Of a stretch of DNA of 64,000 nucleotides, positions 1-64,000 are shown piece by piece. The DNA comes from Gluconobacter wancherniae NBRC 103581 (GTDB taxonomy: Bacteria > Pseudomonadota > Alphaproteobacteria > Acetobacterales > Acetobacteraceae). Below the pieces are notes generated by a model. That model was not told the DNA's origin, ran no database searches, and was given only the letters and a program-made list of their open reading frames with translations. The position numbers were made by a program, and so were the translations under genes. Every line of letters begins with the position of its first letter. Positions within the stretch are counted from its first letter, which is position 1. The stretch spans positions 434,001 to 498,000 of the forward strand of contig NZ_BJUZ01000002.1 in the NCBI RefSeq assembly GCF_007988885.1, written 5' to 3'.

Positions 1-86
1 GCCTGCTGATCTCATGAGCTTGCATTGCGTCATGAGGGAATGTCGCGAAGAATGAGACTCTGTCTGTATGTAAGAGGAAAAATTCA

Positions 87-275
87 ATGCGCCTTCTGCT
101 TGCCCTGTTGCTGCCCTGGCTACAGTTTTTCACGATTGGACGGCCTTTCGCCGGGATCATTTGCCTGATTTTGCAGATCACGGTGATTGGCTGGATACCG
201 GCGGCCATCTGGTCTGTTTATGCGCTCAGCCAATACACCACTGATCGTAAGATTGCCCGTGCCGGCCGAGGCTGA
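87..275 (+). CDS. YqaE/Pmp3-like small membrane protein
   Basis: This is a 62-residue, very hydrophobic protein. The first half has a membrane segment (LLLALLLPWLQFFTIG) and the second half another (IICLILQITVIGWIPAAIWS), ending in a short basic tail. The two-hairpin layout and the ending 'WSVYALSQY' match short bacterial proteins annotated as YqaE/Pmp3 family, which are linked in yeast and plants to membrane potential and salt tolerance; a role here is inference only. An AGGAAA stretch lies about 6 nt before the ATG. It is a single gene, convergent with the sugar transporter and sharing its terminator. The first 86 bases of the window show no other gene. Confidence 0.75.
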   Translation: MRLLLALLLPWLQFFTIGRPFAGIICLILQITVIGWIPAAIWSVYALSQYTTDRKIARAGRG

Positions 276-281
276 GAAATA

Positions 282-317
282 AAAAAGCCCCTGTTCCTTG
301 CGGAACAGGGGCTTTTT
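282..317. terminator. Bidirectional rho-independent terminator
   Basis: A perfect inverted repeat (AAAAAGCCCCTGTTCC / GGAACAGGGGCTTTTT, loop TTGC) with A- and T-tracts at both ends sits between the convergent Pmp3-like gene and the sugar symporter. It can terminate transcription from both sides. Confidence 0.93.
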
Positions 318-340
318 CAACACGTATCAAGCGATGAAAT

Positions 341-1744
341 TTATCGGCCGATTTCGCGCAATTTGGCGCCAGTATTGAGCTTGCGTTCAATGGATTCGAG
401 GGTGACGCCCTTGGTTTCGGGAACGAAAAACAGCGTGAACAAGATGAAGAGCGCGTTGAGTCCCGCGTAGATCCAGAATGTCTTGGACGAGCCGAATGCG
501 CTCAGCATTGGCAGGAAGGTCACGCCGACGATCATATTGGTGATCCAGTTGGTGAGCGTTGAGCAGGTGATACCGAAATCGCGGCCCTGCAGGGGCTGAA
601 TTTCGGCGCAGAGCGTCCAAACCAGTGGTCCAGCCGAGAAAGCGAAGCCTGTGATGAAGCAGAGCAGTACGGCGACCGAGAGATAATGCAGCATGTCGCT
701 CGACGTTGGGCCAGCATTCAGCAGGACAGCCAATGCGCCGAGGCCGGCAGCCATGATTGCGAACCCCGTTACCAGCATGGGACGACGACCCCAGCGATCG
801 ACAAAGCCAATGGCGATGAAGGTTGCCAGGAAATTGACAAGGCCCACGATGGCGGTGCCCCACATCTGTCCGTCCTGTCCGAAGCCTGCGCTGCCGAAAA
901 TGCGCGGGCCGTAATAAAGAACGACGTTCATACCCGTGAACTGCTGGACAAGCTGAAGCCCCATGCCGAGTGCCACGGAGCGGCGAAAATTAGGGTTTTC
1001 AAGAAACAGGCTCAGCCCGCGCTGGGTCTGTGTGAGCTGAGCACGGATATCGTTGATTTCCGCATGAGCGTGTTCTGGAGAGCTGCGCAGAACGGCCAGT
1101 GTGGATTCTGCTTCCCGATGACGGCCCTGCAGCATCAGCCAGCGAGGGCTGTCTGGCAGGAAGAACGAGCCGATCAGGAAGAATGCACCTGGAATAGCGA
1201 CGACACCAAACATCCAGCGCCACGCATGACTGTAGGAGAACAGTGCATCTGAAATGAAGGCCAGAAGGATCCCGAGCGTGATCATGAGCTGATACATGGC
1301 AATGAGGCTGCCACGGCGTTGTTCATCTGCGATTTCTGAGATGTAGAGCGGGGCCACGTAGCTTGCGATGCCGATCGCAAGGCCAAGCACGGCACGACCG
1401 ATGATCAGCAGGGCGACAGATTGTGCGAATGTGCAGGCAAGTGCACCGAGCACAAACAGGAACGCGCTCAAGGTCAGGGATTTGCGGCGGCCGAGAGCAG
1501 AGGACGTGCGTCCGGCGCATAATGCGCCTACAGCCGCTCCCAGCATCATTGAAGAGACAATCCAGGACTGTGCAGTTTCCGAGGCATGGAATTCGTCGGT
1601 GATGAAGCCGAGCGCACCGGAAATGACACCGATATCGAGGCCGAACATCAGGCCTGCCACGGCAGCGAGGACAACAGCCAGAACCATGCGCCCTACCAAA
1701 GGGGGCTTCTGGGCTGTTGATTGAGTGAGCATTGTGTCGCTCAT
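341..1744 (-). CDS. MFS sugar:proton symporter (sugar porter family)
   Basis: This is a 12-helix major facilitator of about 467 residues that imports a hexose or pentose with protons across the inner membrane. Family signatures are visible in order: the loop motif GRRKSLTLSA after helix 2, the mid-protein PDSPRWL motif, QQFTGMNVVLYYG in helix 7, a second GRRP-type loop (DRWGRRPM) and the closing PETKG motif. These define the sugar porter family (XylE/GalP/glucose facilitator group); the exact sugar cannot be read from sequence. The frame is open upstream to 1822, but the chosen ATG (MSDTML) has a GGAG 8 nt before it and removes a Pro-rich leader not found in the family. It is monocistronic and ends at a shared terminator. 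Confidence 0.9.
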   Translation of the reverse strand: MSDTMLTQSTAQKPPLVGRMVLAVVLAAVAGLMFGLDIGVISGALGFITDEFHASETAQSWIVSSMMLGAAVGALCAGRTSSALGRRKSLTLSAFLFVLGALACTFAQSVALLIIGRAVLGLAIGIASYVAPLYISEIADEQRRGSLIAMYQLMITLGILLAFISDALFSYSHAWRWMFGVVAIPGAFFLIGSFFLPDSPRWLMLQGRHREAESTLAVLRSSPEHAHAEINDIRAQLTQTQRGLSLFLENPNFRRSVALGMGLQLVQQFTGMNVVLYYGPRIFGSAGFGQDGQMWGTAIVGLVNFLATFIAIGFVDRWGRRPMLVTGFAIMAAGLGALAVLLNAGPTSSDMLHYLSVAVLLCFITGFAFSAGPLVWTLCAEIQPLQGRDFGITCSTLTNWITNMIVGVTFLPMLSAFGSSKTFWIYAGLNALFILFTLFFVPETKGVTLESIERKLNTGAKLREIGR

Positions 1745-2243
1745 GGAAGAAACTCCGGCCGTCCCCGCAGGGAAGGGTGGTGGAAGCGGATGAAAAGCAG
1801 CGTGATGCAGAGGGCCAGCCACAGGCAGTCCCGATACGTGCCGGGTGCATCGGACTACAGAATTATAGATCTGTAAGCTCTCTATAATTACAGCATTTTT
1901 AGACTTCTCACGTCATGACATTCCCGTGATGCTGGGTCTCATCAGGCAATCGTGTCCGTGATGCCGCCCTTCACACGCAGAGCTGAATCTGTCGTCGGAG
2001 AGCTTAGGAGAGAGGCGATATATGTCGCCATGTTTGCAACCTCTTCGACGGAGGTTTGGCTATTTCCGGCCAAGTCTATTCTCAGTGCCGGAATACGCCT
2101 TGTTTTTTCCGTGCCTTGGGAGGCGAAAGCGTGGCTGGAAGAAAAGTCTCGTTCCCGTGGGGGATCGCGCGCCCGTAATAAAGCTTGCGTCGGGGCAGGG
2201 GACGGGGAAAGGTCCGGGCTTCGTTTCTTCTGTTCAGGTGGTC
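1745..2243. other. Intergenic region between symporter and transglutaminase
   Basis: About 500 bases separate the divergent symporter and first transglutaminase gene. The left part is AT-rich and holds the inverted repeat near 1861-1889. The right part is open in the transglutaminase frame from 2022, but that leader is Arg/Pro-rich, has no recognisable domain and lies before a conserved transglutaminase N-terminus, so it is treated as non-coding or 5' untranslated. Confidence 0.5.
1861..1889. promoter_or_regulatory. Inverted repeat with divergent TATAAT elements
   Basis: The 9-bp arms AATTATAGA and TCTATAATT are perfect reverse complements around an 11-nt spacer, in an otherwise GC-rich stretch upstream of the leftward sugar symporter. 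Each arm contains a TATAAT-like -10 hexamer, one per strand. It may be an operator, or simply the -10 regions of divergent promoters; no convincing -35 elements were found. Confidence 0.45.
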
Positions 2244-3215
2244 ATGCCGGTTCTCAGCGTCGAGCACATTACCATTTATCGCTACCGGCGCCCCGTAGGG
2301 TTCGGGTTGCACCGACTGTTGGGGCGTCCGCGTGATACAGCGGACCAGCGACTGCTTGACTGGACGGTAGAGGTCTCTCCGTTTCCTGTGGGGATGCATT
2401 CTGTTCTGGATGCGCTGGGCAATCAGGAGACGTGGATTGATCTGCCGCAGCGGGCCCGTGAGCTGAAAATCGTGAACCGCCTGCGTGTGGATCATGTCGC
2501 CATTCTGCCTCAGGACAAGTTGCTTACAGAAGGTGCGCGCTGCTTCCCCGTAGCATACGAGGGCAGCGATATTTCCGACCTTGCGCGGTATCGGGAATCA
2601 GACCCCTCAGACTCTCATTCCGATGTTACGGACTGGGCCCGGAGTTTTCTGGATCATGGTGGACGGACACCTGTTCTGAAACTGCTTCAGCGCATGGTGG
2701 AGACGATCCGAGAGGATTTCACTTACCTGGCGCGACATGAGGAAGGTGTTCAGTCTCCGACGCGAACGCTCGCTCTTTGTAGCGGGACGTGTCGGGATTA
2801 CGCTGTTCTGATGATTGAAGCCGTTCGTGCGCTGGGTTTCGCGGCGAGGTTCGTGACGGGATATCTTTACTGTCCCCCTGTTGTGGGGGTGGAGGAAGTG
2901 CATCACGGTGGCGGTGCGACACATGCCTGGGTTGAAGTATTCCTGCCCGGGCTGGGTTGGGTGGATTATGATCCGACCAACGCCATTGTGGGCTCTCGCG
3001 ATCTGATCCGGGTGGCTGTTTTCCGGGACTGGCGCCGTGCAGCTCCGCTTTCGGGCACGTGGACCGGGTTCCCGGCAGATTTTCTGGGTATGGACGTGAC
3101 CGTGAAGGTCTGTCGTGAAGAGGGAGCTTCAGACGAAGAGGGTAAGGCAGTTGAATGTCTTGTGCAGACGACGCAGGCAGGGAACGAAAAACCTCAGCAA
3201 GCGCTGAATGTCTGA
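2244..3215 (+). CDS. Transglutaminase-like cysteine protease family protein, copy 1
   Basis: About 323 residues. The first 75 residues form the beta-rich N-terminal domain of bacterial transglutaminase-like proteins (IYRYRRPVGFGLHRLLGRPR). The papain-like transglutaminase core follows, with all three catalytic positions: Cys183 in SGTCRDYA, His227 in THAWVEVF and Asp243 in DYDPTNA. No signal peptide is seen, so it is probably cytoplasmic. Such proteins are thought to act as peptidases or amidases rather than cross-linkers. The frame is open 74 codons further upstream, but the chosen ATG starts exactly at the conserved domain. A related gene follows 23 nt downstream, so the two are probably co-transcribed. 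The family is often found with ATP-grasp and alpha-E proteins, which are absent here. Confidence 0.85.
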   Translation: MPVLSVEHITIYRYRRPVGFGLHRLLGRPRDTADQRLLDWTVEVSPFPVGMHSVLDALGNQETWIDLPQRARELKIVNRLRVDHVAILPQDKLLTEGARCFPVAYEGSDISDLARYRESDPSDSHSDVTDWARSFLDHGGRTPVLKLLQRMVETIREDFTYLARHEEGVQSPTRTLALCSGTCRDYAVLMIEAVRALGFAARFVTGYLYCPPVVGVEEVHHGGGATHAWVEVFLPGLGWVDYDPTNAIVGSRDLIRVAVFRDWRRAAPLSGTWTGFPADFLGMDVTVKVCREEGASDEEGKAVECLVQTTQAGNEKPQQALNV

Positions 3216-3238
3216 TATGAAGCCGGGAGAGACAGCAG

Positions 3239-4069
3239 ATGATGCTGATACGTGCGGGATACGACATTTCTTTTTCCACACGACACGATACGCCTCTGCT
3301 ACTGGTGTTAAACGTACATCCTTCCCGTGAAGGGGATTTGCAGACGCCGCAGGTGATGCAGATTTTTCCTGACGTTCCCAGACATTCCTATACGGATGCG
3401 TTTGGAAATATCTGCACCCGGGTTGTGGCCCCGGCCGACGGCCTTCGGGTTCGTGCGGAATTCATTATCAGCGATAGTGGAGAGGAAGATCCTGTTGCAT
3501 CCGATGCAGTCCAGCATCCGGTTGAAGAGCTTCCTGACGATGTGCTCGTTTTTTTGCTGGGCAGTCGTTATTGCGAGACGGATCGTCTTTCGGACATTGC
3601 GTGGTCTTTGTTCAGTGGCACCCGGCCGGGATGGGAGCGCGCGCAGGCCATCACGGCGTATGTTCATAATCGTATAAAATTTGGCTACGGCCATGCGCGT
3701 TCTACCCGGACGGCATTTGAGGCGTTTCAGGAGCGTGTAGGGGTCTGTCGTGACTATGCGCATCTGGCTGTGGCGCTGTGCCGGTGTATGAATATACCAG
3801 CGCGTTACTGCACCGGATATCTTGGTGATATTGGTGTTCCGACCGTTGATGATGCGATGGATTTCTCGGCATGGTTTGAGGTGTATCTCGGTGGTCGGTG
3901 GTATACTCTTGATGCGCGGCATAATTGCCCACGTATTGGGCGTATTCTGATGGCCCGGGGGCGGGATGCTACGGATGTTGCGATTTCCACGGCCTTCGGC
4001 AATGCGGGGCTGAGCGGGTTTGAAGTGATTACGGAAGAAATCGGCCCTGACGCACTGGATATGTCATAA
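3239..4069 (+). CDS. Transglutaminase-like family protein, copy 2
   Basis: A 276-residue protein of the same superfamily as its upstream neighbour but a different subgroup. The nucleophile Cys170 is in GVCRDYAHLA and Asp225 is in YTLDARHN. At the position where many relatives carry the catalytic His (DFHAWFE) this protein has Ser210 (MDFSAWFEVYL). To my recollection some homologues also have Ser there, so this may be a subfamily trait rather than loss of activity. A GGGAGA lies 8-13 nt before two adjacent ATGs at 3239 and 3242. It forms a likely two-gene operon with the preceding transglutaminase. Substrate and cellular role are unknown. Confidence 0.83.
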   Translation: MMLIRAGYDISFSTRHDTPLLLVLNVHPSREGDLQTPQVMQIFPDVPRHSYTDAFGNICTRVVAPADGLRVRAEFIISDSGEEDPVASDAVQHPVEELPDDVLVFLLGSRYCETDRLSDIAWSLFSGTRPGWERAQAITAYVHNRIKFGYGHARSTRTAFEAFQERVGVCRDYAHLAVALCRCMNIPARYCTGYLGDIGVPTVDDAMDFSAWFEVYLGGRWYTLDARHNCPRIGRILMARGRDATDVAISTAFGNAGLSGFEVITEEIGPDALDMS

Positions 4070-4171
4070 GGGCTCGCTCGCGGACTATGACTGTGCGGTA
4101 TCTAGGGATACCCTTGGGAAGGAGCGTGTTGTCGTCATCCTGTGAAGGACGTCGACGCACTGTAGAGCGCT

Positions 4172-7100
4172 ATGGGGATCGAGACTGCGTTCGTGCGTAT
4201 TGAGAGAACGCGCCAGGTACTGCGCGAGATATCCTTTTCAGACCTTCTGGCTCTTGCCGCATTACTTGGCGGGGGAGATGCTGCGCTGCTTGTCAGGGAC
4301 GGGCGTGGCTGCTGGTGTCTGGGTGTGCATCAACCCTCTGGAACGCTGGGGGAGGAGGCTCTCCGGTCATTGGAGGGGCTTGGCGAAAGAATACCCCTGG
4401 AGTTTTTGCAACTGTGGGAGGATGCGCCTGAAATATGGCTCTGCATCGCCCGGAAGCCCGTGCTTCCGGAAGGGGTGGAACCTATTCTTGCTCTGTGTCG
4501 GGAAAAAATCCGTGATGCTTTGGAGATGTCTTCGGTTGAGCCGATTGGTCTTTCGGGGACACGGGATCGCCTGCGTCTGCGTGTGCAGCGGTTGGCGGAA
4601 TCAGGAGAGATCGCATTTTTCCGGTGGGATGGTGAATCCAGGCTCCTGAGAGGAGATCACAGATTCGCTGCCATTTTCGGGATTTCTGTCTCGGTGGCGG
4701 CGCGGGGCGTGCCGCTTTCTGTCGTGACTAAAATGATCCATCACGATGATCGCGCCATTTTTCTGGATGAGCTGCAGGAAGGCCTGCGCAACGTGGGCCG
4801 TTATGAGCAGCGCATCCGCATTCTTTCTGCGGGTGTGGAAGGCGCCGCGCCTGCGGTCCGTCATCTTCTGGTACGGGGCTGGAAGGAAAATATTTCCGGT
4901 GATCCCGTTCTGAGGTGCAGCGGACTCATTATTGATGTGTCTGCGGCCTCTGTTACCGAAGAGGCCTTGCGATCGAGCGAGGCTTTTACAAGGCTGTTGC
5001 TCTCCAGTTCGTCCGACTGTTTCCAGGTTTTGGATCAGGATGGAACGATGCGCTTCATCAGCGAGGGAGGTGTCCGTGCGCTGGAGCTAAACAGCCCGAT
5101 TATTCTGCATGGGCGCCCGTGGATTGAGTTATGGCGAGGGCGAGGACGCAAACAGGCTGCTGATGCGCTCGCGCAGGCCTATGCAGGCAGAATGGCGCGT
5201 TTTCAGGGGTATGCCGACACGATGCAGGGGCATCGGCGCTTCTGGGATGTGTGTGTAACGCCGATTGCCAACGAAGAGACCGGCCGGATTGAGAGAATTC
5301 TGGTGACCAGCCGGGACATGACGCAGGTCAATCAGGCAGCAGAACGCCTGCAACTCGCGCTGGATGCCGGGGCGATTGCGGGCACCTGGATGTGGGATGA
5401 TACAGCAGGGCTGGTCACTGGGGACAGCCGGCTTGCTCTGACGCTGGGCATTGATGTGATAGCGCTCGAAAAGGGTGTTTCTCCTGACCTGATTTATGAT
5501 GCTCTTGATGTCCGTGATCGTGAGCAGGTTTCTGATGCAATAAACCGGACGCAGGCACAGGGCGGTCCGTGCCGTTTCGAATTTCGTATTCCGCGTGATG
5601 ATGGTGCGCACTGGTTTGAAGCCAGTGGATATTGCGATCTGATGGAGGATGGGGGCGCTTTTCGTTTTCTGGGCATTATTTCCGATATCGATGTCCGCAA
5701 ACGGCAGTCATTACGACAGGCGGCTCTGGTGGAGCTGGGGGACGGTCTACGCTCCCTTCATGAGCCACAGGACATGGCAAAGTTGGCCGCCAGAATATTG
5801 TGCCGGGAGTTGGGTAAGGTCTGGACGGGATATGCGGATGTCAGTCCGGACGGAAATATTGCTTCTGTTCTGGTCGATTGTTGTAGCGCGCCGGGAATGC
5901 ATTTCATCAAGGGAGATCACCCTCTTCAGGACTATCAACTGATCCTGCAACGTGGTCAGACGGTTGCCATTTCGGATGTGCAGAAAGAGCCTGCGGCGAG
6001 CAGAGGGCGGGATATGCTCGCCGGACTGGGCATTCGGGCCGTTCTGAATGTGCCGCTGTTCAAGTTTGGGCGGCTTGTCGGGGTGATGATGGTGCATTTT
6101 GGTGCGCCGCATGTCTGGAGTGAGGAAGAGATCGTTTTCACGCATGCCATGGCGGATCGCACCCATGCTGCGATGCGACAGGCGCGGACTCAGAAGCAGC
6201 TCCGCCAGCTCAATGAAATGCTTGAGGCGAAGGTCGTTCAAAGGACGCGCGAGAGAGATCGGCTCTGGTCCATTGCGAGTGATCTCTTTGCCATCATCGA
6301 CAGCAACGGCTGTTATACGTCATTGAGCCCGAGCTGGCAGAAGGGGCTTGGATACAGGGTTGAGGATCTGGTGGGCGTTTCTCTGGATACGCTCTGCCAT
6401 GCAGATGATCAGAGTGCGGTTCTGGATGCGTTTCGCAGTCTGGAAGAAGGGGCGTCCTCGATCAGTCTGGATATCCGGATGCATCATCATGACGGCTCGA
6501 TGCGTCTGTATAACTGGCTTTATATCAATGAGAGCGGTGAGTGCTACGCGATCGGACGGGATATGACCGAACGTGCTGAGCTTGAGGAGCAGCTTCGCCA
6601 GTCTCAGAAAATGGAAGCGGTGGGCCAGCTTACGGGAGGGCTGGCGCATGATTTCAATAATCTGCTGGCGGGAATTGGTGGTGGCCTCGAGCTTCTGAGT
6701 GTGCGGATTGGGCAAGGCCGGACAACGGGGCTTGAGCGATATATCAATGCGGCACAGGAAGCCGTGCAGCGTGCTGCATCGTTGACGCATCGGCTGCTGG
6801 CGTTTTCGCGCCGCCAGACGCTTGATCCACGGCCTACGGATGTAAACGATCTGATTGAAAGTCTGGCAGGGCTTTTGCGTGGCACCGCCGGGCCTGCGAT
6901 CAATCTGGTGATTGATCTCGAAACTGGCCCATGGTTGACGCGGGTTGACGCAAACCAGCTTGAGAATGCAGTGCTGAATCTGTGCATCAATGCGCGGGAT
7001 GCCATGCCTGAAGGGGGCCGGATGTGGGTCCGGGCACGTAACCGGACTTTGGGGCGGGCGGAGGCTATGGAAGCTGATCTTCCGGCGGGAGACTATGTGC

Positions 7101-7762
7101 TTGTCGCGGTGGAAGACACCGGACGTGGCATGACGCCGGATACTGCAGCCAGGGCGTTTGACCCGTTTTTCACGACCAAGCCGATTGGGCAGGGCACAGG
7201 TCTTGGGTTGAGCATGATTTATGGCTTTGCCCGGCAGTCTGGTGGGCACGTGCGGATTGCGTCGGTTCCCGGGGAGGGAACGCTCGTGCGGATGTGGTTG
7301 CCGCGATATGTAACGGCAAGCACCGATCTGGAATCGCCAAAAGTCGCTGCATCACGCACGGTTCGTATGGATGGTGTGTCCCTGAAGGGCGTGCATGTCC
7401 TGGTTGTGGATGATGAAGCTGCTCTGCGCATGGTCGTCCGTGACGTTGTGGAGGATCTGGGCGGGACGGTGCGGAGTGCGGAAAGCGGCCCTGCTGCACT
7501 CCGGATGCTGGAGCAGGATCGCAACCTGCAGCCTGATGTTCTGGTGACGGATATCGGGATGCCCGGTGGCCTGAATGGACGTCAGCTTGCGCAGCGGCTT
7601 CGTGGGCGCTGGCCGAGGCTGCGTATCCTGTTCATCACGGGATATGCGGAGCAGGGGGTATTGGAGGACAGTGTTTTCGAAGATCACACTGCCATTCTGG
7701 TGAAGCCTTTTGGTCTGGAGGCGCTGGGCCGGAAGCTGGCTGCGCTGATGGATGATGGATAG
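4172..7762 (+). CDS. Hybrid sensor histidine kinase with PAS/GAF sensors and receiver
   Basis: A 1196-residue soluble signalling protein. No membrane helix is evident. Order seen: an unassigned N-terminal region (1-130), PAS-like segments near 145-255, 270-385 and 390-510, a GAF domain near 515-675, a coiled-coil linker, a PAS domain near 695-800, HisKA with phospho-acceptor His826 in GGLAHDFNN, a HATPase domain with N-box (LNLCINARDAM) and DTGRGM (982-987), and a C-terminal receiver with Asp1127 and Lys1178. The HDFNN motif and fused receiver are typical of kinases annotated as PAS domain hybrid kinases. It probably senses an intracellular signal; no partner regulator is adjacent. No good ribosome site precedes the chosen ATG, so the start is uncertain. 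Confidence 0.88.
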   Translation: MGIETAFVRIERTRQVLREISFSDLLALAALLGGGDAALLVRDGRGCWCLGVHQPSGTLGEEALRSLEGLGERIPLEFLQLWEDAPEIWLCIARKPVLPEGVEPILALCREKIRDALEMSSVEPIGLSGTRDRLRLRVQRLAESGEIAFFRWDGESRLLRGDHRFAAIFGISVSVAARGVPLSVVTKMIHHDDRAIFLDELQEGLRNVGRYEQRIRILSAGVEGAAPAVRHLLVRGWKENISGDPVLRCSGLIIDVSAASVTEEALRSSEAFTRLLLSSSSDCFQVLDQDGTMRFISEGGVRALELNSPIILHGRPWIELWRGRGRKQAADALAQAYAGRMARFQGYADTMQGHRRFWDVCVTPIANEETGRIERILVTSRDMTQVNQAAERLQLALDAGAIAGTWMWDDTAGLVTGDSRLALTLGIDVIALEKGVSPDLIYDALDVRDREQVSDAINRTQAQGGPCRFEFRIPRDDGAHWFEASGYCDLMEDGGAFRFLGIISDIDVRKRQSLRQAALVELGDGLRSLHEPQDMAKLAARILCRELGKVWTGYADVSPDGNIASVLVDCCSAPGMHFIKGDHPLQDYQLILQRGQTVAISDVQKEPAASRGRDMLAGLGIRAVLNVPLFKFGRLVGVMMVHFGAPHVWSEEEIVFTHAMADRTHAAMRQARTQKQLRQLNEMLEAKVVQRTRERDRLWSIASDLFAIIDSNGCYTSLSPSWQKGLGYRVEDLVGVSLDTLCHADDQSAVLDAFRSLEEGASSISLDIRMHHHDGSMRLYNWLYINESGECYAIGRDMTERAELEEQLRQSQKMEAVGQLTGGLAHDFNNLLAGIGGGLELLSVRIGQGRTTGLERYINAAQEAVQRAASLTHRLLAFSRRQTLDPRPTDVNDLIESLAGLLRGTAGPAINLVIDLETGPWLTRVDANQLENAVLNLCINARDAMPEGGRMWVRARNRTLGRAEAMEADLPAGDYVLVAVEDTGRGMTPDTAARAFDPFFTTKPIGQGTGLGLSMIYGFARQSGGHVRIASVPGEGTLVRMWLPRYVTASTDLESPKVAASRTVRMDGVSLKGVHVLVVDDEAALRMVVRDVVEDLGGTVRSAESGPAALRMLEQDRNLQPDVLVTDIGMPGGLNGRQLAQRLRGRWPRLRILFITGYAEQGVLEDSVFEDHTAILVKPFGLEALGRKLAALMDDG

Positions 7763-7880
7763 CGTTCGACCGGGGCATATGCGTGTGTGAGGGGTGCGCT
7801 GAAACTGCTGAACCTGGGCCGGAACGCGGGCGTTCTGGCTGTATTGGTTTTTACGCCAGTAAGCTGTCAGGAAATTCGTG

Positions 7881-8717
7881 ATGTCTGAAAAAATTTCTGT
7901 AGATGCCCAGGCACTGGTCACGCTGAATGATGGGCATGTCATGCCTCAGCTGGGGCTTGGTGTGTGGAGAACGCCTCCTGCCGAGACTGCCAGGGTGGTC
8001 CGGCTCGCTGTGGAGTTAGGGTATCGGTCTGTGGATACGGCCCGGCATTATGAAAACGAAGACGGTGTTGGCGAGGGCCTTGAGGGGCATCCTGAGGTTT
8101 TCGTGACGACAAAGCTCTGGAATGCGGAGCAGGGATATGATCGCGCCCTGAAGGCCTTTGACGAGAGCGCGCGTCTGTTGCGGCGTCCGATACCGGACCT
8201 TTTCCTGATCCATTGGCCCATGCCGACGCAGGGCCAGTATGTCGAGACCTGGAAGGCGCTTGTGCAGTTGAAAAAGGATGGGCGGGTCAAGTCGATTGGT
8301 GTTTCGAATTTCGAGGCGGAGCATCTTGAACGCATCATGGATGCGACGGGTGTGGCGCCAGTCGTCAATCAGATCGAGCTTCATCCTGAGTTCCAGCAAC
8401 GGGAACTCAGAGTCTTCAATGCGCGCCATGATATTCGTACTGAAGCCTGGCGGCCGCTTGGAAAGGGCCGTGCTCTGGAAGATCCGCGCGTTTGCGAAAT
8501 CGCGGCGCGGCATGGCAAGACCCCTGCTCAGGTTGTTATCCGGTGGCATTTGCAGAGTGGGCTGATCGTCATTCCCAAATCTGCCAATCCGGGAAGATTG
8601 GCCGAAAATATCGATGTGTTCGATTTCACGCTGCACAGTGCAGATATGGAAGCCATTGATGCGATGGATCGTGCGGAGGGCCGGATGTGCGCCCACCCCA
8701 TGACGGCTGAATTCTGA
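7881..8717 (+). CDS. Aldo/keto reductase (2,5-diketo-D-gluconate reductase-like)
   Basis: About 278 residues with the aldo/keto reductase tetrad intact: Asp52 and Tyr57 in SVDTARHYEN, Lys78 in VTTKLW and His111 in LIHWP. The closing part contains the NADPH-binding IPKSANPGRL motif. Proteins of this type reduce carbonyls such as 2,5-diketo-D-gluconate or methylglyoxal with NADPH in the cytoplasm; ketogluconate metabolism fits an acetic acid bacterium but the substrate is inferred. A GTG lies directly before the chosen ATG (GTGATG) and could be used instead. The next gene, an outer-membrane barrel, begins 4 nt after the stop, suggesting co-transcription. Confidence 0.88.
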   Translation: MSEKISVDAQALVTLNDGHVMPQLGLGVWRTPPAETARVVRLAVELGYRSVDTARHYENEDGVGEGLEGHPEVFVTTKLWNAEQGYDRALKAFDESARLLRRPIPDLFLIHWPMPTQGQYVETWKALVQLKKDGRVKSIGVSNFEAEHLERIMDATGVAPVVNQIELHPEFQQRELRVFNARHDIRTEAWRPLGKGRALEDPRVCEIAARHGKTPAQVVIRWHLQSGLIVIPKSANPGRLAENIDVFDFTLHSADMEAIDAMDRAEGRMCAHPMTAEF

Positions 8718-8721
8718 ATTC

Positions 8722-9981
8722 GTGAGTGTCTGCAGGGTGGTTCTTCCTCAGCCACAAGTAAGGGTAGGATCGGGGCGGGGCAGGGGGATACTCGCTGTTG
8801 CGATGGTCCTGTTATTAATGCTGCCAAAGACTGCGGCTGCGCAGGGCTGGTTTTCGGATACGGTTCTGGGCGCGCAGATCGAGGGCGGAATCATGGCGTC
8901 TTCCGCTCGCAGCAGCAAGAATACGAGCTTTGGGCAGCTTATTCCGGGGCGAAGTAATCAGCCCACGCTCGACCAGCTTGCGCTGACGTGGATCAAGCCT
9001 GTGGACCCTATCGGGGGTGGGTACGGGTTGGGTGTGAACCTGCGGTTTCTGTATGGGTCAGACGCCCGGAGTTACGTGATTACGGGGATTTCGGATCGGA
9101 TTTTGACGGGGCGCTATCAGGTCATGCCGGTATACGCCAATGTTGCGCTGCATATGCCTTGGCTGACGAAGGGTGGGCTGGATGGGCAGGTTGGCGTTTT
9201 TGCTGCACCTATGGGGGTGGAGGCTCTCGATCCTTCGGTGCGGGCCTTTTATACTCTTGCTTACACGACGGAATACTCCACCCCGTTCGAGCATGTGGGG
9301 GGAATGTTCCAGTGGCACCTGAATACGCATTTTGATTTGCAGTTCGGGATGGACACAGGGAATCAGACATCCTTCGGTCGCGGTGACAACAACCATGAGC
9401 CTGCGGGGTATGTTGGTCTGTCAGGGAGTAATCTGGCGGGAGGTCCGCTGTCCTTCACCTATCTTTTCAGGGTTGGGCCGGAGGATGCGATCCGGGCCAT
9501 CGGGCCACGTGCGAACTCGGCGCAACGATTCTGGAATGACCTGAACGGCACATGGAAATTTTCGGATCGCTGGAGTGTCAGCGCCGAGCTTAATCAGGTA
9601 CATGATCAGGGGCTGCGGGCTGATACCTGGAGTGGTGTTGTGTGGGCTGCACTGAATGTGAGTCCTGTTTTGACGTTCAATGCCCGAACCGAGCTTTACC
9701 GCGATAACACCGGACAGTTTGTGACCCAGTATTTGGGAAATACGTCCTACGCGCAGACACTGCTGGGGCATCCGGCGGATACTCTGAGTGCTCCTGCCAC
9801 GACATATGGCGATCTTTCCTTGAACGCGATCTGGCGGCCTCTGGTTGGTCATCATGTCAAGCTTTTCCAGATTCGGCCCGAAATCCGCTTTGATCGTTCG
9901 CTGAATGGGACGCGGCCATTCGGTGATTTCCGTAATGGCAGCAGGGTGATGGTCGGAGGGGATATGACGCTAGGTTTCTAG
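8722..9981 (+). CDS. Outer-membrane beta-barrel (OmpL/porin-2-like) protein
   Basis: A 419-residue exported protein. An N-terminal basic stretch is followed by a hydrophobic core (ILAVAMVLLLMLP) and a signal-peptidase site near TAAAQ|GW. The rest is rich in alternating aromatic/polar beta strands, Gly and Asn, and ends in phenylalanine (TLGF), which is the classic outer-membrane insertion signature. It resembles BBP2/OmpL-like putative porins. It probably lets small solutes cross the outer membrane; the substrate is unknown. The start is a GTG; an internal ATG at 8803 would leave a shorter signal sequence and is a fair alternative. It follows the aldo/keto reductase after 4 nt. Confidence 0.8.
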   Translation: MSVCRVVLPQPQVRVGSGRGRGILAVAMVLLLMLPKTAAAQGWFSDTVLGAQIEGGIMASSARSSKNTSFGQLIPGRSNQPTLDQLALTWIKPVDPIGGGYGLGVNLRFLYGSDARSYVITGISDRILTGRYQVMPVYANVALHMPWLTKGGLDGQVGVFAAPMGVEALDPSVRAFYTLAYTTEYSTPFEHVGGMFQWHLNTHFDLQFGMDTGNQTSFGRGDNNHEPAGYVGLSGSNLAGGPLSFTYLFRVGPEDAIRAIGPRANSAQRFWNDLNGTWKFSDRWSVSAELNQVHDQGLRADTWSGVVWAALNVSPVLTFNARTELYRDNTGQFVTQYLGNTSYAQTLLGHPADTLSAPATTYGDLSLNAIWRPLVGHHVKLFQIRPEIRFDRSLNGTRPFGDFRNGSRVMVGGDMTLGF

Positions 9982-10031
9982 GGAGATTGGGGGGTAGTGC
10001 AGCTTGCAGGAAGTGTGGCAGAAATCTGCGT

Positions 10032-10508
10032 ATGACCACACCGACTGATCTGGATTTTCGCCGCGCCATGTCGCATTTTGCCACGGGTGTTGCCGTGGTG
10101 ACCACTCGTAGTAGTGCCGGAGAGCAGGGGGCTACGATTAGCGCCCTGACATCGGTTTCACTCGACCCGTTGTTGCTGCTCATCTGCCTGAATCGCGATA
10201 GTGCGACTTATGCTGCCATTGCGGAATCGGGTTATTTCGGACTGAGTGTTCTTAATAACAGCCATAAAGATGTGGCGATGCAGTTTGCCAGCCGAACTGC
10301 CGACAAGTTCGCCTCTGACGTTATTGAGCGCTCGGAAGACGGAACGTCTTTTATCAAGGACGCCCTTGTGCAGATGCACTGCGAGGTTGTTGAGACGTTT
10401 TCAGGTGGTACGCATGCGTTGTTCATGGCCCGCCCAACCAGCGTGAAGGTTCAGGAGGATGAGGCTCCGCTGTTGTATTTCCAGGGCAAGCTTGGGGTTG
10501 AAATCTAG
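10032..10508 (+). CDS. Flavin reductase domain protein (HpaC/RutF-like)
   Basis: About 158 residues with the hallmarks of the flavin reductase split-barrel family: FRRAMSHFATGVAVVTT at the N-terminus, ATISALTSVSLDPLLLLICLN binding FMN/FAD, and GYFGLSVLN. Members use NAD(P)H to reduce free flavin for a partner monooxygenase. No oxygenase partner lies next to it, so the partner is unknown. The frame is open 15 codons upstream, but the chosen ATG gives the family's usual N-terminus. Its TAG stop overlaps the stop of the opposite gene in the palindrome CTAG. Confidence 0.83.
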   Translation: MTTPTDLDFRRAMSHFATGVAVVTTRSSAGEQGATISALTSVSLDPLLLLICLNRDSATYAAIAESGYFGLSVLNNSHKDVAMQFASRTADKFASDVIERSEDGTSFIKDALVQMHCEVVETFSGGTHALFMARPTSVKVQEDEAPLLYFQGKLGVEI

Positions 10509-11332
10509 CTTCGGGCAGAATCTGGTCTGAGCAATGCTGTGGCCATTGTCACGGCGTCTCGGAGCGGGAAAAAGCGGCTCTGAGCCATTCTGACGTGACC
10601 ATGTCTGACAATCGCGCTGCCATCGAGTTTGGCGCCTAGTGCGGGGAAATTCTCCGCATCTGTCTCAGGCATGCTGAAGCGCACCCAGCGTCGCTGCCCC
10701 TCTACAGTCATGGGGGCTCCGTCGTCGTATCTTGGGCCGTTCGGGTTTGCCTGACGCTCTGCCAGATGCAGGGCGGTGCAGGTATCCCAGCCGGTTCCGA
10801 TCATCAGGACCTGAGCATCCAGTTGTTGTAGTACACCCAGAGGGGATTTTGCGCCGAACGGATCTTCCAGTGGCTGTGTTGCCAGGATGGCCGCTGCGTT
10901 ATGGCCTAGACCCGCGAAGGAGACCTGAGGGTGGCTGCTGCGTTGCACGCCCGGCCATGTCCTGAACTGCTCTGCGATGACGCCGAGGCCACGGGTTGGT
11001 GTCAGGGCCGGATCATAGGGGGGGGTGTTTGCGCGGATTGAGTCCCACCAGTGTTCGGGGACGGCTGGGTGCGCCCAGGCTGCGGGGTCGCTGAGATCCG
11101 ATGACTGGGCAGGCATTATGAGCGTGCCGCCGCCATGTTGTGTTGCACCTGTGGCGGCGATCAGCGTTTCAATGCAGGTGCGTGCGCCCCCACAGACCCA
11201 TCCGATGCGACTCATGGCTGTATGGACCAGAAGGGTCATTCCTGGTCGCACGCCTATCGCTCGCAGATCTGCCGCCATCTTTTCCTGCGTAATCGGTTCA
11301 CCCGTGCGGGCGATGGCAGCGATTTCTGTCAC
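10505..11332 (-). CDS. AAC(3)-family N-acetyltransferase
   Basis: A 275-residue protein of the aminoglycoside 3-N-acetyltransferase (AAC(3)/YokD) fold. Visible signatures are GMTLLVHTAMSRIGWVCGG near residue 33, GTLIMPAQSSD, SSHPQVSFAGLG near 138 and LMIGTGWDTCTALHLAE near 176. Members transfer acetyl from acetyl-CoA to an amine; many chromosomal copies do not confer resistance and have unknown natural substrates. It starts 3 nt after the stop of queF and is probably translated from the same message. Calling it a resistance gene would go beyond the evidence. Confidence 0.85.
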   Translation of the reverse strand: MTEIAAIARTGEPITQEKMAADLRAIGVRPGMTLLVHTAMSRIGWVCGGARTCIETLIAATGATQHGGGTLIMPAQSSDLSDPAAWAHPAVPEHWWDSIRANTPPYDPALTPTRGLGVIAEQFRTWPGVQRSSHPQVSFAGLGHNAAAILATQPLEDPFGAKSPLGVLQQLDAQVLMIGTGWDTCTALHLAERQANPNGPRYDDGAPMTVEGQRRWVRFSMPETDAENFPALGAKLDGSAIVRHGHVRMAQSRFFPLRDAVTMATALLRPDSARS

Positions 11333-11335
11333 GAC

Positions 11336-11833
11336 TTAGCCGCGGCCGCGGTAGCCGGGTACGTCCTGCGATGGAATCCAGACGCCTTCGGGAGCGGCTC
11401 CTGTCTGCCAGAAAACATCAATTGGCATGCCGCCACGCGGATACCAGTAAGCCCCGATACGCAGCCATTGTGGGTCCAGCAGTTCGACAAGTCGTGAGGC
11501 GATCGTGACGGAGCAGTCTTCGTGGAATGCGCCGTGATTGCGGAAGCTGGTGAGGTAAAGCTTCAGCGATTTGCTTTCGACGATCCATTTTCCGGGGATG
11601 TAGTCGATGACGATGTGCGCAAAGTCTGGCTGTCCCGTGACGGGGCAGAGAGACGTAAATTCAGGTGCCGTGAAGCGTACGACGTACTTTCGGTCCTGAT
11701 GGGGGGCGGGCACGCGCTCCAGTACGGCTTCTTCCGGGCATGTGGGGGCAACAGTCTGTCGGCCCAGTTGGCTCAGGGCGTCTGTGCCGGGAGCAGAAGG
11801 GCCGGTAGGGGCAGGAGAAACAGGTTCTGACAT
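11336..11833 (-). CDS. queF: NADPH-dependent 7-cyano-7-deazaguanine reductase QueF
   Basis: A 165-residue type I (unimodular) QueF. It reduces the nitrile preQ0 to the amine preQ1 in queuosine tRNA modification. The catalytic Cys63 is in [10 protein letters not shown] with Asp70, and the family motif ESKSLKLYL with its substrate-binding Glu follows. The first 25 residues are a Pro/Ala/Ser-rich extension ahead of the fold. An AGGA lies 8 nt before the ATG. It is the first gene of a leftward pair with the AAC(3)-like gene. No preQ1 riboswitch was recognised in the 172 bases between it and typA. Confidence 0.93.
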
Positions 11834-12005
11834 GGGAAAATTCCTGTAGATGCAGGGACAATTCAGGCAGGTTTGGCGCAGTCTGGCGGAGCGCTCAAGC
11901 TCCTTTCGAAAGATGGTTGCGTCTCAAAGTTTGCAAATTGAGGGGATTCGGTGCAGAACACGCCGCAAATCATCACCCTCCGATGCATCCGTCTGGAAGA
12001 CCATC

Positions 12006-13826
12006 ATGGAAATCCGTAATATCGCCATTATCGCTCACGTCGATCATGGCAAGACCACGTTGGTCGACGCACTCCTCAAACAGTCTGGTTCGTTCCGCGA
12101 GAACCAGCATGTCGCTGACCGCGCCATGGACAGTAATGATCTTGAGCGTGAGCGTGGAATTACCATTCTCGCCAAGTGCACGTCTGTTGTCTGGAAAGAG
12201 ACGCGCATCAACATCATCGATACCCCGGGTCACGCCGATTTCGGTGGTGAAGTCGAGCGTATTCTGAGCATGGTGGATGGCGCGATCATCCTCGTTGACG
12301 CTGCAGAAGGCGCTCTGCCGCAGACGAAGTTCGTTCTGGGCAAGGCTCTCGCACGCGGTATCCGTCCGATCGTGGTCGTCAACAAGATTGACCGTAGCGA
12401 CGCACGCCCTGACGAAGTGCACGAAGAGATTTTTGATCTGTTCGCGTCTCTCGGCGCCGACGAGCATCAGCTCGACTTCCCGATGCTTTATGCATCTGGC
12501 CGTCAGGGCTGGGCTGATCTGGAGCTGGACGGAGCGAAGAAAGATCTTTCTCCGATGTTCGATCTGGTGCTGCGCCATGTGCCGACACCCAATGTCGACA
12601 AGGAAGCGCCTTTCGGAATGGTTGCGACCATTTTGGAAAGCGACAACTTCCTGGGTCGTATCCTGACCGGCCGTATTGATCAGGGTCGTGCTCGCGTTAA
12701 CATGCCGGTTCGCGTTCTGCGTCCTGATGGGACGATCGTTGAAAGCGGCCGTCTGACGAAGCTGTTGTCGTTCCGTGGTCTGGATCGTGTTCCGGTAGAG
12801 GAAGCTGAAGCCGGTGACATCGTGGCCGTTGCAGGTCTGTCCGACGCAACGATTCCCGATACGATTGCTGATCCTTCTGTTGAAACACCTCTGCCGTCGC
12901 GTCCGGTTGATCCGCCGACACTGTCCATGACCTTCCGCATCAACGATGGCCCCCTGGGTGGTCGTGAAGGCAAGAAGGTAACGTCTCGCCAGATCCGTGA
13001 TCGTCTGTTCAAGGAAACAGAAGGCAACGTGGCCATTAAGGTTACGGAAAGTCCGGAAAGCGAAGCTTTTGAAGTGGCCGGTCGTGGTGAGCTTCAGCTT
13101 GGCGTGCTGATCGAGACGATGCGTCGTGAAGGTTTCGAGCTGACGATCGGTCGTCCGCGCGTTCTGTTCCGCGAGAATGCTGAGACCGGTGATCGTGAAG
13201 AGCCGTTCGAAGAAGTTCTGGTGGATGTGGACGAGCCTTACTCCGGCATCGTTGTTGAGAAAATGTCCATCCGTAAAGGTGTGATGCAGGACATGCGTCC
13301 GTCTGGTGGTGGAAAGGTTCGTCTGACGTTCCTGATCCCGTCACGTGGGCTTATTGGCTATCATGGTGAATTCCTGACTGATACGCGTGGCACGGGTCTG
13401 ATGAACCGTCTCTTCTCGGGGTATCAGCCTTATGTCGGTACGATCGAAGGCCGTCGTAACGGTTCGTTGATCTCAGCTGAGGATGGTCAGACAACGCAGT
13501 ATGCGCTGTTTGCTCTGCAGGATCGCGGCACGATGTTTGTCGATGCTGGTGAGAAGATCTACACGGGTATGATCCTCGGCGAGCATTCGCGTGAGAATGA
13601 CCTTGATATCAACGCGGTTCGTGAAAAGAAGCTGACCAACATGCGTGCATCTGGCAAGGATGAGGCTCTGCTTCTGACCCCGCCTCGTCGCATGAGCCTT
13701 GAGCAGGCGATCGCTTACATCGAAGATGACGAGCTGGTCGAAGTTACGCCATCTGCGATCCGTATTCGTAAGCGTTACCTCGATCCGAACGAGCGCAAGC
13801 GTGCAGGAAAGCGCAAGGAATCCTGA
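12006..13826 (+). CDS. typA: Ribosome-associated GTPase TypA/BipA
   Basis: A 606-residue translational GTPase. G1 is AHVDHGKTT (residues 10-18), with switch motif RERGITI, G3 DTPGHADF and G4 NKID; elongation-factor-like domains II, III and V and the BipA C-terminal domain follow. BipA binds ribosomes and supports subunit assembly and growth at low temperature or under stress. The frame is open 52 codons upstream, but the chosen ATG opens with the conserved [15 protein letters not shown] and has GGAAG at correct spacing. The gene is single and ends at a strong terminator. Codon use is rich in CGT and GAA, consistent with high expression. Confidence 0.97.
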
Positions 13827-13851
13827 GACATTTGTCTCTCTTCTTTGTAAG

Positions 13852-13885
13852 AAGGGCGCCCTGGGAAACCGGGGCGCCCTTTTTT
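13852..13885 (+). terminator. Terminator of typA
   Basis: The stem AAGGGCGCC / GGCGCCCTT with a 12-nt loop is followed by a T-tract, 25 nt after the typA stop. It is a typical rho-independent terminator. Confidence 0.92.
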
Positions 13886-14097
13886 ATGTGAATTGATGTA
13901 TTTTGAATTTTTCTATGCACCATGAATAAAAATGTCGGAATTGAGGCGTTTTTCTGCAGGTGTTCTCAAAACAAGCAAGATATCGGAAAGTTAATACGAG
14001 ACGTCTAACTGTGTCAGTGATAACGTTTGTAGTGAGGTCACACATTTTTATGAATGAGTGACACCCACTGGAAGTATTTACTGGAGCGCTGTCTCAA

Positions 14098-14400
14098 ATG
14101 CGTCTTTTCAATCGTACTCTGATCGCCGCCGTTTCTGCTTTGGCACTGACGGCAGCTCCTGCTTTTGCTGATCCTGCGACGACAGCGGTTCCTGCTGCTC
14201 CAGAAGTTACGGCACCTGCTCCTGTTCCGGCAGCGCCCGCTGAGCCGCAAGCTGCAGCTCCTTCAGTCACGACGCCTTCGGCTTCTGGTGCGGAAGCTCC
14301 GAAGAAGAAGCATCATGGCAAGAAGCACCATCACGGCAAGCATCACAAGAAGAAGGCTGCGGACTCTGCTACCGATACAGCTGCTGATCCAGCCAAATAA
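14098..14400 (+). CDS. Exported Ala/Pro-rich protein with His/Lys-rich tail
   Basis: A 100-residue protein with a clear signal peptide (MRLFNRTLIAAVSALALTAAPAFA|D). The mature part is an Ala/Pro/Val-rich low-complexity linker (about 25-68) and then a short segment of repeated HHGKK units (about 70-85) with eight His and many Lys, ending in Asp/Ala-rich sequence. No enzyme domain is present. Similar small proteins occur in Acetobacteraceae as hypothetical proteins, as far as I recall. The His cluster could bind metal and the basic stretch could bind envelope polymers; both are guesses. ATG is preceded by TGGAGC-like sequence. It has its own terminator. Confidence 0.8.
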   Translation: MRLFNRTLIAAVSALALTAAPAFADPATTAVPAAPEVTAPAPVPAAPAEPQAAAPSVTTPSASGAEAPKKKHHGKKHHHGKHHKKKAADSATDTAADPAK

Positions 14401-14439
14401 AATTGGGTATATCGCTTTTGGGCGATTGATGATTTTAGG

Positions 14440-14471
14440 AGAGGTCAGCTTAACAGCTGACCTCTTTTTTT
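14440..14471 (+). terminator. Terminator after the His/Lys-rich protein gene
   Basis: A perfect 10-bp stem GAGGTCAGCT / AGCTGACCTC with loop TAAC and a run of seven or more T residues follows the stop codon by about 40 nt. Confidence 0.95.
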
Positions 14472-14789
14472 GGCTTGATCCTAGGGCGTTTGAGACAATT
14501 TCATTGTCTGATTGTGAATGGCCAATGCTTTAATTATGGGCCTCTTGCCTTAATTTGACCTTCAGGAAATAGTTGAAGTTCACAGAGATTTGTGGCAAAT
14601 TGCCATCATGCAAGATTTACACCTGCATACGCTTCTTGAGTGTGGTTACGCCACGCCAAGATAATTTATTAAAATATCCTAAATTCTTAAAAATGCATAC
14701 TCTGAGCCTCTGTAAGCTGGGGGAAGCTGTTTCGTTTTTTTTGATGCCAAAAATCAAAAAGTAAGAATTTTTGAATATTTCTGGAACTA
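14472..14789. other. AT-rich intergenic region
   Basis: About 320 bases with markedly higher A+T than the flanking housekeeping genes and no supportable gene. It marks the left side of the AT-rich accessory patch and must contain the promoter for the following exported protein. No clear repeat or att site was seen. Confidence 0.6.
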
Positions 14790-16901
14790 ATGAGAGATAT
14801 GAATGTGAATAATAAAGTTATTTACTCAACACTTATTCTTATTTCATCGCTCGGTGCTGCATCAGCTGATACTCCTGCTCCGCAGTCCTACAAATCCAAT
14901 GGAAATTTTCAACCTGTTACTCTTGTGTCCAGTGTGAACGCTAATGGTAAAGTGGCTGTCACATCCTATAAAGGTAGTGATGGAAACTGGCACGATACCA
15001 CGCCTATTGCTCAGATCTGTTCAGTAGACAGCACAGGGAGTCCGCTTCTGTGCCCTCCATATATTGATGGGCAGACTGTCGTGAATAATCTGCTGAACAA
15101 GGCGTCAGGGATTGCTGGCCTTGATGCCAGTGGAAACCTTGTCGCGCCTTTATCGACTACAGGCGAGATTCATGGCGGAATGGTCGCGCAGGCATACTAT
15201 CCCCAGACGAATCTCACTATTCCGGCCACTAACGCGATTTCTACTGGTGACAACCTCGGCTATCATATCCTGGACGATCGTTCTGTTCTTCTTGGGGGCA
15301 GAAGTTATGCTGATAGTGCCCCCACTTTTATCTATGCCGCGCCTTATGGCGGTTCTTCTCTGGGAAGCACGCTTGCTGTTGCCATGACCAAACGCGGAGT
15401 GGGCGGCGAACAGGTCGCGATGGCGCCTCTTGGTACTGATGGTGGGGGCGGAATTTCGTCTTATCCTGAGATGGATGCAACTGCGACTTGGTTTTTTGCG
15501 CACGGCACCAAGCCCTGGGTTGAGGCAGGTCAGGATATTGCCAATTCTGATAATGTCGCCCGAACCGTCACATATGATTCTACGCATGCGTACTTTGCGC
15601 CTGCATTGCCTGCCCAAGAATTGGCACTGCTGCGGGTGGGTATGCATGTTATGACCAACTCGATTGGGTCTACACGAGCGGCTTCTACGCATTATCTCCA
15701 GCCAAACAATGATTACGCAGGAGAAATATCTTCAATTTCTCCAGATGGATCGTCAATTACGGTTGGGGGCTGGAGGGTACTAGGTGCGGGAAATACAGTT
15801 GCTACGCAGGTGCCATCTGTGGTTGGGCCATTCGATATGAATACTTGGCCTGGATATACGCATCCTGATATTTTTATGGGTACGTATACGCACGCTATTG
15901 TAAATAACTCAATGTGCTTTCTTGAAAAAAGAGAAAATCAGAATGCGGGGGATTATAATTCTCCGGAGGGAAATCAGTTTGGGTCTCCTGCTAATGATTG
16001 TGAAATAGAAGAGGCAGATATTGGCAGCCAGCTTCCTGATTACGAAGGAAGGGCTAAAGGCATTTTAGTTACTTACAATGGTCCTAATAAGCCATCTCTC
16101 GATAGCTATGATTTTATGGCAGCAGGTGGGACGCCAAATGGATATGTTGCTTGGAATGGTAGTCAAGCTAATAACTTTCTTTCGGATGGATTTTACGCTC
16201 ATGCTCCAAATGGGGTAAATAGTGGGATAGACTCCAGTACAAATTATGTGATTGCAAATGCAGGCGATACTCGTGAAATGGCTGAATTTATTGGAAGTTC
16301 GGCAGTTCAGCCAAATGGAGATGGCTCGGGTGATAAAATTTCCCTTGTCGCTTTCGAGTCGTTGATTCAGGGAACTCAGAATATGGGGGCGAATCCCTCA
16401 TCAAATGTGGCAGTGCATTGGTCGTATCTGGCAAACGGAACTACTACGGATGTCTCACAATTGATTGGTGGACAGACTGTCACGAAGGGAAACAGAAAGG
16501 GAGATATTGTTTTCAATGCTGATGGAGCAGGGGGCATTGGTATATATGGTGCAAGCCAAGATTCCGGTGTTCTTGTGCAGGCCGCAGGTAACGTTAGTTT
16601 GCAGAATGCGGGGGCGCAGGTCATTCTGACTCCTTCTTCAGGTTCAGATAAGCCTTTTATCTATGCGGCGGACGGTACAAATCTAAACGTAGCCAACTCT
16701 GTCGGTTCTGGCGTCGTGATTAATTCGTATGGATTTAGTGGGAGTGTGATTAAAGCGAACGCTTATTTTCAGGAAGTTCTCTCGACACCAGCATCATCCA
16801 GCGCTGCATGTAATGCGGGTCAGTTTACAGACGATGCAGAGTATCACTATGTATGTGTTGCTCAGAATAGCTGGAAACGTGTGGCTCTGAGCAGCTGGTA
16901 G
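14790..16901 (+). CDS. Large exported protein with phage-tail-like segments
   Basis: A 703-residue protein of unknown function. An N-terminal signal peptide is visible (VIYSTLILISSLGAASA|D). The body is rich in Gly, Ser, Asn and Ala with few charged residues. Two parts recall phage or prophage tail-fibre and virion proteins: KASGIAGLDASGNLVAPL near residue 108 and the final 38 residues, which contain TPASSSAACNAGQF, a spaced Cys pair, and the ending WKRVALSSW. That C-terminal signature is found, in my memory, on many phage-tail and surface proteins. No catalytic motif was recognised. Base composition becomes AT-rich in the 3' half, unlike the neighbours, suggesting transfer. An in-frame ATG 9 nt downstream is an alternative start. 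Confidence 0.75.
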   Translation: MRDMNVNNKVIYSTLILISSLGAASADTPAPQSYKSNGNFQPVTLVSSVNANGKVAVTSYKGSDGNWHDTTPIAQICSVDSTGSPLLCPPYIDGQTVVNNLLNKASGIAGLDASGNLVAPLSTTGEIHGGMVAQAYYPQTNLTIPATNAISTGDNLGYHILDDRSVLLGGRSYADSAPTFIYAAPYGGSSLGSTLAVAMTKRGVGGEQVAMAPLGTDGGGGISSYPEMDATATWFFAHGTKPWVEAGQDIANSDNVARTVTYDSTHAYFAPALPAQELALLRVGMHVMTNSIGSTRAASTHYLQPNNDYAGEISSISPDGSSITVGGWRVLGAGNTVATQVPSVVGPFDMNTWPGYTHPDIFMGTYTHAIVNNSMCFLEKRENQNAGDYNSPEGNQFGSPANDCEIEEADIGSQLPDYEGRAKGILVTYNGPNKPSLDSYDFMAAGGTPNGYVAWNGSQANNFLSDGFYAHAPNGVNSGIDSSTNYVIANAGDTREMAEFIGSSAVQPNGDGSGDKISLVAFESLIQGTQNMGANPSSNVAVHWSYLANGTTTDVSQLIGGQTVTKGNRKGDIVFNADGAGGIGIYGASQDSGVLVQAAGNVSLQNAGAQVILTPSSGSDKPFIYAADGTNLNVANSVGSGVVINSYGFSGSVIKANAYFQEVLSTPASSSAACNAGQFTDDAEYHYVCVAQNSWKRVALSSW

Positions 16902-17223
16902 TCTCCGATTTTCTATAAGAGCTTGCGTGGTCGGATTTCTCTGACCCGCAATGTATCAGAAAATAGGATGTGAGGCGAAACGACACCAAATAAACAGTGA
17001 TGGGTACAAACGGAAAATTTGGATATTTTTATTTATCGAAAATAGGTAAGGTTGAATATTTAGTTGATAATTTTATATTTTATCTTCGTTTGGTAAGTTT
17101 TGTTATTTTTATATGGATATATATTTTAGTTTTATGATTAATATATTGATCTGGTAAAAATAAAATTCATGATTTATTATTCTCTATGAGGATGCGTTTT
17201 CCTGTAGATACGAGAGTTGTGCC
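16902..17223. other. Very AT-rich intergenic region
   Basis: This 320-base gap is the most AT-rich stretch in the window, with long runs of A, T and TATT. No gene, hairpin terminator or repeat could be supported. It probably holds the promoter of the glycosyltransferase gene; such DNA is typical of horizontally acquired surface-polysaccharide loci. Confidence 0.6.
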
Positions 17224-19299
17224 ATGTTTGATTTTGATGAAAACAGTCTGGTCGAATGGAAAAAGAGAATAATAAAGCAGATATTTGTTTCAACAAATGC
17301 TGGTGTATCTCTCGAAATTGTCTCAACAGTTGAAGGTATAGATGCTGCTTCCAAAGAAGATTTGCTAGATATTTTTGGTAGAATTGCCAAAATCTCTTTG
17401 GATAATCTTTCGAGGGTCACCTCCGATGCAGACAAAATTCTTTGGGGAAAAATATTTTATGTTTGCACCCGTGAATTTGGAGTCGGATGGACAGAATTTT
17501 TACGGCTTCTGCCTCAATGTAATGCATCCAATACAGCTTTAAACTATCCGATTGAACTTCCTGAAAAATATAATGTGAGTGCTATCCCACCTCAGATTTT
17601 TCAATGCCGACCCGACAAGCCCAAATTCACCAGCGAAGTTTGTGAAAAAGTTACCTGGTATCAAAAGAATCCAGATTTTGCCTATCGTTGCCTGAACGAT
17701 GAGAGCGCGCTTACTTACCTGTCTGATAATCTTGGACCAAGATTTGTGGAGGCTTATCACCGTGTAGGATATCCTGCGGGTAGAGCCGATCTCATGGCGC
17801 TTTCTTTTCTCTATTGGGAAGGCGGAGTTTTTGCGGATGTCTTTTCCGCATGCCGTGCTTCGATCAGCAACCTGCTCGGCAGCAATAATGGTCTGGTGCT
17901 TTTCGTAAATGGTTCTCGAGTAGAAAAATTCTTTATTGCGGCAACTCCCCGTCATCCACATATCGAGCGTTTTCTTAAAAGGGTAATCAAGCTCACTGAA
18001 TATGGAATGAGGAATACTTCTCATGACAAATTCACAGATCATCTCGCGTTTACGCTTAGTATAATTGATGCGTATTGTGAAAATCCTGCATACTTCAAAG
18101 AAAATAAAATATCCTTTATTCAAAGAGAGACTTACGGGTGCTTCGTTGATTTCAATGGTCAAGACGAAGATCTGGCATCTCAGATAACAACCGATTATTT
18201 CAAGACTATTCCTATTTCTGGCCTTATCCCCAGAGAGGAGCGCCTTGACCTGTTTTCCTGTGCTGGGCCGAATACGGTTCTGGGGGCAGTGGAGGCCCAG
18301 ATACTTCCGGCGGGCATACCTCTTACAGTGGTAGGACATAATCCTCACCCTGATTGGAATGAGCGGCAGAAGCGCAATGCTATTTCACCGGCTGCTCATG
18401 TGTATGATCTGAATATGGTCGGGTTGAGTGGTCATTGTGGGCTATGGAAAGACGACACGTTTATTCAACTCGACAGCTATCTTTCGCATGTTGGCGAGAT
18501 GGAGAGCCGGAGTGGGCATTGGCGCCCACCGACGCGTTCTTCTATTACGCGCGTTGTTGATGAGCCTGTTATTCCCGCATTTAGTGCAGGATATGGCTGC
18601 TATGGTCATTACATCGTTGATGATCTCCCCCGGCTGGGATTGATCCGCAAGACGATTGGTGATGCGGAGTTCCGTAAACTCAAGATTATTATGCCCAGAA
18701 AGACGCCGCGTTGGGCTTTTGATCTTCTGGAGGTGTTCTTCGGAATAGATCAGAGCCGGATTGTCTTGTTTGATCATGAAAATGATTTGTGGATTCTTCG
18801 CCGTGCTGTCGTTTCTGAGTATATGCACAGGAACTATGTTTTTAATCCGTATATAAAAGAATTTTATCAGAGCTATGTTACTGAAGACATCGCTCCTACA
18901 CGGAAGATCTGCCTGAGCCGCAGAGCATGGGAGCCCGGGAAAAGCCACCAGCGTATTTTTGAGCAACAGGATTGGTTTGAGAACGAGGCGGAGCGCCGTG
19001 GTTTTGAAATCATCTCGCCTGAGAAGCTCTCCATTCCGGATCAGATTCGCCTTATGTGTGAGACGAAAGTCCAGATTGGTGAGCATGGTTCAGCCCAGCA
19101 TGCTTCTATCTACTCGAAATTTGGAATGACGGTTGGGACTGTGAACCCTCTGGGAGATGTTCAGATCAATCTTGGGCGTTTGTCTGGAAATAAGAACGTC
19201 ATTATTTACGAGACCGGCAACTATAAAGACGATAATCAGAATACGTTTTATCGTTGCGATCAGGGCGATCTTGTTAAATTCTTTGATGCTCTTGATTGA
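17224..19299 (+). CDS. Two-module glycosyltransferase (GT32-like + GT61-like)
   Basis: A 691-residue cytoplasmic protein with two apparent catalytic modules. Residues 1-105 are helical and unassigned. Residues about 118-300 resemble the DXD sugar-binding family GT32: IPPQIFQ, NPDFAYRCLND, then RADLMALSFLYWEGGVFADV. Where GT32 normally has a DxD, this has Asp205 followed by Val-Phe, so one metal ligand is missing. Residues about 450-690 resemble GT61/DUF563: GHYIVDDLPRLGL, KICLSRRAWEPGK and GEHGSAQHA near 619. It probably adds sugars to a surface polysaccharide, but the first module may be inactive. No other polysaccharide genes flank it. Codon use and base composition are AT-rich at the 5' end. 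Confidence 0.78.
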   Translation: MFDFDENSLVEWKKRIIKQIFVSTNAGVSLEIVSTVEGIDAASKEDLLDIFGRIAKISLDNLSRVTSDADKILWGKIFYVCTREFGVGWTEFLRLLPQCNASNTALNYPIELPEKYNVSAIPPQIFQCRPDKPKFTSEVCEKVTWYQKNPDFAYRCLNDESALTYLSDNLGPRFVEAYHRVGYPAGRADLMALSFLYWEGGVFADVFSACRASISNLLGSNNGLVLFVNGSRVEKFFIAATPRHPHIERFLKRVIKLTEYGMRNTSHDKFTDHLAFTLSIIDAYCENPAYFKENKISFIQRETYGCFVDFNGQDEDLASQITTDYFKTIPISGLIPREERLDLFSCAGPNTVLGAVEAQILPAGIPLTVVGHNPHPDWNERQKRNAISPAAHVYDLNMVGLSGHCGLWKDDTFIQLDSYLSHVGEMESRSGHWRPPTRSSITRVVDEPVIPAFSAGYGCYGHYIVDDLPRLGLIRKTIGDAEFRKLKIIMPRKTPRWAFDLLEVFFGIDQSRIVLFDHENDLWILRRAVVSEYMHRNYVFNPYIKEFYQSYVTEDIAPTRKICLSRRAWEPGKSHQRIFEQQDWFENEAERRGFEIISPEKLSIPDQIRLMCETKVQIGEHGSAQHASIYSKFGMTVGTVNPLGDVQINLGRLSGNKNVIIYETGNYKDDNQNTFYRCDQGDLVKFFDALD

Positions 19300-19305
19300 T
19301 AATAA

Positions 19306-19341
19306 AAATGGCACCTTCGTGAAGAAGGTGCCATTTCTGGG
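19306..19341. terminator. Bidirectional terminator between glycosyltransferase and dadA
   Basis: The perfect stem AAATGGCACCTTC / GAAGGTGCCATTT with loop GTGAA has A/T tracts on both sides and lies between two convergent genes. Confidence 0.9.
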
Positions 19342-19409
19342 TGGTGCTGTCTGACCTTATAATGTGCCCTGCTTACGCTCGCAGAAAGCTTGGACACATA
19401 GTGTTGTGA

Positions 19410-20666
19410 TCAGGACATGTAACGATCCAGCGACAGATCCAGAGACGGAATTGCTGTCTGACGGCCTGAAATGCGGTCGGCAATAATCTGGCCGGAACCG
19501 GCAGCCATCGTCCATCCAAGTGTGCCGTGACCTGTGTTGAGCCACAGGTTACCATAACGCGGCGCAGGTCCGACGATTGGGGTGCCATCAGGGGTACATG
19601 GACGGAGGCCTGTCCAGTAACGCGCCGAAGTAAGATCGCCACCGCCGTACATCTCGTTGAACGAGAGTTCGAGCGTTTCGCGGCGGTCAGGGCTAAGGCG
19701 CAGGCTGAAGCCTGTGAGTTCAGCCGTGCCGCCGATACGGATACGATCACCCAGACGTGTGATTGCGACCTTATAGGTCTCGTCGTTTACCGTGGAAGTG
19801 GGCGCGCGGCTTTCATCGGTGATGGGCATCGTGAGGGAGTATCCCTTCACCGGGTAGATCGGCAGACGAAGCTCCAGCGGTTTCATGAAGCGCGGGGAAT
19901 AGCTGCCCAGTGCCAGTACGTAAGCGTCGGCGGTAAGGCGTCCGGCGCTGGTGCGAACACCAAGGATTGAGTCACTGGCGGCATCCAGCCCCTCGATCCG
20001 CGTGCTCAGGCGGAATTTGACACCTTTCTGCTCTGCCATTGCAGCCAGGCGGCGTGTGAAGAGGTGTGCGTCTCCGGTCTGATCACCTGGTAGGCGGAGG
20101 CCGCCCTTGAGGATGCCACGGGCATGTGCAAGGCCCGGCTCAAAACCGATGATCTCGTCCGGGTTCAGAAGCTGGTGTTCAATGCCGCTTTCCGCAAGTA
20201 GGCGCATGTCCTCTGCTGCGTGTTCGATCTGGCTGTCTGTGCGGAAGAGCTGGATAAGACCCTTCTGATCTCCGTCATAGGTAATGCCGGTTTCGGCACG
20301 CAGGGTATCCAAACGCTCGCGCGCATATTCTGCAATACGAAGCATCCGGCTTTTATTCACGTCGTATGCGTGTTCGGTGCAGTTTGCCAGCAATTCGCCC
20401 ATGAACCGGAACATCGCGGGATCGAAACGTGCGCGAACAACCAGCGGGCTGTGCTTGCCCAGCATCCAGCGCGCCGCTTTCAGCGGAAGGCCAGGCATCG
20501 CCCAAGGGGTGGAATAGCCCGGAGAGACCTGTCCCGCATTTGCAAACGAGGTTTCCAGACCTACGCCTGGCTGCCGGTCGATGACTTCGACCTCGTGGCC
20601 TTCCTGTGCAAGATACCACGCGGTCGTGACGCCGATCACGCCGGCTCCCATGACGATGATCTTCAT
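19410..20666 (-). CDS. dadA: D-amino acid dehydrogenase
   Basis: A 418-residue FAD-dependent oxidoreductase that deaminates D-amino acids (typically D-alanine) to keto acids, passing electrons to the respiratory chain at the inner membrane. The N-terminal dinucleotide-binding motif is VMGAGVIGVTTAWYLAQEG, followed by the DadA signature ETSFANAGQVSPGYSTPWAMPG. The C-terminal FAD-closing segment GNLWLNTGHGTLGWTMAAGSG is present. Length is typical. A GGAGAG/AGGA pair lies just before the ATG. No alanine racemase (dadX) gene is adjacent. It is probably monocistronic and ends at the shared terminator. Confidence 0.93.
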   Translation of the reverse strand: MKIIVMGAGVIGVTTAWYLAQEGHEVEVIDRQPGVGLETSFANAGQVSPGYSTPWAMPGLPLKAARWMLGKHSPLVVRARFDPAMFRFMGELLANCTEHAYDVNKSRMLRIAEYARERLDTLRAETGITYDGDQKGLIQLFRTDSQIEHAAEDMRLLAESGIEHQLLNPDEIIGFEPGLAHARGILKGGLRLPGDQTGDAHLFTRRLAAMAEQKGVKFRLSTRIEGLDAASDSILGVRTSAGRLTADAYVLALGSYSPRFMKPLELRLPIYPVKGYSLTMPITDESRAPTSTVNDETYKVAITRLGDRIRIGGTAELTGFSLRLSPDRRETLELSFNEMYGGGDLTSARYWTGLRPCTPDGTPIVGPAPRYGNLWLNTGHGTLGWTMAAGSGQIIADRISGRQTAIPSLDLSLDRYMS

Positions 20667-20759
20667 TCTGTCCTGTCTCTCCGTGGCGAAAGTCTCAAAT
20701 CATATCAGCGGAGATCATCAGCACCGGCATCGTTGCATGTCCACCCCCGAGTGAAAGAT

Positions 20760-21782
20760 TTAGCCGGGAACGCCTTTGCTGGTGGAATATTCGAAATGAA
20801 GTGCTGTCTCGGGATGAACGATGCCATGGATGGCGTGTGCTGCCATGGCGGCTTCCGAAAAGCCCTGCAGGATCAGTTTGAGCTTGCCCGGATATGTTGC
20901 GACATCACCAATTGCGAAAATTCCCGGCGTGCTGGATTCCAGTGTTGCTGGTGTGACCGGCACGGTATTGCGGTGCGTATCCAGGCCCCAGAGCGCAATT
21001 GGCCCGAGGTCTGTGGAAAGACCATAAAATGGGAGCAGCGTATCGGCTTCAAGGTGGCGGGATTCACCTTCCAGCGTTGTGACTTCAACTGTGGAAAGTA
21101 CGCCATCAGCGCCGTGCAGGGCGTGGAGCTGATAGGGGACGACCTTTTCGATCTTGCCTGCCTGAACCTGTTCTTCGATGCGGGAGAGGGTTTCCGGGGC
21201 ACCACGGAAGCGATCTCGACGATGCAGAAGGTAGATTTTGCTGGCGACCTCCGAAAGTGAAAGTGCCCAGTCCAGTGCCGAATCGCCACCGCCCGCAACG
21301 ACGATGCTCTTGCCTGTGAAGTCCGCACGCTTCTTGACGTAATACTGGACGGCGCCTGTGCTCTCGTAGGATTCCAGTCCTTCCAGAGGTGGGCGGTTTG
21401 GTCCGAAAGCGCCTGCGCCAGCAGCGATGATGACGGCCTTGGCGTTCACAGTATCACCACGCGCTGTGGTGAGGGTGAAGTCGCCGCGATGGCCTGTCAG
21501 TGTTTCGACGCGTGATCCAAGAAGGCGAGGCACATCGAAGGGAGCGATTTGCGCTTCGAGTGCGTCGATCAGGGCGCCGCCCTCGATCGAGGGGTGTGCC
21601 GGGATGTCGTATATCGGCTTTTCCGGATACAGCGCCGCGCACTGACCGCCCACGCTGTCGAGTGCGTCGATCAGGACGCATCCCAGCTTGAGCATGCCAC
21701 ATTCGAACGCAGCGAAGAGGGCTGTAGGACCGGCGCCAACGATGGCGACGTCGGTGGTGAGGGCGGTAGGAGCAGTCGTCAT
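20760..21782 (-). CDS. Ferredoxin--NADP(+) reductase, thioredoxin-reductase-like
   Basis: A 340-residue flavoprotein. FAD motif VAIVGAGPTALFAAFECG is at residues 13-30, with DSVGGQCAALYPEKPIYDIPA after it; NADP motif VVAGGGDSALDWALSL is near 165, and the C-terminal FAD segment GIFAIGDVATYPGKLKLILQGF is complete. There is no CxxC redox pair, which separates it from true thioredoxin reductase and fits the YumC-type ferredoxin/flavodoxin reductase group found in alphaproteobacteria. It supplies or accepts electrons between NADPH and ferredoxin in the cytoplasm. It lies divergent from the glycosyltransferase-TsaE gene with only 50 nt between them. Confidence 0.9.
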   Translation of the reverse strand: MTTAPTALTTDVAIVGAGPTALFAAFECGMLKLGCVLIDALDSVGGQCAALYPEKPIYDIPAHPSIEGGALIDALEAQIAPFDVPRLLGSRVETLTGHRGDFTLTTARGDTVNAKAVIIAAGAGAFGPNRPPLEGLESYESTGAVQYYVKKRADFTGKSIVVAGGGDSALDWALSLSEVASKIYLLHRRDRFRGAPETLSRIEEQVQAGKIEKVVPYQLHALHGADGVLSTVEVTTLEGESRHLEADTLLPFYGLSTDLGPIALWGLDTHRNTVPVTPATLESSTPGIFAIGDVATYPGKLKLILQGFSEAAMAAHAIHGIVHPETALHFEYSTSKGVPG

Positions 21783-21832
21783 AGGGCGAATCTCATAGGC
21801 GTTTTGTTTCGGATAGGGTAGGTCTTCCGGCC

Positions 21833-23368
21833 ATGAGGTATGAGTTTGTCATCCAGCACATCAATGCGCTGGGCGGGACTGAACGTTCGGCTTGCGCCGT
21901 CATGAATGGTCTGGCGAAGACTGGTGCTTCCGTGGGGCTCGTGGAGCTCTTTTCCCGAGGACCATCGGCATTTGCTCTTGAGCCGTCGATCAGCGTTGCT
22001 TCGCTGTTTTCAAATCACGTCAAAATCTTCAATTCCTGGTTTAGAATTGTCTGGAAGCTTGCGCGCCATCTGAAGCGGGTGGGGGCGGATGTTCTGGTGA
22101 TCGTCGAGGCAACGCACGCTTTATATGGTGTTGCCGCAGCGCGGTTGGCTGGCGTGCGCTGTGTGATGTGGGAGCACTTCAATTTCAATGTGACGCTTGG
22201 TCGTCGCAAGCGTGTCTGGGGGCGGCAGATCGCAGCACGCTGGGCCGATGACATTGTTGTTCTGACGCAGCTCGATGTTGCTTTATGGAAAGCTGGCACC
22301 AGAGTGCGGGCTCATCTTACGGCCATTCCCAATATTGCTCCGCCAGTTCCAGAAAATACGTTTGATATGCGAGAGAACATTGTTCTCGCGGCAGGGCGCC
22401 TGATGGAGCAGAAGGGCTATGACCTGTTGCTTGAGGCTTGGGCGATCGTGATGCGTGACGCGCGTTCAAAAGGCTGGAGCCTGCTGATACGCGGTGATGG
22501 TGATGATCGTGGAGCTCTGCAGCTTCAGGCGCAAGCTCTGGAAAATATTACGATTGCACCCGCGACGGGGGGGATTGTTTCGGATTACCGCCGTGCGGGG
22601 GTATTCGTCTGTTCGTCTCGCTATGAAGGGCTGCCGATGGTGCTTCTGGAAGCATCGGCCTACGGGTTGCCAATCGTGTCTTTCGACTGTGAAACGGGGC
22701 CAGCAGAAATTATTGTGCAGGGGGTGTCGGGCCTTCTGGTTCCGCCTCTGGATGTTAAGGCTCTGGCGGATGGGCTTCTCTCTCTCATGTCGGATTCGGA
22801 ACGCCGTGGAAGGATGGCGGAGGCCGCCCGTCTGCGTGCGCTGGATTTTCAGTCTGACCCGGTTATCGCACGTTGGGAACGCTTGCTGGATAAGGCCGGG
22901 AGCGCCACATTGGGGGGCATGCGAACCTTCCTGAACAGCCAGTCCGCCACTGAACACCTCGCCGCACGCATTGCTGAGCGGGTTTTGCCTGGAGACTGTA
23001 TTGCGCTTTCCGGCGGTCTGGGCGCTGGGAAGAGTACTTTTGCCCGAGCATTTCTCAGACATCTGTCATCTGATCCCTTGCTGGAGGTTCCCAGCCCGAG
23101 CTTCGCGCTGGTGCAACCCTACGACACGCCCAAAGGCGCAGTATTTCATTATGATCTGTGGCGTTTGGATGGCCCGGATGCATTATATGAGCTCGCGTGG
23201 GATGATGCCTGTGAGGGTATTATGCTGGTGGAGTGGCCCGAGCGTGCAGAAGATCATCTTCCTGAATGCGCCCTGCACGTCACCCTGATGCCGGGAAATA
23301 CCGAAGACGCGCGCGTAGTGGAGCTCACCGGGTGGACTGAAGCCCGGATGGCGGGAATGTTCTCGTGA
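21833..23368 (+). CDS. In-frame fusion of GT4 glycosyltransferase and TsaE ATPase
   Basis: A single 511-codon frame encodes two unrelated domains. Residues 1-355 are a GT-B glycosyltransferase of family GT4: INALGGTERSA at the start, and SRYEGLPMVLLEASAYG with the EX7E pair Glu265/Glu273. Residues 363-511 are a full TsaE, the ATPase of the tRNA threonylcarbamoyladenosine (t6A37) complex: Walker A GGLGAGKST (394-402), SPSFALVQPY, HYDLWRL and EWPER. Met363 (codon at 22919) falls just where free-standing TsaE begins and the C-terminal part has the usual TsaE length, but no well-spaced ribosome site precedes it. So TsaE may be made as a fusion, by internal start, or both. The stop overlaps the addB GTG start (GTGA). 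Confidence 0.88.
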   Translation: MRYEFVIQHINALGGTERSACAVMNGLAKTGASVGLVELFSRGPSAFALEPSISVASLFSNHVKIFNSWFRIVWKLARHLKRVGADVLVIVEATHALYGVAAARLAGVRCVMWEHFNFNVTLGRRKRVWGRQIAARWADDIVVLTQLDVALWKAGTRVRAHLTAIPNIAPPVPENTFDMRENIVLAAGRLMEQKGYDLLLEAWAIVMRDARSKGWSLLIRGDGDDRGALQLQAQALENITIAPATGGIVSDYRRAGVFVCSSRYEGLPMVLLEASAYGLPIVSFDCETGPAEIIVQGVSGLLVPPLDVKALADGLLSLMSDSERRGRMAEAARLRALDFQSDPVIARWERLLDKAGSATLGGMRTFLNSQSATEHLAARIAERVLPGDCIALSGGLGAGKSTFARAFLRHLSSDPLLEVPSPSFALVQPYDTPKGAVFHYDLWRLDGPDALYELAWDDACEGIMLVEWPERAEDHLPECALHVTLMPGNTEDARVVELTGWTEARMAGMFS

Positions 23369-26300
23369 ATATTATTACGATCCCCGCGTCAGAGCCTTTT
23401 CTGGACCGCGTGGCCACTGAGTGGCTCTCGCGGGATCCTGCAGGACAGACAGATGGTCCCGGCCTTGTTCTGGTGCCGAGCCGACGTGCCGGTCGTGCGC
23501 TGATGGAAGCATTCTTGCGTGCTCTGGATGAAAAGGCGGCATTGCTTCCGCGGATCGTTGCGATCAATGATGTGGACGAAGATGCGCTGGCGTCTATCGG
23601 AATTGATGTCGAACTTCCCCCGGCAGTAGAGCCTCAGCGGCGCCTGGCGGTCTTGTCCATGCTCATCCTCAAGGCTCCTATTCTGCGGGCGGGGGCTGGG
23701 GATGATGTGAAGAGCATCGACAGGGCGTGGCCGTTGGCAAAGGCCCTTGCCGAACTGATGGATGAAGCGGAACGCAGTGGGGTCGATCTGGCACAACGTT
23801 TGCCGGAGGCTGTGGAGGAGCGTTTTTCTGAACACTGGCAACAGACGCTGAAATTTCTGGAAATTGTGACATCTGTCTGGCCGCAATGGCTGGCGGAGGA
23901 AGGGCTGTCCAACCCGGTGGCACGCCAGATTGCGCGTTTGAAAGCGCAGGCGCAGGGCTGGATGGAACGGCCGCCTGCCACGCCGGTCTGGGCTGTGGGC
24001 TTTGCGGATGGTTCGGCCGCTGTTTCAGATGTTCTCGCTGCTGTGGCGCGCCTTCCGATGGGGCTGGTTGCGCTTCCAGGGGTGGATATGGAGCTTTCGG
24101 ATGCGCTTTGGGCAACTCTTCCAGACGCGCATCCACAAGCGGGACTGAAAGAAATTCTCGATGATCTGGGCGCATCAAGAGAAGTGCTCGAAGTTTGGCG
24201 CTGTGACCGGGATTTAGGGCGGGAACGCCTTATGCGCGATGTTTTACTGCCTGAAGGTGGCATTTCTGCCTGGGGGGAGGATCTGAGCGAGCGTGAGATT
24301 TCCCGCCTGTCGCTTCTCCCCGCAGAAGATCAGCAGCAGGAAGCGCAGGCAATTGCTCTGGCACTGCGGGACGTGGTGTCCATACCGGGGCGGACCTGCG
24401 CACTGATTACGCCGGATCGCAGTCTTGCGCAGCGCGTTGCGACAGAGCTTTTGCGATTTGGAATTTACGCGGATGACAGTGCGGGCGAAGCACTCTCACA
24501 GACACCTGCGGCCGTATTCCTGAGATTGATAGCGTCGGCAGCAGCGGCGGAGCTTTCGCCGGTTGCGCTTTTGTCCGTACTCAAACATCCGCTGGCGGCG
24601 TTGGGGATGACGCCTGGGAACTGCCGCGCGAGTGCGCGTCTGCTGGAGCGTCTGCTTCTGCGTGGACCTGCACCTGCGCCCGGCATCGCTGGATTACGAA
24701 GCGCCCTTGAGGAGCTTTCCCGGAAGAATGAACCGGCTGATCGGGGCGCAACGGCAGATGCACCCGATCAGCCGGAAGGACTGGAAGTCTTCATCAACCG
24801 GATTGAAGCCTGTTTTGCGCCCTTGCTGTCACTGGAAGGTCTGGTTCCGTTGCCGGAACTCCTGGAGGCATTGGTTAATGTTGCTGAAAAACTGGCCACG
24901 ACAGCTTCGGAAGAAGATCAGGATTTATTGCAAGAAGAGCGGGATCGTCCTGGTGGGCGCCTATGGCTTGGTGAAGATGGTGCCGCGCTTTCGAGGCATC
25001 TCGCCTCATTGATTGTGCATACCGGTATTCTGCCATCGCAATCGATGGCTCATTTGGATGCATTTTTGAACACGTCGATGGCCGGGCAGATGCTAACGGG
25101 CCTTCGTGGGCATAAAGGAGGCGTGGAGCTTGCGCATCCCCGGCTTTCGATTCTGGGCGTTCTGGAAGCTCGGCTTCTGGCGTTTGATCTGGTCGTCCTT
25201 GGAGGGTTGAACGAAGCAGTGTGGCCGCCAGCAACGGATCCTGGCCCCTGGTTGAGCCGCCCAATGCGGACCCGTGTGGGCTTGCCTTCCCCCGAGCGCC
25301 AGATCGGTGCGAGTGCCCATGATTTTGTTTCATCAGCACTGACTGCGGGGGAGGTCGTGTTTTCCAACGCTGCCAGGCGTGAGGGTGCGCCGGGTGTGCC
25401 TGCGCGCTGGATGGTTCGTCTGGCTGCGTTTCTGGAAGGGCGGGGGCAGCACCTGCCAGTGCATCCCGCTCTCGAATGGCAGAAACGTCTGGACCAGCCT
25501 TTGGGTGGGGCGTCACCCGTACCTCCGCCAGAACCAAGGCCACCGCTGGCTCTGCGTCCGCGTCGTCTGAGTATTACCGAGATCGATAAGTGGAAGCAGG
25601 ATCCTTATGAGATCTATGCACGCCATATTCTGCGCCTGAAGGTTTTACCTCCGCTTGAGGAAGGCGCGGAGCATGCTGATTTCGGCATGGTTGTGCACGA
25701 TGCGCTGGATGAAATGTTCAAGCGCTTTCCAGAAAGTTGGCCGGAAAATGCCCCAGTTATTCTGCGCCACAGCTTCGCGGATGCATTAGCGAAAGCAAAA
25801 ATGCGACCGGCTCTTGTCGCATGGTGGAGCCCACGGCTCATGCGGATTGCCGACTGGGTTGTAAGCATGGAGGGTGAGCGCCGGGAGCAGGGCACTGCTC
25901 GCTATTGCCACACTGAAGTCACGGCGTCTTTTGAGCTGAATGTCCCTGCGGGGCCATTTCGGATCAGAGGACGGGCCGACCGGATTGATATTGATGACGA
26001 CGGTAAGGCTACCATCTTTGACTACAAAACCGGGCAGCCACCCACGGGGGCGGATGTCGAGCGGGGATGGTCTGCGCAGTTGGTCATCGAGGCGGCGCTT
26101 CTGGCTGTTGGTGCGTTTGAAGATATGCCGGTCGCCGAGACGCGGGCCATGTTGTACTGGCACCTTACGGGCGGACGTGATCCGGGGAGGGAGCAGGAAG
26201 TCCCGAGCAGCCGCTCCAAAACCGATGCCGCTACCCTGATCGGAGAGGCGCTGGAGCGTTTGCGGCAGCTCGTCGAGGATTATGATGATCCTGAGAGGCC

Positions 26301-26406
26301 ATATCGGTCCCAGCCGTGGGCGGGGCGTGTTCCGAGATTTGCCGACTATGCCCAGCTTGCGCGTGTCGAGGAATGGCGGGCTGCCTATTCGGAGGACGGG
26401 GAATGA
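23365..26406 (+). CDS. addB: Double-strand break repair protein AddB
   Basis: A 1013-residue subunit of the AddAB helicase-nuclease, which resects double-strand DNA ends for RecA-dependent repair. It has the alphaproteobacterial AddB layout: a degenerate N-terminal helicase-like region beginning DGPGLVLVPSRRAGRALMEAF, and a C-terminal PD-(D/E)XK nuclease with FGMVVHDALDEMF near residue 774 and IDIDDDGKATIFDYKTG near 875, in which the Asp and the D-x-K metal/catalytic residues are intact. It begins with GTG overlapping the TsaE stop, and its own stop overlaps the addA start (ATGA), so the genes are translationally coupled. Confidence 0.93.
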   Translation: MNIITIPASEPFLDRVATEWLSRDPAGQTDGPGLVLVPSRRAGRALMEAFLRALDEKAALLPRIVAINDVDEDALASIGIDVELPPAVEPQRRLAVLSMLILKAPILRAGAGDDVKSIDRAWPLAKALAELMDEAERSGVDLAQRLPEAVEERFSEHWQQTLKFLEIVTSVWPQWLAEEGLSNPVARQIARLKAQAQGWMERPPATPVWAVGFADGSAAVSDVLAAVARLPMGLVALPGVDMELSDALWATLPDAHPQAGLKEILDDLGASREVLEVWRCDRDLGRERLMRDVLLPEGGISAWGEDLSEREISRLSLLPAEDQQQEAQAIALALRDVVSIPGRTCALITPDRSLAQRVATELLRFGIYADDSAGEALSQTPAAVFLRLIASAAAAELSPVALLSVLKHPLAALGMTPGNCRASARLLERLLLRGPAPAPGIAGLRSALEELSRKNEPADRGATADAPDQPEGLEVFINRIEACFAPLLSLEGLVPLPELLEALVNVAEKLATTASEEDQDLLQEERDRPGGRLWLGEDGAALSRHLASLIVHTGILPSQSMAHLDAFLNTSMAGQMLTGLRGHKGGVELAHPRLSILGVLEARLLAFDLVVLGGLNEAVWPPATDPGPWLSRPMRTRVGLPSPERQIGASAHDFVSSALTAGEVVFSNAARREGAPGVPARWMVRLAAFLEGRGQHLPVHPALEWQKRLDQPLGGASPVPPPEPRPPLALRPRRLSITEIDKWKQDPYEIYARHILRLKVLPPLEEGAEHADFGMVVHDALDEMFKRFPESWPENAPVILRHSFADALAKAKMRPALVAWWSPRLMRIADWVVSMEGERREQGTARYCHTEVTASFELNVPAGPFRIRGRADRIDIDDDGKATIFDYKTGQPPTGADVERGWSAQLVIEAALLAVGAFEDMPVAETRAMLYWHLTGGRDPGREQEVPSSRSKTDAATLIGEALERLRQLVEDYDDPERPYRSQPWAGRVPRFADYAQLARVEEWRAAYSEDGE

Positions 26407-29400
26407 ACACACCTGTTACACGACGTGATGTCATTGATGCCGCTGATCGCACACAGCGTCAGGCTTCTGACCCTATGGCTTCCGTTTTCGTTTCGGCTTC
26501 TGCGGGTTCCGGCAAGACCAAGCTTCTGATTGATCGTCTACTGAGACTCATGCTGCCGCTTGAAGTCCGAACGCCCGATGGCGAGGTCATACTGGCGGAA
26601 GGGAGTGATCCCTCCCGTATTCTCTGCCTGACCTATACCAAGGCCGCGGCTGCCGAAATGGCCAACCGGCTTCAGAGTCGTCTTGGCAGTTGGGTGTCTC
26701 TTCCAGATGCGGATCTGGGGGCGGAACTGCTCAGGCTTGATGTTCCCAACAGCGAGGAGACACGCCGGCGGGCGCGGGGTCTGTTCCTGCGCGTACTAGA
26801 TCTGCCTGGTGGGCTGCGAATCGAGACCATCCATGCATTTTGCCAGTCCCTGCTCAGACGTTTTCCCCTTGAGGCTTCTGTAGATCCTCATTTCACGCTG
26901 ATGGAAGACACAGATACAACTCTGGCGCTGAGGGGCGCCATGGAGCACGAGCTGGGGCGTGCGCCAGAGCTGGCGGCCGACGTGGCCGGTACAGTGGGGA
27001 TCGAGGATTTTTTTGGGCGTATCAAGGCTCTGAACATGGATGGCAGCCGCCTTGAACCCATGCTCAGGCAGTGGTCCATGTTGCCTGATGATGTGGTCAG
27101 TGCCTATCGCAAGGCGTTTCAGGCAGGACAGAACACGGCGGAAGGGATTGAGGCCCTTTTGTGTAATCCCCCGGCAGAACTGGCGATCCGTTCAGGGTTG
27201 CAGGCAGCGCTGGGTGTTGTAACGCCCACGGCAAAGCCTGCCGTTGAGGCTATGCTGCACTGGCTTGGAACATACCCTGATGCGCGCGACGCCAGGGTCT
27301 GGATGTCGTCCCTGCTGACGGCTACGGGCACTGTTCGTGTGATGAACCGTATCATCAACAAGAAGGCTCAGGAAGTTGTGCCCGATATTGCGGGCCTGCT
27401 CGAAGAAGAGGGACAACGTCTGCTCGAACTTCAGCAAACTCTGCGCGCCACCAGACTGGTGACGCTGAACCGGGCGCTGGTTGCGTTGTCTGCCCCCATG
27501 CTGGAGCGCTTTCGCAGCGATAAGTCTGCGCGTGGGCTGGTGGACTACAATGATCTCATTCTTGAGACGCGTAACCTGCTGGACGAACCCGGTGCGGCAT
27601 GGGTGCTCTACAAGCTTGATGGCGGCATTGATCATCTGCTTCTGGATGAAGTTCAGGATACGTCTGGTCTGCAATGGCAGATTGCAGGAATGCTGACTTC
27701 GGAGTTTTTTGCAGGTTCAGGAGCGCGGGATGAAGAGGCGCGGCCGCGCACGGTATTTGCCGTTGGGGATTTTAAACAGTCCATTTATGGATTCCAGGGC
27801 GCTGATCCGGAGCAGTTTCATTTCTGGCGGCGTGAGTTTGGAACCCGGGTCAGGAATGCGGGGCTGGAATGGCGCGACCCTGAACTGAATGTATCATTCC
27901 GTTCGGTTCCTCCTGTTCTGGATGTTGTTGATGCCGTTTTTTCGCAGCCGCTTGCTGCGCATGGTCTGCATGAAGACGGGGCGCGGGGAGCCTTGCCGCG
28001 CCATATCTCGGCGAGGCCGGGGCAAGGTGGCCGCGTTGAGCTGTGGCCGCTCGTTCCGGCGAAAGAGGGCGAGGACGACGATGAGGGCTTCTCGCCCTGG
28101 CGTGCGCCTTCCGCCAACAGGGGCCAGCGCAGTGCTCCCCAGCGTCTGGCTGAAGCTCTGGGTGACTGGATCAGCAGCCAGATCGGAAAAATTCCGCAGC
28201 CCGGGCAGTCCCCGCTCAGGGCAGGCGAGATCCTTGTGCTCGTGCCGAAGCGCTCTCCATTCCTGCGAGCGCTCATCCGGGCACTGAAATCGCGTGGTGT
28301 ACCAGTCGCGACACTGGTCCGGGTAGGGCTGACGCAGCAGGTCGCGGTGCGGGACCTGATGACGTTATGTGCCGCTCTCCTTCTGCCTCAGGATGACCTG
28401 ACACTCGCAAGTGTCCTGACATCTCCTTTGGGGGGGCTGAGCGATGAGTCGCTTATGGCGCTGGCCACGAAAAATGGCACGACCCATGCGCTGGGCCGGG
28501 AAGGGCATCCCTTGTGGAGTGTTCTGAGGGATCGTCATCATGAGCGCCCTGAATGGAAGGCAGCATGGGAGATGCTGTCCGCGCTTTATGGGCGGGTTGA
28601 TTATGCCACACCCTATCGACTTCTGGCTGAAGCTCTGGGGCAACATGGCGGTCGTACACGCCTTCTGAGGCGCCTTGGACCTGAAGCTGCTGAACCGGTC
28701 GATGAACTGCTAACGGCAGCCTTACGCTTCGAGGGACTTCACCCCCCATCCTTGCAGGGCTTCCTGCACTGGCTGGAAGCAAGCGAGGCGAGTAGCAAGC
28801 GCGAGGCGGAAAGCGAAGTCGATGCAGTGCGCGTCATGACAGTGCATGGCTCCAAGGGCCTTCAGGCGCGTCTGGTCATTCTTCCCGATACGACGTCCAA
28901 GAAAAAGCGGGACGGCGGTTTCCTGTGGGACACGGCAGACGGGCTTGAACTTCCGCTATGGGTTCCGGGAAAGGAAAGCGGCACAAGCGTGACTGAAGCA
29001 CTTGCGGCCAAAGTCGCTGAGGAGAGCCGGGCGGAGGAAAATCGCCTGTTATACGTCGCACTGACACGGGCGAGTGATTGGCTTGTCGTTTGTGGGTGGG
29101 AGCCCAGAACCAAGCTTGATGATGCCTGCTGGTATCGTCATTGCGCTGAGGGCTTTTCTCAACTCACTGGTGTGCGTGCAGAACCTCTGGGGCTTGGCTG
29201 GGAGGGAGACCGGCTTGTTCTGGAGGAAGAGCGCACAGTCTCGTCTTCCGGGGTGGAGCGGAGCGCAAGAGAGCATGCTCAAACCGTTGAACTTCCCGCA
29301 TGGCTGGGCTGCGCGCCGGACTGGGTCGTTCAACCCGCTCCCATGGAAGACGCTCTGACGCGGCCGCTTGCGCCCAGTCGACCGGATGGGGCTGAATTTG

Positions 29401-29972
29401 GCCCTTTGCCAGCCTCACGTTCGCCGCTTGATCTGGTGGGCGGCCACAAGGGCCCCGCGCGGGTGCAGGCCATGCGACGCGGCACGATGATCCACCGTCT
29501 CCTTCAACTGCTGCCGGAAGCGGACCCATCCCGTAGAGAAGAGCTTGCTTTTGCATGGCTGTCGAAGCCTGCATGGGGGCTTGATCTTGAGGACGTGGAA
29601 CAACTGGTGGAGCGCGTGCTTCAGGTGATCGAACATCCTGAAATGGCGCCTCTTTTTGCACCGGGGAGCCGCGCGGAGCAGCCAATATCGGGCGTTAGCG
29701 CAGGACGCGTGGTGCTGGGGCAGGTGGATCGTCTGCGTATTGGCGAGGGCGAAATATGGATCTGTGATTACAAGACCAACCGCAATCCGCCTGTGCGTGC
29801 AGATCGCACTCCCGTTGCTTATCTGCGCCAGATGGCTGCGTATCGCGCGGTTCTTCAGCAACTTCATCCTGGTTTCGAAGTTCACTGCTCACTCGTCTGG
29901 ACGGAGGGGCCGTCTGTGGTCACCCTGCCGCCCGAACTGCTCGACAGCGCGCGCGTTGCGCATTTGATCTAG
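26403..29972 (+). CDS. addA: Double-strand break repair helicase AddA
   Basis: About 1189 residues. It is the UvrD-like helicase and second nuclease subunit of AddAB. Walker A is SASAGSGKTKLL near residue 33, then LTYTKAAAAEMANRL (motif Ia), LLDEVQDTSGLQW (motif II), GDFKQSIYGFQGA (motif III), VMTVHGSKGLQARLV (motif V) and LYVALTRASDWL (motif VI). The C-terminal nuclease has GTMIHRLLQLLP and WICDYKTNRNPP with intact D-x-K. The frame is open 29 codons upstream, but the chosen ATG overlaps the addB stop and has GGAGGACGGGG before it. The addB-addA-trxA order is conserved in alphaproteobacteria. Confidence 0.94.
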   Translation: MNTPVTRRDVIDAADRTQRQASDPMASVFVSASAGSGKTKLLIDRLLRLMLPLEVRTPDGEVILAEGSDPSRILCLTYTKAAAAEMANRLQSRLGSWVSLPDADLGAELLRLDVPNSEETRRRARGLFLRVLDLPGGLRIETIHAFCQSLLRRFPLEASVDPHFTLMEDTDTTLALRGAMEHELGRAPELAADVAGTVGIEDFFGRIKALNMDGSRLEPMLRQWSMLPDDVVSAYRKAFQAGQNTAEGIEALLCNPPAELAIRSGLQAALGVVTPTAKPAVEAMLHWLGTYPDARDARVWMSSLLTATGTVRVMNRIINKKAQEVVPDIAGLLEEEGQRLLELQQTLRATRLVTLNRALVALSAPMLERFRSDKSARGLVDYNDLILETRNLLDEPGAAWVLYKLDGGIDHLLLDEVQDTSGLQWQIAGMLTSEFFAGSGARDEEARPRTVFAVGDFKQSIYGFQGADPEQFHFWRREFGTRVRNAGLEWRDPELNVSFRSVPPVLDVVDAVFSQPLAAHGLHEDGARGALPRHISARPGQGGRVELWPLVPAKEGEDDDEGFSPWRAPSANRGQRSAPQRLAEALGDWISSQIGKIPQPGQSPLRAGEILVLVPKRSPFLRALIRALKSRGVPVATLVRVGLTQQVAVRDLMTLCAALLLPQDDLTLASVLTSPLGGLSDESLMALATKNGTTHALGREGHPLWSVLRDRHHERPEWKAAWEMLSALYGRVDYATPYRLLAEALGQHGGRTRLLRRLGPEAAEPVDELLTAALRFEGLHPPSLQGFLHWLEASEASSKREAESEVDAVRVMTVHGSKGLQARLVILPDTTSKKKRDGGFLWDTADGLELPLWVPGKESGTSVTEALAAKVAEESRAEENRLLYVALTRASDWLVVCGWEPRTKLDDACWYRHCAEGFSQLTGVRAEPLGLGWEGDRLVLEEERTVSSSGVERSAREHAQTVELPAWLGCAPDWVVQPAPMEDALTRPLAPSRPDGAEFGPLPASRSPLDLVGGHKGPARVQAMRRGTMIHRLLQLLPEADPSRREELAFAWLSKPAWGLDLEDVEQLVERVLQVIEHPEMAPLFAPGSRAEQPISGVSAGRVVLGQVDRLRIGEGEIWICDYKTNRNPPVRADRTPVAYLRQMAAYRAVLQQLHPGFEVHCSLVWTEGPSVVTLPPELLDSARVAHLI

Positions 29973-30051
29973 CGCAAGGTTCTTGCGGTTTCCCTTCGGG
30001 AGGCCGATATCGGTATCAGACAACATAATCCAGACAAGCAGGACACATGTC

Positions 30052-30378
30052 ATGAGCGAGAACACCGTTGCAGTAACTGACCAGAGCTTCGAGACGCAGG
30101 TTTTGAATGCAGAAGGCCCGGTTCTGGTGGATTTCTGGGCCGAGTGGTGCGGTCCGTGCAAAATGATCGCGCCCGCTCTCGAAGAGATTGGTGCCGAATT
30201 CAAGGGACGTGTCACCGTGGCGAAGGTGAACATCGATTCCAATCCGGAAGCGCCAACCAAGTATGGCGTCCGCAGCATTCCGACGCTGATCGTCTTCAAG
30301 GACGGCAAGCCGGTTGCACAGCAGATGGGCGCAATGCCTAAGAGCCAGCTTAAGGCATGGGTGGAAAAGTCCCTCTAA
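30052..30378 (+). CDS. trxA: Thioredoxin
   Basis: A 108-residue thioredoxin with the active site WCGPC (Cys33, Cys36), the buried catalytic Asp in LVDFWAEWCGPC, and the cis-proline in RSIPTL. It reduces protein disulfides in the cytoplasm and is itself reduced by thioredoxin reductase. The frame is open 23 codons earlier, but the chosen ATG has AGGA upstream and gives the standard length. It follows addA by 79 nt and may share its transcript. No anomalies were seen. Confidence 0.96.
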   Translation: MSENTVAVTDQSFETQVLNAEGPVLVDFWAEWCGPCKMIAPALEEIGAEFKGRVTVAKVNIDSNPEAPTKYGVRSIPTLIVFKDGKPVAQQMGAMPKSQLKAWVEKSL

Positions 30379-30444
30379 AGACTTCTCACCTTCAAAATGA
30401 CGGAGGGCGTGGTCAGAGCGTTCTGCCTTGTGTAGGATCGGGCC

Positions 30445-31644
30445 ATGCGCCCGACTGCCCCGGATTTTCCGCCCCCCGTCATCCTGACTTCCACTGAGGA
30501 AGTCGCCAGCCTTTGCGAACGCCTGAAACAGGAACCGTTCGTCACGATCGACACTGAGTTCGTGCGTGAACGGACCTATTGGCCAGAACTCTGCCTGGTA
30601 CAGCTGGCTGGCGAGAATGACGTTGCCGTCATTGATACTCTGGCACCCGGAATCGACCTGACTCCACTGTCAGAATTGCTGAATCAGGCAAGCTGCATCA
30701 AGGTTTTCCATGCAGCCAGACAGGATCTGGAAATCTTCCTGCATCTTTTTGACAGACTGCCTCAGTCGATTTTCGACACGCAGGTTGCTGCCATGGTTGC
30801 GGGATTTGGGGATCAGGTCGGGTATGACAGCCTCGTGGGTGCGATCACGGGGCGCACGATCGACAAGGCGCATCGCTTCAGTGACTGGTCTGCACGACCG
30901 CTAAGCAAGGCCCAGATCGCTTATGCCAGCGCAGATGTCACTCATCTCAGGACGGTATATCTCGCCCTGAAGGATCAGCTTGTTAAGCAGGGTCGTCTGA
31001 GTTGGGCAGATGCCGAGCAGGCCGTACTCACAGACCCTGCAACCTTCCGCCCGGATCCACGCGGCCTTTGGGAAAAGCTGAAAGCCCGCACCAACAACCG
31101 TCGGATGCTGGCAATTCTGCGCGAAGTCGTTGCATGGCGCGAACATGAGGCACAGGCAGCAGATGTTCCACGCCAGCGTATCATTCGCGATGAGAGCCTT
31201 CTGGAAGTCGCTGCCGTTCGTCCACAGGACCCGGAGGCACTCTCCCGCATTCGCGGTGTGAACCGCGGTTTTGCGGAGGGGCGGATGGGTCGTGGTCTGA
31301 TCGAGGCGATTGCGATTGCCGAGGCGCTCCCCGATACGGATCTTCCACGCCCTCCGGCAAAATCTGATCGCAGTGGCAGGCCCTCACAGGCGCTTGTTGC
31401 TCTGCTTAAGGTGCTGCTTGCAGCCAAGTGTGAAGAACACAAGGTTGCGCCAAAGCTTGTTGCCTCCTCTGATGATCTGGATCGTCTCGCTCTGGGTGAG
31501 ACGTCTGGCATGGATGCATTGAAAGGCTGGCGGAAGGAAGTTTTTGGTATTGATGCACTGGCGCTGGTCCGGGGGGAAATCGCTCTGGCGGTGGTCCGAG
31601 GTCAGGTCGAACTGCAACGCTTGGCTGTGCACTCTGCAAAATAA
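30445..31644 (+). CDS. rnd: Ribonuclease D
   Basis: A 399-residue 3'-5' exoribonuclease of the DEDDy class that trims tRNA and other RNA 3' ends. Exo I motif is VTIDTEFVRE (Asp36, Glu38), Exo II is HAARQDLEIF and Exo III is YASADVTHL with its Tyr. The HRDC RNA-binding domain follows (WREHEAQAADVPRQRIIRDE). Length matches the family. A TAGGA lies before the ATG. The gene follows trxA by 66 nt. Confidence 0.95.
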   Translation: MRPTAPDFPPPVILTSTEEVASLCERLKQEPFVTIDTEFVRERTYWPELCLVQLAGENDVAVIDTLAPGIDLTPLSELLNQASCIKVFHAARQDLEIFLHLFDRLPQSIFDTQVAAMVAGFGDQVGYDSLVGAITGRTIDKAHRFSDWSARPLSKAQIAYASADVTHLRTVYLALKDQLVKQGRLSWADAEQAVLTDPATFRPDPRGLWEKLKARTNNRRMLAILREVVAWREHEAQAADVPRQRIIRDESLLEVAAVRPQDPEALSRIRGVNRGFAEGRMGRGLIEAIAIAEALPDTDLPRPPAKSDRSGRPSQALVALLKVLLAAKCEEHKVAPKLVASSDDLDRLALGETSGMDALKGWRKEVFGIDALALVRGEIALAVVRGQVELQRLAVHSAK

Positions 31645-31787
31645 TGCAGCATTTCGACGTAATGGCGAGTTTCTGCTAAGGAAGCGCATCCAGTCTGTAT
31701 TTTCGGTCATATTCTTTCCGGAAGACACGACGGGATCATGGGATTTTCGGGCCACGTGCCCGCACGTGGAACAGAGGAAGACGATAT

Positions 31788-32468
31788 ATGGACTGGACGG
31801 ACGATACGATCGCCAGGCTTCGGGATCTATGGAGCCAGGGGCTTTCGACTGCGGAAATCGGCCGCCAGCTCTCTATCACCAAAAACGCCGTAGTGGGTAA
31901 GGCGCATCGCCTCGGTCTGCCGCCGCGTCCTTCTCCGATCCGTAACCGCCCGGTGAAGGACGGCGTACCCGGCGAAGCTCCGCCGCGTCGTAAAAGCACG
32001 CCGCGTGGTGGAAAGGCCGCCGCTGCAGCTGCAGCGGCCAATGAAGATCTGCTGCAGAGTGTTGCGGCTGTTGTCGCAGCGCCGGCAGAGGCCGCTGCGG
32101 CCACCACCCCTGCTTCTGCTGAAAAAGTTGCGCCGGCCGTAGCGCCTGCAGCCAGCAAGCCTGCTCCCGCAGCTGTGCGACCTGTTGCAGTACCACGTGC
32201 CGTAGTAGAGCCAGCACGCAAGGAGCCAGTTGTGGCTCCTGTCGCTCCTGCTCCGCGTCCTGCCGCTGCCCGTCCGGTTCCCTCACGCTTTCAGGAAGGT
32301 GTTGATCGCCCCGTGCGTCGTGGCCCTTCCTGCTGCTGGCCGATTGGTGATCCGGGTACGCCAGGCTTTCATTTCTGTGGGGCCCGTCCCCTTTCTGGCA
32401 AGCCGTACTGTGCAGAGCATGCTGCGATTGCCTATGTGAAGATCCGCGACCGTCGCGATGGCGGTTAA
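31788..32468 (+). CDS. gcrA: GcrA cell cycle regulator
   Basis: A 226-residue GcrA, the alphaproteobacterial factor that binds sigma-70 RNA polymerase and methylated GANTC sites to control cell-cycle genes. The N-terminal DNA-binding part is textbook: MDWTDDTIARLRDLWSQG, then LSITKNAVVGKAHRLGLPPR. The middle (about 60-170) is a very long Ala/Pro/Val-rich linker, longer than in Caulobacter. The C-terminal polymerase-binding domain carries CCWPIGDPGTPGFHFCGA and CAEHAAIAY. A GAGGAAG precedes the ATG. Presence of GcrA implies a CcrM-type methylase elsewhere in the genome. Confidence 0.95.
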   Translation: MDWTDDTIARLRDLWSQGLSTAEIGRQLSITKNAVVGKAHRLGLPPRPSPIRNRPVKDGVPGEAPPRRKSTPRGGKAAAAAAAANEDLLQSVAAVVAAPAEAAAATTPASAEKVAPAVAPAASKPAPAAVRPVAVPRAVVEPARKEPVVAPVAPAPRPAAARPVPSRFQEGVDRPVRRGPSCCWPIGDPGTPGFHFCGARPLSGKPYCAEHAAIAYVKIRDRRDGG

Positions 32469-32496
32469 TTCGCCGTCTTTCGTTTGCGATAAGCAT

Positions 32497-32530
32497 AAAA
32501 AAAGCCGGAGATTTCTCTCCGGCTTTTTTT
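32497..32530. terminator. Bidirectional terminator between gcrA and bactofilin
   Basis: Perfect stem AAAAAAAGCCGGAG / CTCCGGCTTTTTTT with a 6-nt loop, lying between convergent genes; T-tracts are present in both directions. Confidence 0.95.
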
Positions 32531-32585
32531 ATGTCTGCGATTTAAGCCCCATGCTTCCCGACCCGGGAACATGAGGCCTGCTATC

Positions 32586-33335
32586 TCAGGATGCGGTTTC
32601 TGTGGCCGGAGCAGACTCGCTCGCTACCGGACGAGGCGCGCCGTCTGTGATCATTTCAAGCTGGCCGGTGATCTGGCCACCATCTTCAACCTTGAGGCGA
32701 CGGCACTTGGCTTTGCCGATCAGGCGGCCTGTAGCGCGTACTGTGAGGCTGCCACGAACAGTGAGCGTGCCGTCGATTGTGCCTGCGAGCTCCGCATCCT
32801 CAACCTCGATGCCGCCACGGAACACGCCGCCCTGCGAAACCGAGAGCTCGGTCGCCTGGATCATGCTTGCTTCAACCGTACCCTCAACAACGAGGCGCTC
32901 GGCATCCTGCACTGTTCCCTGAACGCTGATACCGCGCCCGACAACGAGCGTACGACGCTCTGGAGCGGTCTGGCGAGGCGCTGTACCCGGCGCTCCTGCA
33001 GCGCCCGGAATCGGGGCGCGGCCCGGCTGGGTAGCGGCAGGCGTTGGGCCAGCAGGTGTGTTGGAGGAAGGAGGCGTCGGGAAAGGTGTACGACCCATGG
33101 AAGCGGGGTCCTTCTGCTGGGGTGGCTGCTGGCTGGATGACGCTCCAGACCCGGACGTAGGAGTGGCCTGACTGGAAGAGTCCGGCCGGTTGGGAAAGAT
33201 GGGCTGCGCGGCAGACGAAGTGCTTTCTGCAGGCTTGGCGTCTTCTTCCGGTTTGCGTCTTCTAAACAAGGAAACCCCGCTGCGGATCTGAAAAAAACGA
33301 TGAAGCTGTCTTGGACCGTGATCCGTCTGTGCCAC
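32586..33335 (-). CDS. Bactofilin-family cytoskeletal protein
   Basis: Up to 249 residues. The C-terminal half (about 125-230) is a bactofilin (DUF583) beta-helix: VGRGISVQGTVQDAERLVVEGTVEA, repeated Gly-Thr-Val turns, and RRLKVEDGGQITGQL. Such proteins polymerise without nucleotide into membrane-associated filaments that position cell-wall or stalk enzymes. The first 120 residues are a Pro/Ser/Ala-rich disordered tail. The start is uncertain: the longest frame begins at a GTG without a good ribosome site, while a TTG at 33269 gives an N-terminus LFRRRKPEE that is more like the family. No wall-enzyme partner lies beside it. Confidence 0.87.
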   Translation of the reverse strand: MAQTDHGPRQLHRFFQIRSGVSLFRRRKPEEDAKPAESTSSAAQPIFPNRPDSSSQATPTSGSGASSSQQPPQQKDPASMGRTPFPTPPSSNTPAGPTPAATQPGRAPIPGAAGAPGTAPRQTAPERRTLVVGRGISVQGTVQDAERLVVEGTVEASMIQATELSVSQGGVFRGGIEVEDAELAGTIDGTLTVRGSLTVRATGRLIGKAKCRRLKVEDGGQITGQLEMITDGAPRPVASESAPATETAS

Positions 33336-33560
33336 TCATGAAAAGCAGCATTTTCGAATTGATCCTCTGACAAAACCTACACGCTGACGGCCCACGGCGA
33401 CAACCCGCACATTCCGTCAAAACAGCGCCTTTTACGCATGTCGGAAGGCAGGGGATGGCCGGGGAGTTGGCGCGTCACAAGAGGGGACCTATGATCGTGT
33501 TGATTTGATGGCGCAGTCCGCGTCTCGAACTTTTTTATTCTTGTTTTATCTGGAGTCCGA

Positions 33561-34541
33561 ATGTCCTCTCCCCAGCACGATATTCTCTGCATCGGTAATG
33601 CCATCGTGGATGTGCTTGCTTCCGTGGAGCCATCGGTCATCGCTGAACTGGGTGCCGTTCCAGGCGGCATGACACTGATTGACGCTGAAACGATGCAGGC
33701 TATTGAAAAGCGCGTCACTGTCGAGCGCGTTGCAGGTGGCGGGTCGGGCGCCAACACAGCGGTTGTTGCCGCACGCATGGGCGCCAGCGTGGCTTATCTG
33801 GGTAAGCTTGCAGAAGACGACGCAGGCAAGCATTTCGCCCATGACATTCGCGAGCAGGGCATTACCTTTCCGTCCCAACCGCTCGCCGCTTCACGCAGCA
33901 TTCCAACCGCGCGATGCATTATCCTGGTTACGCCGGACGGACAGCGCACGATGTTCACGTATCTCGGTGCCTGCACAGAATTTACACGCGATGACGTTAT
34001 TGGTGATGTCGTTGCGTCATCGGCTGTCACGTATCTGGAAGGTTATCTTTACGATAAGCCCCAGGCACAGGATGCTTTCAACCATGCTGCAACACTTGCG
34101 CATGCTGCAGGCCGTGATGTTGCACTGACACTGTCAGACACGTTCTGTGTGGAGCGTCACCGTTCTGCATTCCGTGGCCTTGTGGCAGGTCACGTGGATA
34201 TCCTGTTCGCCAATGAGGCAGAGCTGCTGGCGCTTTATGAAACCACGGATTTCGAAGCTGCCACGCGTAAGGTCGCGGTTGAGACAAAGCTCGCTGTCAT
34301 CACGCGTAGCGAAAAGGGTGCGGTTGTTATCGCCGGGGAAGAGCGTCATGACGTTTCAACGGCGCAGGTCAAGGTCGTGGATACCACGGGTGCAGGCGAT
34401 GCATTTGCAGCAGGATTTCTTGCAGGCTTGAGCAAGGGACGTGATCTGACGACCTGCGCTAAGCTGGGGAATGCGGCTGCGGGTGACATCATCACGCGCT
34501 TTGGTGCACGTCCTGAGAAAGACTTTGCGCTTAAAGCCTGA
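33561..34541 (+). CDS. PfkB-family kinase (adenosine kinase-like)
   Basis: A 326-residue ribokinase-fold kinase. The N-terminal substrate region is LCIGNAIVDVLASV, the first PfkB signature is GGGSGANTAVVAARMGASVAYLGK, and the ATP/anion-hole motif with catalytic Asp is DTTGAGDAFAAGF. The sequence is closest to the bacterial adenosine-kinase-type subgroup (GNAIVDV opening), which phosphorylates adenosine or another nucleoside/sugar. It sits directly beside the hopanoid genes; since HpnH consumes S-adenosylmethionine and makes adenosyl-hopane, a link to adenosine recycling is possible but only inferred. A GGAG precedes the ATG. Confidence 0.87.
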   Translation: MSSPQHDILCIGNAIVDVLASVEPSVIAELGAVPGGMTLIDAETMQAIEKRVTVERVAGGGSGANTAVVAARMGASVAYLGKLAEDDAGKHFAHDIREQGITFPSQPLAASRSIPTARCIILVTPDGQRTMFTYLGACTEFTRDDVIGDVVASSAVTYLEGYLYDKPQAQDAFNHAATLAHAAGRDVALTLSDTFCVERHRSAFRGLVAGHVDILFANEAELLALYETTDFEAATRKVAVETKLAVITRSEKGAVVIAGEERHDVSTAQVKVVDTTGAGDAFAAGFLAGLSKGRDLTTCAKLGNAAAGDIITRFGARPEKDFALKA

Positions 34542-34550
34542 AGCGCTCGT

Positions 34551-35387
34551 TCAGAGGTCGCCCCAGCCGATTCGGTCAACGTTCGCACGTCCAAACGATT
34601 TGCGGACTGCCGGATCAAGGAGGGCGGCCAACTCTCCAGTCGGGTCATAGTCCGGCATGAAGCGCCGCATCATGTCGTTTTGGCCCGTGGCAGGGTGGAA
34701 GTAGATTTCGCTCACTCCGGGTGGCAGGCGCGGAATCAGTCCCTGGATTCGTTCCGGGGTCATGTGGCCTGACCAGCGCAGACCGAAGCACCAGTCATTG
34801 GTCTTCAGCCCCGCCCGGGAAAGCTGATGGTGCAGGACGCTGATCCAACGGCGGAGCGCTCTGTCCCCCAGCGTTTCAGTGCTCTCAACGGGCTTTGGAG
34901 GTTCCAGGGGCGTCCGAACGGCTTTGAGCCCATGCTTTAGGCCCGACTCGATCAGAAATTTACCGACGGTTGGATGGAGATGCATGTGTTTGTGAGCGTT
35001 TGCGTGATCAAGCGTGAGTCCGCTCAGGTCAAAGGCGCGAAACTGCGCCTCTATTTCCCGGCGTAAGGCGCGGCGGGAATGGGGGCGAAAGAAATACTCC
35101 ACCCCAAGGCGTAACTGATTGCGTCCGAACCAGCCTTGTTCATCGGTGATCGCAGGGAGATCGAGGACGGATTTACCCTCAATTGCCACGACATGAAGGC
35201 CTACCCGTAGGTCGGGCATTTTTTTTGCCCGACGCACGGCATCTACTGCTGCCGGGCCTGCTACCATCAGACTCGCCGTGGAGAGAATACCCTCTCGATG
35301 CGCTATCTCGATGGCTTCGTTCACCTCTTCGCTCATCCCGAAATCATCGGCTGAAACGATGGCGCGTCGTTGAGCAGGAAGGCTCAT
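34551..35387 (-). CDS. hpnK: Hopanoid biosynthesis protein HpnK (deacetylase)
   Basis: A 278-residue protein of the ChbG/YdjC carbohydrate-deacetylase fold. The metal-binding opening is IVSADDFGMSEEVNEAI, with VGLHVV and LDHANAHKHMHLHP supplying further ligands. HpnK removes the acetyl group from N-acetylglucosaminyl-bacteriohopanetetrol after HpnI has added GlcNAc. It is the last gene of the leftward hpn unit and is separated from hpnJ by a hairpin that may reduce its expression. A GGAG is 5 nt before the ATG. Confidence 0.92.
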   Translation of the reverse strand: MSLPAQRRAIVSADDFGMSEEVNEAIEIAHREGILSTASLMVAGPAAVDAVRRAKKMPDLRVGLHVVAIEGKSVLDLPAITDEQGWFGRNQLRLGVEYFFRPHSRRALRREIEAQFRAFDLSGLTLDHANAHKHMHLHPTVGKFLIESGLKHGLKAVRTPLEPPKPVESTETLGDRALRRWISVLHHQLSRAGLKTNDWCFGLRWSGHMTPERIQGLIPRLPPGVSEIYFHPATGQNDMMRRFMPDYDPTGELAALLDPAVRKSFGRANVDRIGWGDL

Positions 35388-35417
35388 GGAGATCTCCGGA
35401 GCAGGGGCTGCGTATGA

Positions 35418-35450
35418 AAAAGGGGTGTAGCCAGCTTGGCCACACCCCTT
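35418..35450 (-). terminator. Hairpin between hpnJ and hpnK
   Basis: The arms AAGGGGTGT and ACACCCCTT, extended by imperfect GCC/GGC pairing, form a hairpin followed in the leftward direction by five T residues. It lies inside an otherwise co-directional hpn operon, so it may act as a partial terminator or an RNA stabiliser. Confidence 0.6.
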
Positions 35451-35474
35451 CTGAAACTACGTTCAGAGCTTGGA

Positions 35475-36899
35475 TCAGGCTGCGTGGCGATCCTTGAGGA
35501 ACTGGAAGAACTCCACACCCTCACGAAGGCGGCGTTTCATCATCTGCGGGCTGCGAACCATTTCGTTCACGATCGAAGCGATCTTGGAGCCGCGGAAATA
35601 GAATTTGCGATAGAATTCTTCAACGCTTTCGAAAATTTCCGTGTGCGACAGATGCGGATAGTGCAGCGGTGCGATCTGAACGCCGTTTTCGTCGATCAAC
35701 TCTGCCGCTTCCTCATTCAGCCAGCCATTCTCCGTTGCCTGCTTGTGCAGGAACGTGCCGGGATAAGGCGCTGCCAGTGAAACCTGTAGGGTATGCGGGT
35801 TGATTTCCTTGGCGAACTTGATCGTTTCCTGAATGGTGTCTTTCGTCTCGCCCGGGAGGCCTACGATGAACGTGCCATGGATCTTGATGCCAAGTTTGTG
35901 GCAGTTGCGGGTAAATTCCTTGGCTGTCTCGACGAGCATGCCCTTTTTGATGTTGTGAAGGATCTGCTGGTTGCCGCTCTCATAGCCGACCAGAAGAAGG
36001 CGCAGGCCATTTTCTTTCAGAATTTTCAGGGTGCTGTAGGGAACGTTTGCCTTGGCGTTGCAAGACCATGTTACGCCCAGCTTACCCATCTCGCGGGCAA
36101 TGGCTTCGGCGCGGGGCAGATCGTCCGTGAAGGTGTCATCATCAAACATGAATTCCTGCACCTGCGGGAAATATTGCTTGGCGAGACGTACTTCGGCAGC
36201 AACGTGTTCCGGGCTGCGAGTGCGGTAGCGGTGTCCACCGACCGTCTGGGGCCACAGGCAGAACGTGCAGCGCGACTTGCATCCGCGACCCGTATAGATC
36301 GAAATGTAAGGATGCTTCAGATAGCCGATGAAGTAGTCGTTGATGTTGAGGTCACGCTTGTAGACTTCCGTCACGAACGGAAGGCTGTCCATGTCCTCGA
36401 TCATCGCGCGGTCTTTGTTGGCGATGACCTCGCCTTCTGCGTTGCGCCACGTAATGCCGTCAACTTCAGAGAGGGGCTTGCCTTCTGCAATTTCCTTGAT
36501 TGTGAAATCAAATTCGTTGCGCGCCACGAAATCGATCGGTCCACCCTGACGCATGCTTTCGTCAGGCTGCACGGCAACTTTGGCGCCGACCATGCCGATG
36601 ATCAGCTTTGGATTCGTATCCTTGAGCATCTGAGCCACACGGACATCCGATGCGAAGGACGGCGTTGATGTGTGGATGATGACCAGATCGCGGTTTTTAA
36701 CGTCTTCCAGAATGGGGTCCATGCCCATCTTGGCTGGCGGGGCGTCGATCAGCCGTGATCCCGGGACCAGGGCTGCAGGCTGTGCGAGCCAGGTGGGAAA
36801 CCAGAAAGACTTGATCTCGCGTTTGGCCTGGTAGCGGGAGCCTGCACCACCATCAAAGCCGTCGAAAGAAGGAGGCTGGAGAAAAAGGGTTCTCATCAT
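35475..36899 (-). CDS. hpnJ: Hopanoid biosynthesis radical SAM protein HpnJ
   Basis: A 474-residue B12-binding-domain radical SAM enzyme. Residues 1-150 form the cobalamin-binding-like domain; the radical SAM motif CKSRCTFC (Cys207, Cys211, Cys214) binds the 4Fe-4S cluster. HpnJ contracts the ribose-derived side chain of glucosaminyl-hopanoid to the five-membered cyclitol ether. The frame is open 63 codons further upstream inside hpnI, but the chosen ATG (MMRTLFLQPP) has AGGAG at 9 nt and starts 2 nt after the hpnI stop. The conserved length supports this start. Confidence 0.94.
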   Translation of the reverse strand: MMRTLFLQPPSFDGFDGGAGSRYQAKREIKSFWFPTWLAQPAALVPGSRLIDAPPAKMGMDPILEDVKNRDLVIIHTSTPSFASDVRVAQMLKDTNPKLIIGMVGAKVAVQPDESMRQGGPIDFVARNEFDFTIKEIAEGKPLSEVDGITWRNAEGEVIANKDRAMIEDMDSLPFVTEVYKRDLNINDYFIGYLKHPYISIYTGRGCKSRCTFCLWPQTVGGHRYRTRSPEHVAAEVRLAKQYFPQVQEFMFDDDTFTDDLPRAEAIAREMGKLGVTWSCNAKANVPYSTLKILKENGLRLLLVGYESGNQQILHNIKKGMLVETAKEFTRNCHKLGIKIHGTFIVGLPGETKDTIQETIKFAKEINPHTLQVSLAAPYPGTFLHKQATENGWLNEEAAELIDENGVQIAPLHYPHLSHTEIFESVEEFYRKFYFRGSKIASIVNEMVRSPQMMKRRLREGVEFFQFLKDRHAA

Positions 36900-36901
36900 A
36901 A

Positions 36902-38104
36902 TCAAACGCTCCTGTTTGTGCCGGGCTGCGTGGTGGTGCCGCTCGCCGCAGAATTCTTCGTGCGTCGCGCGATATGGACTGTTCTGCCGCGCCATGCAAC
37001 GCGTGACCCGCGTGCACTGCCCACCATAATAGCCGCAGACAGCCAGTCGCGCACGGGAAGGAAGGGAATCCCTGCTGGTAACGGACATTTCGTAGCGCGA
37101 TCCACCATCGATGCGCTTATGGCCCGCAGAAACCAGGTCAGGGCAAGAATCATCCAGCTAAGCCGGGTATTCGGGCGGAAAAGCACACAGGCTATTGCCC
37201 AGAAAAGTGGCAGCTGGATTGAAGAAAGGCCGTAGCCCAAGGGCTCGACATTCTTGACGGTTCGCCCCCAGCGCAGTTCGTGCGCGAGCAACTCCGTCAG
37301 AGATTGTTCGCCAACGGTGGTGTGGGTCAGGGTGGGAGCAATCGCGATGTCCCCCCCCTGCTGGCGAATAAGGCGGCCGAGTTCGGCATCATCAGCCACA
37401 TGGTCAACCAGAGCCCGCAGGCCACCGATGGCCTCCAGTTTCTGGCGTGTCAGGGCCATTGTGGCGCCAAGGCAGTCCTGACGCCCCAGAAGGCGGGACA
37501 TCATCACGCCCGGAAGAAAATTGTGATTGATCTGGCAGGCACCCAGTTGCTGCACGAGGCTGCCAGTCGCTGGCCTGCCCGCATACAGCGTGGTGATCAG
37601 ATCCGTTCCGGGTTTTTCAAGCGCGGATACAACATGCTTTAGGTAGTTTGGGGTTACATGGATATCAGAGTCTGAAACGACAATGATATCGTGATGCGCT
37701 GCCCCATACATGTTGATGAGGTTGCCGATTTTGCGGTTCGGGCCGTGTTCTGCATCGTCAACCACAAGCGTGATGTCGACGTTCGGATGTCTTGCTTTCA
37801 GACGTTCCACGACCGGGATCGCAGTGTCCTGAGTCGACTGAACTCCGAAAACGATCTGGAAAGCCGGATATTCCTGAAGGCAGATGCTGTCGAGCGCATC
37901 ATCAAGCAGGAGTTCATCTCCATGTAGCGGCTTGAGGACGGTAATTGCGGGCCAAGTGCGCGCAATTGAGCGCAATGCGTCGTCGGCCGCGGTCTCGCCC
38001 CGCCGGAACCGGCTGAGCAGGGTTGCGCCAATCAGCGCCTGCAGGCTTCCGGCAACTGAAACAAGCCCTGTAAATCCGGCGGCAATAGAGAGAGGTGTGG
38101 GCAC
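36902..38104 (-). CDS. hpnI: Hopanoid glycosyltransferase HpnI
   Basis: A 400-residue membrane-anchored GT2 (ceramide glucosyltransferase-like) enzyme. One N-terminal helix (LSIAAGFTGLVSVAGSLQALIG) and C-terminal helices around residues 295-325 and 350-360 anchor it to the inner membrane. Catalytic signatures are VLKPLHGDE, the SDSD metal site (IIVVSDSDIHV), DDAELGRLI and HELRWGRT (related to the (Q/R)xxRW motif). HpnI adds GlcNAc to bacteriohopanetetrol. It begins with GTG. hpnJ starts 2 nt after its stop, and hpnM precedes it by 61 nt. Confidence 0.93.
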   Translation of the reverse strand: MPTPLSIAAGFTGLVSVAGSLQALIGATLLSRFRRGETAADDALRSIARTWPAITVLKPLHGDELLLDDALDSICLQEYPAFQIVFGVQSTQDTAIPVVERLKARHPNVDITLVVDDAEHGPNRKIGNLINMYGAAHHDIIVVSDSDIHVTPNYLKHVVSALEKPGTDLITTLYAGRPATGSLVQQLGACQINHNFLPGVMMSRLLGRQDCLGATMALTRQKLEAIGGLRALVDHVADDAELGRLIRQQGGDIAIAPTLTHTTVGEQSLTELLAHELRWGRTVKNVEPLGYGLSSIQLPLFWAIACVLFRPNTRLSWMILALTWFLRAISASMVDRATKCPLPAGIPFLPVRDWLSAAIMVGSARGSRVAWRGRTVHIARRTKNSAASGTTTQPGTNRSV

Positions 38105-38165
38105 GTGTGGTTTCTAGCCTCCTGCCGTCAGGGCAGGAAATAGATGTGCGTCCGCACATGCAGTT

Positions 38166-38831
38166 TCAATCATGCAGGAAGAGGCTTGTCTTGTGATCTA
38201 GAAGATTCGCCAGCCCGCTTGCGCCACCCTGACCAAGAGCGCCACCGAAGTCAGAACGCTGTGCAGCGACCTGGCTGATATGCCCGTTCAGGAGAATATC
38301 CGTAATCTTCCATCCTGAGGGAGAGGACGTCATGATGTAATCAACCGGCGTGCTGTCACCTGTTGTTCCGCCAATGGTTGTGTCAACGATCTGGCCACCT
38401 GCTGGGTTGGCGCGCGTCTGCGGCATAACCTTGAACACCGCATTGGTGCCGGGTTTGAACGTGGATGCGTAACGGGCAATAGTGAACTGGCGGAATGAGC
38501 CGAGCAGTCGCGTGCGGTCCGCAGGACTGAGATCATTGTAGCGAAGCCCCACGGAACGACGCAGAACAGCCTCCAGATCAAATGCCTTGTCCACGGCGGG
38601 GGCAATTATTCCTGCGCGTTGCTGGGCAGTCTTTCCCGATGTCTGCGCAGCACGCAGGGCATCATACAGACCGTTGATCGGTGCTGAGGATGTATCAGAC
38701 GCTACGGAAACACTCTGGGCTGAAGACGAAGCTGCCTGAGCCAGAGCATTGCCGCGGGCGATACCTAGGATTCCTCCCGCAATGAACAGGGAGAGAGTCG
38801 CATGTTTCGAAATTCGGCGGATCATGGTCAT
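38166..38831 (-). CDS. hpnM: HpnM, MlaC/Ttg2D-like periplasmic lipid-binding protein
   Basis: A 221-residue exported protein. Its signal peptide is ISKHATLSLFIAGGILGIARGNALA|Q. The mature part matches the MlaC/toluene-tolerance (Ttg2D) family: AFDLEAVLRRSVGLRYNDLSPADRTRLLGSF and WKITDILLNGHISQVAAQRSDF. In hopanoid loci this member is named HpnM and is thought to help move hopanoids or other lipids between membranes, often with the RND-type HpnN, which is not present here. An AGGA 6 nt before the ATG supports the start. It is the first gene of the leftward hpnM-hpnI-hpnJ-hpnK unit. Confidence 0.88.
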   Translation of the reverse strand: MTMIRRISKHATLSLFIAGGILGIARGNALAQAASSSAQSVSVASDTSSAPINGLYDALRAAQTSGKTAQQRAGIIAPAVDKAFDLEAVLRRSVGLRYNDLSPADRTRLLGSFRQFTIARYASTFKPGTNAVFKVMPQTRANPAGGQIVDTTIGGTTGDSTPVDYIMTSSPSGWKITDILLNGHISQVAAQRSDFGGALGQGGASGLANLLDHKTSLFLHD

Positions 38832-39145
38832 GCTTTCGTCCTATGTGACATTTTGTGCAAGAGGTCAGCACGAAATTGCGTCAGATCAATGGAACATGGA
38901 AAGTTTTACTCTGTGTCTGATAAGCAACAGTCTTTCATACAATTATCATGCACGACATTGAGGCGTGATGGTCAATGGGGCTATAGCCAGTGAATCGACT
39001 GTCTGGCTAACCCCGTATCCGGCACTGAACGCCAGAGGGTTTACCCGAGTTTTCTACGGAAAGCCTGATCGTCACCAGATGCGAAAGGCCCCGGTGTGCT
39101 TCAACGCGAGCGCGTAATCCCGGTGGCAAGAACCAGAGGACTATA
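38832..39145. promoter_or_regulatory. Divergent hpnM / hpnH intergenic region
   Basis: This 314-base gap contains the promoters for the leftward hpnM unit and the rightward hpnH. An AT-rich stretch around 38930-38950 is the best place for a promoter core, but no convincing -35/-10 pair or operator was recognised. No gene is supported. Confidence 0.5.
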
Positions 39146-40339
39146 ATGGCCGTTCCTTTGATGCAGGCTGTCCGAGTCGGACGGTACGTTGTCAAGCAGC
39201 ACATCACGGGCCGCAAGCGCTACCCCTTGGTCCTGATGCTCGAGCCTTTGTTTCGCTGCAACCTGGCTTGCGCCGGATGTGGCAAGATTGATTATCCGGC
39301 GCAGATCCTGAACCAGCGCATGAGCCTTCAGGAATGCCTTGATGCAGATTCTGAAGCCGATGCCCCGGTCATTGCCATCGCTGGTGGTGAGCCTCTGCTG
39401 CACAAGGAAATGCCGCAGATCGTCAAGGGTCTGATCGAGCGTAAGAAATACATCTACCTCTGCACGAATGGTCTGCTTCTGGAGAAGAAGCTGGACGATT
39501 ACGAGCCCTCTCATTTCTTCTCATGGGATGTGCATCTGGATGGTGATCAGCTGATGCATGATGCGTCAGTCTGTCAGGACGGTGTGTTTGAGCGTGCAAC
39601 CGCTGCCATTCGTGCTGCTAAGGCGCGTGGTTTCCGTGTCTCGATCAATTGCACCCTGTTCGACGGTGCTGTTCCGGAACGCGTTGCGGCCTTCTTCGAT
39701 GAAGCCATGGCAATGGGTGTGGACGGCATCATGACCGCCCCAGGATACGCATATGAGCGTGCACCTGATCAGGCGCACTTCCTGAACCGTCAGAAGACCA
39801 AGCAGCTTTTCCGTGACATCTTCCGTCTGGGTAAGGGCAAGAAGTGGCGCTTCACGCAGTCACCATTGTTCCTGAACTTTCTGGCAGGCAACGAAAACTA
39901 TCATTGCACGCCTTGGGGTAAGCCGCTCCGCACTGTCTTTGGCTGGCAGCGCCCCTGCTATCTGCTGGGCGAGGGCTATGCCAAGACATTCAAGGAACTG
40001 ATGGACGATACTGCCTGGGAGCAGTATGGCACAGGCGCATACGAGAAATGCGCAGACTGCATGGTTCACTCCGGGTATGAATCCACGGCTGTGATGGATG
40101 CGGTCCGTCGTCCCTGGCATATCGCAAAGGTCGCCTTGTTCGGACCCGAGACTGAAAAGCCGATGGTTCCTGAAATCTCGCTCGCAAACCAGCGCCCTGC
40201 CGAATATGGCTATGAAGCGCAGGTCGCAACGCAGATGGAACAGATCTCCAAGGGCTCCAAGCCGGCACGTGGTCCGCGGGTTCGCGTAAACGGACGTGCA
40301 GCGAATGCTGTCTCTGAAGCTGCGGATGCCGCTGACTGA
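39146..40339 (+). CDS. hpnH: Adenosyl-hopane synthase HpnH (radical SAM)
   Basis: A 397-residue radical SAM enzyme that joins a 5'-deoxyadenosyl radical to diploptene, giving adenosyl-hopane, the first step in making extended C35 hopanoids. The cluster motif CNLACAGC (Cys38, Cys42, Cys45) is intact, followed by AIAGGEPLLHKEM and LCTNGLLLEKKL. C-terminal Cys residues (YEKCADCMVHSGYE) are typical of the family. An AGAGGA lies before the ATG. It is transcribed away from the other hpn genes, with its own terminator. The squalene-hopene cyclase and HpnG are not in this window. Confidence 0.96.
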   Translation: MAVPLMQAVRVGRYVVKQHITGRKRYPLVLMLEPLFRCNLACAGCGKIDYPAQILNQRMSLQECLDADSEADAPVIAIAGGEPLLHKEMPQIVKGLIERKKYIYLCTNGLLLEKKLDDYEPSHFFSWDVHLDGDQLMHDASVCQDGVFERATAAIRAAKARGFRVSINCTLFDGAVPERVAAFFDEAMAMGVDGIMTAPGYAYERAPDQAHFLNRQKTKQLFRDIFRLGKGKKWRFTQSPLFLNFLAGNENYHCTPWGKPLRTVFGWQRPCYLLGEGYAKTFKELMDDTAWEQYGTGAYEKCADCMVHSGYESTAVMDAVRRPWHIAKVALFGPETEKPMVPEISLANQRPAEYGYEAQVATQMEQISKGSKPARGPRVRVNGRAANAVSEAADAAD

Positions 40340-40368
40340 TCTTTCCGTCGACTGGTAGGCATATAGTG

Positions 40369-40402
40369 AAAGCCACTTCCCTAAGGGGAGTGGCTTTTTT
40401 TT
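40369..40402 (+). terminator. Terminator of hpnH
   Basis: Stem AAAGCCACTTCCC / GGGGAGTGGCTTT (one G-T wobble) with loop TAA and eight T residues, 30 nt after the hpnH stop. Confidence 0.93.
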
Positions 40403-40499
40403 ATGTGGATCAGAGGTGTTCGTGGATAAATGACAGGAATGTCATGGTGCTTGGGAAATTGCCTGCTATCATCGCGACCTTCATAACTCTGGCCGGACC

Positions 40500-41792
40500 A
40501 TGTTGACCCCTATTTTTATCATCTGCCTGCTCATTCTCCTGAACGGTGTTTTCGCCATGGGGGAGCTGGCACTGATTTCCGCCAAGCGACCACGTCTTGC
40601 GGTGCTGGCTAAGAAAGGAGTCCGGGGCGCCGACCGCGCCATGCGTCTTGCTGATGACCCTCATGGATTCCTGCCGACCGTTCAGGTTGGCATGACGCTG
40701 GTTTCCATCCTGGAAGGTACATTCGGCGGTAGCCAGCTTGAGTCCACGGTGACAGCCTGGATTTATCAGGTTCCGGTTCTCAGGCCTTTTGCTGGCGAAC
40801 TGGCGATCGTGTTTGTTGTGGCGATGATCACGTTTGCAATGCTGGTGTTTGGAGAACTGGTGCCAAAGCAAATGGCACTTCAGCAGCCGGAGCTGATTGC
40901 ATCACGCCTTTCGTTTCTTCTCGTGAGCCTGTCGCGGATCGCGCAGCCGGTTGTCTGGTGCCTGAGCAAGACGTCCTCTCTGGTGCTGCGCCTGCTCGGC
41001 GTTGGCCCCTTGACCCGTGCTGCCGTCACTGAGGAGGAGCTGCGTGCCGTTCTGGCAGAGGGAGCGCAGGCTGGCGTTCTCGAGACTGAAGAGCGAGCAA
41101 TGATCGAGCGCCTCCTTCGGCTTGCTGATCGTCCTGTTCGTGCCATCATGACGCCAAGAAACGAGTTGTTCTGGGTAGATCGACATGCTGATCAGGAAAC
41201 CCTGATCAGCAAACTCCGTCAGTCATCCTTTGCACGTATTGTGGTCTGCGAAGGGGATGTTGATCATCCGGTTGGCGTTATTCTGGCCAAGGACATTATG
41301 GACCGGCTGCTTCTTGGGTTGCCTGTTTCCATTGAAGCAGTTTTGCGCGAACCGCCTGTGATACCAGACAGCCTCACAGCGCAGGATATGATCGAGCGTA
41401 TGCGTGGGGTCACGCTGGGAATCACGTTTGTTCTGGATGAATATGGCTCGTTTGAGGGGATTGTAACGCCCTCAGATGTCTTTGAGGCGATTGTTGGCGA
41501 CGAAACGACAGATTCCGCCCCTTCAGAATTGCAGGCTGCTGAAGGTGCTGATGAATATATTCTGGACGGTTTCATGCCTGCGGACGAGGTGCGCTCAAAG
41601 CTCGATCTGCCGGAGCTCCCGGCGTCTGGTAGTTATCACACGCTCGGTGGTGCCATCCTGGCGCTGTTACGTCGCGTGCCAGCCAAAGGCGACAAGGTCG
41701 CCTTTGCGGGATGGCTGTTTGAAGTTTTGGAGATGGAGAGGCGGCGGGTCATTCGGGTGAAGGCCAGCCGACAGGTTCTCGCCGAAAACTGA
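40500..41792 (+). CDS. CNNM/CBS transporter-like protein (CorB/TlyC family)
   Basis: A 430-residue membrane protein of the family often called hemolysin-like. The N-terminal DUF21/CNNM domain has four hydrophobic segments (FIICLLILLNGVFAMGELALI, and LAIVFVVAMITFAMLVFGELV among them); two CBS domains follow (MTPRNELFWVDR and VTLGITFVLDEYGSFEGIVT), and a C-terminal CorC/HlyC domain ends the protein. Related proteins export Mg2+ or Co2+, and true hemolysis is doubtful. No classic ribosome site was found before the ATG. It is convergent with the flagellar flgN gene. Confidence 0.88.
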   Translation: MLTPIFIICLLILLNGVFAMGELALISAKRPRLAVLAKKGVRGADRAMRLADDPHGFLPTVQVGMTLVSILEGTFGGSQLESTVTAWIYQVPVLRPFAGELAIVFVVAMITFAMLVFGELVPKQMALQQPELIASRLSFLLVSLSRIAQPVVWCLSKTSSLVLRLLGVGPLTRAAVTEEELRAVLAEGAQAGVLETEERAMIERLLRLADRPVRAIMTPRNELFWVDRHADQETLISKLRQSSFARIVVCEGDVDHPVGVILAKDIMDRLLLGLPVSIEAVLREPPVIPDSLTAQDMIERMRGVTLGITFVLDEYGSFEGIVTPSDVFEAIVGDETTDSAPSELQAAEGADEYILDGFMPADEVRSKLDLPELPASGSYHTLGGAILALLRRVPAKGDKVAFAGWLFEVLEMERRRVIRVKASRQVLAEN

Positions 41793-41814
41793 CAGGGTGG
41801 CCTGGCTTGTTATC

Positions 41815-42204
41815 TCAGGCCCGGCTTACGAACACCGCAGTATTCTGCCTGTTGACGTCTGCGTATCCACCTTTCTGGCCATATGCCTGCGGAATATTGT
41901 CTGCATTGGTCAGTGGGGTTGTTAAAACGCTCACCACTCGTTTCTGGGTTCCAATGGCGAGTTGTAGCAACTCTTCATTGCGCGTCATGGCAATGCTGAT
42001 CCGTTCCAGTAGTGGCCGAACGTCTTCAGTGATGTTCCCAGTTTCGCGCGCGCTGGATACGCTTGCCTCGAACAACTCTGAGAGTTTCTGTTTTTCAGGC
42101 AACAAAGCTAGCGCGTCACTTAGATTCCCTGCTGTCAGAGCGGAATTCTCTGTTTCCAGAAGAGCCAGAAGGTCCTGCATCAGGGATGTGTCCCGAAAAG
42201 TCAT
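41815..42204 (-). CDS. FlgN-like flagellar export chaperone
   Basis: A 129-residue, largely helical protein. The length, the Leu/Glu-rich coiled helices (LMQDLLALLETENSALTAGNL, MTRNEELLQLAIGT) and the C-terminal GYADVNRQNTAVFVSR resemble FlgN-type chaperones that bind hook-filament junction proteins FlgK and FlgL before export. Its ATG overlaps the stop of the flgJ-like gene (ATGA), so it belongs to the flgI-flgJ-flgN unit. The assignment rests mainly on context and general features because the family is poorly conserved. Confidence 0.7.
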   Translation of the reverse strand: MTFRDTSLMQDLLALLETENSALTAGNLSDALALLPEKQKLSELFEASVSSARETGNITEDVRPLLERISIAMTRNEELLQLAIGTQKRVVSVLTTPLTNADNIPQAYGQKGGYADVNRQNTAVFVSRA

Positions 42205-42491
42205 TTGGCCTCCTGCATGGCAAGCATCTGGCGATCTATTGCGTCTGTGAGGCCAAGGCCTCCGTTATCTTCCATCTGCTTCGCAATCTGCTCAACAATC
42301 ATGGGTTTGAACTGCTTCTCACCTGCGCCGCCGCTAAACATGTTTTTGTCGTCATCATCAGACTGAAACATTGGCTGCAGCATCTGATTAATTGTCATGG
42401 ACTCAAAGTCCCGTGCGGCCTTCATGGTTTTGTCTTCCATGGAAGATGATCCCTGCATGGCCGATTGTGGCATGGTCATGGTAATGTGCAT
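42201..42491 (-). CDS. Rod-binding protein (FlgJ N-terminal type)
   Basis: A 96-residue protein containing only the rod-binding domain (Rod-binding/FlgJ-N): ARDFESMTINQMLQPMFQS and GEKQFKPMIVEQIAKQMEDNGGLGLTDAIDRQM. It helps rod assembly across the periplasm. The muramidase domain found in enterobacterial FlgJ is absent, as is usual in alphaproteobacteria. The chosen ATG (MHITMTMPQ) is one base after the flgI stop; the frame is open a little further upstream. Its stop overlaps the flgN-like start. Confidence 0.85.
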   Translation of the reverse strand: MHITMTMPQSAMQGSSSMEDKTMKAARDFESMTINQMLQPMFQSDDDDKNMFSGGAGEKQFKPMIVEQIAKQMEDNGGLGLTDAIDRQMLAMQEAK

Positions 42492-42492
42492 A

Positions 42493-43623
42493 TCAACGCA
42501 TCTCCAGATCGGCCTGCAACGCGCCATCGGCCTTGATTGCTTGCAGAATGCTGATCATGTCGCGTGGGCCAACGCCGAGTGAGTTGAGGCCAGCAACAAG
42601 TTCACGCAGGGTCGTGCCACCTTGCATGACAGCAAGGTGATGGTTTTTCCCGGTATCCACATTGATGTTTGTCCTGGGGACCACTGCAGTCTGACCGTTC
42701 GAAAACGGACCAGGCTGCGAAACCTGAGGTGTCTCCGTGACTTGTACGGTCAGATTGCCTTGTGCGACGGCAACCGTGCTGATTCGGACATCCGCTCCCA
42801 TGATAATTGTACCGCTTGCCTCATCCACGATAACTTTTGCCGGGTTGTCGGGTTGAACCAGTAAATCCCCGATTCTGGACAACGTGGCGACGGGATCCCT
42901 TGAAGTCAGGGCGATCAGCAGCGTGCGTGGATCTTGAACGGTCGCGATTGGACCCAGGGTCTGGTTGATCACGGCTGCGATGCGCGTTGCCGTTGTCAGG
43001 TCCGGATTTCGCAAACTCATGTGCAGGCTTGTGCGGTGACTTAAATCGAAGGGCACTTCACGCTCGACAACGCCACCATTGGCTATATGTCCGCTTGTAG
43101 GAACGTTGCGCGTAATGGATGCCGCCGCTCCGCGTGTACTGAACGCGTTTGTTGCCAGTGATCCCTGTGCGACGGCATATACTTCTCCGTCCGCAGCCAT
43201 CAGCGGTGTTACCAGAAGCGTTCCACCTGTAAGTGAAGAAGAATCACCTGCCGCCGATACGGTGACGTCAATCCTGTTTCCACCGTGCTCAAATGCTGGA
43301 AGATCAGCTGTGACCATGACTGCTGCAACATCATGGGTCTGAAGCTGCGTCTCCTGATCACGAATGTTGACGCCGAGGCGGTTGAGCATCGAAATCAGCG
43401 TTTCACGGGTAAAAATCGAATTTGTCAGCCGGTCACCGGTGCCGTTCAGACCGACAACAAGACCATAGCCAATCAACTGGTTGCTCCGTACGCCTTCCAT
43501 ATCCGTAATGTCCTTGATGCGGACAACGGCAGCTTTGGAAGGGGCAGGAAGCAGGAGGACCAGTGTGCATAATACTGCACTGATCTGGCTCCAGAAGCGT
43601 GTTGAAATGGGTATGAGAGGCAT
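42493..43623 (-). CDS. flgI: Flagellar P-ring protein FlgI
   Basis: A 376-residue exported P-ring subunit that forms the periplasmic bushing around the flagellar rod. The signal peptide is ISAVLCTLVLLLPAPSKA|A, followed by the family opening VVRIKDITDMEGVRSNQLIGYGLVVGL. Internal signatures include GVNIRDQ, AAVMVTADLPAF and NSLGVGPRDMISILQAIKADGAL at the end. It is the first gene of a leftward flgI-flgJ-flgN unit and is divergent from dksA. The basal-body genes suggest a flagellated strain. Confidence 0.96.
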   Translation of the reverse strand: MPLIPISTRFWSQISAVLCTLVLLLPAPSKAAVVRIKDITDMEGVRSNQLIGYGLVVGLNGTGDRLTNSIFTRETLISMLNRLGVNIRDQETQLQTHDVAAVMVTADLPAFEHGGNRIDVTVSAAGDSSSLTGGTLLVTPLMAADGEVYAVAQGSLATNAFSTRGAAASITRNVPTSGHIANGGVVEREVPFDLSHRTSLHMSLRNPDLTTATRIAAVINQTLGPIATVQDPRTLLIALTSRDPVATLSRIGDLLVQPDNPAKVIVDEASGTIIMGADVRISTVAVAQGNLTVQVTETPQVSQPGPFSNGQTAVVPRTNINVDTGKNHHLAVMQGGTTLRELVAGLNSLGVGPRDMISILQAIKADGALQADLEMR

Positions 43624-43857
43624 GATTGTGGCAAAAAATCCCGCACTCAGCGAAAGCGATTGCTTCCTGTCAGAGGACCTAAATGCCAGTAATGGATGAA
43701 GAATCTCCTAACAGTGGGCGGATTTCTGCCCTTTTGAGTTGCGTTACACTTTATGTTCGGACTTGGCGGGAGAGCCCTTGATGGGTATAAGCCGCGCGTC
43801 ATCGCCCACGGCTGTGCAGAAGCGGACGTCGGCGGACTTGTCAGGGAATGGACGCGC

Positions 43858-44271
43858 ATGATCACGTTACCGCCAGACTATCGGCCCTCCGATGCTGAAG
43901 AGTTCATGAATTCTCTACAGGTCGAGTATTTCCGCCAGAAACTGCTTCAGTGGCGTGCAGAGCTCCTGCGTGAGGCTGATGGAACTCTTGCCAGCCTTTC
44001 AGAGGGCGGCATCCATGAAGCTGATATTACAGATCGCGCCAGCGTAGAGACTGACCGAGCATTCGAGCTCCGTACCCGCGATCGTGCACGCAAGCTGATC
44101 TCTAAGATCAACATGGCGCTGGAACGCGTTGATAACGGCACATATGGCTATTGCGAAGAAACAGGTGAACCAATTGGCCTGAAGCGTCTTGAGGCGCGTC
44201 CGATCGCAACAATGTCGATTGACGCCCAGGAGCGTCATGAACGCATGGAAAAGGTTCATCGCGACGACTAA
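43858..44271 (+). CDS. dksA: RNA polymerase-binding factor DksA
   Basis: A 137-residue DksA/TraR family protein that binds the polymerase secondary channel and, with ppGpp, adjusts rRNA and amino-acid promoter activity. The coiled-coil opens with FRQKLLQWRAELLREADGTL and carries the Asp-x-x-Asp tip (DRASVETDRA). The zinc-finger region is of the one-Cys type (YGYCEETGEPIGLKRLEARP), lacking the usual four Cys, as in other alphaproteobacterial DksA proteins. The frame extends 35 codons upstream, but the chosen ATG (MITLPPDYRP) is the conserved start. It is divergent from flgI, an arrangement also known in Caulobacter-like genomes. Confidence 0.92.
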   Translation: MITLPPDYRPSDAEEFMNSLQVEYFRQKLLQWRAELLREADGTLASLSEGGIHEADITDRASVETDRAFELRTRDRARKLISKINMALERVDNGTYGYCEETGEPIGLKRLEARPIATMSIDAQERHERMEKVHRDD

Positions 44272-44322
44272 AGGGGTTGCATGGTGCGCTTCAAAGCGGT
44301 AGGAAGCGCGCCAAGCAACGAT

Positions 44323-44397
<75 letters not shown>

Positions 44398-44586
44398 GCT
44401 TAACTCCCCAAAATGACAATCAGTTATTTGGCATTCTCTTTGCCAGTTGACACGGAAAACATGTGCTCAACCAGCTGATCCCGTTAAGGCATCAGCTGCA
44501 CGTTTGAGACACTCTGGACTGCAGTGTCCGTATATGCGTTCAATTATATTAACGCATTTGCCCAGAAATTTTGCAGTCGTTTGTAT

Positions 44587-45024
44587 TCACGCGTCGGAGA
44601 GACCGAAAAGGCTGGGATATGGCATCGCGTTCCGTGCCAGTTTCTTCTTTTTCCATTCCGCCATAGCTCTGTCGTATTCGACATTACGCAGAACGAACTG
44701 TAGTGCTTCCATATGGCGTTCGTCGCTTGGGTCCATGGTGTTTCTGCGCCAGCCAGCTGCGATCAGCCAGAGATCCCCTGCGAGAACGTTTGCGCCTTTG
44801 TTGCGATATTGCACGGCGAGCTTTTCCAGGCCGTGATATTTATTGTTCGGATTGGCAAGTTTTTCTGCGCTGATGATGAAATCGTCGCTTTTCCATTGGA
44901 AAGTGGATTTCATGTATGGGAACTGTCGCGTCAATCCGCCTGGATCGCCGAAATGTTCCTTGATCAACATCGGCACGAGCCTGTCGTAAGATCGACGCCA
45001 TTCGCACTGCACAGGCGGCTCCAT
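44587..45024 (-). CDS. Hypothetical protein of unknown function
   Basis: A 145-residue soluble protein that I do not recognise. It is rich in Trp, Lys and Asn and has no signal peptide or membrane helix. The composition and codon phase look protein-like, but no ribosome site precedes the first ATG; internal ATGs at the codons for Met19 and Met38 are alternatives. The surrounding DNA, on the downstream side of the tRNA-Thr gene, is somewhat AT-rich, and the gene has no functional neighbours, so it may be an acquired or relict gene. Confidence 0.5.
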   Translation of the reverse strand: MEPPVQCEWRRSYDRLVPMLIKEHFGDPGGLTRQFPYMKSTFQWKSDDFIISAEKLANPNNKYHGLEKLAVQYRNKGANVLAGDLWLIAAGWRRNTMDPSDERHMEALQFVLRNVEYDRAMAEWKKKKLARNAMPYPSLFGLSDA

Positions 45025-45121
45025 AAAAATATTATTGATGAATTGTGTTTGCTATAACGAACCTCCTGAGCACTGTCGATTTTTGACTGGTCTCTGAAAG
45101 AGGCCGTGAGAAGGCAGCAAA

Positions 45122-46498
45122 TCAGAGTATTTTTGGCTGTGGGGTTATAAATCTCTGCCTCATTGGGCGAAGGACCGTGATAGCCAGAAAAGCCGTTAGG
45201 AGGTCACCGGCAATTGCACAGCCAAAAACCGGATACCAGCTTCCCGATGTGTGGTGCAGCATTGCCGCAAGCGGGCCTCCGATCACTGCACCCACGCCTT
45301 GCGCCATATAGAGAATGCCGTAATTGCGGGATGCGTCCCTGGAGCCAAAGGTATCGGTAAGGGTGGCTGGGAAAAGAGAGAAAATTTCTCCCCACCCGAG
45401 GAAAACCATACCGGACAAAAGTACGAATGCGACTGGATGATGCGCAAGAAGTACCCAGCATGTCATGGCTATGGCTTCAAGTGAGAACGCTATTGCCATT
45501 GTGCGTTCACGCCCGACAACATCGGATATCCAACCGAACATAGGGCGTGTGAAACCATTGGCGATGCGGTCAAGGGTCATGGCGAGCGGCAGTGCTGCAG
45601 CTCCAAGGACTGTCAGGTGCGCAACGCCAAAATCTAAAGCAATCTGCGCCAGCTGGGATGTCACCATCAGTCCGGATGTCGCCATGGTCGCCATCATGAA
45701 GAACATGAGCCAGAAAAGAGGGGTACGGACGACTTCGCCTGTGGGGGTGCCGATCTCAGGTTGCTGTGATGGCAATGTGTTGCCGGTAGGCACTCTGAGC
45801 ATCGTCGAGGCACAGAGGCCAGCAATAGCAATGCCAATACCAAAAACCAGGACCGTATGCCTCCAGCCTGTATGAGACAGGCTGTGAGCAATGGGGAAAG
45901 TGGTGAGCATGGCGCCCATGCCATATCCTGATGCCCCCAGTCCTGCGGCCATACCGCGGCGTTCGGGGAACCATTGCATCAACAGGGATATCACCCCGAC
46001 ATACACGATGCCCGTACCTACTCCTCCCAGGACGCCATAGGTCAGATAAAGGCCTGTCAGAGTTTGTGCCCATGACGCGCAGACCCAGCTTAGCCCTGTG
46101 AGTACGATTCCTGCTGAGATGAGCAGGCGAGGGCTTATGCGTTGGCTTATCCAGCCCTGTATGGGTGAGAAAAGCGTTTGCAGCACGATCAGAAGCGAGA
46201 ACGTCACCTGCAATGCGGCGGCACTGACCGGAAAATCGGCTTTGAGGGCAGGAGTAAGCAGTGTCCAGACATATTGCGGAGAGGAAATGGCGGCCATGCA
46301 GACCAGAGCCGCTGCCATCTGGAGCCATTTTTGGTGAGCGGCGACGTTCAATGTGTGGGTAACCGCCGTTCTGTCGCTCAAACTGCTCGCTCCGTCGCTT
46401 GCTTTGTTTCTCGTGATTGAAGGGAGAACGGAGTGATCGTCAAGCGAAACGAAGTCTCTGTCATGATCTGAAATCGGGCTGGACGATGAGCGCGACAT
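45122..46498 (-). CDS. MFS transporter, oxalate/formate antiporter (OFA) type
   Basis: A 458-residue 12-helix major facilitator. Helix 1 begins QMAAALVCMAAISSPQYVWTLLTPAL, which is characteristic of the OFA/OxlT group; loop motifs GRERTMA and RISPRLLI, and the helix-4/5 stretch GVLGGVGTGIVYVGVISLLMQWFPERRGMAAGLG, are typical. Such transporters exchange oxalate/formate or carry other carboxylates. No oxalate-degrading genes are adjacent. The first 55 residues before helix 1 form an unusual Ser-rich extension and may be mis-started. A perfect Fur-box-like palindrome lies 40 nt upstream of the ATG, so iron control is possible, which is unexpected for an oxalate transporter. Confidence 0.83.
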   Translation of the reverse strand: MSRSSSSPISDHDRDFVSLDDHSVLPSITRNKASDGASSLSDRTAVTHTLNVAAHQKWLQMAAALVCMAAISSPQYVWTLLTPALKADFPVSAAALQVTFSLLIVLQTLFSPIQGWISQRISPRLLISAGIVLTGLSWVCASWAQTLTGLYLTYGVLGGVGTGIVYVGVISLLMQWFPERRGMAAGLGASGYGMGAMLTTFPIAHSLSHTGWRHTVLVFGIGIAIAGLCASTMLRVPTGNTLPSQQPEIGTPTGEVVRTPLFWLMFFMMATMATSGLMVTSQLAQIALDFGVAHLTVLGAAALPLAMTLDRIANGFTRPMFGWISDVVGRERTMAIAFSLEAIAMTCWVLLAHHPVAFVLLSGMVFLGWGEIFSLFPATLTDTFGSRDASRNYGILYMAQGVGAVIGGPLAAMLHHTSGSWYPVFGCAIAGDLLTAFLAITVLRPMRQRFITPQPKIL

Positions 46499-46537
46499 GC
46501 AAAGAAATCATGCCGGGATGCATATTTGAATTGCAAT

Positions 46538-46552
46538 TGAGAATGATTCTCA
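46538..46552. promoter_or_regulatory. Fur-box-like palindrome in a divergent promoter
   Basis: TGAGAATGATTCTCA is a perfect 7-1-7 palindrome and matches the Fur consensus TGATAAT-N-ATTATCA at all but one base per half-site. It sits 39-40 nt from the start codons of the leftward MFS gene and the rightward unknown gene, so it is well placed to control both. No second copy was seen nearby. Confidence 0.75.
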
Positions 46553-46590
46553 CATAACGTCAGTTCATACCCGCTGATCCGGAGGTCCAC

Positions 46591-47181
46591 ATGACCCAAT
46601 CTTCGCTTTTCCTATCCGAACTGTGCTGCAGTGAGCGCCTGGCGATCTGGAGTATCCGCAGTATGACGGGCCTCAGCATGCCCTCATGCCAGCCAGTTGC
46701 GCGGCGCCCGGGTAGTTTTTTCCCGGAATGCTGCAGGAACGGTCTCGAAGCTGCGGAAACCGCTCTTCAGGAGGCGCTGCAATTCATGAGAGATTCGGCG
46801 ATGGAACTGCCCGAAATTGGCATTCCAGGGACACAACAGGTTTTCGAAACGGAGCAGCGTTTCCTCCATGCTGTAGAGAGTGCCCAGAACGGAAATCAGA
46901 GTGCGGTGAGATCCATTCTGGAGCCCGATTTCGGACATTTCTATCTACAATCGCGCTTCTCTCTTGCACTCATGCTGCTGGCTGACTGTCTGGCAGGGAC
47001 CGGGCATTGGCTTCCGGCTTCTCATGGAAACGCTTTTCGGCAAGACACGCGCCGATTTGGCTCGCCCTGTCTTGCGTCGGTTGCGCGATGGCGGAGCAGG
47101 GCTGCGGACATCTCGCCCCGGGACGTTCTGTGGCCGCAGGTTTCAGTCGGCGCTTCCCTGCCTGTGTCGGTGATGCATTAA
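46591..47181 (+). CDS. Hypothetical protein, possibly Fur-regulated
   Basis: A 196-residue protein with no recognised domain. The N-terminal half is Cys-rich (LSELCCSERLAIW, ECCRNGLEAAE) and the middle has a helical stretch ending in a hydrophobic segment (FSLALMLLADCLAGTG). The last 45 residues look less protein-like than the first, and another frame is also open there, so a frameshift or a shorter real gene is possible. A GGAGG lies 8 nt before the ATG, and the Fur-like palindrome lies 39 nt upstream. A second small gene follows after 12 nt. Confidence 0.5.
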   Translation: MTQSSLFLSELCCSERLAIWSIRSMTGLSMPSCQPVARRPGSFFPECCRNGLEAAETALQEALQFMRDSAMELPEIGIPGTQQVFETEQRFLHAVESAQNGNQSAVRSILEPDFGHFYLQSRFSLALMLLADCLAGTGHWLPASHGNAFRQDTRRFGSPCLASVARWRSRAADISPRDVLWPQVSVGASLPVSVMH

Positions 47182-47193
47182 GGGAGCGCGGAC

Positions 47194-47403
47194 ATGTATC
47201 GCAGGGAACCCAAAATCAGTTCTGCACTCAAAAGTGGTGAGGTTTATTCCTATAACAGGGATGACCTTGCGATCTGGCTATTGGTGGCTGCCATGACCCT
47301 GATTTTTGCATTGAATATTTTCTACGCGACAACCGATATCAGCTTCGATGAGCTTTTGACGGCTCTGGGGTATCAGGATGGCGTGGTTGCTCTTTTACGC
47401 TGA
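47194..47403 (+). CDS. Small single-pass membrane protein of unknown function
   Basis: A 69-residue protein with one clear membrane segment (LAIWLLVAAMTLIFALNIFYA) flanked by a basic/polar N-terminus and a short C-terminus. It has no known motif. It begins 12 nt after the preceding unknown gene and probably shares the same, possibly iron-responsive, transcript. An AGGGAG lies before the ATG. Small membrane proteins in such units can act as transporter accessory or heme-handling proteins, but nothing specific is visible. Confidence 0.6.
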   Translation: MYRREPKISSALKSGEVYSYNRDDLAIWLLVAAMTLIFALNIFYATTDISFDELLTALGYQDGVVALLR

Positions 47404-47707
47404 ATTCTGGGTTGTGAGCTTGCGTAGAGGTTTCTGTTCGCAGGTTTAGCTTAAATACGCGATGTACGCTCGTAAAAAGGCAACGCTTCGTGCGTTTCTT
47501 GCTAATGGACTGCGCGCCCTGCAGGAAGGTTATGTTCAGACTGCCTCTTACTTAGGGTCTGTCTGCCGGGACTCTTACCGGAGTTCTGTTTGCCTTCTGC
47601 AAAGGTTTTATCTTGACGCTGACACGCCATCACACCAGCCTTTTTCCTGTCATGCATGCACGCGGGCATGAACGCCGCTTTGCTATGCTGTGTGTGGGAG
47701 CGGTCTG
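47404..47707. other. Intergenic region upstream of xdhA
   Basis: About 300 bases with no convincing gene. A 69-codon open frame starts here at 47462 but is Cys/Arg-rich, has no ribosome site and looks random. The region must contain the xdh promoter; no clear operator or palindrome was recognised. Confidence 0.5.
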
Positions 47708-49168
47708 ATGCGACAGAATGTGCGTTTCTACCTTGGCGCGGAGTATTGTGAGCTCAGCAAAATCTCTCCAACGCTAACGGTGCTTGACTGGCTTCGTGAG
47801 CGTGGGCGTACGGGAACCAAAGAAGGCTGTAACGAGGGGGATTGCGGGGCCTGTACGGTTCTGATCGTTCGTCTGGAAAAGGCACAGCTTGTCTGGAAGG
47901 CTGTAAATGCATGCATCCAGTTTGTCAGTATGCTGGATGGTGCACAGCTTTTCACGATTGAGGATCTTGGTACGCCTGCCGCCCCCCATCCCGTGCAGAC
48001 GGCGATGGTTGAGCAGCACGGTTCCCAGTGCGGGTTTTGTACCCCCGGCTTCGTCATGTCGATGGCGGCCTATCGCAAGACGCCCGATGCCACGATTGAT
48101 GATGCGCGCATTGATGAGGCTCTGGCTGGAAACCTGTGTCGGTGCACGGGATACGCTCCGATTGTACGGGCTATGAAGCAGGCCATGGCGGCCGGAGCAG
48201 ACCGCTTTGATGCAGAAGTCGAGGCGATCACGAAACGCCTGGAGAGCCTTCAGGATAGTGAGACAGTCTGTCTGGCTGGTCCGGGTGGAAAGCTGACGAT
48301 ACCGACAGATTCGAACGCGCTTTCACAGGCTTTCCTGGATGATCCTTCTGCCACGATTGTGGCCGGAGCTACGGATGTGGGTCTTTGGGTCACGAAGGGT
48401 ATGCGTACCCTGCCGCACATTATCTCAATTGGGCGAGTGCCAGACCTTCGCGTGATGGAGCACACATCAGCCGGGTTAAAGATTGGGGCGGCCGTAACCT
48501 ATCAGGAGGCTCGCCCGGCGATAGCAGCGTTGCTGCCAGATGCTGGTGAAATGATCCGTCGTCTTGGTTCGACGCAGGTGCGTAACAGCGCGACAGTCTG
48601 CGGCAACATTGCGAACGGCTCCCCGATCGGGGATGGGCCCCCGATGTTTATCGCGGCAGGTGCGACACTGCATCTACGACGCGGAGAGGTTCGCCGGGCG
48701 CTGCCGCTGGAAGCGTATTTCGTGGCTTATGGAAAGCAGGATCGGCAGCCGGGTGAGTTTGTTGAGGCTGTGACGATACCGGCTCTATCTGCCAGAACGC
48801 AGTTCCGGGCCTATAAGGTTTCAAAGCGTTTTGATCAGGATATTTCCGCCGTTCTCGGAGCTTTTGCATTGGAAATCGACGATGATTCCGTCGTGATTTC
48901 TGCACGTTTTGCATTTGGCGGTATGGCGGCAACCCCTAAGCGGGCAGTTTTGGCTGAAGCCGCCGTTACAGGCCGGGTGTGGGACGAAGATGCGCTCGCA
49001 GCTGCACGCGAAGCAATTGCACAGGATTTCACCCCGCTGACGGATATGCGGGCAAGTGACTGGTATCGACGCACAGTCGCCGCCAATCTGCTGACGCGCC
49101 TTTACGAAGAGACACAGGACGGTGCGCCAGCGCGTCTGGCCAAGACGGGAGGGCCTGTGCATGCTTGA
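47708..49168 (+). CDS. xdhA: Xanthine dehydrogenase small subunit (FeS/FAD)
   Basis: A 486-residue subunit carrying the two [2Fe-2S] clusters and FAD of xanthine dehydrogenase, which oxidises hypoxanthine to xanthine and xanthine to urate. The first cluster Cys are in GCNEGDCGACTV, the second in GSQCGFCTPGF and GNLCRCTGY. The FAD domain shows VAGATDVGLWVTKGM and GNIANGSPIGDGPP. The ATG at this position has GGGAG 7 nt upstream and fits the family better than one 18 nt earlier. Its last codons overlap xdhB, so the two are co-translated. Confidence 0.95.
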   Translation: MRQNVRFYLGAEYCELSKISPTLTVLDWLRERGRTGTKEGCNEGDCGACTVLIVRLEKAQLVWKAVNACIQFVSMLDGAQLFTIEDLGTPAAPHPVQTAMVEQHGSQCGFCTPGFVMSMAAYRKTPDATIDDARIDEALAGNLCRCTGYAPIVRAMKQAMAAGADRFDAEVEAITKRLESLQDSETVCLAGPGGKLTIPTDSNALSQAFLDDPSATIVAGATDVGLWVTKGMRTLPHIISIGRVPDLRVMEHTSAGLKIGAAVTYQEARPAIAALLPDAGEMIRRLGSTQVRNSATVCGNIANGSPIGDGPPMFIAAGATLHLRRGEVRRALPLEAYFVAYGKQDRQPGEFVEAVTIPALSARTQFRAYKVSKRFDQDISAVLGAFALEIDDDSVVISARFAFGGMAATPKRAVLAEAAVTGRVWDEDALAAAREAIAQDFTPLTDMRASDWYRRTVAANLLTRLYEETQDGAPARLAKTGGPVHA

Positions 49169-51491
49169 GAATGTGGCCCAGCCGCGCGTCAAGGGTGCGG
49201 CATCAACCAGCATGAAGCATGAAAGCGCCATTCTGCATGTAACCGGCACCGCGGCCTATATTGACGACATGCCAGAACCCAGAGGCATGCTGCATGTGGT
49301 TCCGGGAATGAGCACCAAGGCGCATGCCCGTATTGTCTCAATGGATCTTGAGGCTGTGCGTGCGGCGCCCGGTGTTGTGAGGGTTCTTACAGCCGAGGAT
49401 GTGATGGGTGAAAACCAGATCAGTCCGGTTCATGCGAATGACGAGCCGCTGCTGGCCACTGATCATGTTTATTACTGGGGACAGCCGATCTTTGCCGTGG
49501 TTGCGGTTTCTCGTGCGGCGGCACGGCATGCCGTGCGTCTGGCGAAGATCGAATATGAAGAGAAGCCTGCAATTCTGAATATTGCACAGGCACGGGAAAA
49601 CGGCGGTGCCGTGGTCTGGCGTCCATTAACCATGGAGCGTGGAGATGTGGAGCGCGGCCTGGCAGAGGCGCCTCGTCGTTTGAAAAACCGGATTACGATG
49701 GGCGGGCAGGAGCATTTCTACCTTGAAGGGCAAAGCGCATTTGCGCAGCCCGGCGAGGGCGGTGAGATGCGGGTGTGGTCTTCGACGCAGCATCCTTCAG
49801 AAACCCAGCATCTCGTAGCGCATGTGCTTGGCAGGCCGCATCATCTCGTAACGACCGAAATCCGGCGTATGGGCGGTGGGTTCGGCGGTAAGGAAACGCA
49901 GGCCAATGCGTGTGCGTGTATTGCAGCCTTGGCTGCGGATCTGACGGGCAGGGCTGCAAAGATGCGCCTGGATCGTGACGACGACATGATGATGACGGGC
50001 AAGCGTCATGATTTTGTCGTTGATTATGATGTGGGCTTTGATGATGACGGCCGCATTCTTGCGGTCGATATGGTTCTTGCGGCGCGTTGTGGATGGTCTG
50101 CAGATCTGTCCGGCCCCGTGACGGATCGTGCATTGTTTCATGCTGACAACGCCTATTTCTACCCAGATGTACGGTTTCGATCACAGGCACTCAAAACCAA
50201 TACACAGTCCAATACCGCCTATCGCGGATTTGGTGGCCCGCAGGGGATTGTGGCAGCAGAGCGCGTGATCGAGGAGATCGCGTTTGCGACGGGCCTTGAT
50301 CCTGTCACGGTGCGGATGCGGAATTTCTACGGGACGGGCACCCGGAATGTGACGCCCTATCACATGACGGTTGAGGACTCGATCAGCGCAGAGATCGTCA
50401 GCAAGCTTGTAGAGCGCTGTGATTACGAGACCCGCAAGGCCGAGATCCGGGAGTTCAACCGCCATAGCAGGCATATCAGGCGTGGTATTGCTCTTACGCC
50501 GGTCAAGTTCGGAATTTCGTTCACGGCCACGCATTACAATCAGGCTGGCGCACTGGTGCATGTCTATACGGATGGTTCCGTGCAGGTGAACCACGGCGGC
50601 ACTGAAATGGGGCAGGGACTGCATACCAAGATGGTGCAGATTGCCATGAGGGAGTTTGGCCTGACCGCAGACCTCGTGCGTATTACGGCCACCACGACAG
50701 GCAAAGTCCCCAATACTTCTGCTACCGCTGCGTCTTCCGGTGCGGACCTGAACGGAATGGCAGTTCTAGATGCCATTCGTCGTATCAAGGAGAGGATCAT
50801 CGCATTCGCAGCCGAGAAATGGGCTGTGGCGGAATGTGACATTCATTTTCTACCCGATGGCGTGCATATCGGCGACGACATTGTTCCTTTCAAGAAGCTG
50901 GTCTGGGATGTGTATTTCGCCCGGATTTCGCTTTCGGCAAATGGCTTCTACAAAACGCCAAAAATTTCGTGGAATGCTGATACTGGTCGGGGTCGTCCTT
51001 TTTTCTACTTTGCCTACGGGGCTGCATGCGCCGAAGTGTCAGTCGATCTGCTGACGGGCGAAAACACCATAGACCGTGTGGATATTCTCCATGACGCCGG
51101 GCAATCCCTGAATCCTGATATTGATATCGGGCAGATTGAGGGCGGGTTTGTGCAGGGCGCGGGTTGGCTCACGATGGAGGAACTTGTCTGGGATGCTGCA
51201 GGGCGTTTGCGGACGCACGCGCCAAGCACCTATAAAATCCCGGCCTGTTCAGACCGTCCGCGCATTTTCAATGTTTCGCTGCTTGAGGATGCCCCGAACC
51301 GTGAAGCGACGATCTTTCGCTCCAAAGCCGTAGGTGAGCCGCCTTTTGTTCATGGAGTGGCGGTTCTGCAGGCTATTTCAGACGCCATTGCGAGCCTTGA
51401 TGAGTATCGGACATGCCCGCGACTGGATGCGCCAGCTACTCCAGAAATGATCCTGCGGACTGCCATGCGGCTGCGTGGAGAGGCGGTCTGA
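49161..51491 (+). CDS. xdhB: Xanthine dehydrogenase large (molybdopterin) subunit
   Basis: A 776-residue catalytic subunit. Molybdenum-cofactor contacts are visible: QEHFYLEGQSAFA, GGGFGGKETQ, AYRGFGGPQG and GGTEMGQGLHTKM. The base-activating Glu lies in KAVGEPPFVHGVAVLQAI near the C-terminus. The frame is open 13 codons upstream, but this ATG overlaps the xdhA stop by 8 nt and has GGGAGG before it. Substrate residues (an Arg in AYRGF and a second Glu) match true xanthine dehydrogenases rather than aldehyde oxidases, as far as can be judged by eye. Confidence 0.95.
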   Translation: MLENVAQPRVKGAASTSMKHESAILHVTGTAAYIDDMPEPRGMLHVVPGMSTKAHARIVSMDLEAVRAAPGVVRVLTAEDVMGENQISPVHANDEPLLATDHVYYWGQPIFAVVAVSRAAARHAVRLAKIEYEEKPAILNIAQARENGGAVVWRPLTMERGDVERGLAEAPRRLKNRITMGGQEHFYLEGQSAFAQPGEGGEMRVWSSTQHPSETQHLVAHVLGRPHHLVTTEIRRMGGGFGGKETQANACACIAALAADLTGRAAKMRLDRDDDMMMTGKRHDFVVDYDVGFDDDGRILAVDMVLAARCGWSADLSGPVTDRALFHADNAYFYPDVRFRSQALKTNTQSNTAYRGFGGPQGIVAAERVIEEIAFATGLDPVTVRMRNFYGTGTRNVTPYHMTVEDSISAEIVSKLVERCDYETRKAEIREFNRHSRHIRRGIALTPVKFGISFTATHYNQAGALVHVYTDGSVQVNHGGTEMGQGLHTKMVQIAMREFGLTADLVRITATTTGKVPNTSATAASSGADLNGMAVLDAIRRIKERIIAFAAEKWAVAECDIHFLPDGVHIGDDIVPFKKLVWDVYFARISLSANGFYKTPKISWNADTGRGRPFFYFAYGAACAEVSVDLLTGENTIDRVDILHDAGQSLNPDIDIGQIEGGFVQGAGWLTMEELVWDAAGRLRTHAPSTYKIPACSDRPRIFNVSLLEDAPNREATIFRSKAVGEPPFVHGVAVLQAISDAIASLDEYRTCPRLDAPATPEMILRTAMRLRGEAV

Positions 51492-52309
51492 GCGCTCTGG
51501 AGATTGTCCGGCGGTGGCGTAGTGCTGGTGAGCCTGTTGCGCGGATCAGTGTTATCCAGGCGCTGGGCTCCACGCCGCGCGAGGAAGGCGCGTTCATGCT
51601 TGTCTCGGCGCACGAGCAGACCGGCACAATTGGTGGTGGCCGATTGGAGTGGGATTGCATGGCAGATGCCCGACTTCTTCTCTCCGAGGGGCTCGACAGG
51701 CGGGAATGTCATATTCCCCTCGGCCCTGCGATCAATCAGTGTTGTGGAGGTGCCGTCACGGTATTGATAGAGCGCATCCATGATCTTGAGGTGCTGGAAG
51801 CTGAGGCGCTGAGGGATCGCGAAGCGCTGCCGACTCTTCTGCTGTTCGGTGCTGGCCATGTCGGGCGTGCGCTGGCCCGCTCTCTCGCATTGTTGCCCCT
51901 CAGGCTCATCTGGATTGATGCACGGGATGAGGAGTTTGGTTCTGTTCCGGTCGATGTCGAGGCGCAGGTCACGGGTGATTGGGAAGCGATGCTCGATGCT
52001 GCGCCTGCGGGCTCTGGGGTTCTGGTCTTGACCCAGAGTCATACTCTGGATGCGCTAATCGTGGGGGCGGCCCTTGTGCGTGATGATTTGCGCTACGTTG
52101 GTATGATTGGCTCGCGGACAAAGCGGCGGCGCTTTGAAAGCGCTTTTCGTCAGATTGATATTCCGCAGATGCAGATTGACAAGCTTGTCTGCCCAATCGG
52201 TGATTTTGGAGTGCGGGACAAGCGGCCTGAGATCATCGCTGCGTTTGTCACGGCAGAAATTGCAACTCGGCTGCTGTCTGAGCCGGGGGGCAGTGCTTCT
52301 CCGGCCTGA
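51488..52309 (+). CDS. xdhC: Xanthine dehydrogenase accessory protein XdhC
   Basis: A 273-residue chaperone that loads sulfurated molybdopterin into XdhB. It has the N-terminal XdhC/CoxI domain (IGGGRLEWDCMADARLL, the QCCGG motif) and the Rossmann C-terminal domain (LLFGAGHVGRALARSLALLP, MIGSRTKRRRF). No ATG, GTG or TTG lies near the expected start; the only near start is CTG at 51488, overlapping the xdhB stop as CTGA, with GGAGAGG 5 nt before it. The alternative is an ATG at 51413, which overlaps xdhB by 79 nt and adds 25 non-conserved residues. The CTG start is preferred with moderate confidence. Confidence 0.85.
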   Translation: MSALEIVRRWRSAGEPVARISVIQALGSTPREEGAFMLVSAHEQTGTIGGGRLEWDCMADARLLLSEGLDRRECHIPLGPAINQCCGGAVTVLIERIHDLEVLEAEALRDREALPTLLLFGAGHVGRALARSLALLPLRLIWIDARDEEFGSVPVDVEAQVTGDWEAMLDAAPAGSGVLVLTQSHTLDALIVGAALVRDDLRYVGMIGSRTKRRRFESAFRQIDIPQMQIDKLVCPIGDFGVRDKRPEIIAAFVTAEIATRLLSEPGGSASPA

Positions 52310-52381
52310 AGGTATGTTTTCCGCGTTATAGGCCAGCGTTCTGAACGGCGCGGCCTTCGTATGTGTGGGGCTGGCGCCTGC

Positions 52382-53155
52382 TTAGGTCCAGGCGTTTTCG
52401 GTGTTCAGGACCAACCCGTTTGAATCAATACGAAAATCTGCCGATCCTTCCGTGACCAGCAGGCGGCTATGCTCGCTCGGGCCTTTACTGACGCAGTGCG
52501 TAATACGCTGGATCTTCATCAGCGTAGCGTCCTTTGGAATCTGAAGCCATTTCGCGGTCTCCTGTCCGGCGTGCATCAGGCCGATCGAAACGTCTGCATA
52601 GTCGATGCTAAATTTCATGACGTCTGTCAGGAGGGTGACGGACGTCATCCTTGCGGCCATTTCCGTGGTGATCATCTCAGAAAACGATTCTGGATAATAA
52701 ACTTCCGTGACAGCGACCGGCTTGTCGTTTGCTGCGTATCCGCGACGGATAAAGATCGCTTTTCCAGACCCTAGAGAAAGTGCATGGCCAACGTCTTCAG
52801 GGGGCGTGCATATCTGGAAATCAAGAAGGGTCAGGCTTGGGCGCAGTCCCTTTTCCGTCAGGATGTCCTGAAACGAGATGATGCTGCTGCGTCTGCCGGG
52901 GCGGTGTAATGGCCCAACGAATGTCCCGCGCCCATGCTGGCGGACGACGATGTCACGCTCGGCAAGGTACGCGAGTGCCTGCCGCACCGTGATCCGGCTT
53001 ACCCCATACATCTGGCAGAAATCTGCCTCTGAAGGCAGCCGCTCCATGAAGAGTGGGTGTGTACCGATCAGCCCCGAAACGTGGCGACTCATCTGCAGGT
53101 AGAGCGGAACTGCATCGTGTGCGTCGAGCGCGAAGGAGAAGTCGGTGGCGGGCAT
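52382..53155 (-). CDS. GntR/HutC-family transcriptional regulator
   Basis: A 257-residue regulator with an N-terminal winged helix (LPSEADFCQMYGVSRITVRQALAYL, RQHGRGTFVGP) and a C-terminal UTRA ligand-binding domain (about 95-240, with RRGYAANDKPVAVTEVYYP). Such repressors respond to small metabolites. It lies between xdhC and the divergent purine-uptake genes, so its ligand is probably a purine, nucleoside or urate-like compound; this is inference. A perfect palindrome between it and the TonB receptor gene is a candidate operator for autoregulation and control of the operon. Confidence 0.9.
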   Translation of the reverse strand: MPATDFSFALDAHDAVPLYLQMSRHVSGLIGTHPLFMERLPSEADFCQMYGVSRITVRQALAYLAERDIVVRQHGRGTFVGPLHRPGRRSSIISFQDILTEKGLRPSLTLLDFQICTPPEDVGHALSLGSGKAIFIRRGYAANDKPVAVTEVYYPESFSEMITTEMAARMTSVTLLTDVMKFSIDYADVSIGLMHAGQETAKWLQIPKDATLMKIQRITHCVSKGPSEHSRLLVTEGSADFRIDSNGLVLNTENAWT

Positions 53156-53224
53156 GACGTGGAAAATCCAGAAAACGTTGCAAAAACAGATTGAGATTCT
53201 AATGAAGAGTTAGTAGGACGTCTT

Positions 53225-53239
53225 ATAACAAGTTGTTAT
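53225..53239. promoter_or_regulatory. Candidate operator of the GntR/HutC regulator
   Basis: ATAACAAGTTGTTAT is a perfect 7-1-7 palindrome in the 172-base gap between the regulator gene and the divergent TonB receptor gene, about 70 nt from the regulator start and 89 nt from the receptor start. Its size and symmetry fit a GntR-type dimer. No second copy was seen upstream of xdhA. Confidence 0.6.
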
Positions 53240-53327
53240 CCCTCATACAGATGCAACGTCGTTCACCACGGCTTCCTACGCAAGGCTGCGGGCAGAGATA
53301 TTGTGTCATAATGTTCGAGAGCTCTTT

Positions 53328-55670
53328 ATGCGCGCTTCATGGTTCCTGAGCACCGCGATTGTCGGCACTCTTTTTTCAACAATGGCTTTCGCAGCCGGAA
53401 CCCCGGAAGGGCGCCGGACACATAACGCGCTACCTTCGCACAAATCTGCTAAAAAAGTCGTCTCACGCAGCGAGACCATCCGCGTTGCCGGAGCCACGAT
53501 CGGCGGTGGTCTGATGACCAAGCAGAACGGTACCCGTGCACGGAGCGAAATTACGCAGGCTTTCATAGCCAAGCAGGCCCCAACGCCAAACGTTTTCCGT
53601 CTCTTGAGTTCTCTGCCAGGGGCGAATGTGGCCAGCGCGGACCCGTTCGGCATGGTGAGCGGCAATATGACGATCCGGGGCATGAACAGCGATCAGATCG
53701 GTTTCACGGTCGAGGGGGCTCCGCTTAACGACATCGGCTCGTACATGGCGTTCCCCACAGAGTGGGTGGATTCCGAAAATCTCAGTCAGGTGACGATGCA
53801 GCAGGGATCGGCCAATCTGGATTCCCCGGTCATCGGTGCCTCTGGTGGCATCGTGACGATGAATCTGATGGACCCGTCAGAGAAGATGGGTGGCACGATT
53901 GCCGGATCCTATGGCTCCTATCATACCCATCGTGAATACGCGCGTCTGGAAACTGGCCTGATCGGCAATACCGGAATGCGGGCATTCGTTGCATGGTCTC
54001 ATCTTGAGGAGCCGCATTTCCGTGGCCGTGGAGACGATCACAAACAGCACGTCGACGCGAAGCTCGTGAAGGACTGGCATAACGGCAGCCGGAGCAGCGT
54101 GTCCGTCAGCTTCGATGATTCGATGAAGGTGGCGTATCTTTCACCGTCGCTCTCCACCTGGCAGCAGTATGGACGCAAAGCGAATTATTCTGAGGATTTC
54201 TCCCCGACTGATACGCGCTACTGGAAGCTTCATCAGAGCCCGTATCGTGTACTGATTCTGAGTGCGCCTCAGCACATCGTGGTCAACCGGCATCTGGGTT
54301 TCGATTTCACGCCATATTTCTACTGGAATGCGGGCACGATCGCGTCTGCATCCCTTATGTCTGAAAACTCGGTCTATTCCGGAACGCAACGCTATAGCAT
54401 TGACCTGAACGGGAACGGCACCACGACCGACAAGGTCATGATGTACACGCCTTTCACCACTCCCTACGTCTACCGGCCCGGGCTGGTCTCGAAGGTTCAT
54501 TATACCATCGGGCATCATGATTTCGTCTTCGGGTACTGGTTCGACTGGTCGCGCCAGCGTATGATCAATCCATACAGCGCTGTGGGTGAAAACGGTGGGC
54601 CTGCCAACGTTTGGGGCTTCCTCAATAACGTCAAGCTTTCGGACGGGACGCGTCTGGCGAGCTATGACAACCTGACCATCACACGCGTCAATTCGCTGTT
54701 TTTTGGCGACACGTTCAATGCCTTCAACAACCGCCTGCGTGTCGAGGCTGGTGTGAAGGAATCCATGGTCAGCCGTATCGGCTACAACTACCTGCCGGGT
54801 TCAAATTACCGGACAGGGATGAACGCAGCCGTTACGACACCAAACCTTGGTGCGCGTTACCGCTTCAATGACCAGCATCAGATTTTTGCGGACGTGGCGA
54901 CGAACTTCCGTACACCCACACTGAATGCACTTTACGACACATACAGTGCGACGACCGGCAAGGCGACCACACTGGCAAACACGCAGCAGAAGACCGAATA
55001 TTCGATCTCGGAAGAACTGGGTTATCGCTATACAGGCGATGTTTTCAGTGGCTCTGTTACGTTCTTCAACTACAATTTTACGAACCGTCAGGTTGCGACG
55101 CAGGTCGTGGTGAACAACGCGCAGATTACCCAGAACATCAACGCTGGTGGTCAGACATCACGTGGCGTGGATATCGAGTTCGGAACGCGCCCCTGGCACA
55201 ATCTGCGGCCTTATGTTTCCGCAGAATATCTTCATGCCACCATCGACAACAACTACAAGGTCGGCAACGATGCTCTGCCAACGGCTGGCAAGATTGCGGT
55301 GCGTAGCCCGGAATTTCAGGCCGCTGTCGGGCTTGATTATGATGACGGGACGTATTTTGCTGGCTTCAACGTGAAATACGTTGGCCGCCAGTTCTCGACG
55401 TTCATGAATGATCAGGCGATGCCGGGTTATGTGAATGCAGACATGAATTTCGGCTATCGTGCTCCGCGCATCCTGCACACAAGACCGGAAATCAGGCTTA
55501 ATCTGATGAATGTTGGCGATAATAAATATCTTTCCGGACCGGCTGGCATCGCTGCGTCTTCCCGTGCCACGAAGGGCGTGTACGGTACGACGATCGCGGC
55601 GCAGGGAACGCCGACCTACTATGTGGCCGGAGGCTTTGCCGCTCTCCTGACCGCTAAAGTAGATTTCTGA
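53328..55670 (+). CDS. TonB-dependent outer-membrane receptor (purine-associated)
   Basis: A 780-residue receptor. Signal peptide ASWFLSTAIVGTLFSTMAFA|A is followed by a TonB-box-like ETIRV, a plug domain (PNVFRLLSSLPGANV, MTIRGMNSDQIGFTVEGAPLND), then a beta barrel ending in the terminal aromatic residue (TAKVDF). These receptors import scarce, bulky ligands with energy from TonB-ExbBD. Most known ones take siderophores, cobalamin or glycans; here the downstream permease, nucleoside hydrolase and adenine deaminase point to a purine nucleoside or related ligand. The frame is open 9 codons earlier, but this ATG gives a normal signal peptide and has GAGAG upstream. The permease gene starts 3 nt after the stop. 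Confidence 0.9.
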   Translation: MRASWFLSTAIVGTLFSTMAFAAGTPEGRRTHNALPSHKSAKKVVSRSETIRVAGATIGGGLMTKQNGTRARSEITQAFIAKQAPTPNVFRLLSSLPGANVASADPFGMVSGNMTIRGMNSDQIGFTVEGAPLNDIGSYMAFPTEWVDSENLSQVTMQQGSANLDSPVIGASGGIVTMNLMDPSEKMGGTIAGSYGSYHTHREYARLETGLIGNTGMRAFVAWSHLEEPHFRGRGDDHKQHVDAKLVKDWHNGSRSSVSVSFDDSMKVAYLSPSLSTWQQYGRKANYSEDFSPTDTRYWKLHQSPYRVLILSAPQHIVVNRHLGFDFTPYFYWNAGTIASASLMSENSVYSGTQRYSIDLNGNGTTTDKVMMYTPFTTPYVYRPGLVSKVHYTIGHHDFVFGYWFDWSRQRMINPYSAVGENGGPANVWGFLNNVKLSDGTRLASYDNLTITRVNSLFFGDTFNAFNNRLRVEAGVKESMVSRIGYNYLPGSNYRTGMNAAVTTPNLGARYRFNDQHQIFADVATNFRTPTLNALYDTYSATTGKATTLANTQQKTEYSISEELGYRYTGDVFSGSVTFFNYNFTNRQVATQVVVNNAQITQNINAGGQTSRGVDIEFGTRPWHNLRPYVSAEYLHATIDNNYKVGNDALPTAGKIAVRSPEFQAAVGLDYDDGTYFAGFNVKYVGRQFSTFMNDQAMPGYVNADMNFGYRAPRILHTRPEIRLNLMNVGDNKYLSGPAGIAASSRATKGVYGTTIAAQGTPTYYVAGGFAALLTAKVDF

Positions 55671-55673
55671 GTC

Positions 55674-57023
55674 ATGCTGGCAGCCCGCCTTGAGCGCTTC
55701 TTCGGCCTGAAGGCCAGCGGCACGACCGTCAGTCGTGAGATCATTGCCGGGCTGACGACATTCGCTGCCATGGTTTACTGCGTTGCCGTCAATCCGATGG
55801 TGATGCAGGAAGCAGGTATGGACCGCGCCAGCGTGCTGAGTGCGACATGCCTGATTGCCATTTTTGGTACGGTGACGATGGGCCTTGTGGCCAACCTGCC
55901 GCTGGGCCTCGCACCGGCAATGGGGTCTAACGTCGTCTTCGCGGTGGTCCTGGTCAAACAGATGGGCATTCCGTGGCCCGCCGCACTCACTCTGGTGTCT
56001 TTGACCGGGGTGTTGTTTCTGCTCATGACGCTGACGAAGCTGCGGGAGCGGCTGGCACATGAAATACCGGACACGCTGAGGATAGGCATTCAGGTGGCGG
56101 TGGGGCTTGTGATCATGTTTATCGGGATGCGGAATTCCGGTTTCATCGTCCGCAGTCCTTCAACACTCATTACAATGGGGCCTATCGGAAGCCCTGCCGT
56201 TATCATGACTCTTGTGGGCTTCATTATTACTCCGGTGCTGGTGGCGCGTCGAATACCGGGGGCGCTGATCCTGTCGATCATTACCCTGACGGTTGTTGGC
56301 CTGTTCCTGCCTGACGGCAAGGGCGGCACGATTACCCACATGCCACAGCATGTGTTTGCCATGCCGATCTGGCCTACGCAGACAGCCTTTCACCTCGATC
56401 CGCTCTATTTGCTCCAGCACATTTTCTATGTGCTTCCGATGCTCTTTTTCTTCCTGTGCACAGAACTGTTCGGGACGCTTGCCAATCTGCTCGGCGTCGT
56501 GACAGCAGCGGGCATGACGTCGAAAGATGGTCGTATTCCCCGCGCGACGGAGGCATTTGCTGCCGATGCCGTCAGTACGATCGTCGGGCCTTTGCTCGGG
56601 ACGGCGGTTGTTACGGTCTATTCGGAATCTGTTACGGGTGTGCAGGCGGGTGGGCGCACCGGGCTGACTGCTCTGGTTATTGCTGCTGGTTTTTGTACGT
56701 CCCTGTTTCTGTGGCCGCTCTTCATGATCATTCCGCCGCAGGCTACGGCACCGTCGTTGTTGATGGTCGGGATGCTGATGTTTCAGGGCGTGCGCAGGCT
56801 GGATCTTTCGGATCTGACGGTCAGTACGCCTGCGGTCCTGACGTTCATCATTGCCCTTATGACCGGAAACCTCATCAACGGCATGGCCATCGGAACATTT
56901 TCCTATGTGGCGATGGCGCTTTTTACAGGGCGTGGCCGCTCTGTCTCTCCCGTTATCTGGGGTTTGTGCTGCATTTTCATCGCGTTTTTCGTGGTGTCTG
57001 CAAACCTGCACAACCATCACTGA
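55674..57023 (+). CDS. NCS2-family purine base permease (AzgA-like)
   Basis: A 449-residue inner-membrane permease of the AzgA branch (adenine, hypoxanthine, guanine, xanthine uptake). The opening REIIAGLTTFAAMVYCVAVNP, LGLAPAMGSNVVFA in helix 3, and the re-entrant motif VTVYSESVTGVQAGGRTGLTALV near helix 10 are the family hallmarks. It imports the free base released in the periplasm, probably with protons. It lies 3 nt after the TonB receptor gene and 14 nt before the nucleoside hydrolase gene, so it is surely co-transcribed with both. Confidence 0.93.
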   Translation: MLAARLERFFGLKASGTTVSREIIAGLTTFAAMVYCVAVNPMVMQEAGMDRASVLSATCLIAIFGTVTMGLVANLPLGLAPAMGSNVVFAVVLVKQMGIPWPAALTLVSLTGVLFLLMTLTKLRERLAHEIPDTLRIGIQVAVGLVIMFIGMRNSGFIVRSPSTLITMGPIGSPAVIMTLVGFIITPVLVARRIPGALILSIITLTVVGLFLPDGKGGTITHMPQHVFAMPIWPTQTAFHLDPLYLLQHIFYVLPMLFFFLCTELFGTLANLLGVVTAAGMTSKDGRIPRATEAFAADAVSTIVGPLLGTAVVTVYSESVTGVQAGGRTGLTALVIAAGFCTSLFLWPLFMIIPPQATAPSLLMVGMLMFQGVRRLDLSDLTVSTPAVLTFIIALMTGNLINGMAIGTFSYVAMALFTGRGRSVSPVIWGLCCIFIAFFVVSANLHNHH

Positions 57024-57037
57024 CAAGAAGTCCCGAT

Positions 57038-58108
57038 ATGATTAGAATTTTCCGCCGTGCTGCCCTTCTGCTCGGTATTGCCCTTACTGGTGTCAGCGGG
57101 GCACATGCCCAGAAAACTCCGGACTACATCATTGCGGATAATGATTTCTTTGGGCCGGGCGGGACCAATATCCAGTCTGTCATTCCGCTTCTGGGAATGC
57201 CCGGTGTCAATCTGCTCGGTTTTACGGTTGTTGTCGGGGATGGATGGGAGAACGCTTCGGTTGCGCATCTTTCGCGCTTTCTGGACCTCGCACATGTCCC
57301 TGTGAGTCTTCCGGTAGTCCCGGGTGCGACACAGCCGCTCGTCAATTCCCGCGCGCGCTTGCTCGCCTGGGAAAAAGCGAATGGGAAAATGCCCTGGAAA
57401 GGCGCCTGGCGCGGAGATGCTCCGGATTTCCAGCCTCCTGTACCGCCCCTCAAAGAAGGTGAGACGCATCGTCAGCCTTCCGCCGAAACGGCGGCGTTGT
57501 TCATGATCCGGCAGGTCCACGCTCATCCCCATCAGGTGACGATCCTTGCAGCCGGGCCACTCACGAATATTGCTCTGGCAACACGGCTCGACCCGGAGTT
57601 TGCCTCGCTCTGCAAGCGTCTTGTGTTCATGGGAGCCATCGTGGATGGCAACATGGGGCAGGTTACCCTGAGCGCGGATTACTACACAGATTTCAACCTG
57701 ATGTTTGATCCGGAATCCGCAAGTATCGCTTTGACTGCGCCGTTCCCGCAGATCATTTCCGTGGGAACAGTTGCCAACCCCATCCGGATGACTGCCGAGA
57801 TCCGTGATCGTGCTGCGCGCTCTAATGGCCCGGTCGGGAATTACCTGCGGACCTACTTCCGCCCGCAGCCGATGTGGGACGAGCTTGCCGCAGCCATTGC
57901 GGTTGATCCGAGCCTTATTACCAGCAAGGTGACGGCTTATATGGATGTGGATCTCTCCCATGGCCCGAACTACGGTTATGCCCATGTCTGGCCGGAGAGC
58001 ACGCGTCCGCATGTGGGCGAGCGTCAGGTCGAAATCGTCACTGGTGTCGATCAGGGCCGCTTCATTGATCTTTTTGTAAATGCCGCAAACCATGTGAGCC
58101 AGCCATGA
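57038..58108 (+). CDS. Exported nucleoside hydrolase-like protein
   Basis: About 356 residues. A signal peptide (RAALLLGIALTGVSGAHA|Q) sends it to the periplasm, unusual for this mostly cytoplasmic family. It should split nucleosides into base and ribose. The calcium/ribose-binding start differs from the classic DTDPGxDD: here it is IIADNDFFGPGGTN (Asp34, Asp36), like the DNDW-type group I recall from fungi. TILAAGPLTNIALA and DFNLMFDPESA retain the rest of the ribose-binding site. The frame is open far upstream inside the permease gene, but this ATG has AGAAG before it and follows the permease stop by 14 nt. Its stop overlaps the adenine deaminase ATG. Confidence 0.87.
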   Translation: MIRIFRRAALLLGIALTGVSGAHAQKTPDYIIADNDFFGPGGTNIQSVIPLLGMPGVNLLGFTVVVGDGWENASVAHLSRFLDLAHVPVSLPVVPGATQPLVNSRARLLAWEKANGKMPWKGAWRGDAPDFQPPVPPLKEGETHRQPSAETAALFMIRQVHAHPHQVTILAAGPLTNIALATRLDPEFASLCKRLVFMGAIVDGNMGQVTLSADYYTDFNLMFDPESASIALTAPFPQIISVGTVANPIRMTAEIRDRAARSNGPVGNYLRTYFRPQPMWDELAAAIAVDPSLITSKVTAYMDVDLSHGPNYGYAHVWPESTRPHVGERQVEIVTGVDQGRFIDLFVNAANHVSQP

Positions 58109-59874
58109 CCAGTATCAGCCTTGATCTGAACGACGCCGCCCTCCGTGACAGGGCTGTTCATGCAGCGTGTGGCCGCGCGCCATTCGATGTGCTGCTGCGT
58201 GGCGGGCGTGTCGCGGACATGGCGACAGGTGAAATCCGCGAGGCCGATATCGGTCTGGTGGGGCCGCTGATTGCGAGCGTTCATGAACGCGCAAGCCGCT
58301 CCGATGCACTTGAAATTGTGGAGCTTGATGGCGCGATTGTCTCTCCGGGCCTGATCGATACTCACCTGCACATCGAAAGCTCGATGATCACACCGCGTTC
58401 CTACGCAGGCGTTGTGGTGCCACAGGGCACGACCACGATCTGCTGGGACCCGCATGAAGTGGGGAATGTCGGTGGGCTTTCAGCCGTGCGCTGGGCGATC
58501 GATGCCGCGCGTGATCTGCCGCTGCGTATTCTCGTCGAGGCACCGTCCTGTGTGCCGTCTGCGCCGGGGCTGGAACGTGCGGGTGCGGTGTTTGACCCGG
58601 CTGCCATGGCTGAAATGCTCTCCTGGCCAGAGGTCATTGGTGTGGCCGAAGTCATGGACATGCGCGGCGTGACGACCCGAAGCCCCAAGATGCGCGGTAT
58701 CGTGCAGGCGGGTCTTGAAAGCGGGAAGCTGGTTTGTGGTCATGCGCGCAGCCTCGAAGGGCAGGGTCTTCAGGGCTTTGTGGCGGCGGGTGTTGAGTCA
58801 GACCACGAACTGACGAACCGTTTCGACATTCTGGAAAAACTGCGCGCAGGCATGACGCTCGAGCTGCGGGTTTCACATGAAATGGTCCTGCCCGAAGCCG
58901 TAGCCGCGTTTGAGGAAATCGGTTGCGTGCCTCAGACGGTGACGTTGTGCACGGATGACATTTTTCCCGATGATCTCGTGGCACGTGGCGGCATCGTACA
59001 CATGCTCCGTTGTCTCGTGAAGCTGGGCATGAACCCGGTTTCGGCCCTGCGATGCGGGACGCTGAATGCTGCCATGCGTCTTGGACGCCGGGATCTGGGA
59101 CTGGTTGCGCCGGGCCGACGGGCTGATCTCGTCGTGTTCAAGGACCTCGCTGATTTTGCAGTGACGGAAGTGTTTACATCCGGTCAGCACGTGGCGTCGA
59201 ACGGCACAATGCGTGTTGAAATGCGTCCTGACACGGGTGTGGCACCGACCCATACGATGAACCTGAAGCCAGTTTCGGCGTCTGACTTCCATATCCCGGC
59301 TCAGGGCACTCATGCCCGGATTTACACGGTGCATACGCCGCGCTCCACGCATTGGGCCGAACGTGATGTTGAGGTTCGTGACGGAAAGATCGTTCTTCCC
59401 AAGGACACTGCTCTGATGACGGTTTTCAATCGTTATGGCGAGACGTCAAAGCCGGGGCAGGGCGTTCTGGAGGGGTGGGGTGAATGGTCTGGCGCGATTG
59501 CCACCACGATCCTTCATGACAGCCACAATCTGGCGGTCTTTGGGTATGATCCGGATGATATGGCTGCTGCGGCCAATGCGTTGATCGCCTGTGGTGGCGG
59601 CATGGCTGTCGCGAAGGATGGGAAAGTCGTGGCGATGCTCGATCTTCCGGTCTGTGGCCTGCTTTCAACCGCAGAGCCCGAAGATGTGGCGGTCCTGTTC
59701 CAGAAAGTCCGCGATGCGGCGGCAGATGTTTCAACATGGGAAGGCCTGCCCGTTATGATCAAGCTGATCATCGGAGCATCGCTTGCCTGTAATCCGGGAC
59801 CTCATGTAACGGATCTGGGCATTACCGATGGTATGACCGGACGCATCGTTACGGATATGGTTATCCCGGCGTGA
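58105..59874 (+). CDS. ade: Adenine deaminase
   Basis: A 589-residue amidohydrolase that converts adenine to hypoxanthine and ammonia in the cytoplasm. The metal-binding motifs are LIDTHLHIESSM (residues 83-94), WDPHEVGNVGG, GHARSLEG and LCTDDIFPDDL; the C-terminal domain with GGGMAVAKDG is complete and the length is typical of Ade. Its product feeds the nearby xanthine dehydrogenase. The ATG overlaps the nucleoside hydrolase stop (ATGA) and its stop overlaps the next gene (GTGA), so translation is coupled. Confidence 0.95.
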   Translation: MTSISLDLNDAALRDRAVHAACGRAPFDVLLRGGRVADMATGEIREADIGLVGPLIASVHERASRSDALEIVELDGAIVSPGLIDTHLHIESSMITPRSYAGVVVPQGTTTICWDPHEVGNVGGLSAVRWAIDAARDLPLRILVEAPSCVPSAPGLERAGAVFDPAAMAEMLSWPEVIGVAEVMDMRGVTTRSPKMRGIVQAGLESGKLVCGHARSLEGQGLQGFVAAGVESDHELTNRFDILEKLRAGMTLELRVSHEMVLPEAVAAFEEIGCVPQTVTLCTDDIFPDDLVARGGIVHMLRCLVKLGMNPVSALRCGTLNAAMRLGRRDLGLVAPGRRADLVVFKDLADFAVTEVFTSGQHVASNGTMRVEMRPDTGVAPTHTMNLKPVSASDFHIPAQGTHARIYTVHTPRSTHWAERDVEVRDGKIVLPKDTALMTVFNRYGETSKPGQGVLEGWGEWSGAIATTILHDSHNLAVFGYDPDDMAAAANALIACGGGMAVAKDGKVVAMLDLPVCGLLSTAEPEDVAVLFQKVRDAAADVSTWEGLPVMIKLIIGASLACNPGPHVTDLGITDGMTGRIVTDMVIPA

Positions 59875-61133
59875 CAGCATTTCCCTATGACCTGAAAGCG
59901 ATGCGACGGTCTTTGCATCGCTTTCCCGAACCTGCGTTTCTTGAGTATCGCACTGCGTCTGTTGTGGCTGCTCGCCTTGTTGAGCTTGGTTTTGACGTTC
60001 GCGTTGGACCGGAGATCATGGCAATGGAAAATGTTCAGGCATTGCCGTCCGCAGAGGCAGTTCTGGCCGCTCAGGAGGCGGCGCGTCTCGCTGGCGCGGA
60101 TGAGAACTGGATGGCCCGGATGCCGGGCGGACAGACGGCGGTCTGTGGGGAAATGCGCCGCGGAGACGGCCCCGTGCTGGCTCTGCGTTTTGACATGGAT
60201 GCGTTGCCGGTTCTGGAAAGTGAGTCTGAGAGCCATCTGCCCGCAGCGGAGCGCTTTTCCTCCGAACGTACAGGCTTCATGCATGCTTGCGGGCATGATG
60301 GTCATACGGCGATTGGGCTTGCAGTGGCGCAGAAACTGTCGCACCCAACTGCGGCTTGGACAGGAACGCTACGTCTTATTTTTCAGCCTGCGGAAGAAGG
60401 CGGGCGAGGGGCCCAGCCGATCGTTTCTGCAGGGTTGCTGGACGATGTAGATACTTTTCTGGCGCTGCATCTCGGGTGTCAGCTTCCGAGCGGCCGTGTT
60501 GCATTGATGGCCGATGGTTTTTTCTGGTCCGAGAAATGGAGTGTCCGCTTTTCCGGTCGTGCTGCGCATGCTGCGATGATGCCGGAGGAAGGGCGAAATG
60601 CGTTGCTCGCCGCTGCGACTGCGGCGCTGGGGGTTCATGCGCTCCCTCGGGATGGGCAGGCTGATACACGTGTGAATGTGGGCGTTTTGTCCGCAGGGCG
60701 TGCGCGCAATGTCATTGCCGATGAAGCGCTTCTGGAACTGGAACTCCGTGCGGCGACCCAAGATGCGTTGAGCCGTCTCGTCGATGCGGCGCGGCGCGTT
60801 TTGCAGGGTGCGGCCTTGATGCAGGGTGCAGAGGTCGAGATTGCGTGTCAGGGGAAGTCGGTGAGCGCGACGTCTGATGTTGCGGTTTGTGAAAGGCTGG
60901 AGCGTGCGGCGCGCGCAGTTGGGCTGGAGGATATTGTCCCGAACTGGCCGATTGGCGGTGGCGATGATGCGACCTTCATGATGCGTCGTGTTCAGGAAAA
61001 GGGTGGCAAGGCAGGTTACTGCCTGATGGGTGCGGATCTGACAGCGCCACACCACGCGGGTAATTTTGACTTCGATGAAGACGCCCTCGAACACGCAGTG
61101 CGCCTTATGACATCGTTCGCGGAACAGGCATGA
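59871..61133 (+). CDS. M20D-family amidohydrolase (AbgA/HipO-like)
   Basis: A 420-residue dinuclear metallohydrolase. The metal site is FMHACGHDGHTAIGLA (residues 136-151), with FQPAEEGGRGAQ supplying the next ligand and catalytic Glu, and HHAGNFDFDE near the end supplying the last. Relatives cleave amide bonds in p-aminobenzoyl-glutamate, hippurate or N-acyl amino acids. The N-terminal insertion with MENVQALPS fits the AbgA-like group. Its role in a purine operon is not clear; it might hydrolyse a conjugated purine or a folate/pterin-like compound. It starts with GTG overlapping the ade stop. Confidence 0.87.
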   Translation: MTAFPYDLKAMRRSLHRFPEPAFLEYRTASVVAARLVELGFDVRVGPEIMAMENVQALPSAEAVLAAQEAARLAGADENWMARMPGGQTAVCGEMRRGDGPVLALRFDMDALPVLESESESHLPAAERFSSERTGFMHACGHDGHTAIGLAVAQKLSHPTAAWTGTLRLIFQPAEEGGRGAQPIVSAGLLDDVDTFLALHLGCQLPSGRVALMADGFFWSEKWSVRFSGRAAHAAMMPEEGRNALLAAATAALGVHALPRDGQADTRVNVGVLSAGRARNVIADEALLELELRAATQDALSRLVDAARRVLQGAALMQGAEVEIACQGKSVSATSDVAVCERLERAARAVGLEDIVPNWPIGGGDDATFMMRRVQEKGGKAGYCLMGADLTAPHHAGNFDFDEDALEHAVRLMTSFAEQA

Positions 61134-61783
61134 CAACGACATTTTGGCAGGAGTTCGCACCTGACGCTGAACTCTCTGCACCATACACGGACCGGTACCG
61201 TGTGAAGGTTGGCGCGCGCTCGCTTGATTTGCCGTTGCGCGCGCTGCCTGACGGAAAGCACGCAGTGTCATCGCTGCTGGTCAACCACGCGTCTTTTGGC
61301 GTGTTGGATGCGATCGTGGAGGATATGTCCCGAATTGCGCTGGAGTTTGCTCCCGAGGTGATTGTGGGCGTTCCCACTCTCGGACTGACACTTGCGCCGG
61401 GTGTTGCGCGGGCTTGTGGTCATGCCCGCTATGTGCCGCTGAGCACATCGCGTAAGTTCTGGTATCGTGACGATGTCTCAGTGCCCCTGACGTCCATCAC
61501 CAGTCCGGGAAATGCGAAATCCTTGTATCTGGACCCGAATTTGTTGCCTCTGCTTCAGGAAAAGCGGGTCCTGTTGGTGGATGATGTTGTCAGCACCGGA
61601 ACGTCACTGGCCGCGACGATAGCACTTCTGGGCATGATGAAAATCGAGCCTGTGGGCGTTGTCTGCGCCATGACGCAGACCAATCGGTGGCGCGATCGGG
61701 TATCCGTGCCAGTGTCGGGGAGTTTTTCTTCTCCGCTATTTGTCAGAGACGCGGGGCAGTGGGTGCCTGATTTTACCTGTTGA
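61130..61783 (+). CDS. Type I phosphoribosyltransferase-like protein
   Basis: A 217-residue protein with the PRPP-binding motif RVLLVDDVVSTGTS (residues 146-159) and a flexible-loop region typical of purine phosphoribosyltransferases; VPTLGLTLAPGVARACG precedes it. It could turn a purine base into its nucleotide using PRPP, completing a salvage route, though the sequence is not close to E. coli Apt, Hpt or Gpt and could be another PRTase-fold protein. The ATG overlaps the preceding stop (ATGA), making it the last gene of the run. It is convergent with the sensor kinase, with only 6 nt between stops. Confidence 0.85.
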   Translation: MTTTFWQEFAPDAELSAPYTDRYRVKVGARSLDLPLRALPDGKHAVSSLLVNHASFGVLDAIVEDMSRIALEFAPEVIVGVPTLGLTLAPGVARACGHARYVPLSTSRKFWYRDDVSVPLTSITSPGNAKSLYLDPNLLPLLQEKRVLLVDDVVSTGTSLAATIALLGMMKIEPVGVVCAMTQTNRWRDRVSVPVSGSFSSPLFVRDAGQWVPDFTC

Positions 61784-61789
61784 ACAGGT

Positions 61790-63133
61790 TCAGCTTTGTT
61801 CTGGTACCGCAGACTGCAAAAAATGGACTTGCGCTGAAAAGCCGTCAATTTTGGTAGGGCGCGGAGAGAGAAGAATCAGCTTTGCGCCCATTTGCTCGGC
61901 GATGGTTGCCGCGATGGCAAGTCCCAGACCGCTGCCCTCAACTCTGGGATTTTCTCCGCGAACGAATGGTTCTTTGAGTTCGGCCAATTTTGCGTTGCCC
62001 AGAATTGGCCCTGCATTTTCAACGCTGACTGTTCTGTCGGGGGTGGCCGTAATGGTAATGGGCTCGGATGGTGTGCCATGCCGCACCGCATTCTCGATCA
62101 GGTTGCGAAACAGGATTCCTGCCGCGTCCATGTCACCATCAATGAAAAGATGTTCCATGCCGGGGTGTGACAGACGGATAACGGCCACCTGTTCAATGCT
62201 CCCGCGAAATTCGTCTGCGAGAATTTCCAGAACGGGCAGTAGGTCAAAGCGCTCACCCTGTAAGGCTATACCGGAAGATGCACGGGAGAGCTGGAGGAGT
62301 TTTTCTACTGTCCTGCCGAGTGCTCGGACCTGCTGTGCAATACGTGCGCTGCGTTCGCGCGCATCGGTATCCACGGACTGATCACGCAGCATCTGGGTCT
62401 GAGCGAGGAGTGCGCCGATTGGGTTGCGCAGTTCATGAGCAGCATTGGCGGCAAAAGCTCTTTCGGTGGAGAGGGCTTTCTTGAGCCGTGTCAGGAGTGA
62501 ATTTACGGCGGTGAGAATGGTGGAGAGTTCTTCAGGCAGGGCGAGACGGCCGATAGGCTCAAGATTGCGATCCCCGCGTTTGCGGATTTCAGCCTGAAGA
62601 TCGGTCAGCGGGCGCAGGGCACGGCGGACGATCCAGTGCACGAGAAGCCACACGATTGGCAGGAAGACCAGCATTGGCAGGACAGAAATAAGTGTGGCAC
62701 GCCTCAGCGCTTCACGCCTGTGGAATGTGGGCTCACCAACGAGAATGTCGTTCGTGCTGGAGGTGGAGTGTGTGACGTATATCCTGAATTTCGGACTGTC
62801 ATAAAAGCCCGTACGATTGGTGCTTACGAACGGCGTGACGGGCGCATTCTGAGAGCGCAGCAGAACATGGCCGCTCTGGTCCACGATCTGGTAGGCCAAT
62901 GTGCGTGGGCCGACATCAGGCAGGCGTGCAACGCTTCCGCCATTTGGAACCTGAGAGACTGCCGAGATAACAAATTCGAGCCGCTCGGCGACCTCTTGAA
63001 GAGAATTATCCAGTCGTTCGGTAACTTCGAAGCGCGTAAAACCGGCTACCGAGATGCTCAGAAAGACCAGTGAACTGGTGACGACAGCTAGCACGCTCGC
63101 CAGAATGCGGGATGCGAGGCTCCAGTTTTTCAT
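61790..63133 (-). CDS. Sensor histidine kinase (QseC/TctE-like)
   Basis: A 447-residue inner-membrane kinase. Two membrane helices (ILASVLAVVTSSLVFLSISVAGF near 10-32 and LISVLPMLVFLPIVWLLVHWIV near 148-169) flank a periplasmic sensor domain; the HAMP linker follows, then HisKA with His233 in FAANAAHELRNP and the HATPase domain with NLIENAVRHG and EGSGLGLAIA. The usual Asp of the G1 box is replaced by Asn (VSVENAGPI), which could weaken ATP binding. Its ATG overlaps the response-regulator stop. The signal is unknown, but a metal-type RND pump lies upstream in the same direction. Confidence 0.9.
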   Translation of the reverse strand: MKNWSLASRILASVLAVVTSSLVFLSISVAGFTRFEVTERLDNSLQEVAERLEFVISAVSQVPNGGSVARLPDVGPRTLAYQIVDQSGHVLLRSQNAPVTPFVSTNRTGFYDSPKFRIYVTHSTSSTNDILVGEPTFHRREALRRATLISVLPMLVFLPIVWLLVHWIVRRALRPLTDLQAEIRKRGDRNLEPIGRLALPEELSTILTAVNSLLTRLKKALSTERAFAANAAHELRNPIGALLAQTQMLRDQSVDTDARERSARIAQQVRALGRTVEKLLQLSRASSGIALQGERFDLLPVLEILADEFRGSIEQVAVIRLSHPGMEHLFIDGDMDAAGILFRNLIENAVRHGTPSEPITITATPDRTVSVENAGPILGNAKLAELKEPFVRGENPRVEGSGLGLAIAATIAEQMGAKLILLSPRPTKIDGFSAQVHFLQSAVPEQS

Positions 63134-63801
63134 GCCCGCGGCTCTGCCAGCCGGTAGCCACGACCGCGCACGGTGATGATCGTGCCAGAGCCCAGCTTTT
63201 TACGAAGCCGACTGATGAAAACCTCGATGGCGTTGCTCTCTACTTCCTCGCCCAGACCGTAAAGGGCATCTTCCAGTCGTTCGCGGGAGCAGACGGCGCC
63301 GGGGCGTCTTGCGAGAGCTTCGATCACCGCCCATTCGCGAGCGGTGAGGTCAATTTCAGTGCCATCACGCGAGAGGCGGTGACGGCTCAGATCCAGTGCC
63401 AGTCCGTCATCGAGAAGAATTTCATTTTCACCCGAACCACCGCCATAACGGCGCGACACTGCGTCTACGCGGGCTGAAAGTTCATCGAGGTCATAGGGTT
63501 TAACGATGTAATCGTCTGCGCCTTCCGAGAGGCCTGCGATACGGTCGCTGATCTGATCCTGCGCGGTTGTTATCAACACGGCAACCGTTGAGCGTGCCCG
63601 GCGCAGTTCCCGCAGAAGTGTGCGGCCGCTGCCATCGGGAAGGCCAAGATCGAGTACGACGACATCGTAATTCATGGTCAGGAGGATGGCGCGTGCATCG
63701 GCGAGGGTCATGAACCAGTCCACGGCGTGGCCTGCCTCGCGCAGGCGTTCCTGTACTGCGGAGCCGAGATGTGGCTCATCTTCAACGATCAGGATGCGCA
63801 C
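63130..63801 (-). CDS. OmpR-family response regulator
   Basis: A 223-residue regulator. The receiver domain has acidic residues in IVEDEP and the phospho-acceptor Asp51 in VVLDLGLPDG, with Lys in YIVKPYDLDEL. The C-terminal winged helix carries RRPGAVCSRERLEDALYG and VRGRGYRLAEP. It probably activates the neighbouring pump or its own operon after phosphorylation by the adjacent kinase. It starts with GTG 5 nt after the RND stop and overlaps the kinase gene (ATGA), so RND, regulator and kinase read as one leftward operon. Confidence 0.93.
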   Translation of the reverse strand: MRILIVEDEPHLGSAVQERLREAGHAVDWFMTLADARAILLTMNYDVVVLDLGLPDGSGRTLLRELRRARSTVAVLITTAQDQISDRIAGLSEGADDYIVKPYDLDELSARVDAVSRRYGGGSGENEILLDDGLALDLSRHRLSRDGTEIDLTAREWAVIEALARRPGAVCSRERLEDALYGLGEEVESNAIEVFISRLRKKLGSGTIITVRGRGYRLAEPRA

Positions 63802-63806
63802 CGTAT

Positions 63807-64000
<194 letters not shown>

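Follow-up and report, generated by a model that had tools for sequence, protein, structure and literature searches.

A run of six genes in Gluconobacter wancherniae NBRC 103581 probably forms an operon for the scavenging of purine nucleosides, or of purine conjugates, with a TonB-dependent receptor (TBDR) dedicated to that task. The genes were found in a 64,000-nucleotide stretch of a 2.78-Mb genome (the whole stretch is called the window here), and a near-mode search of PLSDB for a plasmid origin gave no match. The reading is supported by the conservation of the cluster, by the families of its products and by the gene neighborhoods in which related receptors and hydrolases occur.

RESULTS

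Organization of the gene cluster

Six plus-strand open reading frames (ORFs) between positions 53328 and 61783 encode, in order, a TonB receptor, an AzgA-type permease, an exported nucleoside-hydrolase-like protein (NH), an adenine deaminase, an M20 hydrolase and a phosphoribosyltransferase (PRTase) (Table 1). Pfam assigned all six families (TonB barrel plus Plug, Xan_ur_permease, IU_nuc_hydro, Amidohydro_1 plus Adenine_deam_C, Peptidase_M20 plus its dimer domain, and Pribosyltran), and together with an ORF check it agreed with the places, order and families given in the original prediction. The tight packing from which a single unit had been predicted was confirmed by the coordinates, with intergenic distances of 3 nt and 14 nt followed by three 4-nt overlaps. 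A GntR/UTRA gene lies 172 nt from the operon on the opposite strand and is transcribed divergently, with xdhABC upstream of gntR.

Table 1. Coordinates of the cluster and adjoining features in the window
Feature	Coordinates	Strand	Basis or remark
TonB-dependent outer-membrane receptor, 780 aa	53328..55670	+	Plug and barrel Pfam matches; proposed purine nucleoside entry gate
AzgA-type (NCS2) purine base permease, 449 aa	55674..57023	+	PF00860; solved relatives AZG1/AZG2
Exported NH, 356 aa	57038..58108	+	PF01156, 152 bits
Adenine deaminase, 589 aa	58105..59874	+	Adenine_deam_C and Amidohydro_1
M20-family amidohydrolase, 420 aa	59871..61133	+	TIGR01891
Phosphoribosyltransferase, 217 aa	61130..61783	+	PRK06031
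Divergent GntR/UTRA regulator	52382..53155	-	GntR and UTRA Pfam matches
xdhABC, xanthine dehydrogenase subunits and XdhC	47690..52309	+	TIGR02963, TIGR02965, TIGR02964
Conserved palindromic site AGGACGTCTTATAACA, candidate GntR operator	53215..53230	+	Alignment of intergenic regions

Conservation of the cluster across genomes

Six of 25 other Gluconobacter genomes carry gntR and all six operon genes with the gene order unchanged, at identities of 54 to 82%. Receptor orthologues 82 to 83% identical were likewise found in 6 of the 25 same-genus relatives, the next listed matches being at most 45% identical. Across the 60 genomes searched, seven receptors (our own included) were more than 80% identical, and all seven lay inside the cluster. 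The NH alignment also served to scan 84,980 species, one genome for each, by two short peptide patterns that detect close kin only; the scan returned ten loci (six Gluconobacter, Acetobacter persici, A. tropicalis, A. musti and Gluconacetobacter tumulicola), and the cluster was present at all ten. Either mutation or an assembly error has split the receptor and permease of A. persici over frames. Because the same order recurs in other genomes, the gene order is more than chance, and its repetition in the six Gluconobacter relatives and further acetic acid bacteria bore out the prediction that the six genes are one unit.

A variant occurs in another genus (locus L106, genome G1005; L-numbers denote loci fetched with their surroundings), in which a 65% identical receptor, azgA, ade, NH and gntR are found with ade and NH swapped relative to the main cluster; neither M20 nor PRTase was seen in the fetched stretch. 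Genes in fetched loci were found with a home-made ORF picker that misjudges some high-GC frames (L058 and L122), and those at unannotated loci were named from Pfam/NCBIfam, from BLAST to proteins of the window or of L051, L061 and L062, or by reading ORF starts.

Permease, deaminase, phosphoribosyltransferase and xanthine dehydrogenase

The solved relatives of the permease at E ≤ 0.01 comprise three distinct sequences, all plant adenine/guanine permeases AZG1/AZG2 (best E 1e-47). Since these are its only solved relatives, the "AzgA-like" label that it had been given is right. The deaminase has "Adenine deaminase 2" (3nqb) as its best solved relative (E 6e-203, 679 bits) and scores below the TIGR01178 equivalog cut-off (376.4 versus 472.5 bits). 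Its HxH, GHAR, SDHE and CTDD blocks were invariant in 11 sequences; HxH, GHA, SDHE and TDD are presumably the metal-ligand blocks. With no signal sequence visible by eye, the enzyme is probably cytoplasmic, as the M20 amidohydrolase probably is. The latter scores above the TIGR01891 cut-off (288 versus 154 bits), and its best solved relative is the aminobenzoyl-glutamate utilization protein AbgA (3io1, E 8e-98). The blocks HACGHDGH, EE and HH, which we take to be its metal blocks, were invariant in seven sequences.

The PRTase scores above the PRK06031 cut-off (262 versus 175 bits), and its DDVxSTG block (PRPP loop) was invariant in ten sequences. Of 190 class genomes, 5 gave matches to it, our own among them, and its mixed neighbors at L129 to L132 (XDH-like subunits, a Liv-type ABC transporter and a PhyH-like protein) point to no clear function.

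All three xdhABC products scored above cut-off (TIGR02963, 636 bits; TIGR02965, 1305 bits; TIGR02964, 279 bits), and xanthine dehydrogenase (XDH) is possibly the next catabolic step. The six Gluconobacter relatives with the cluster carry XDH on other contigs. XDH was above cut-off in 21 of 26 Gluconobacter genomes, namely, all seven cluster carriers and 14 of the 19 others (p 0.18); being common without the cluster, it was rejected as evidence of a required partner. Urate oxidase of the PF06181 family, the one family covered, was absent from all 26 genomes, so the purine route may stop at urate or feed into salvage.

The exported nucleoside-hydrolase-like protein

By its predicted fold, the exported protein is a nucleoside hydrolase: PF01156 matched with 152 bits, and a Foldseek comparison of an AlphaFold model (built from 11 sequences, mean pLDDT 73.6) gave purine nucleoside hydrolase 1mas as the top match (E 2.2e-19). 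Its N terminus, read by eye, is signal-like. Nucleoside hydrolases usually carry the hallmark motif DXDXXXDD and, near the C terminus, a His-Asp pair. The characterized enzymes 1mas and RihA/B share fold and Pfam family with the operon NH, which differs from them in having DNDFxGPGGTN for DXDXXXDD, Trp-Asp for His-Asp and the start sequence that would export it. The G. wancherniae protein reads DNDFFGPGGTN, and six orthologues read DNDFAGPGGTN with the same spacing. Because many kin in the NH subfamily carry GPGGSD, the neighborhood of the site may still hold an acid or amide.

A review describes DXDXXXDD as strictly conserved in known nucleoside hydrolases, with one longer fungal form (PMC10526354), and HopQ1, an NH-like protein with an altered motif, is recorded as having no detectable NH activity (PMC3608555). 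The operon NH, lacking the motif, may accordingly bind rather than cut, or may cut something else. With the hallmark absent, nucleoside cleavage is inferred as the likely activity. The original prediction that this protein frees the base in the periplasm was thus favored by the fold and signal-like start and weakened by the missing motif.

The receptor and its neighborhoods

Both receptor domains scored above cut-off (PF07715, 43.9 bits; PF00593, 112.2 bits), and our genome holds 19 matches to the operon receptor at E ≤ 0.001. An AlphaFold model of the receptor from ten orthologues reached a pLDDT of 26. SusD, as found in a Bacteroides-type RUS/SusCD locus, had no match among the nine proteins scanned (49122 to 61783).

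Searches for NH covered 398 genomes of the phylum, 289 of the class, 274 of a second class, 200 of the family and 116 of a second family, sets that overlap in part. Every listed match was fetched with its surroundings, and the 63 NH genes above 150 bits were compared (five of 68 rows fell below 150 bits and were dropped, also from the NH tree). Among the 63, the G. wancherniae NH stands for its ten-locus group, and five (L064 to L067 and L113) are more distant forms with the ordinary motif. A receptor lay within 5 kb of NH at 16 of the 63 (the window, L051, L059, L061, L062, L063, L105 to L112, L114 and L118); the other 47, including our genome's third copy (L057), had no receptor in the fetched stretch. 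On the NH tree, in which the receptor distance of G. wancherniae was entered by hand, receptor linkage changed 5 times versus 14.4 in shuffles; linkage is therefore clustered, yet with several origins or losses. The tree also contains a large Acetobacteraceae clade without receptors, to which the G. wancherniae NH is nearest, on a long branch. The NH-linked receptors (15 of the 16 were on the receptor tree) belong to two distant lineages; L008 and L012 (wrong frame) and L118 (long branch) were left out of that tree, and its long branches call for caution.

Purine, pyrimidine or nucleoside-transport genes were present in the fetched stretch at 10 of the 16 receptor-NH loci. The window, L059, L061, L106 and L111 have azgA, ade or both: L059, with a receptor of a distant lineage, reads TBDR-NH-azgA-ade, and L061 and L111, from outside the class, read NH-PfkB-(218 aa gene)-azgA-TBDR. 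Nucleoside-type ABC genes, with or without Bmp, occur at L062, L109 and L110. L051 is a pyrimidine version, with PreA, a PreT-like protein, dihydropyrimidinase, an NCS1 permease, a TBDR and a convergent NH. At L114/L176 the order is NH-TBDR-TBDR, all on one strand; the distance from NH is about 9 kb for XDH and about 13 to 14 kb for HIUase and PuuE, and these three and an adenine deaminase lie on the same strand, at about 9 to 18 kb. L051 and L114/L176 belong to one genome, which thus holds pyrimidine and purine versions together. At the other six receptor-NH loci no nucleoside-type genes were recognized, and one of these, L108, has genes about 5 kb away that we take to be FecBCD-like. NH beside xdhABC without a receptor was seen at L115 and L116, the latter also with urate oxidase, HIUase and OHCU decarboxylase. 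Purine uptake by the receptor operon, as originally proposed, is supported by these neighborhoods and by the confinement of the seven closest receptors to the cluster. The contrary possibility raised with it, that synteny elsewhere would link the receptor to iron or vitamin uptake, was mostly not borne out, the exception being L108.

The same association was seen from the side of the permease. The 200 family genomes yielded 46 AzgA genes at 44 loci, with a receptor within 5 kb at five (the window, L059, L106, L119 and L160) and at 6.5 to 7 kb at L148 and L164; most AzgA loci are without a receptor, including L147, which has a 70% identical ade. An NH-subfamily gene was present at 3 of the 5 receptor-AzgA loci versus 1 of 39 others (L153, weak, 86 bits) (one-sided Fisher p 0.003), a comparison in which the window, L059 and L106 had already been met through NH, and in which contig ends truncate some of the stretches. 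These three loci carry receptor, AzgA and NH together.

A conserved site between gntR and the receptor gene

A gntR match occupies the same place in all ten cluster loci and in L106. The core GACGNCNTATAACA was common to 12 aligned gntR-receptor intergenic regions and belongs to a palindrome, which L106 has in perfect form. In the window the site reads AGGACGTCTTATAACA, a probable GntR operator as judged from the alignment. The 14-base pattern GACGNCNTATAACA occurred in 24 of 132 fetched loci, and each of these 24 is a cluster locus or a copy of one. A regulon shared with the xdh operon was considered and rejected: the 64-kb window holds no second copy of the site, and our genome has, besides the one exact site, a single site with two mismatches, compared with 15 sites for the reversed control pattern. 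Since the exact site is unique in the genome and the pattern is confined to cluster loci, GntR probably controls this operon alone.

DISCUSSION

Proposed pathway and alternative readings

In the pathway that we propose, the ligand would cross the outer membrane through the receptor and be cut or bound in the periplasm by the exported NH, and the AzgA-type permease would bring in the freed base. Adenine deaminase would convert adenine to hypoxanthine and ammonia, and hypoxanthine could pass to the PRTase for salvage or to XDH for oxidation. For part of the ligand pool, the M20 enzyme may split off an acyl or amino-acid group, and the divergent GntR/UTRA protein would keep the operon repressed until ligand comes. 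Several observations weigh against this reading. The NH lacks DXDXXXDD and groups, on its long branch, with a receptor-less clade; most NH genes (47 of 63) and most AzgA loci have no receptor; the deaminase falls below the TIGR01178 cut-off; and XDH lies elsewhere in relatives and is common without the cluster. The FecBCD-like genes at L108 and the receptor's weak kinship to heme/hemoglobin receptors also count against it.

The last two points, L108 being an outlying pair, would fit a receptor for iron, heme or a vitamin, with the purine genes merely sharing its operon. We regard this as very unlikely: the heme/hemoglobin receptors are the best partial matches of the receptor at 61 bits, far below the cut-off of 317; no Fur-box-like site stands out upstream of the receptor gene (best 10 of 19 letters, versus 13 elsewhere in the window); Rfam found no riboswitch in the 64-kb window; and in two distant lineages receptors are found repeatedly next to nucleoside genes. 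Import of a cytokinin or other plant N6-substituted adenine derivative seems more improbable still. These bacteria live on plants and fruit, and the permease is kin to AZG1/AZG2, which are also known as cytokinin carriers; against this, we know of no M20 enzyme that cuts N6-alkyl groups, and the catabolic genes found linked at other loci serve purine or pyrimidine metabolism in general.

The M20 gene bears on another reading, in which the ligand is a modified or conjugated purine nucleoside, for example, an N6-carbamoyl-amino-acid adenosine (t6A type) from tRNA breakdown. The NH would remove the ribose, the permease would import the modified base, and the M20 enzyme would cut off the amino acid to give adenine for the deaminase and PRTase. 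This would account for the need for a receptor, the ligand being large and scarce, and would give every gene a step; M20 is an amide-cutting family, and the operon enzyme has AbgA as its nearest solved relative and intact metal blocks. Of the 200 family genomes, 16 have M20 orthologues (E ≤ 1e-100). Ten M20 loci were fetched, and at four of them (L119 to L122) the gene stands next to adenine deaminase or in one gene group with it, three of the four (L120, L121 and L122) being without any receptor, so the tie between M20 and deaminase is at least partly independent of the receptor and points to a purine conjugate. ABC genes that we take to be Opp-type lie close to M20 in 4 of the 10 (L120, L125, L126 and L128), and the remaining loci show neither. 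The one receptor among 14 fetched M20/PRTase loci is at L119, itself a version of the cluster. Even so, we judge the t6A-type ligand and route unlikely: no deaminase was seen at 6 of the 10 M20 loci, the L106 and L059 clusters manage without M20, AzgA would need to carry a bulky base, and we know of no M20 enzyme that cleaves t6A, nor did a literature search find one. The broader proposal, TonB-powered scavenging of modified purine nucleosides shed by tRNA turnover, with ribose removed by NH and the amino acid stripped by a deaminase-coupled M20, seems decidedly unlikely; if true, it would to our knowledge be the first catabolic route for t6A-type modified nucleosides.

Significance and comparison with known systems

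The substrates mostly ascribed to TonB receptors are iron chelates, vitamins and glycans, and nucleosides are usually thought to pass through porins. Purine nucleoside scavenging through a receptor, as favored here, is relevant to the nitrogen supply of acetic acid bacteria associated with fruit and insects. That some Proteobacteria spend energy on capturing nucleosides is suggested by a conserved operon, by two distant receptor lineages beside one exported NH subfamily, and by the matching purine and pyrimidine loci of a single genome; these also provide testable receptors and a testable NH subfamily without the textbook motif. The earlier statement that TonB-dependent purine uptake is little described held: no proteobacterial TonB receptor for purines or nucleosides was described in the literature searched, which covered few subscription papers, and a Bacteroides receptor-NH locus serves as precedent.

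Pairs of AzgA and adenine deaminase genes in other Acetobacteraceae show the same adjacency (10 of 12 loci with 55 to 58% identical AzgA); they differ in that the stretch holds neither a receptor nor an NH-subfamily gene, and in their deaminase, which is of another branch, about 30% identical. A TonB-dependent histidine receptor in HutC regulons resembles the present one in being assigned by catabolic neighbors under what is presumably a GntR-type regulator, HutC. That transporter was predicted in Caulobacterales and Sphingomonadales (PMC5343134). It differs in its nutrient, histidine, and is there a prediction only.

The BT2804-region locus of Bacteroides thetaiotaomicron, which by name and function we take to be RUS, a ribose/nucleoside locus, resembles the operon in encoding a TonB-dependent receptor together with a nucleoside hydrolase. 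The gene list in its source adds a ribokinase (PMC10434189). RUS has a RagB/SusD partner, is found in Bacteroidota and is directed at ribose, whereas the operon has neither SusD nor ribokinase, is alphaproteobacterial, and instead encodes a base permease, adenine deaminase, M20 hydrolase and PRTase. By this comparison, the pairing of receptor and NH is already known from Bacteroides, and a proteobacterial version for purines would be new.

Related gene sets in other genomes

xdhABC adjoins a gene of the nucleoside hydrolase (NH) subfamily, the relatives of the window's exported protein, at both L115 and L116, with urate oxidase, HIUase, and OHCU decarboxylase genes additionally present at L116; a receptor was not found in either fetched stretch. 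Within the fetched stretch of L160, which carries AzgA and receptor genes, no NH-subfamily gene was found. At three loci (L129 to L131), the PRK06031-type PRTase adjoins genes for XDH-like subunits and Liv-type ABC components, with a PhyH-like gene also near the PRTase at L130 and L131. This neighborhood perhaps represents a modified-nucleoside route. In Acetobacter persici (L028), the receptor and the permease of the cluster are each broken across two or three reading frames.

Related loci in the NBRC 103581 genome

L051 is a pyrimidine counterpart, in the same genome, to the purine cluster of the window. The short piece of an ordinary nucleoside hydrolase that lies there between preA and the permease gene looks like a decayed gene.

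Loci with related genes and their coordinates
Feature	Coordinates	Strand	Content
L160	G1105:C14:1-12000		xdhB/C-like end, AzgA permease, TonB receptor
L051	NBRC 103581 C1:44000-63000		dihydropyrimidinase, PreT-like, PreA, NCS1 permease, TonB receptor, convergent NH-subfamily gene
Nucleoside hydrolase remnant	L051:6091-6375	+	DTDPSIDD motif; premature end
L055	NBRC 103581 C1:1484000-1503000		TonB receptor adjoining urocanase, aromatic amino acid (histidine) ammonia-lyase, hutI-like genes

Neighborhoods were inspected for 7 of the 18 other matches to the window's receptor in this genome. L055 is a histidine locus with a TonB receptor, as judged from the genes adjoining that receptor. Among other members of that receptor's paralogue family, the one nearest to the window's receptor (L050) adjoins an S46 peptidase, the receptor at L053 lies next to an M19 dipeptidase, and that at L056 adjoins an NCS1 permease and a histidinol dehydrogenase-like gene. 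The neighbors at L050, L053, and L056 suggest that acetic acid bacteria have receptors each devoted to one nutrient.
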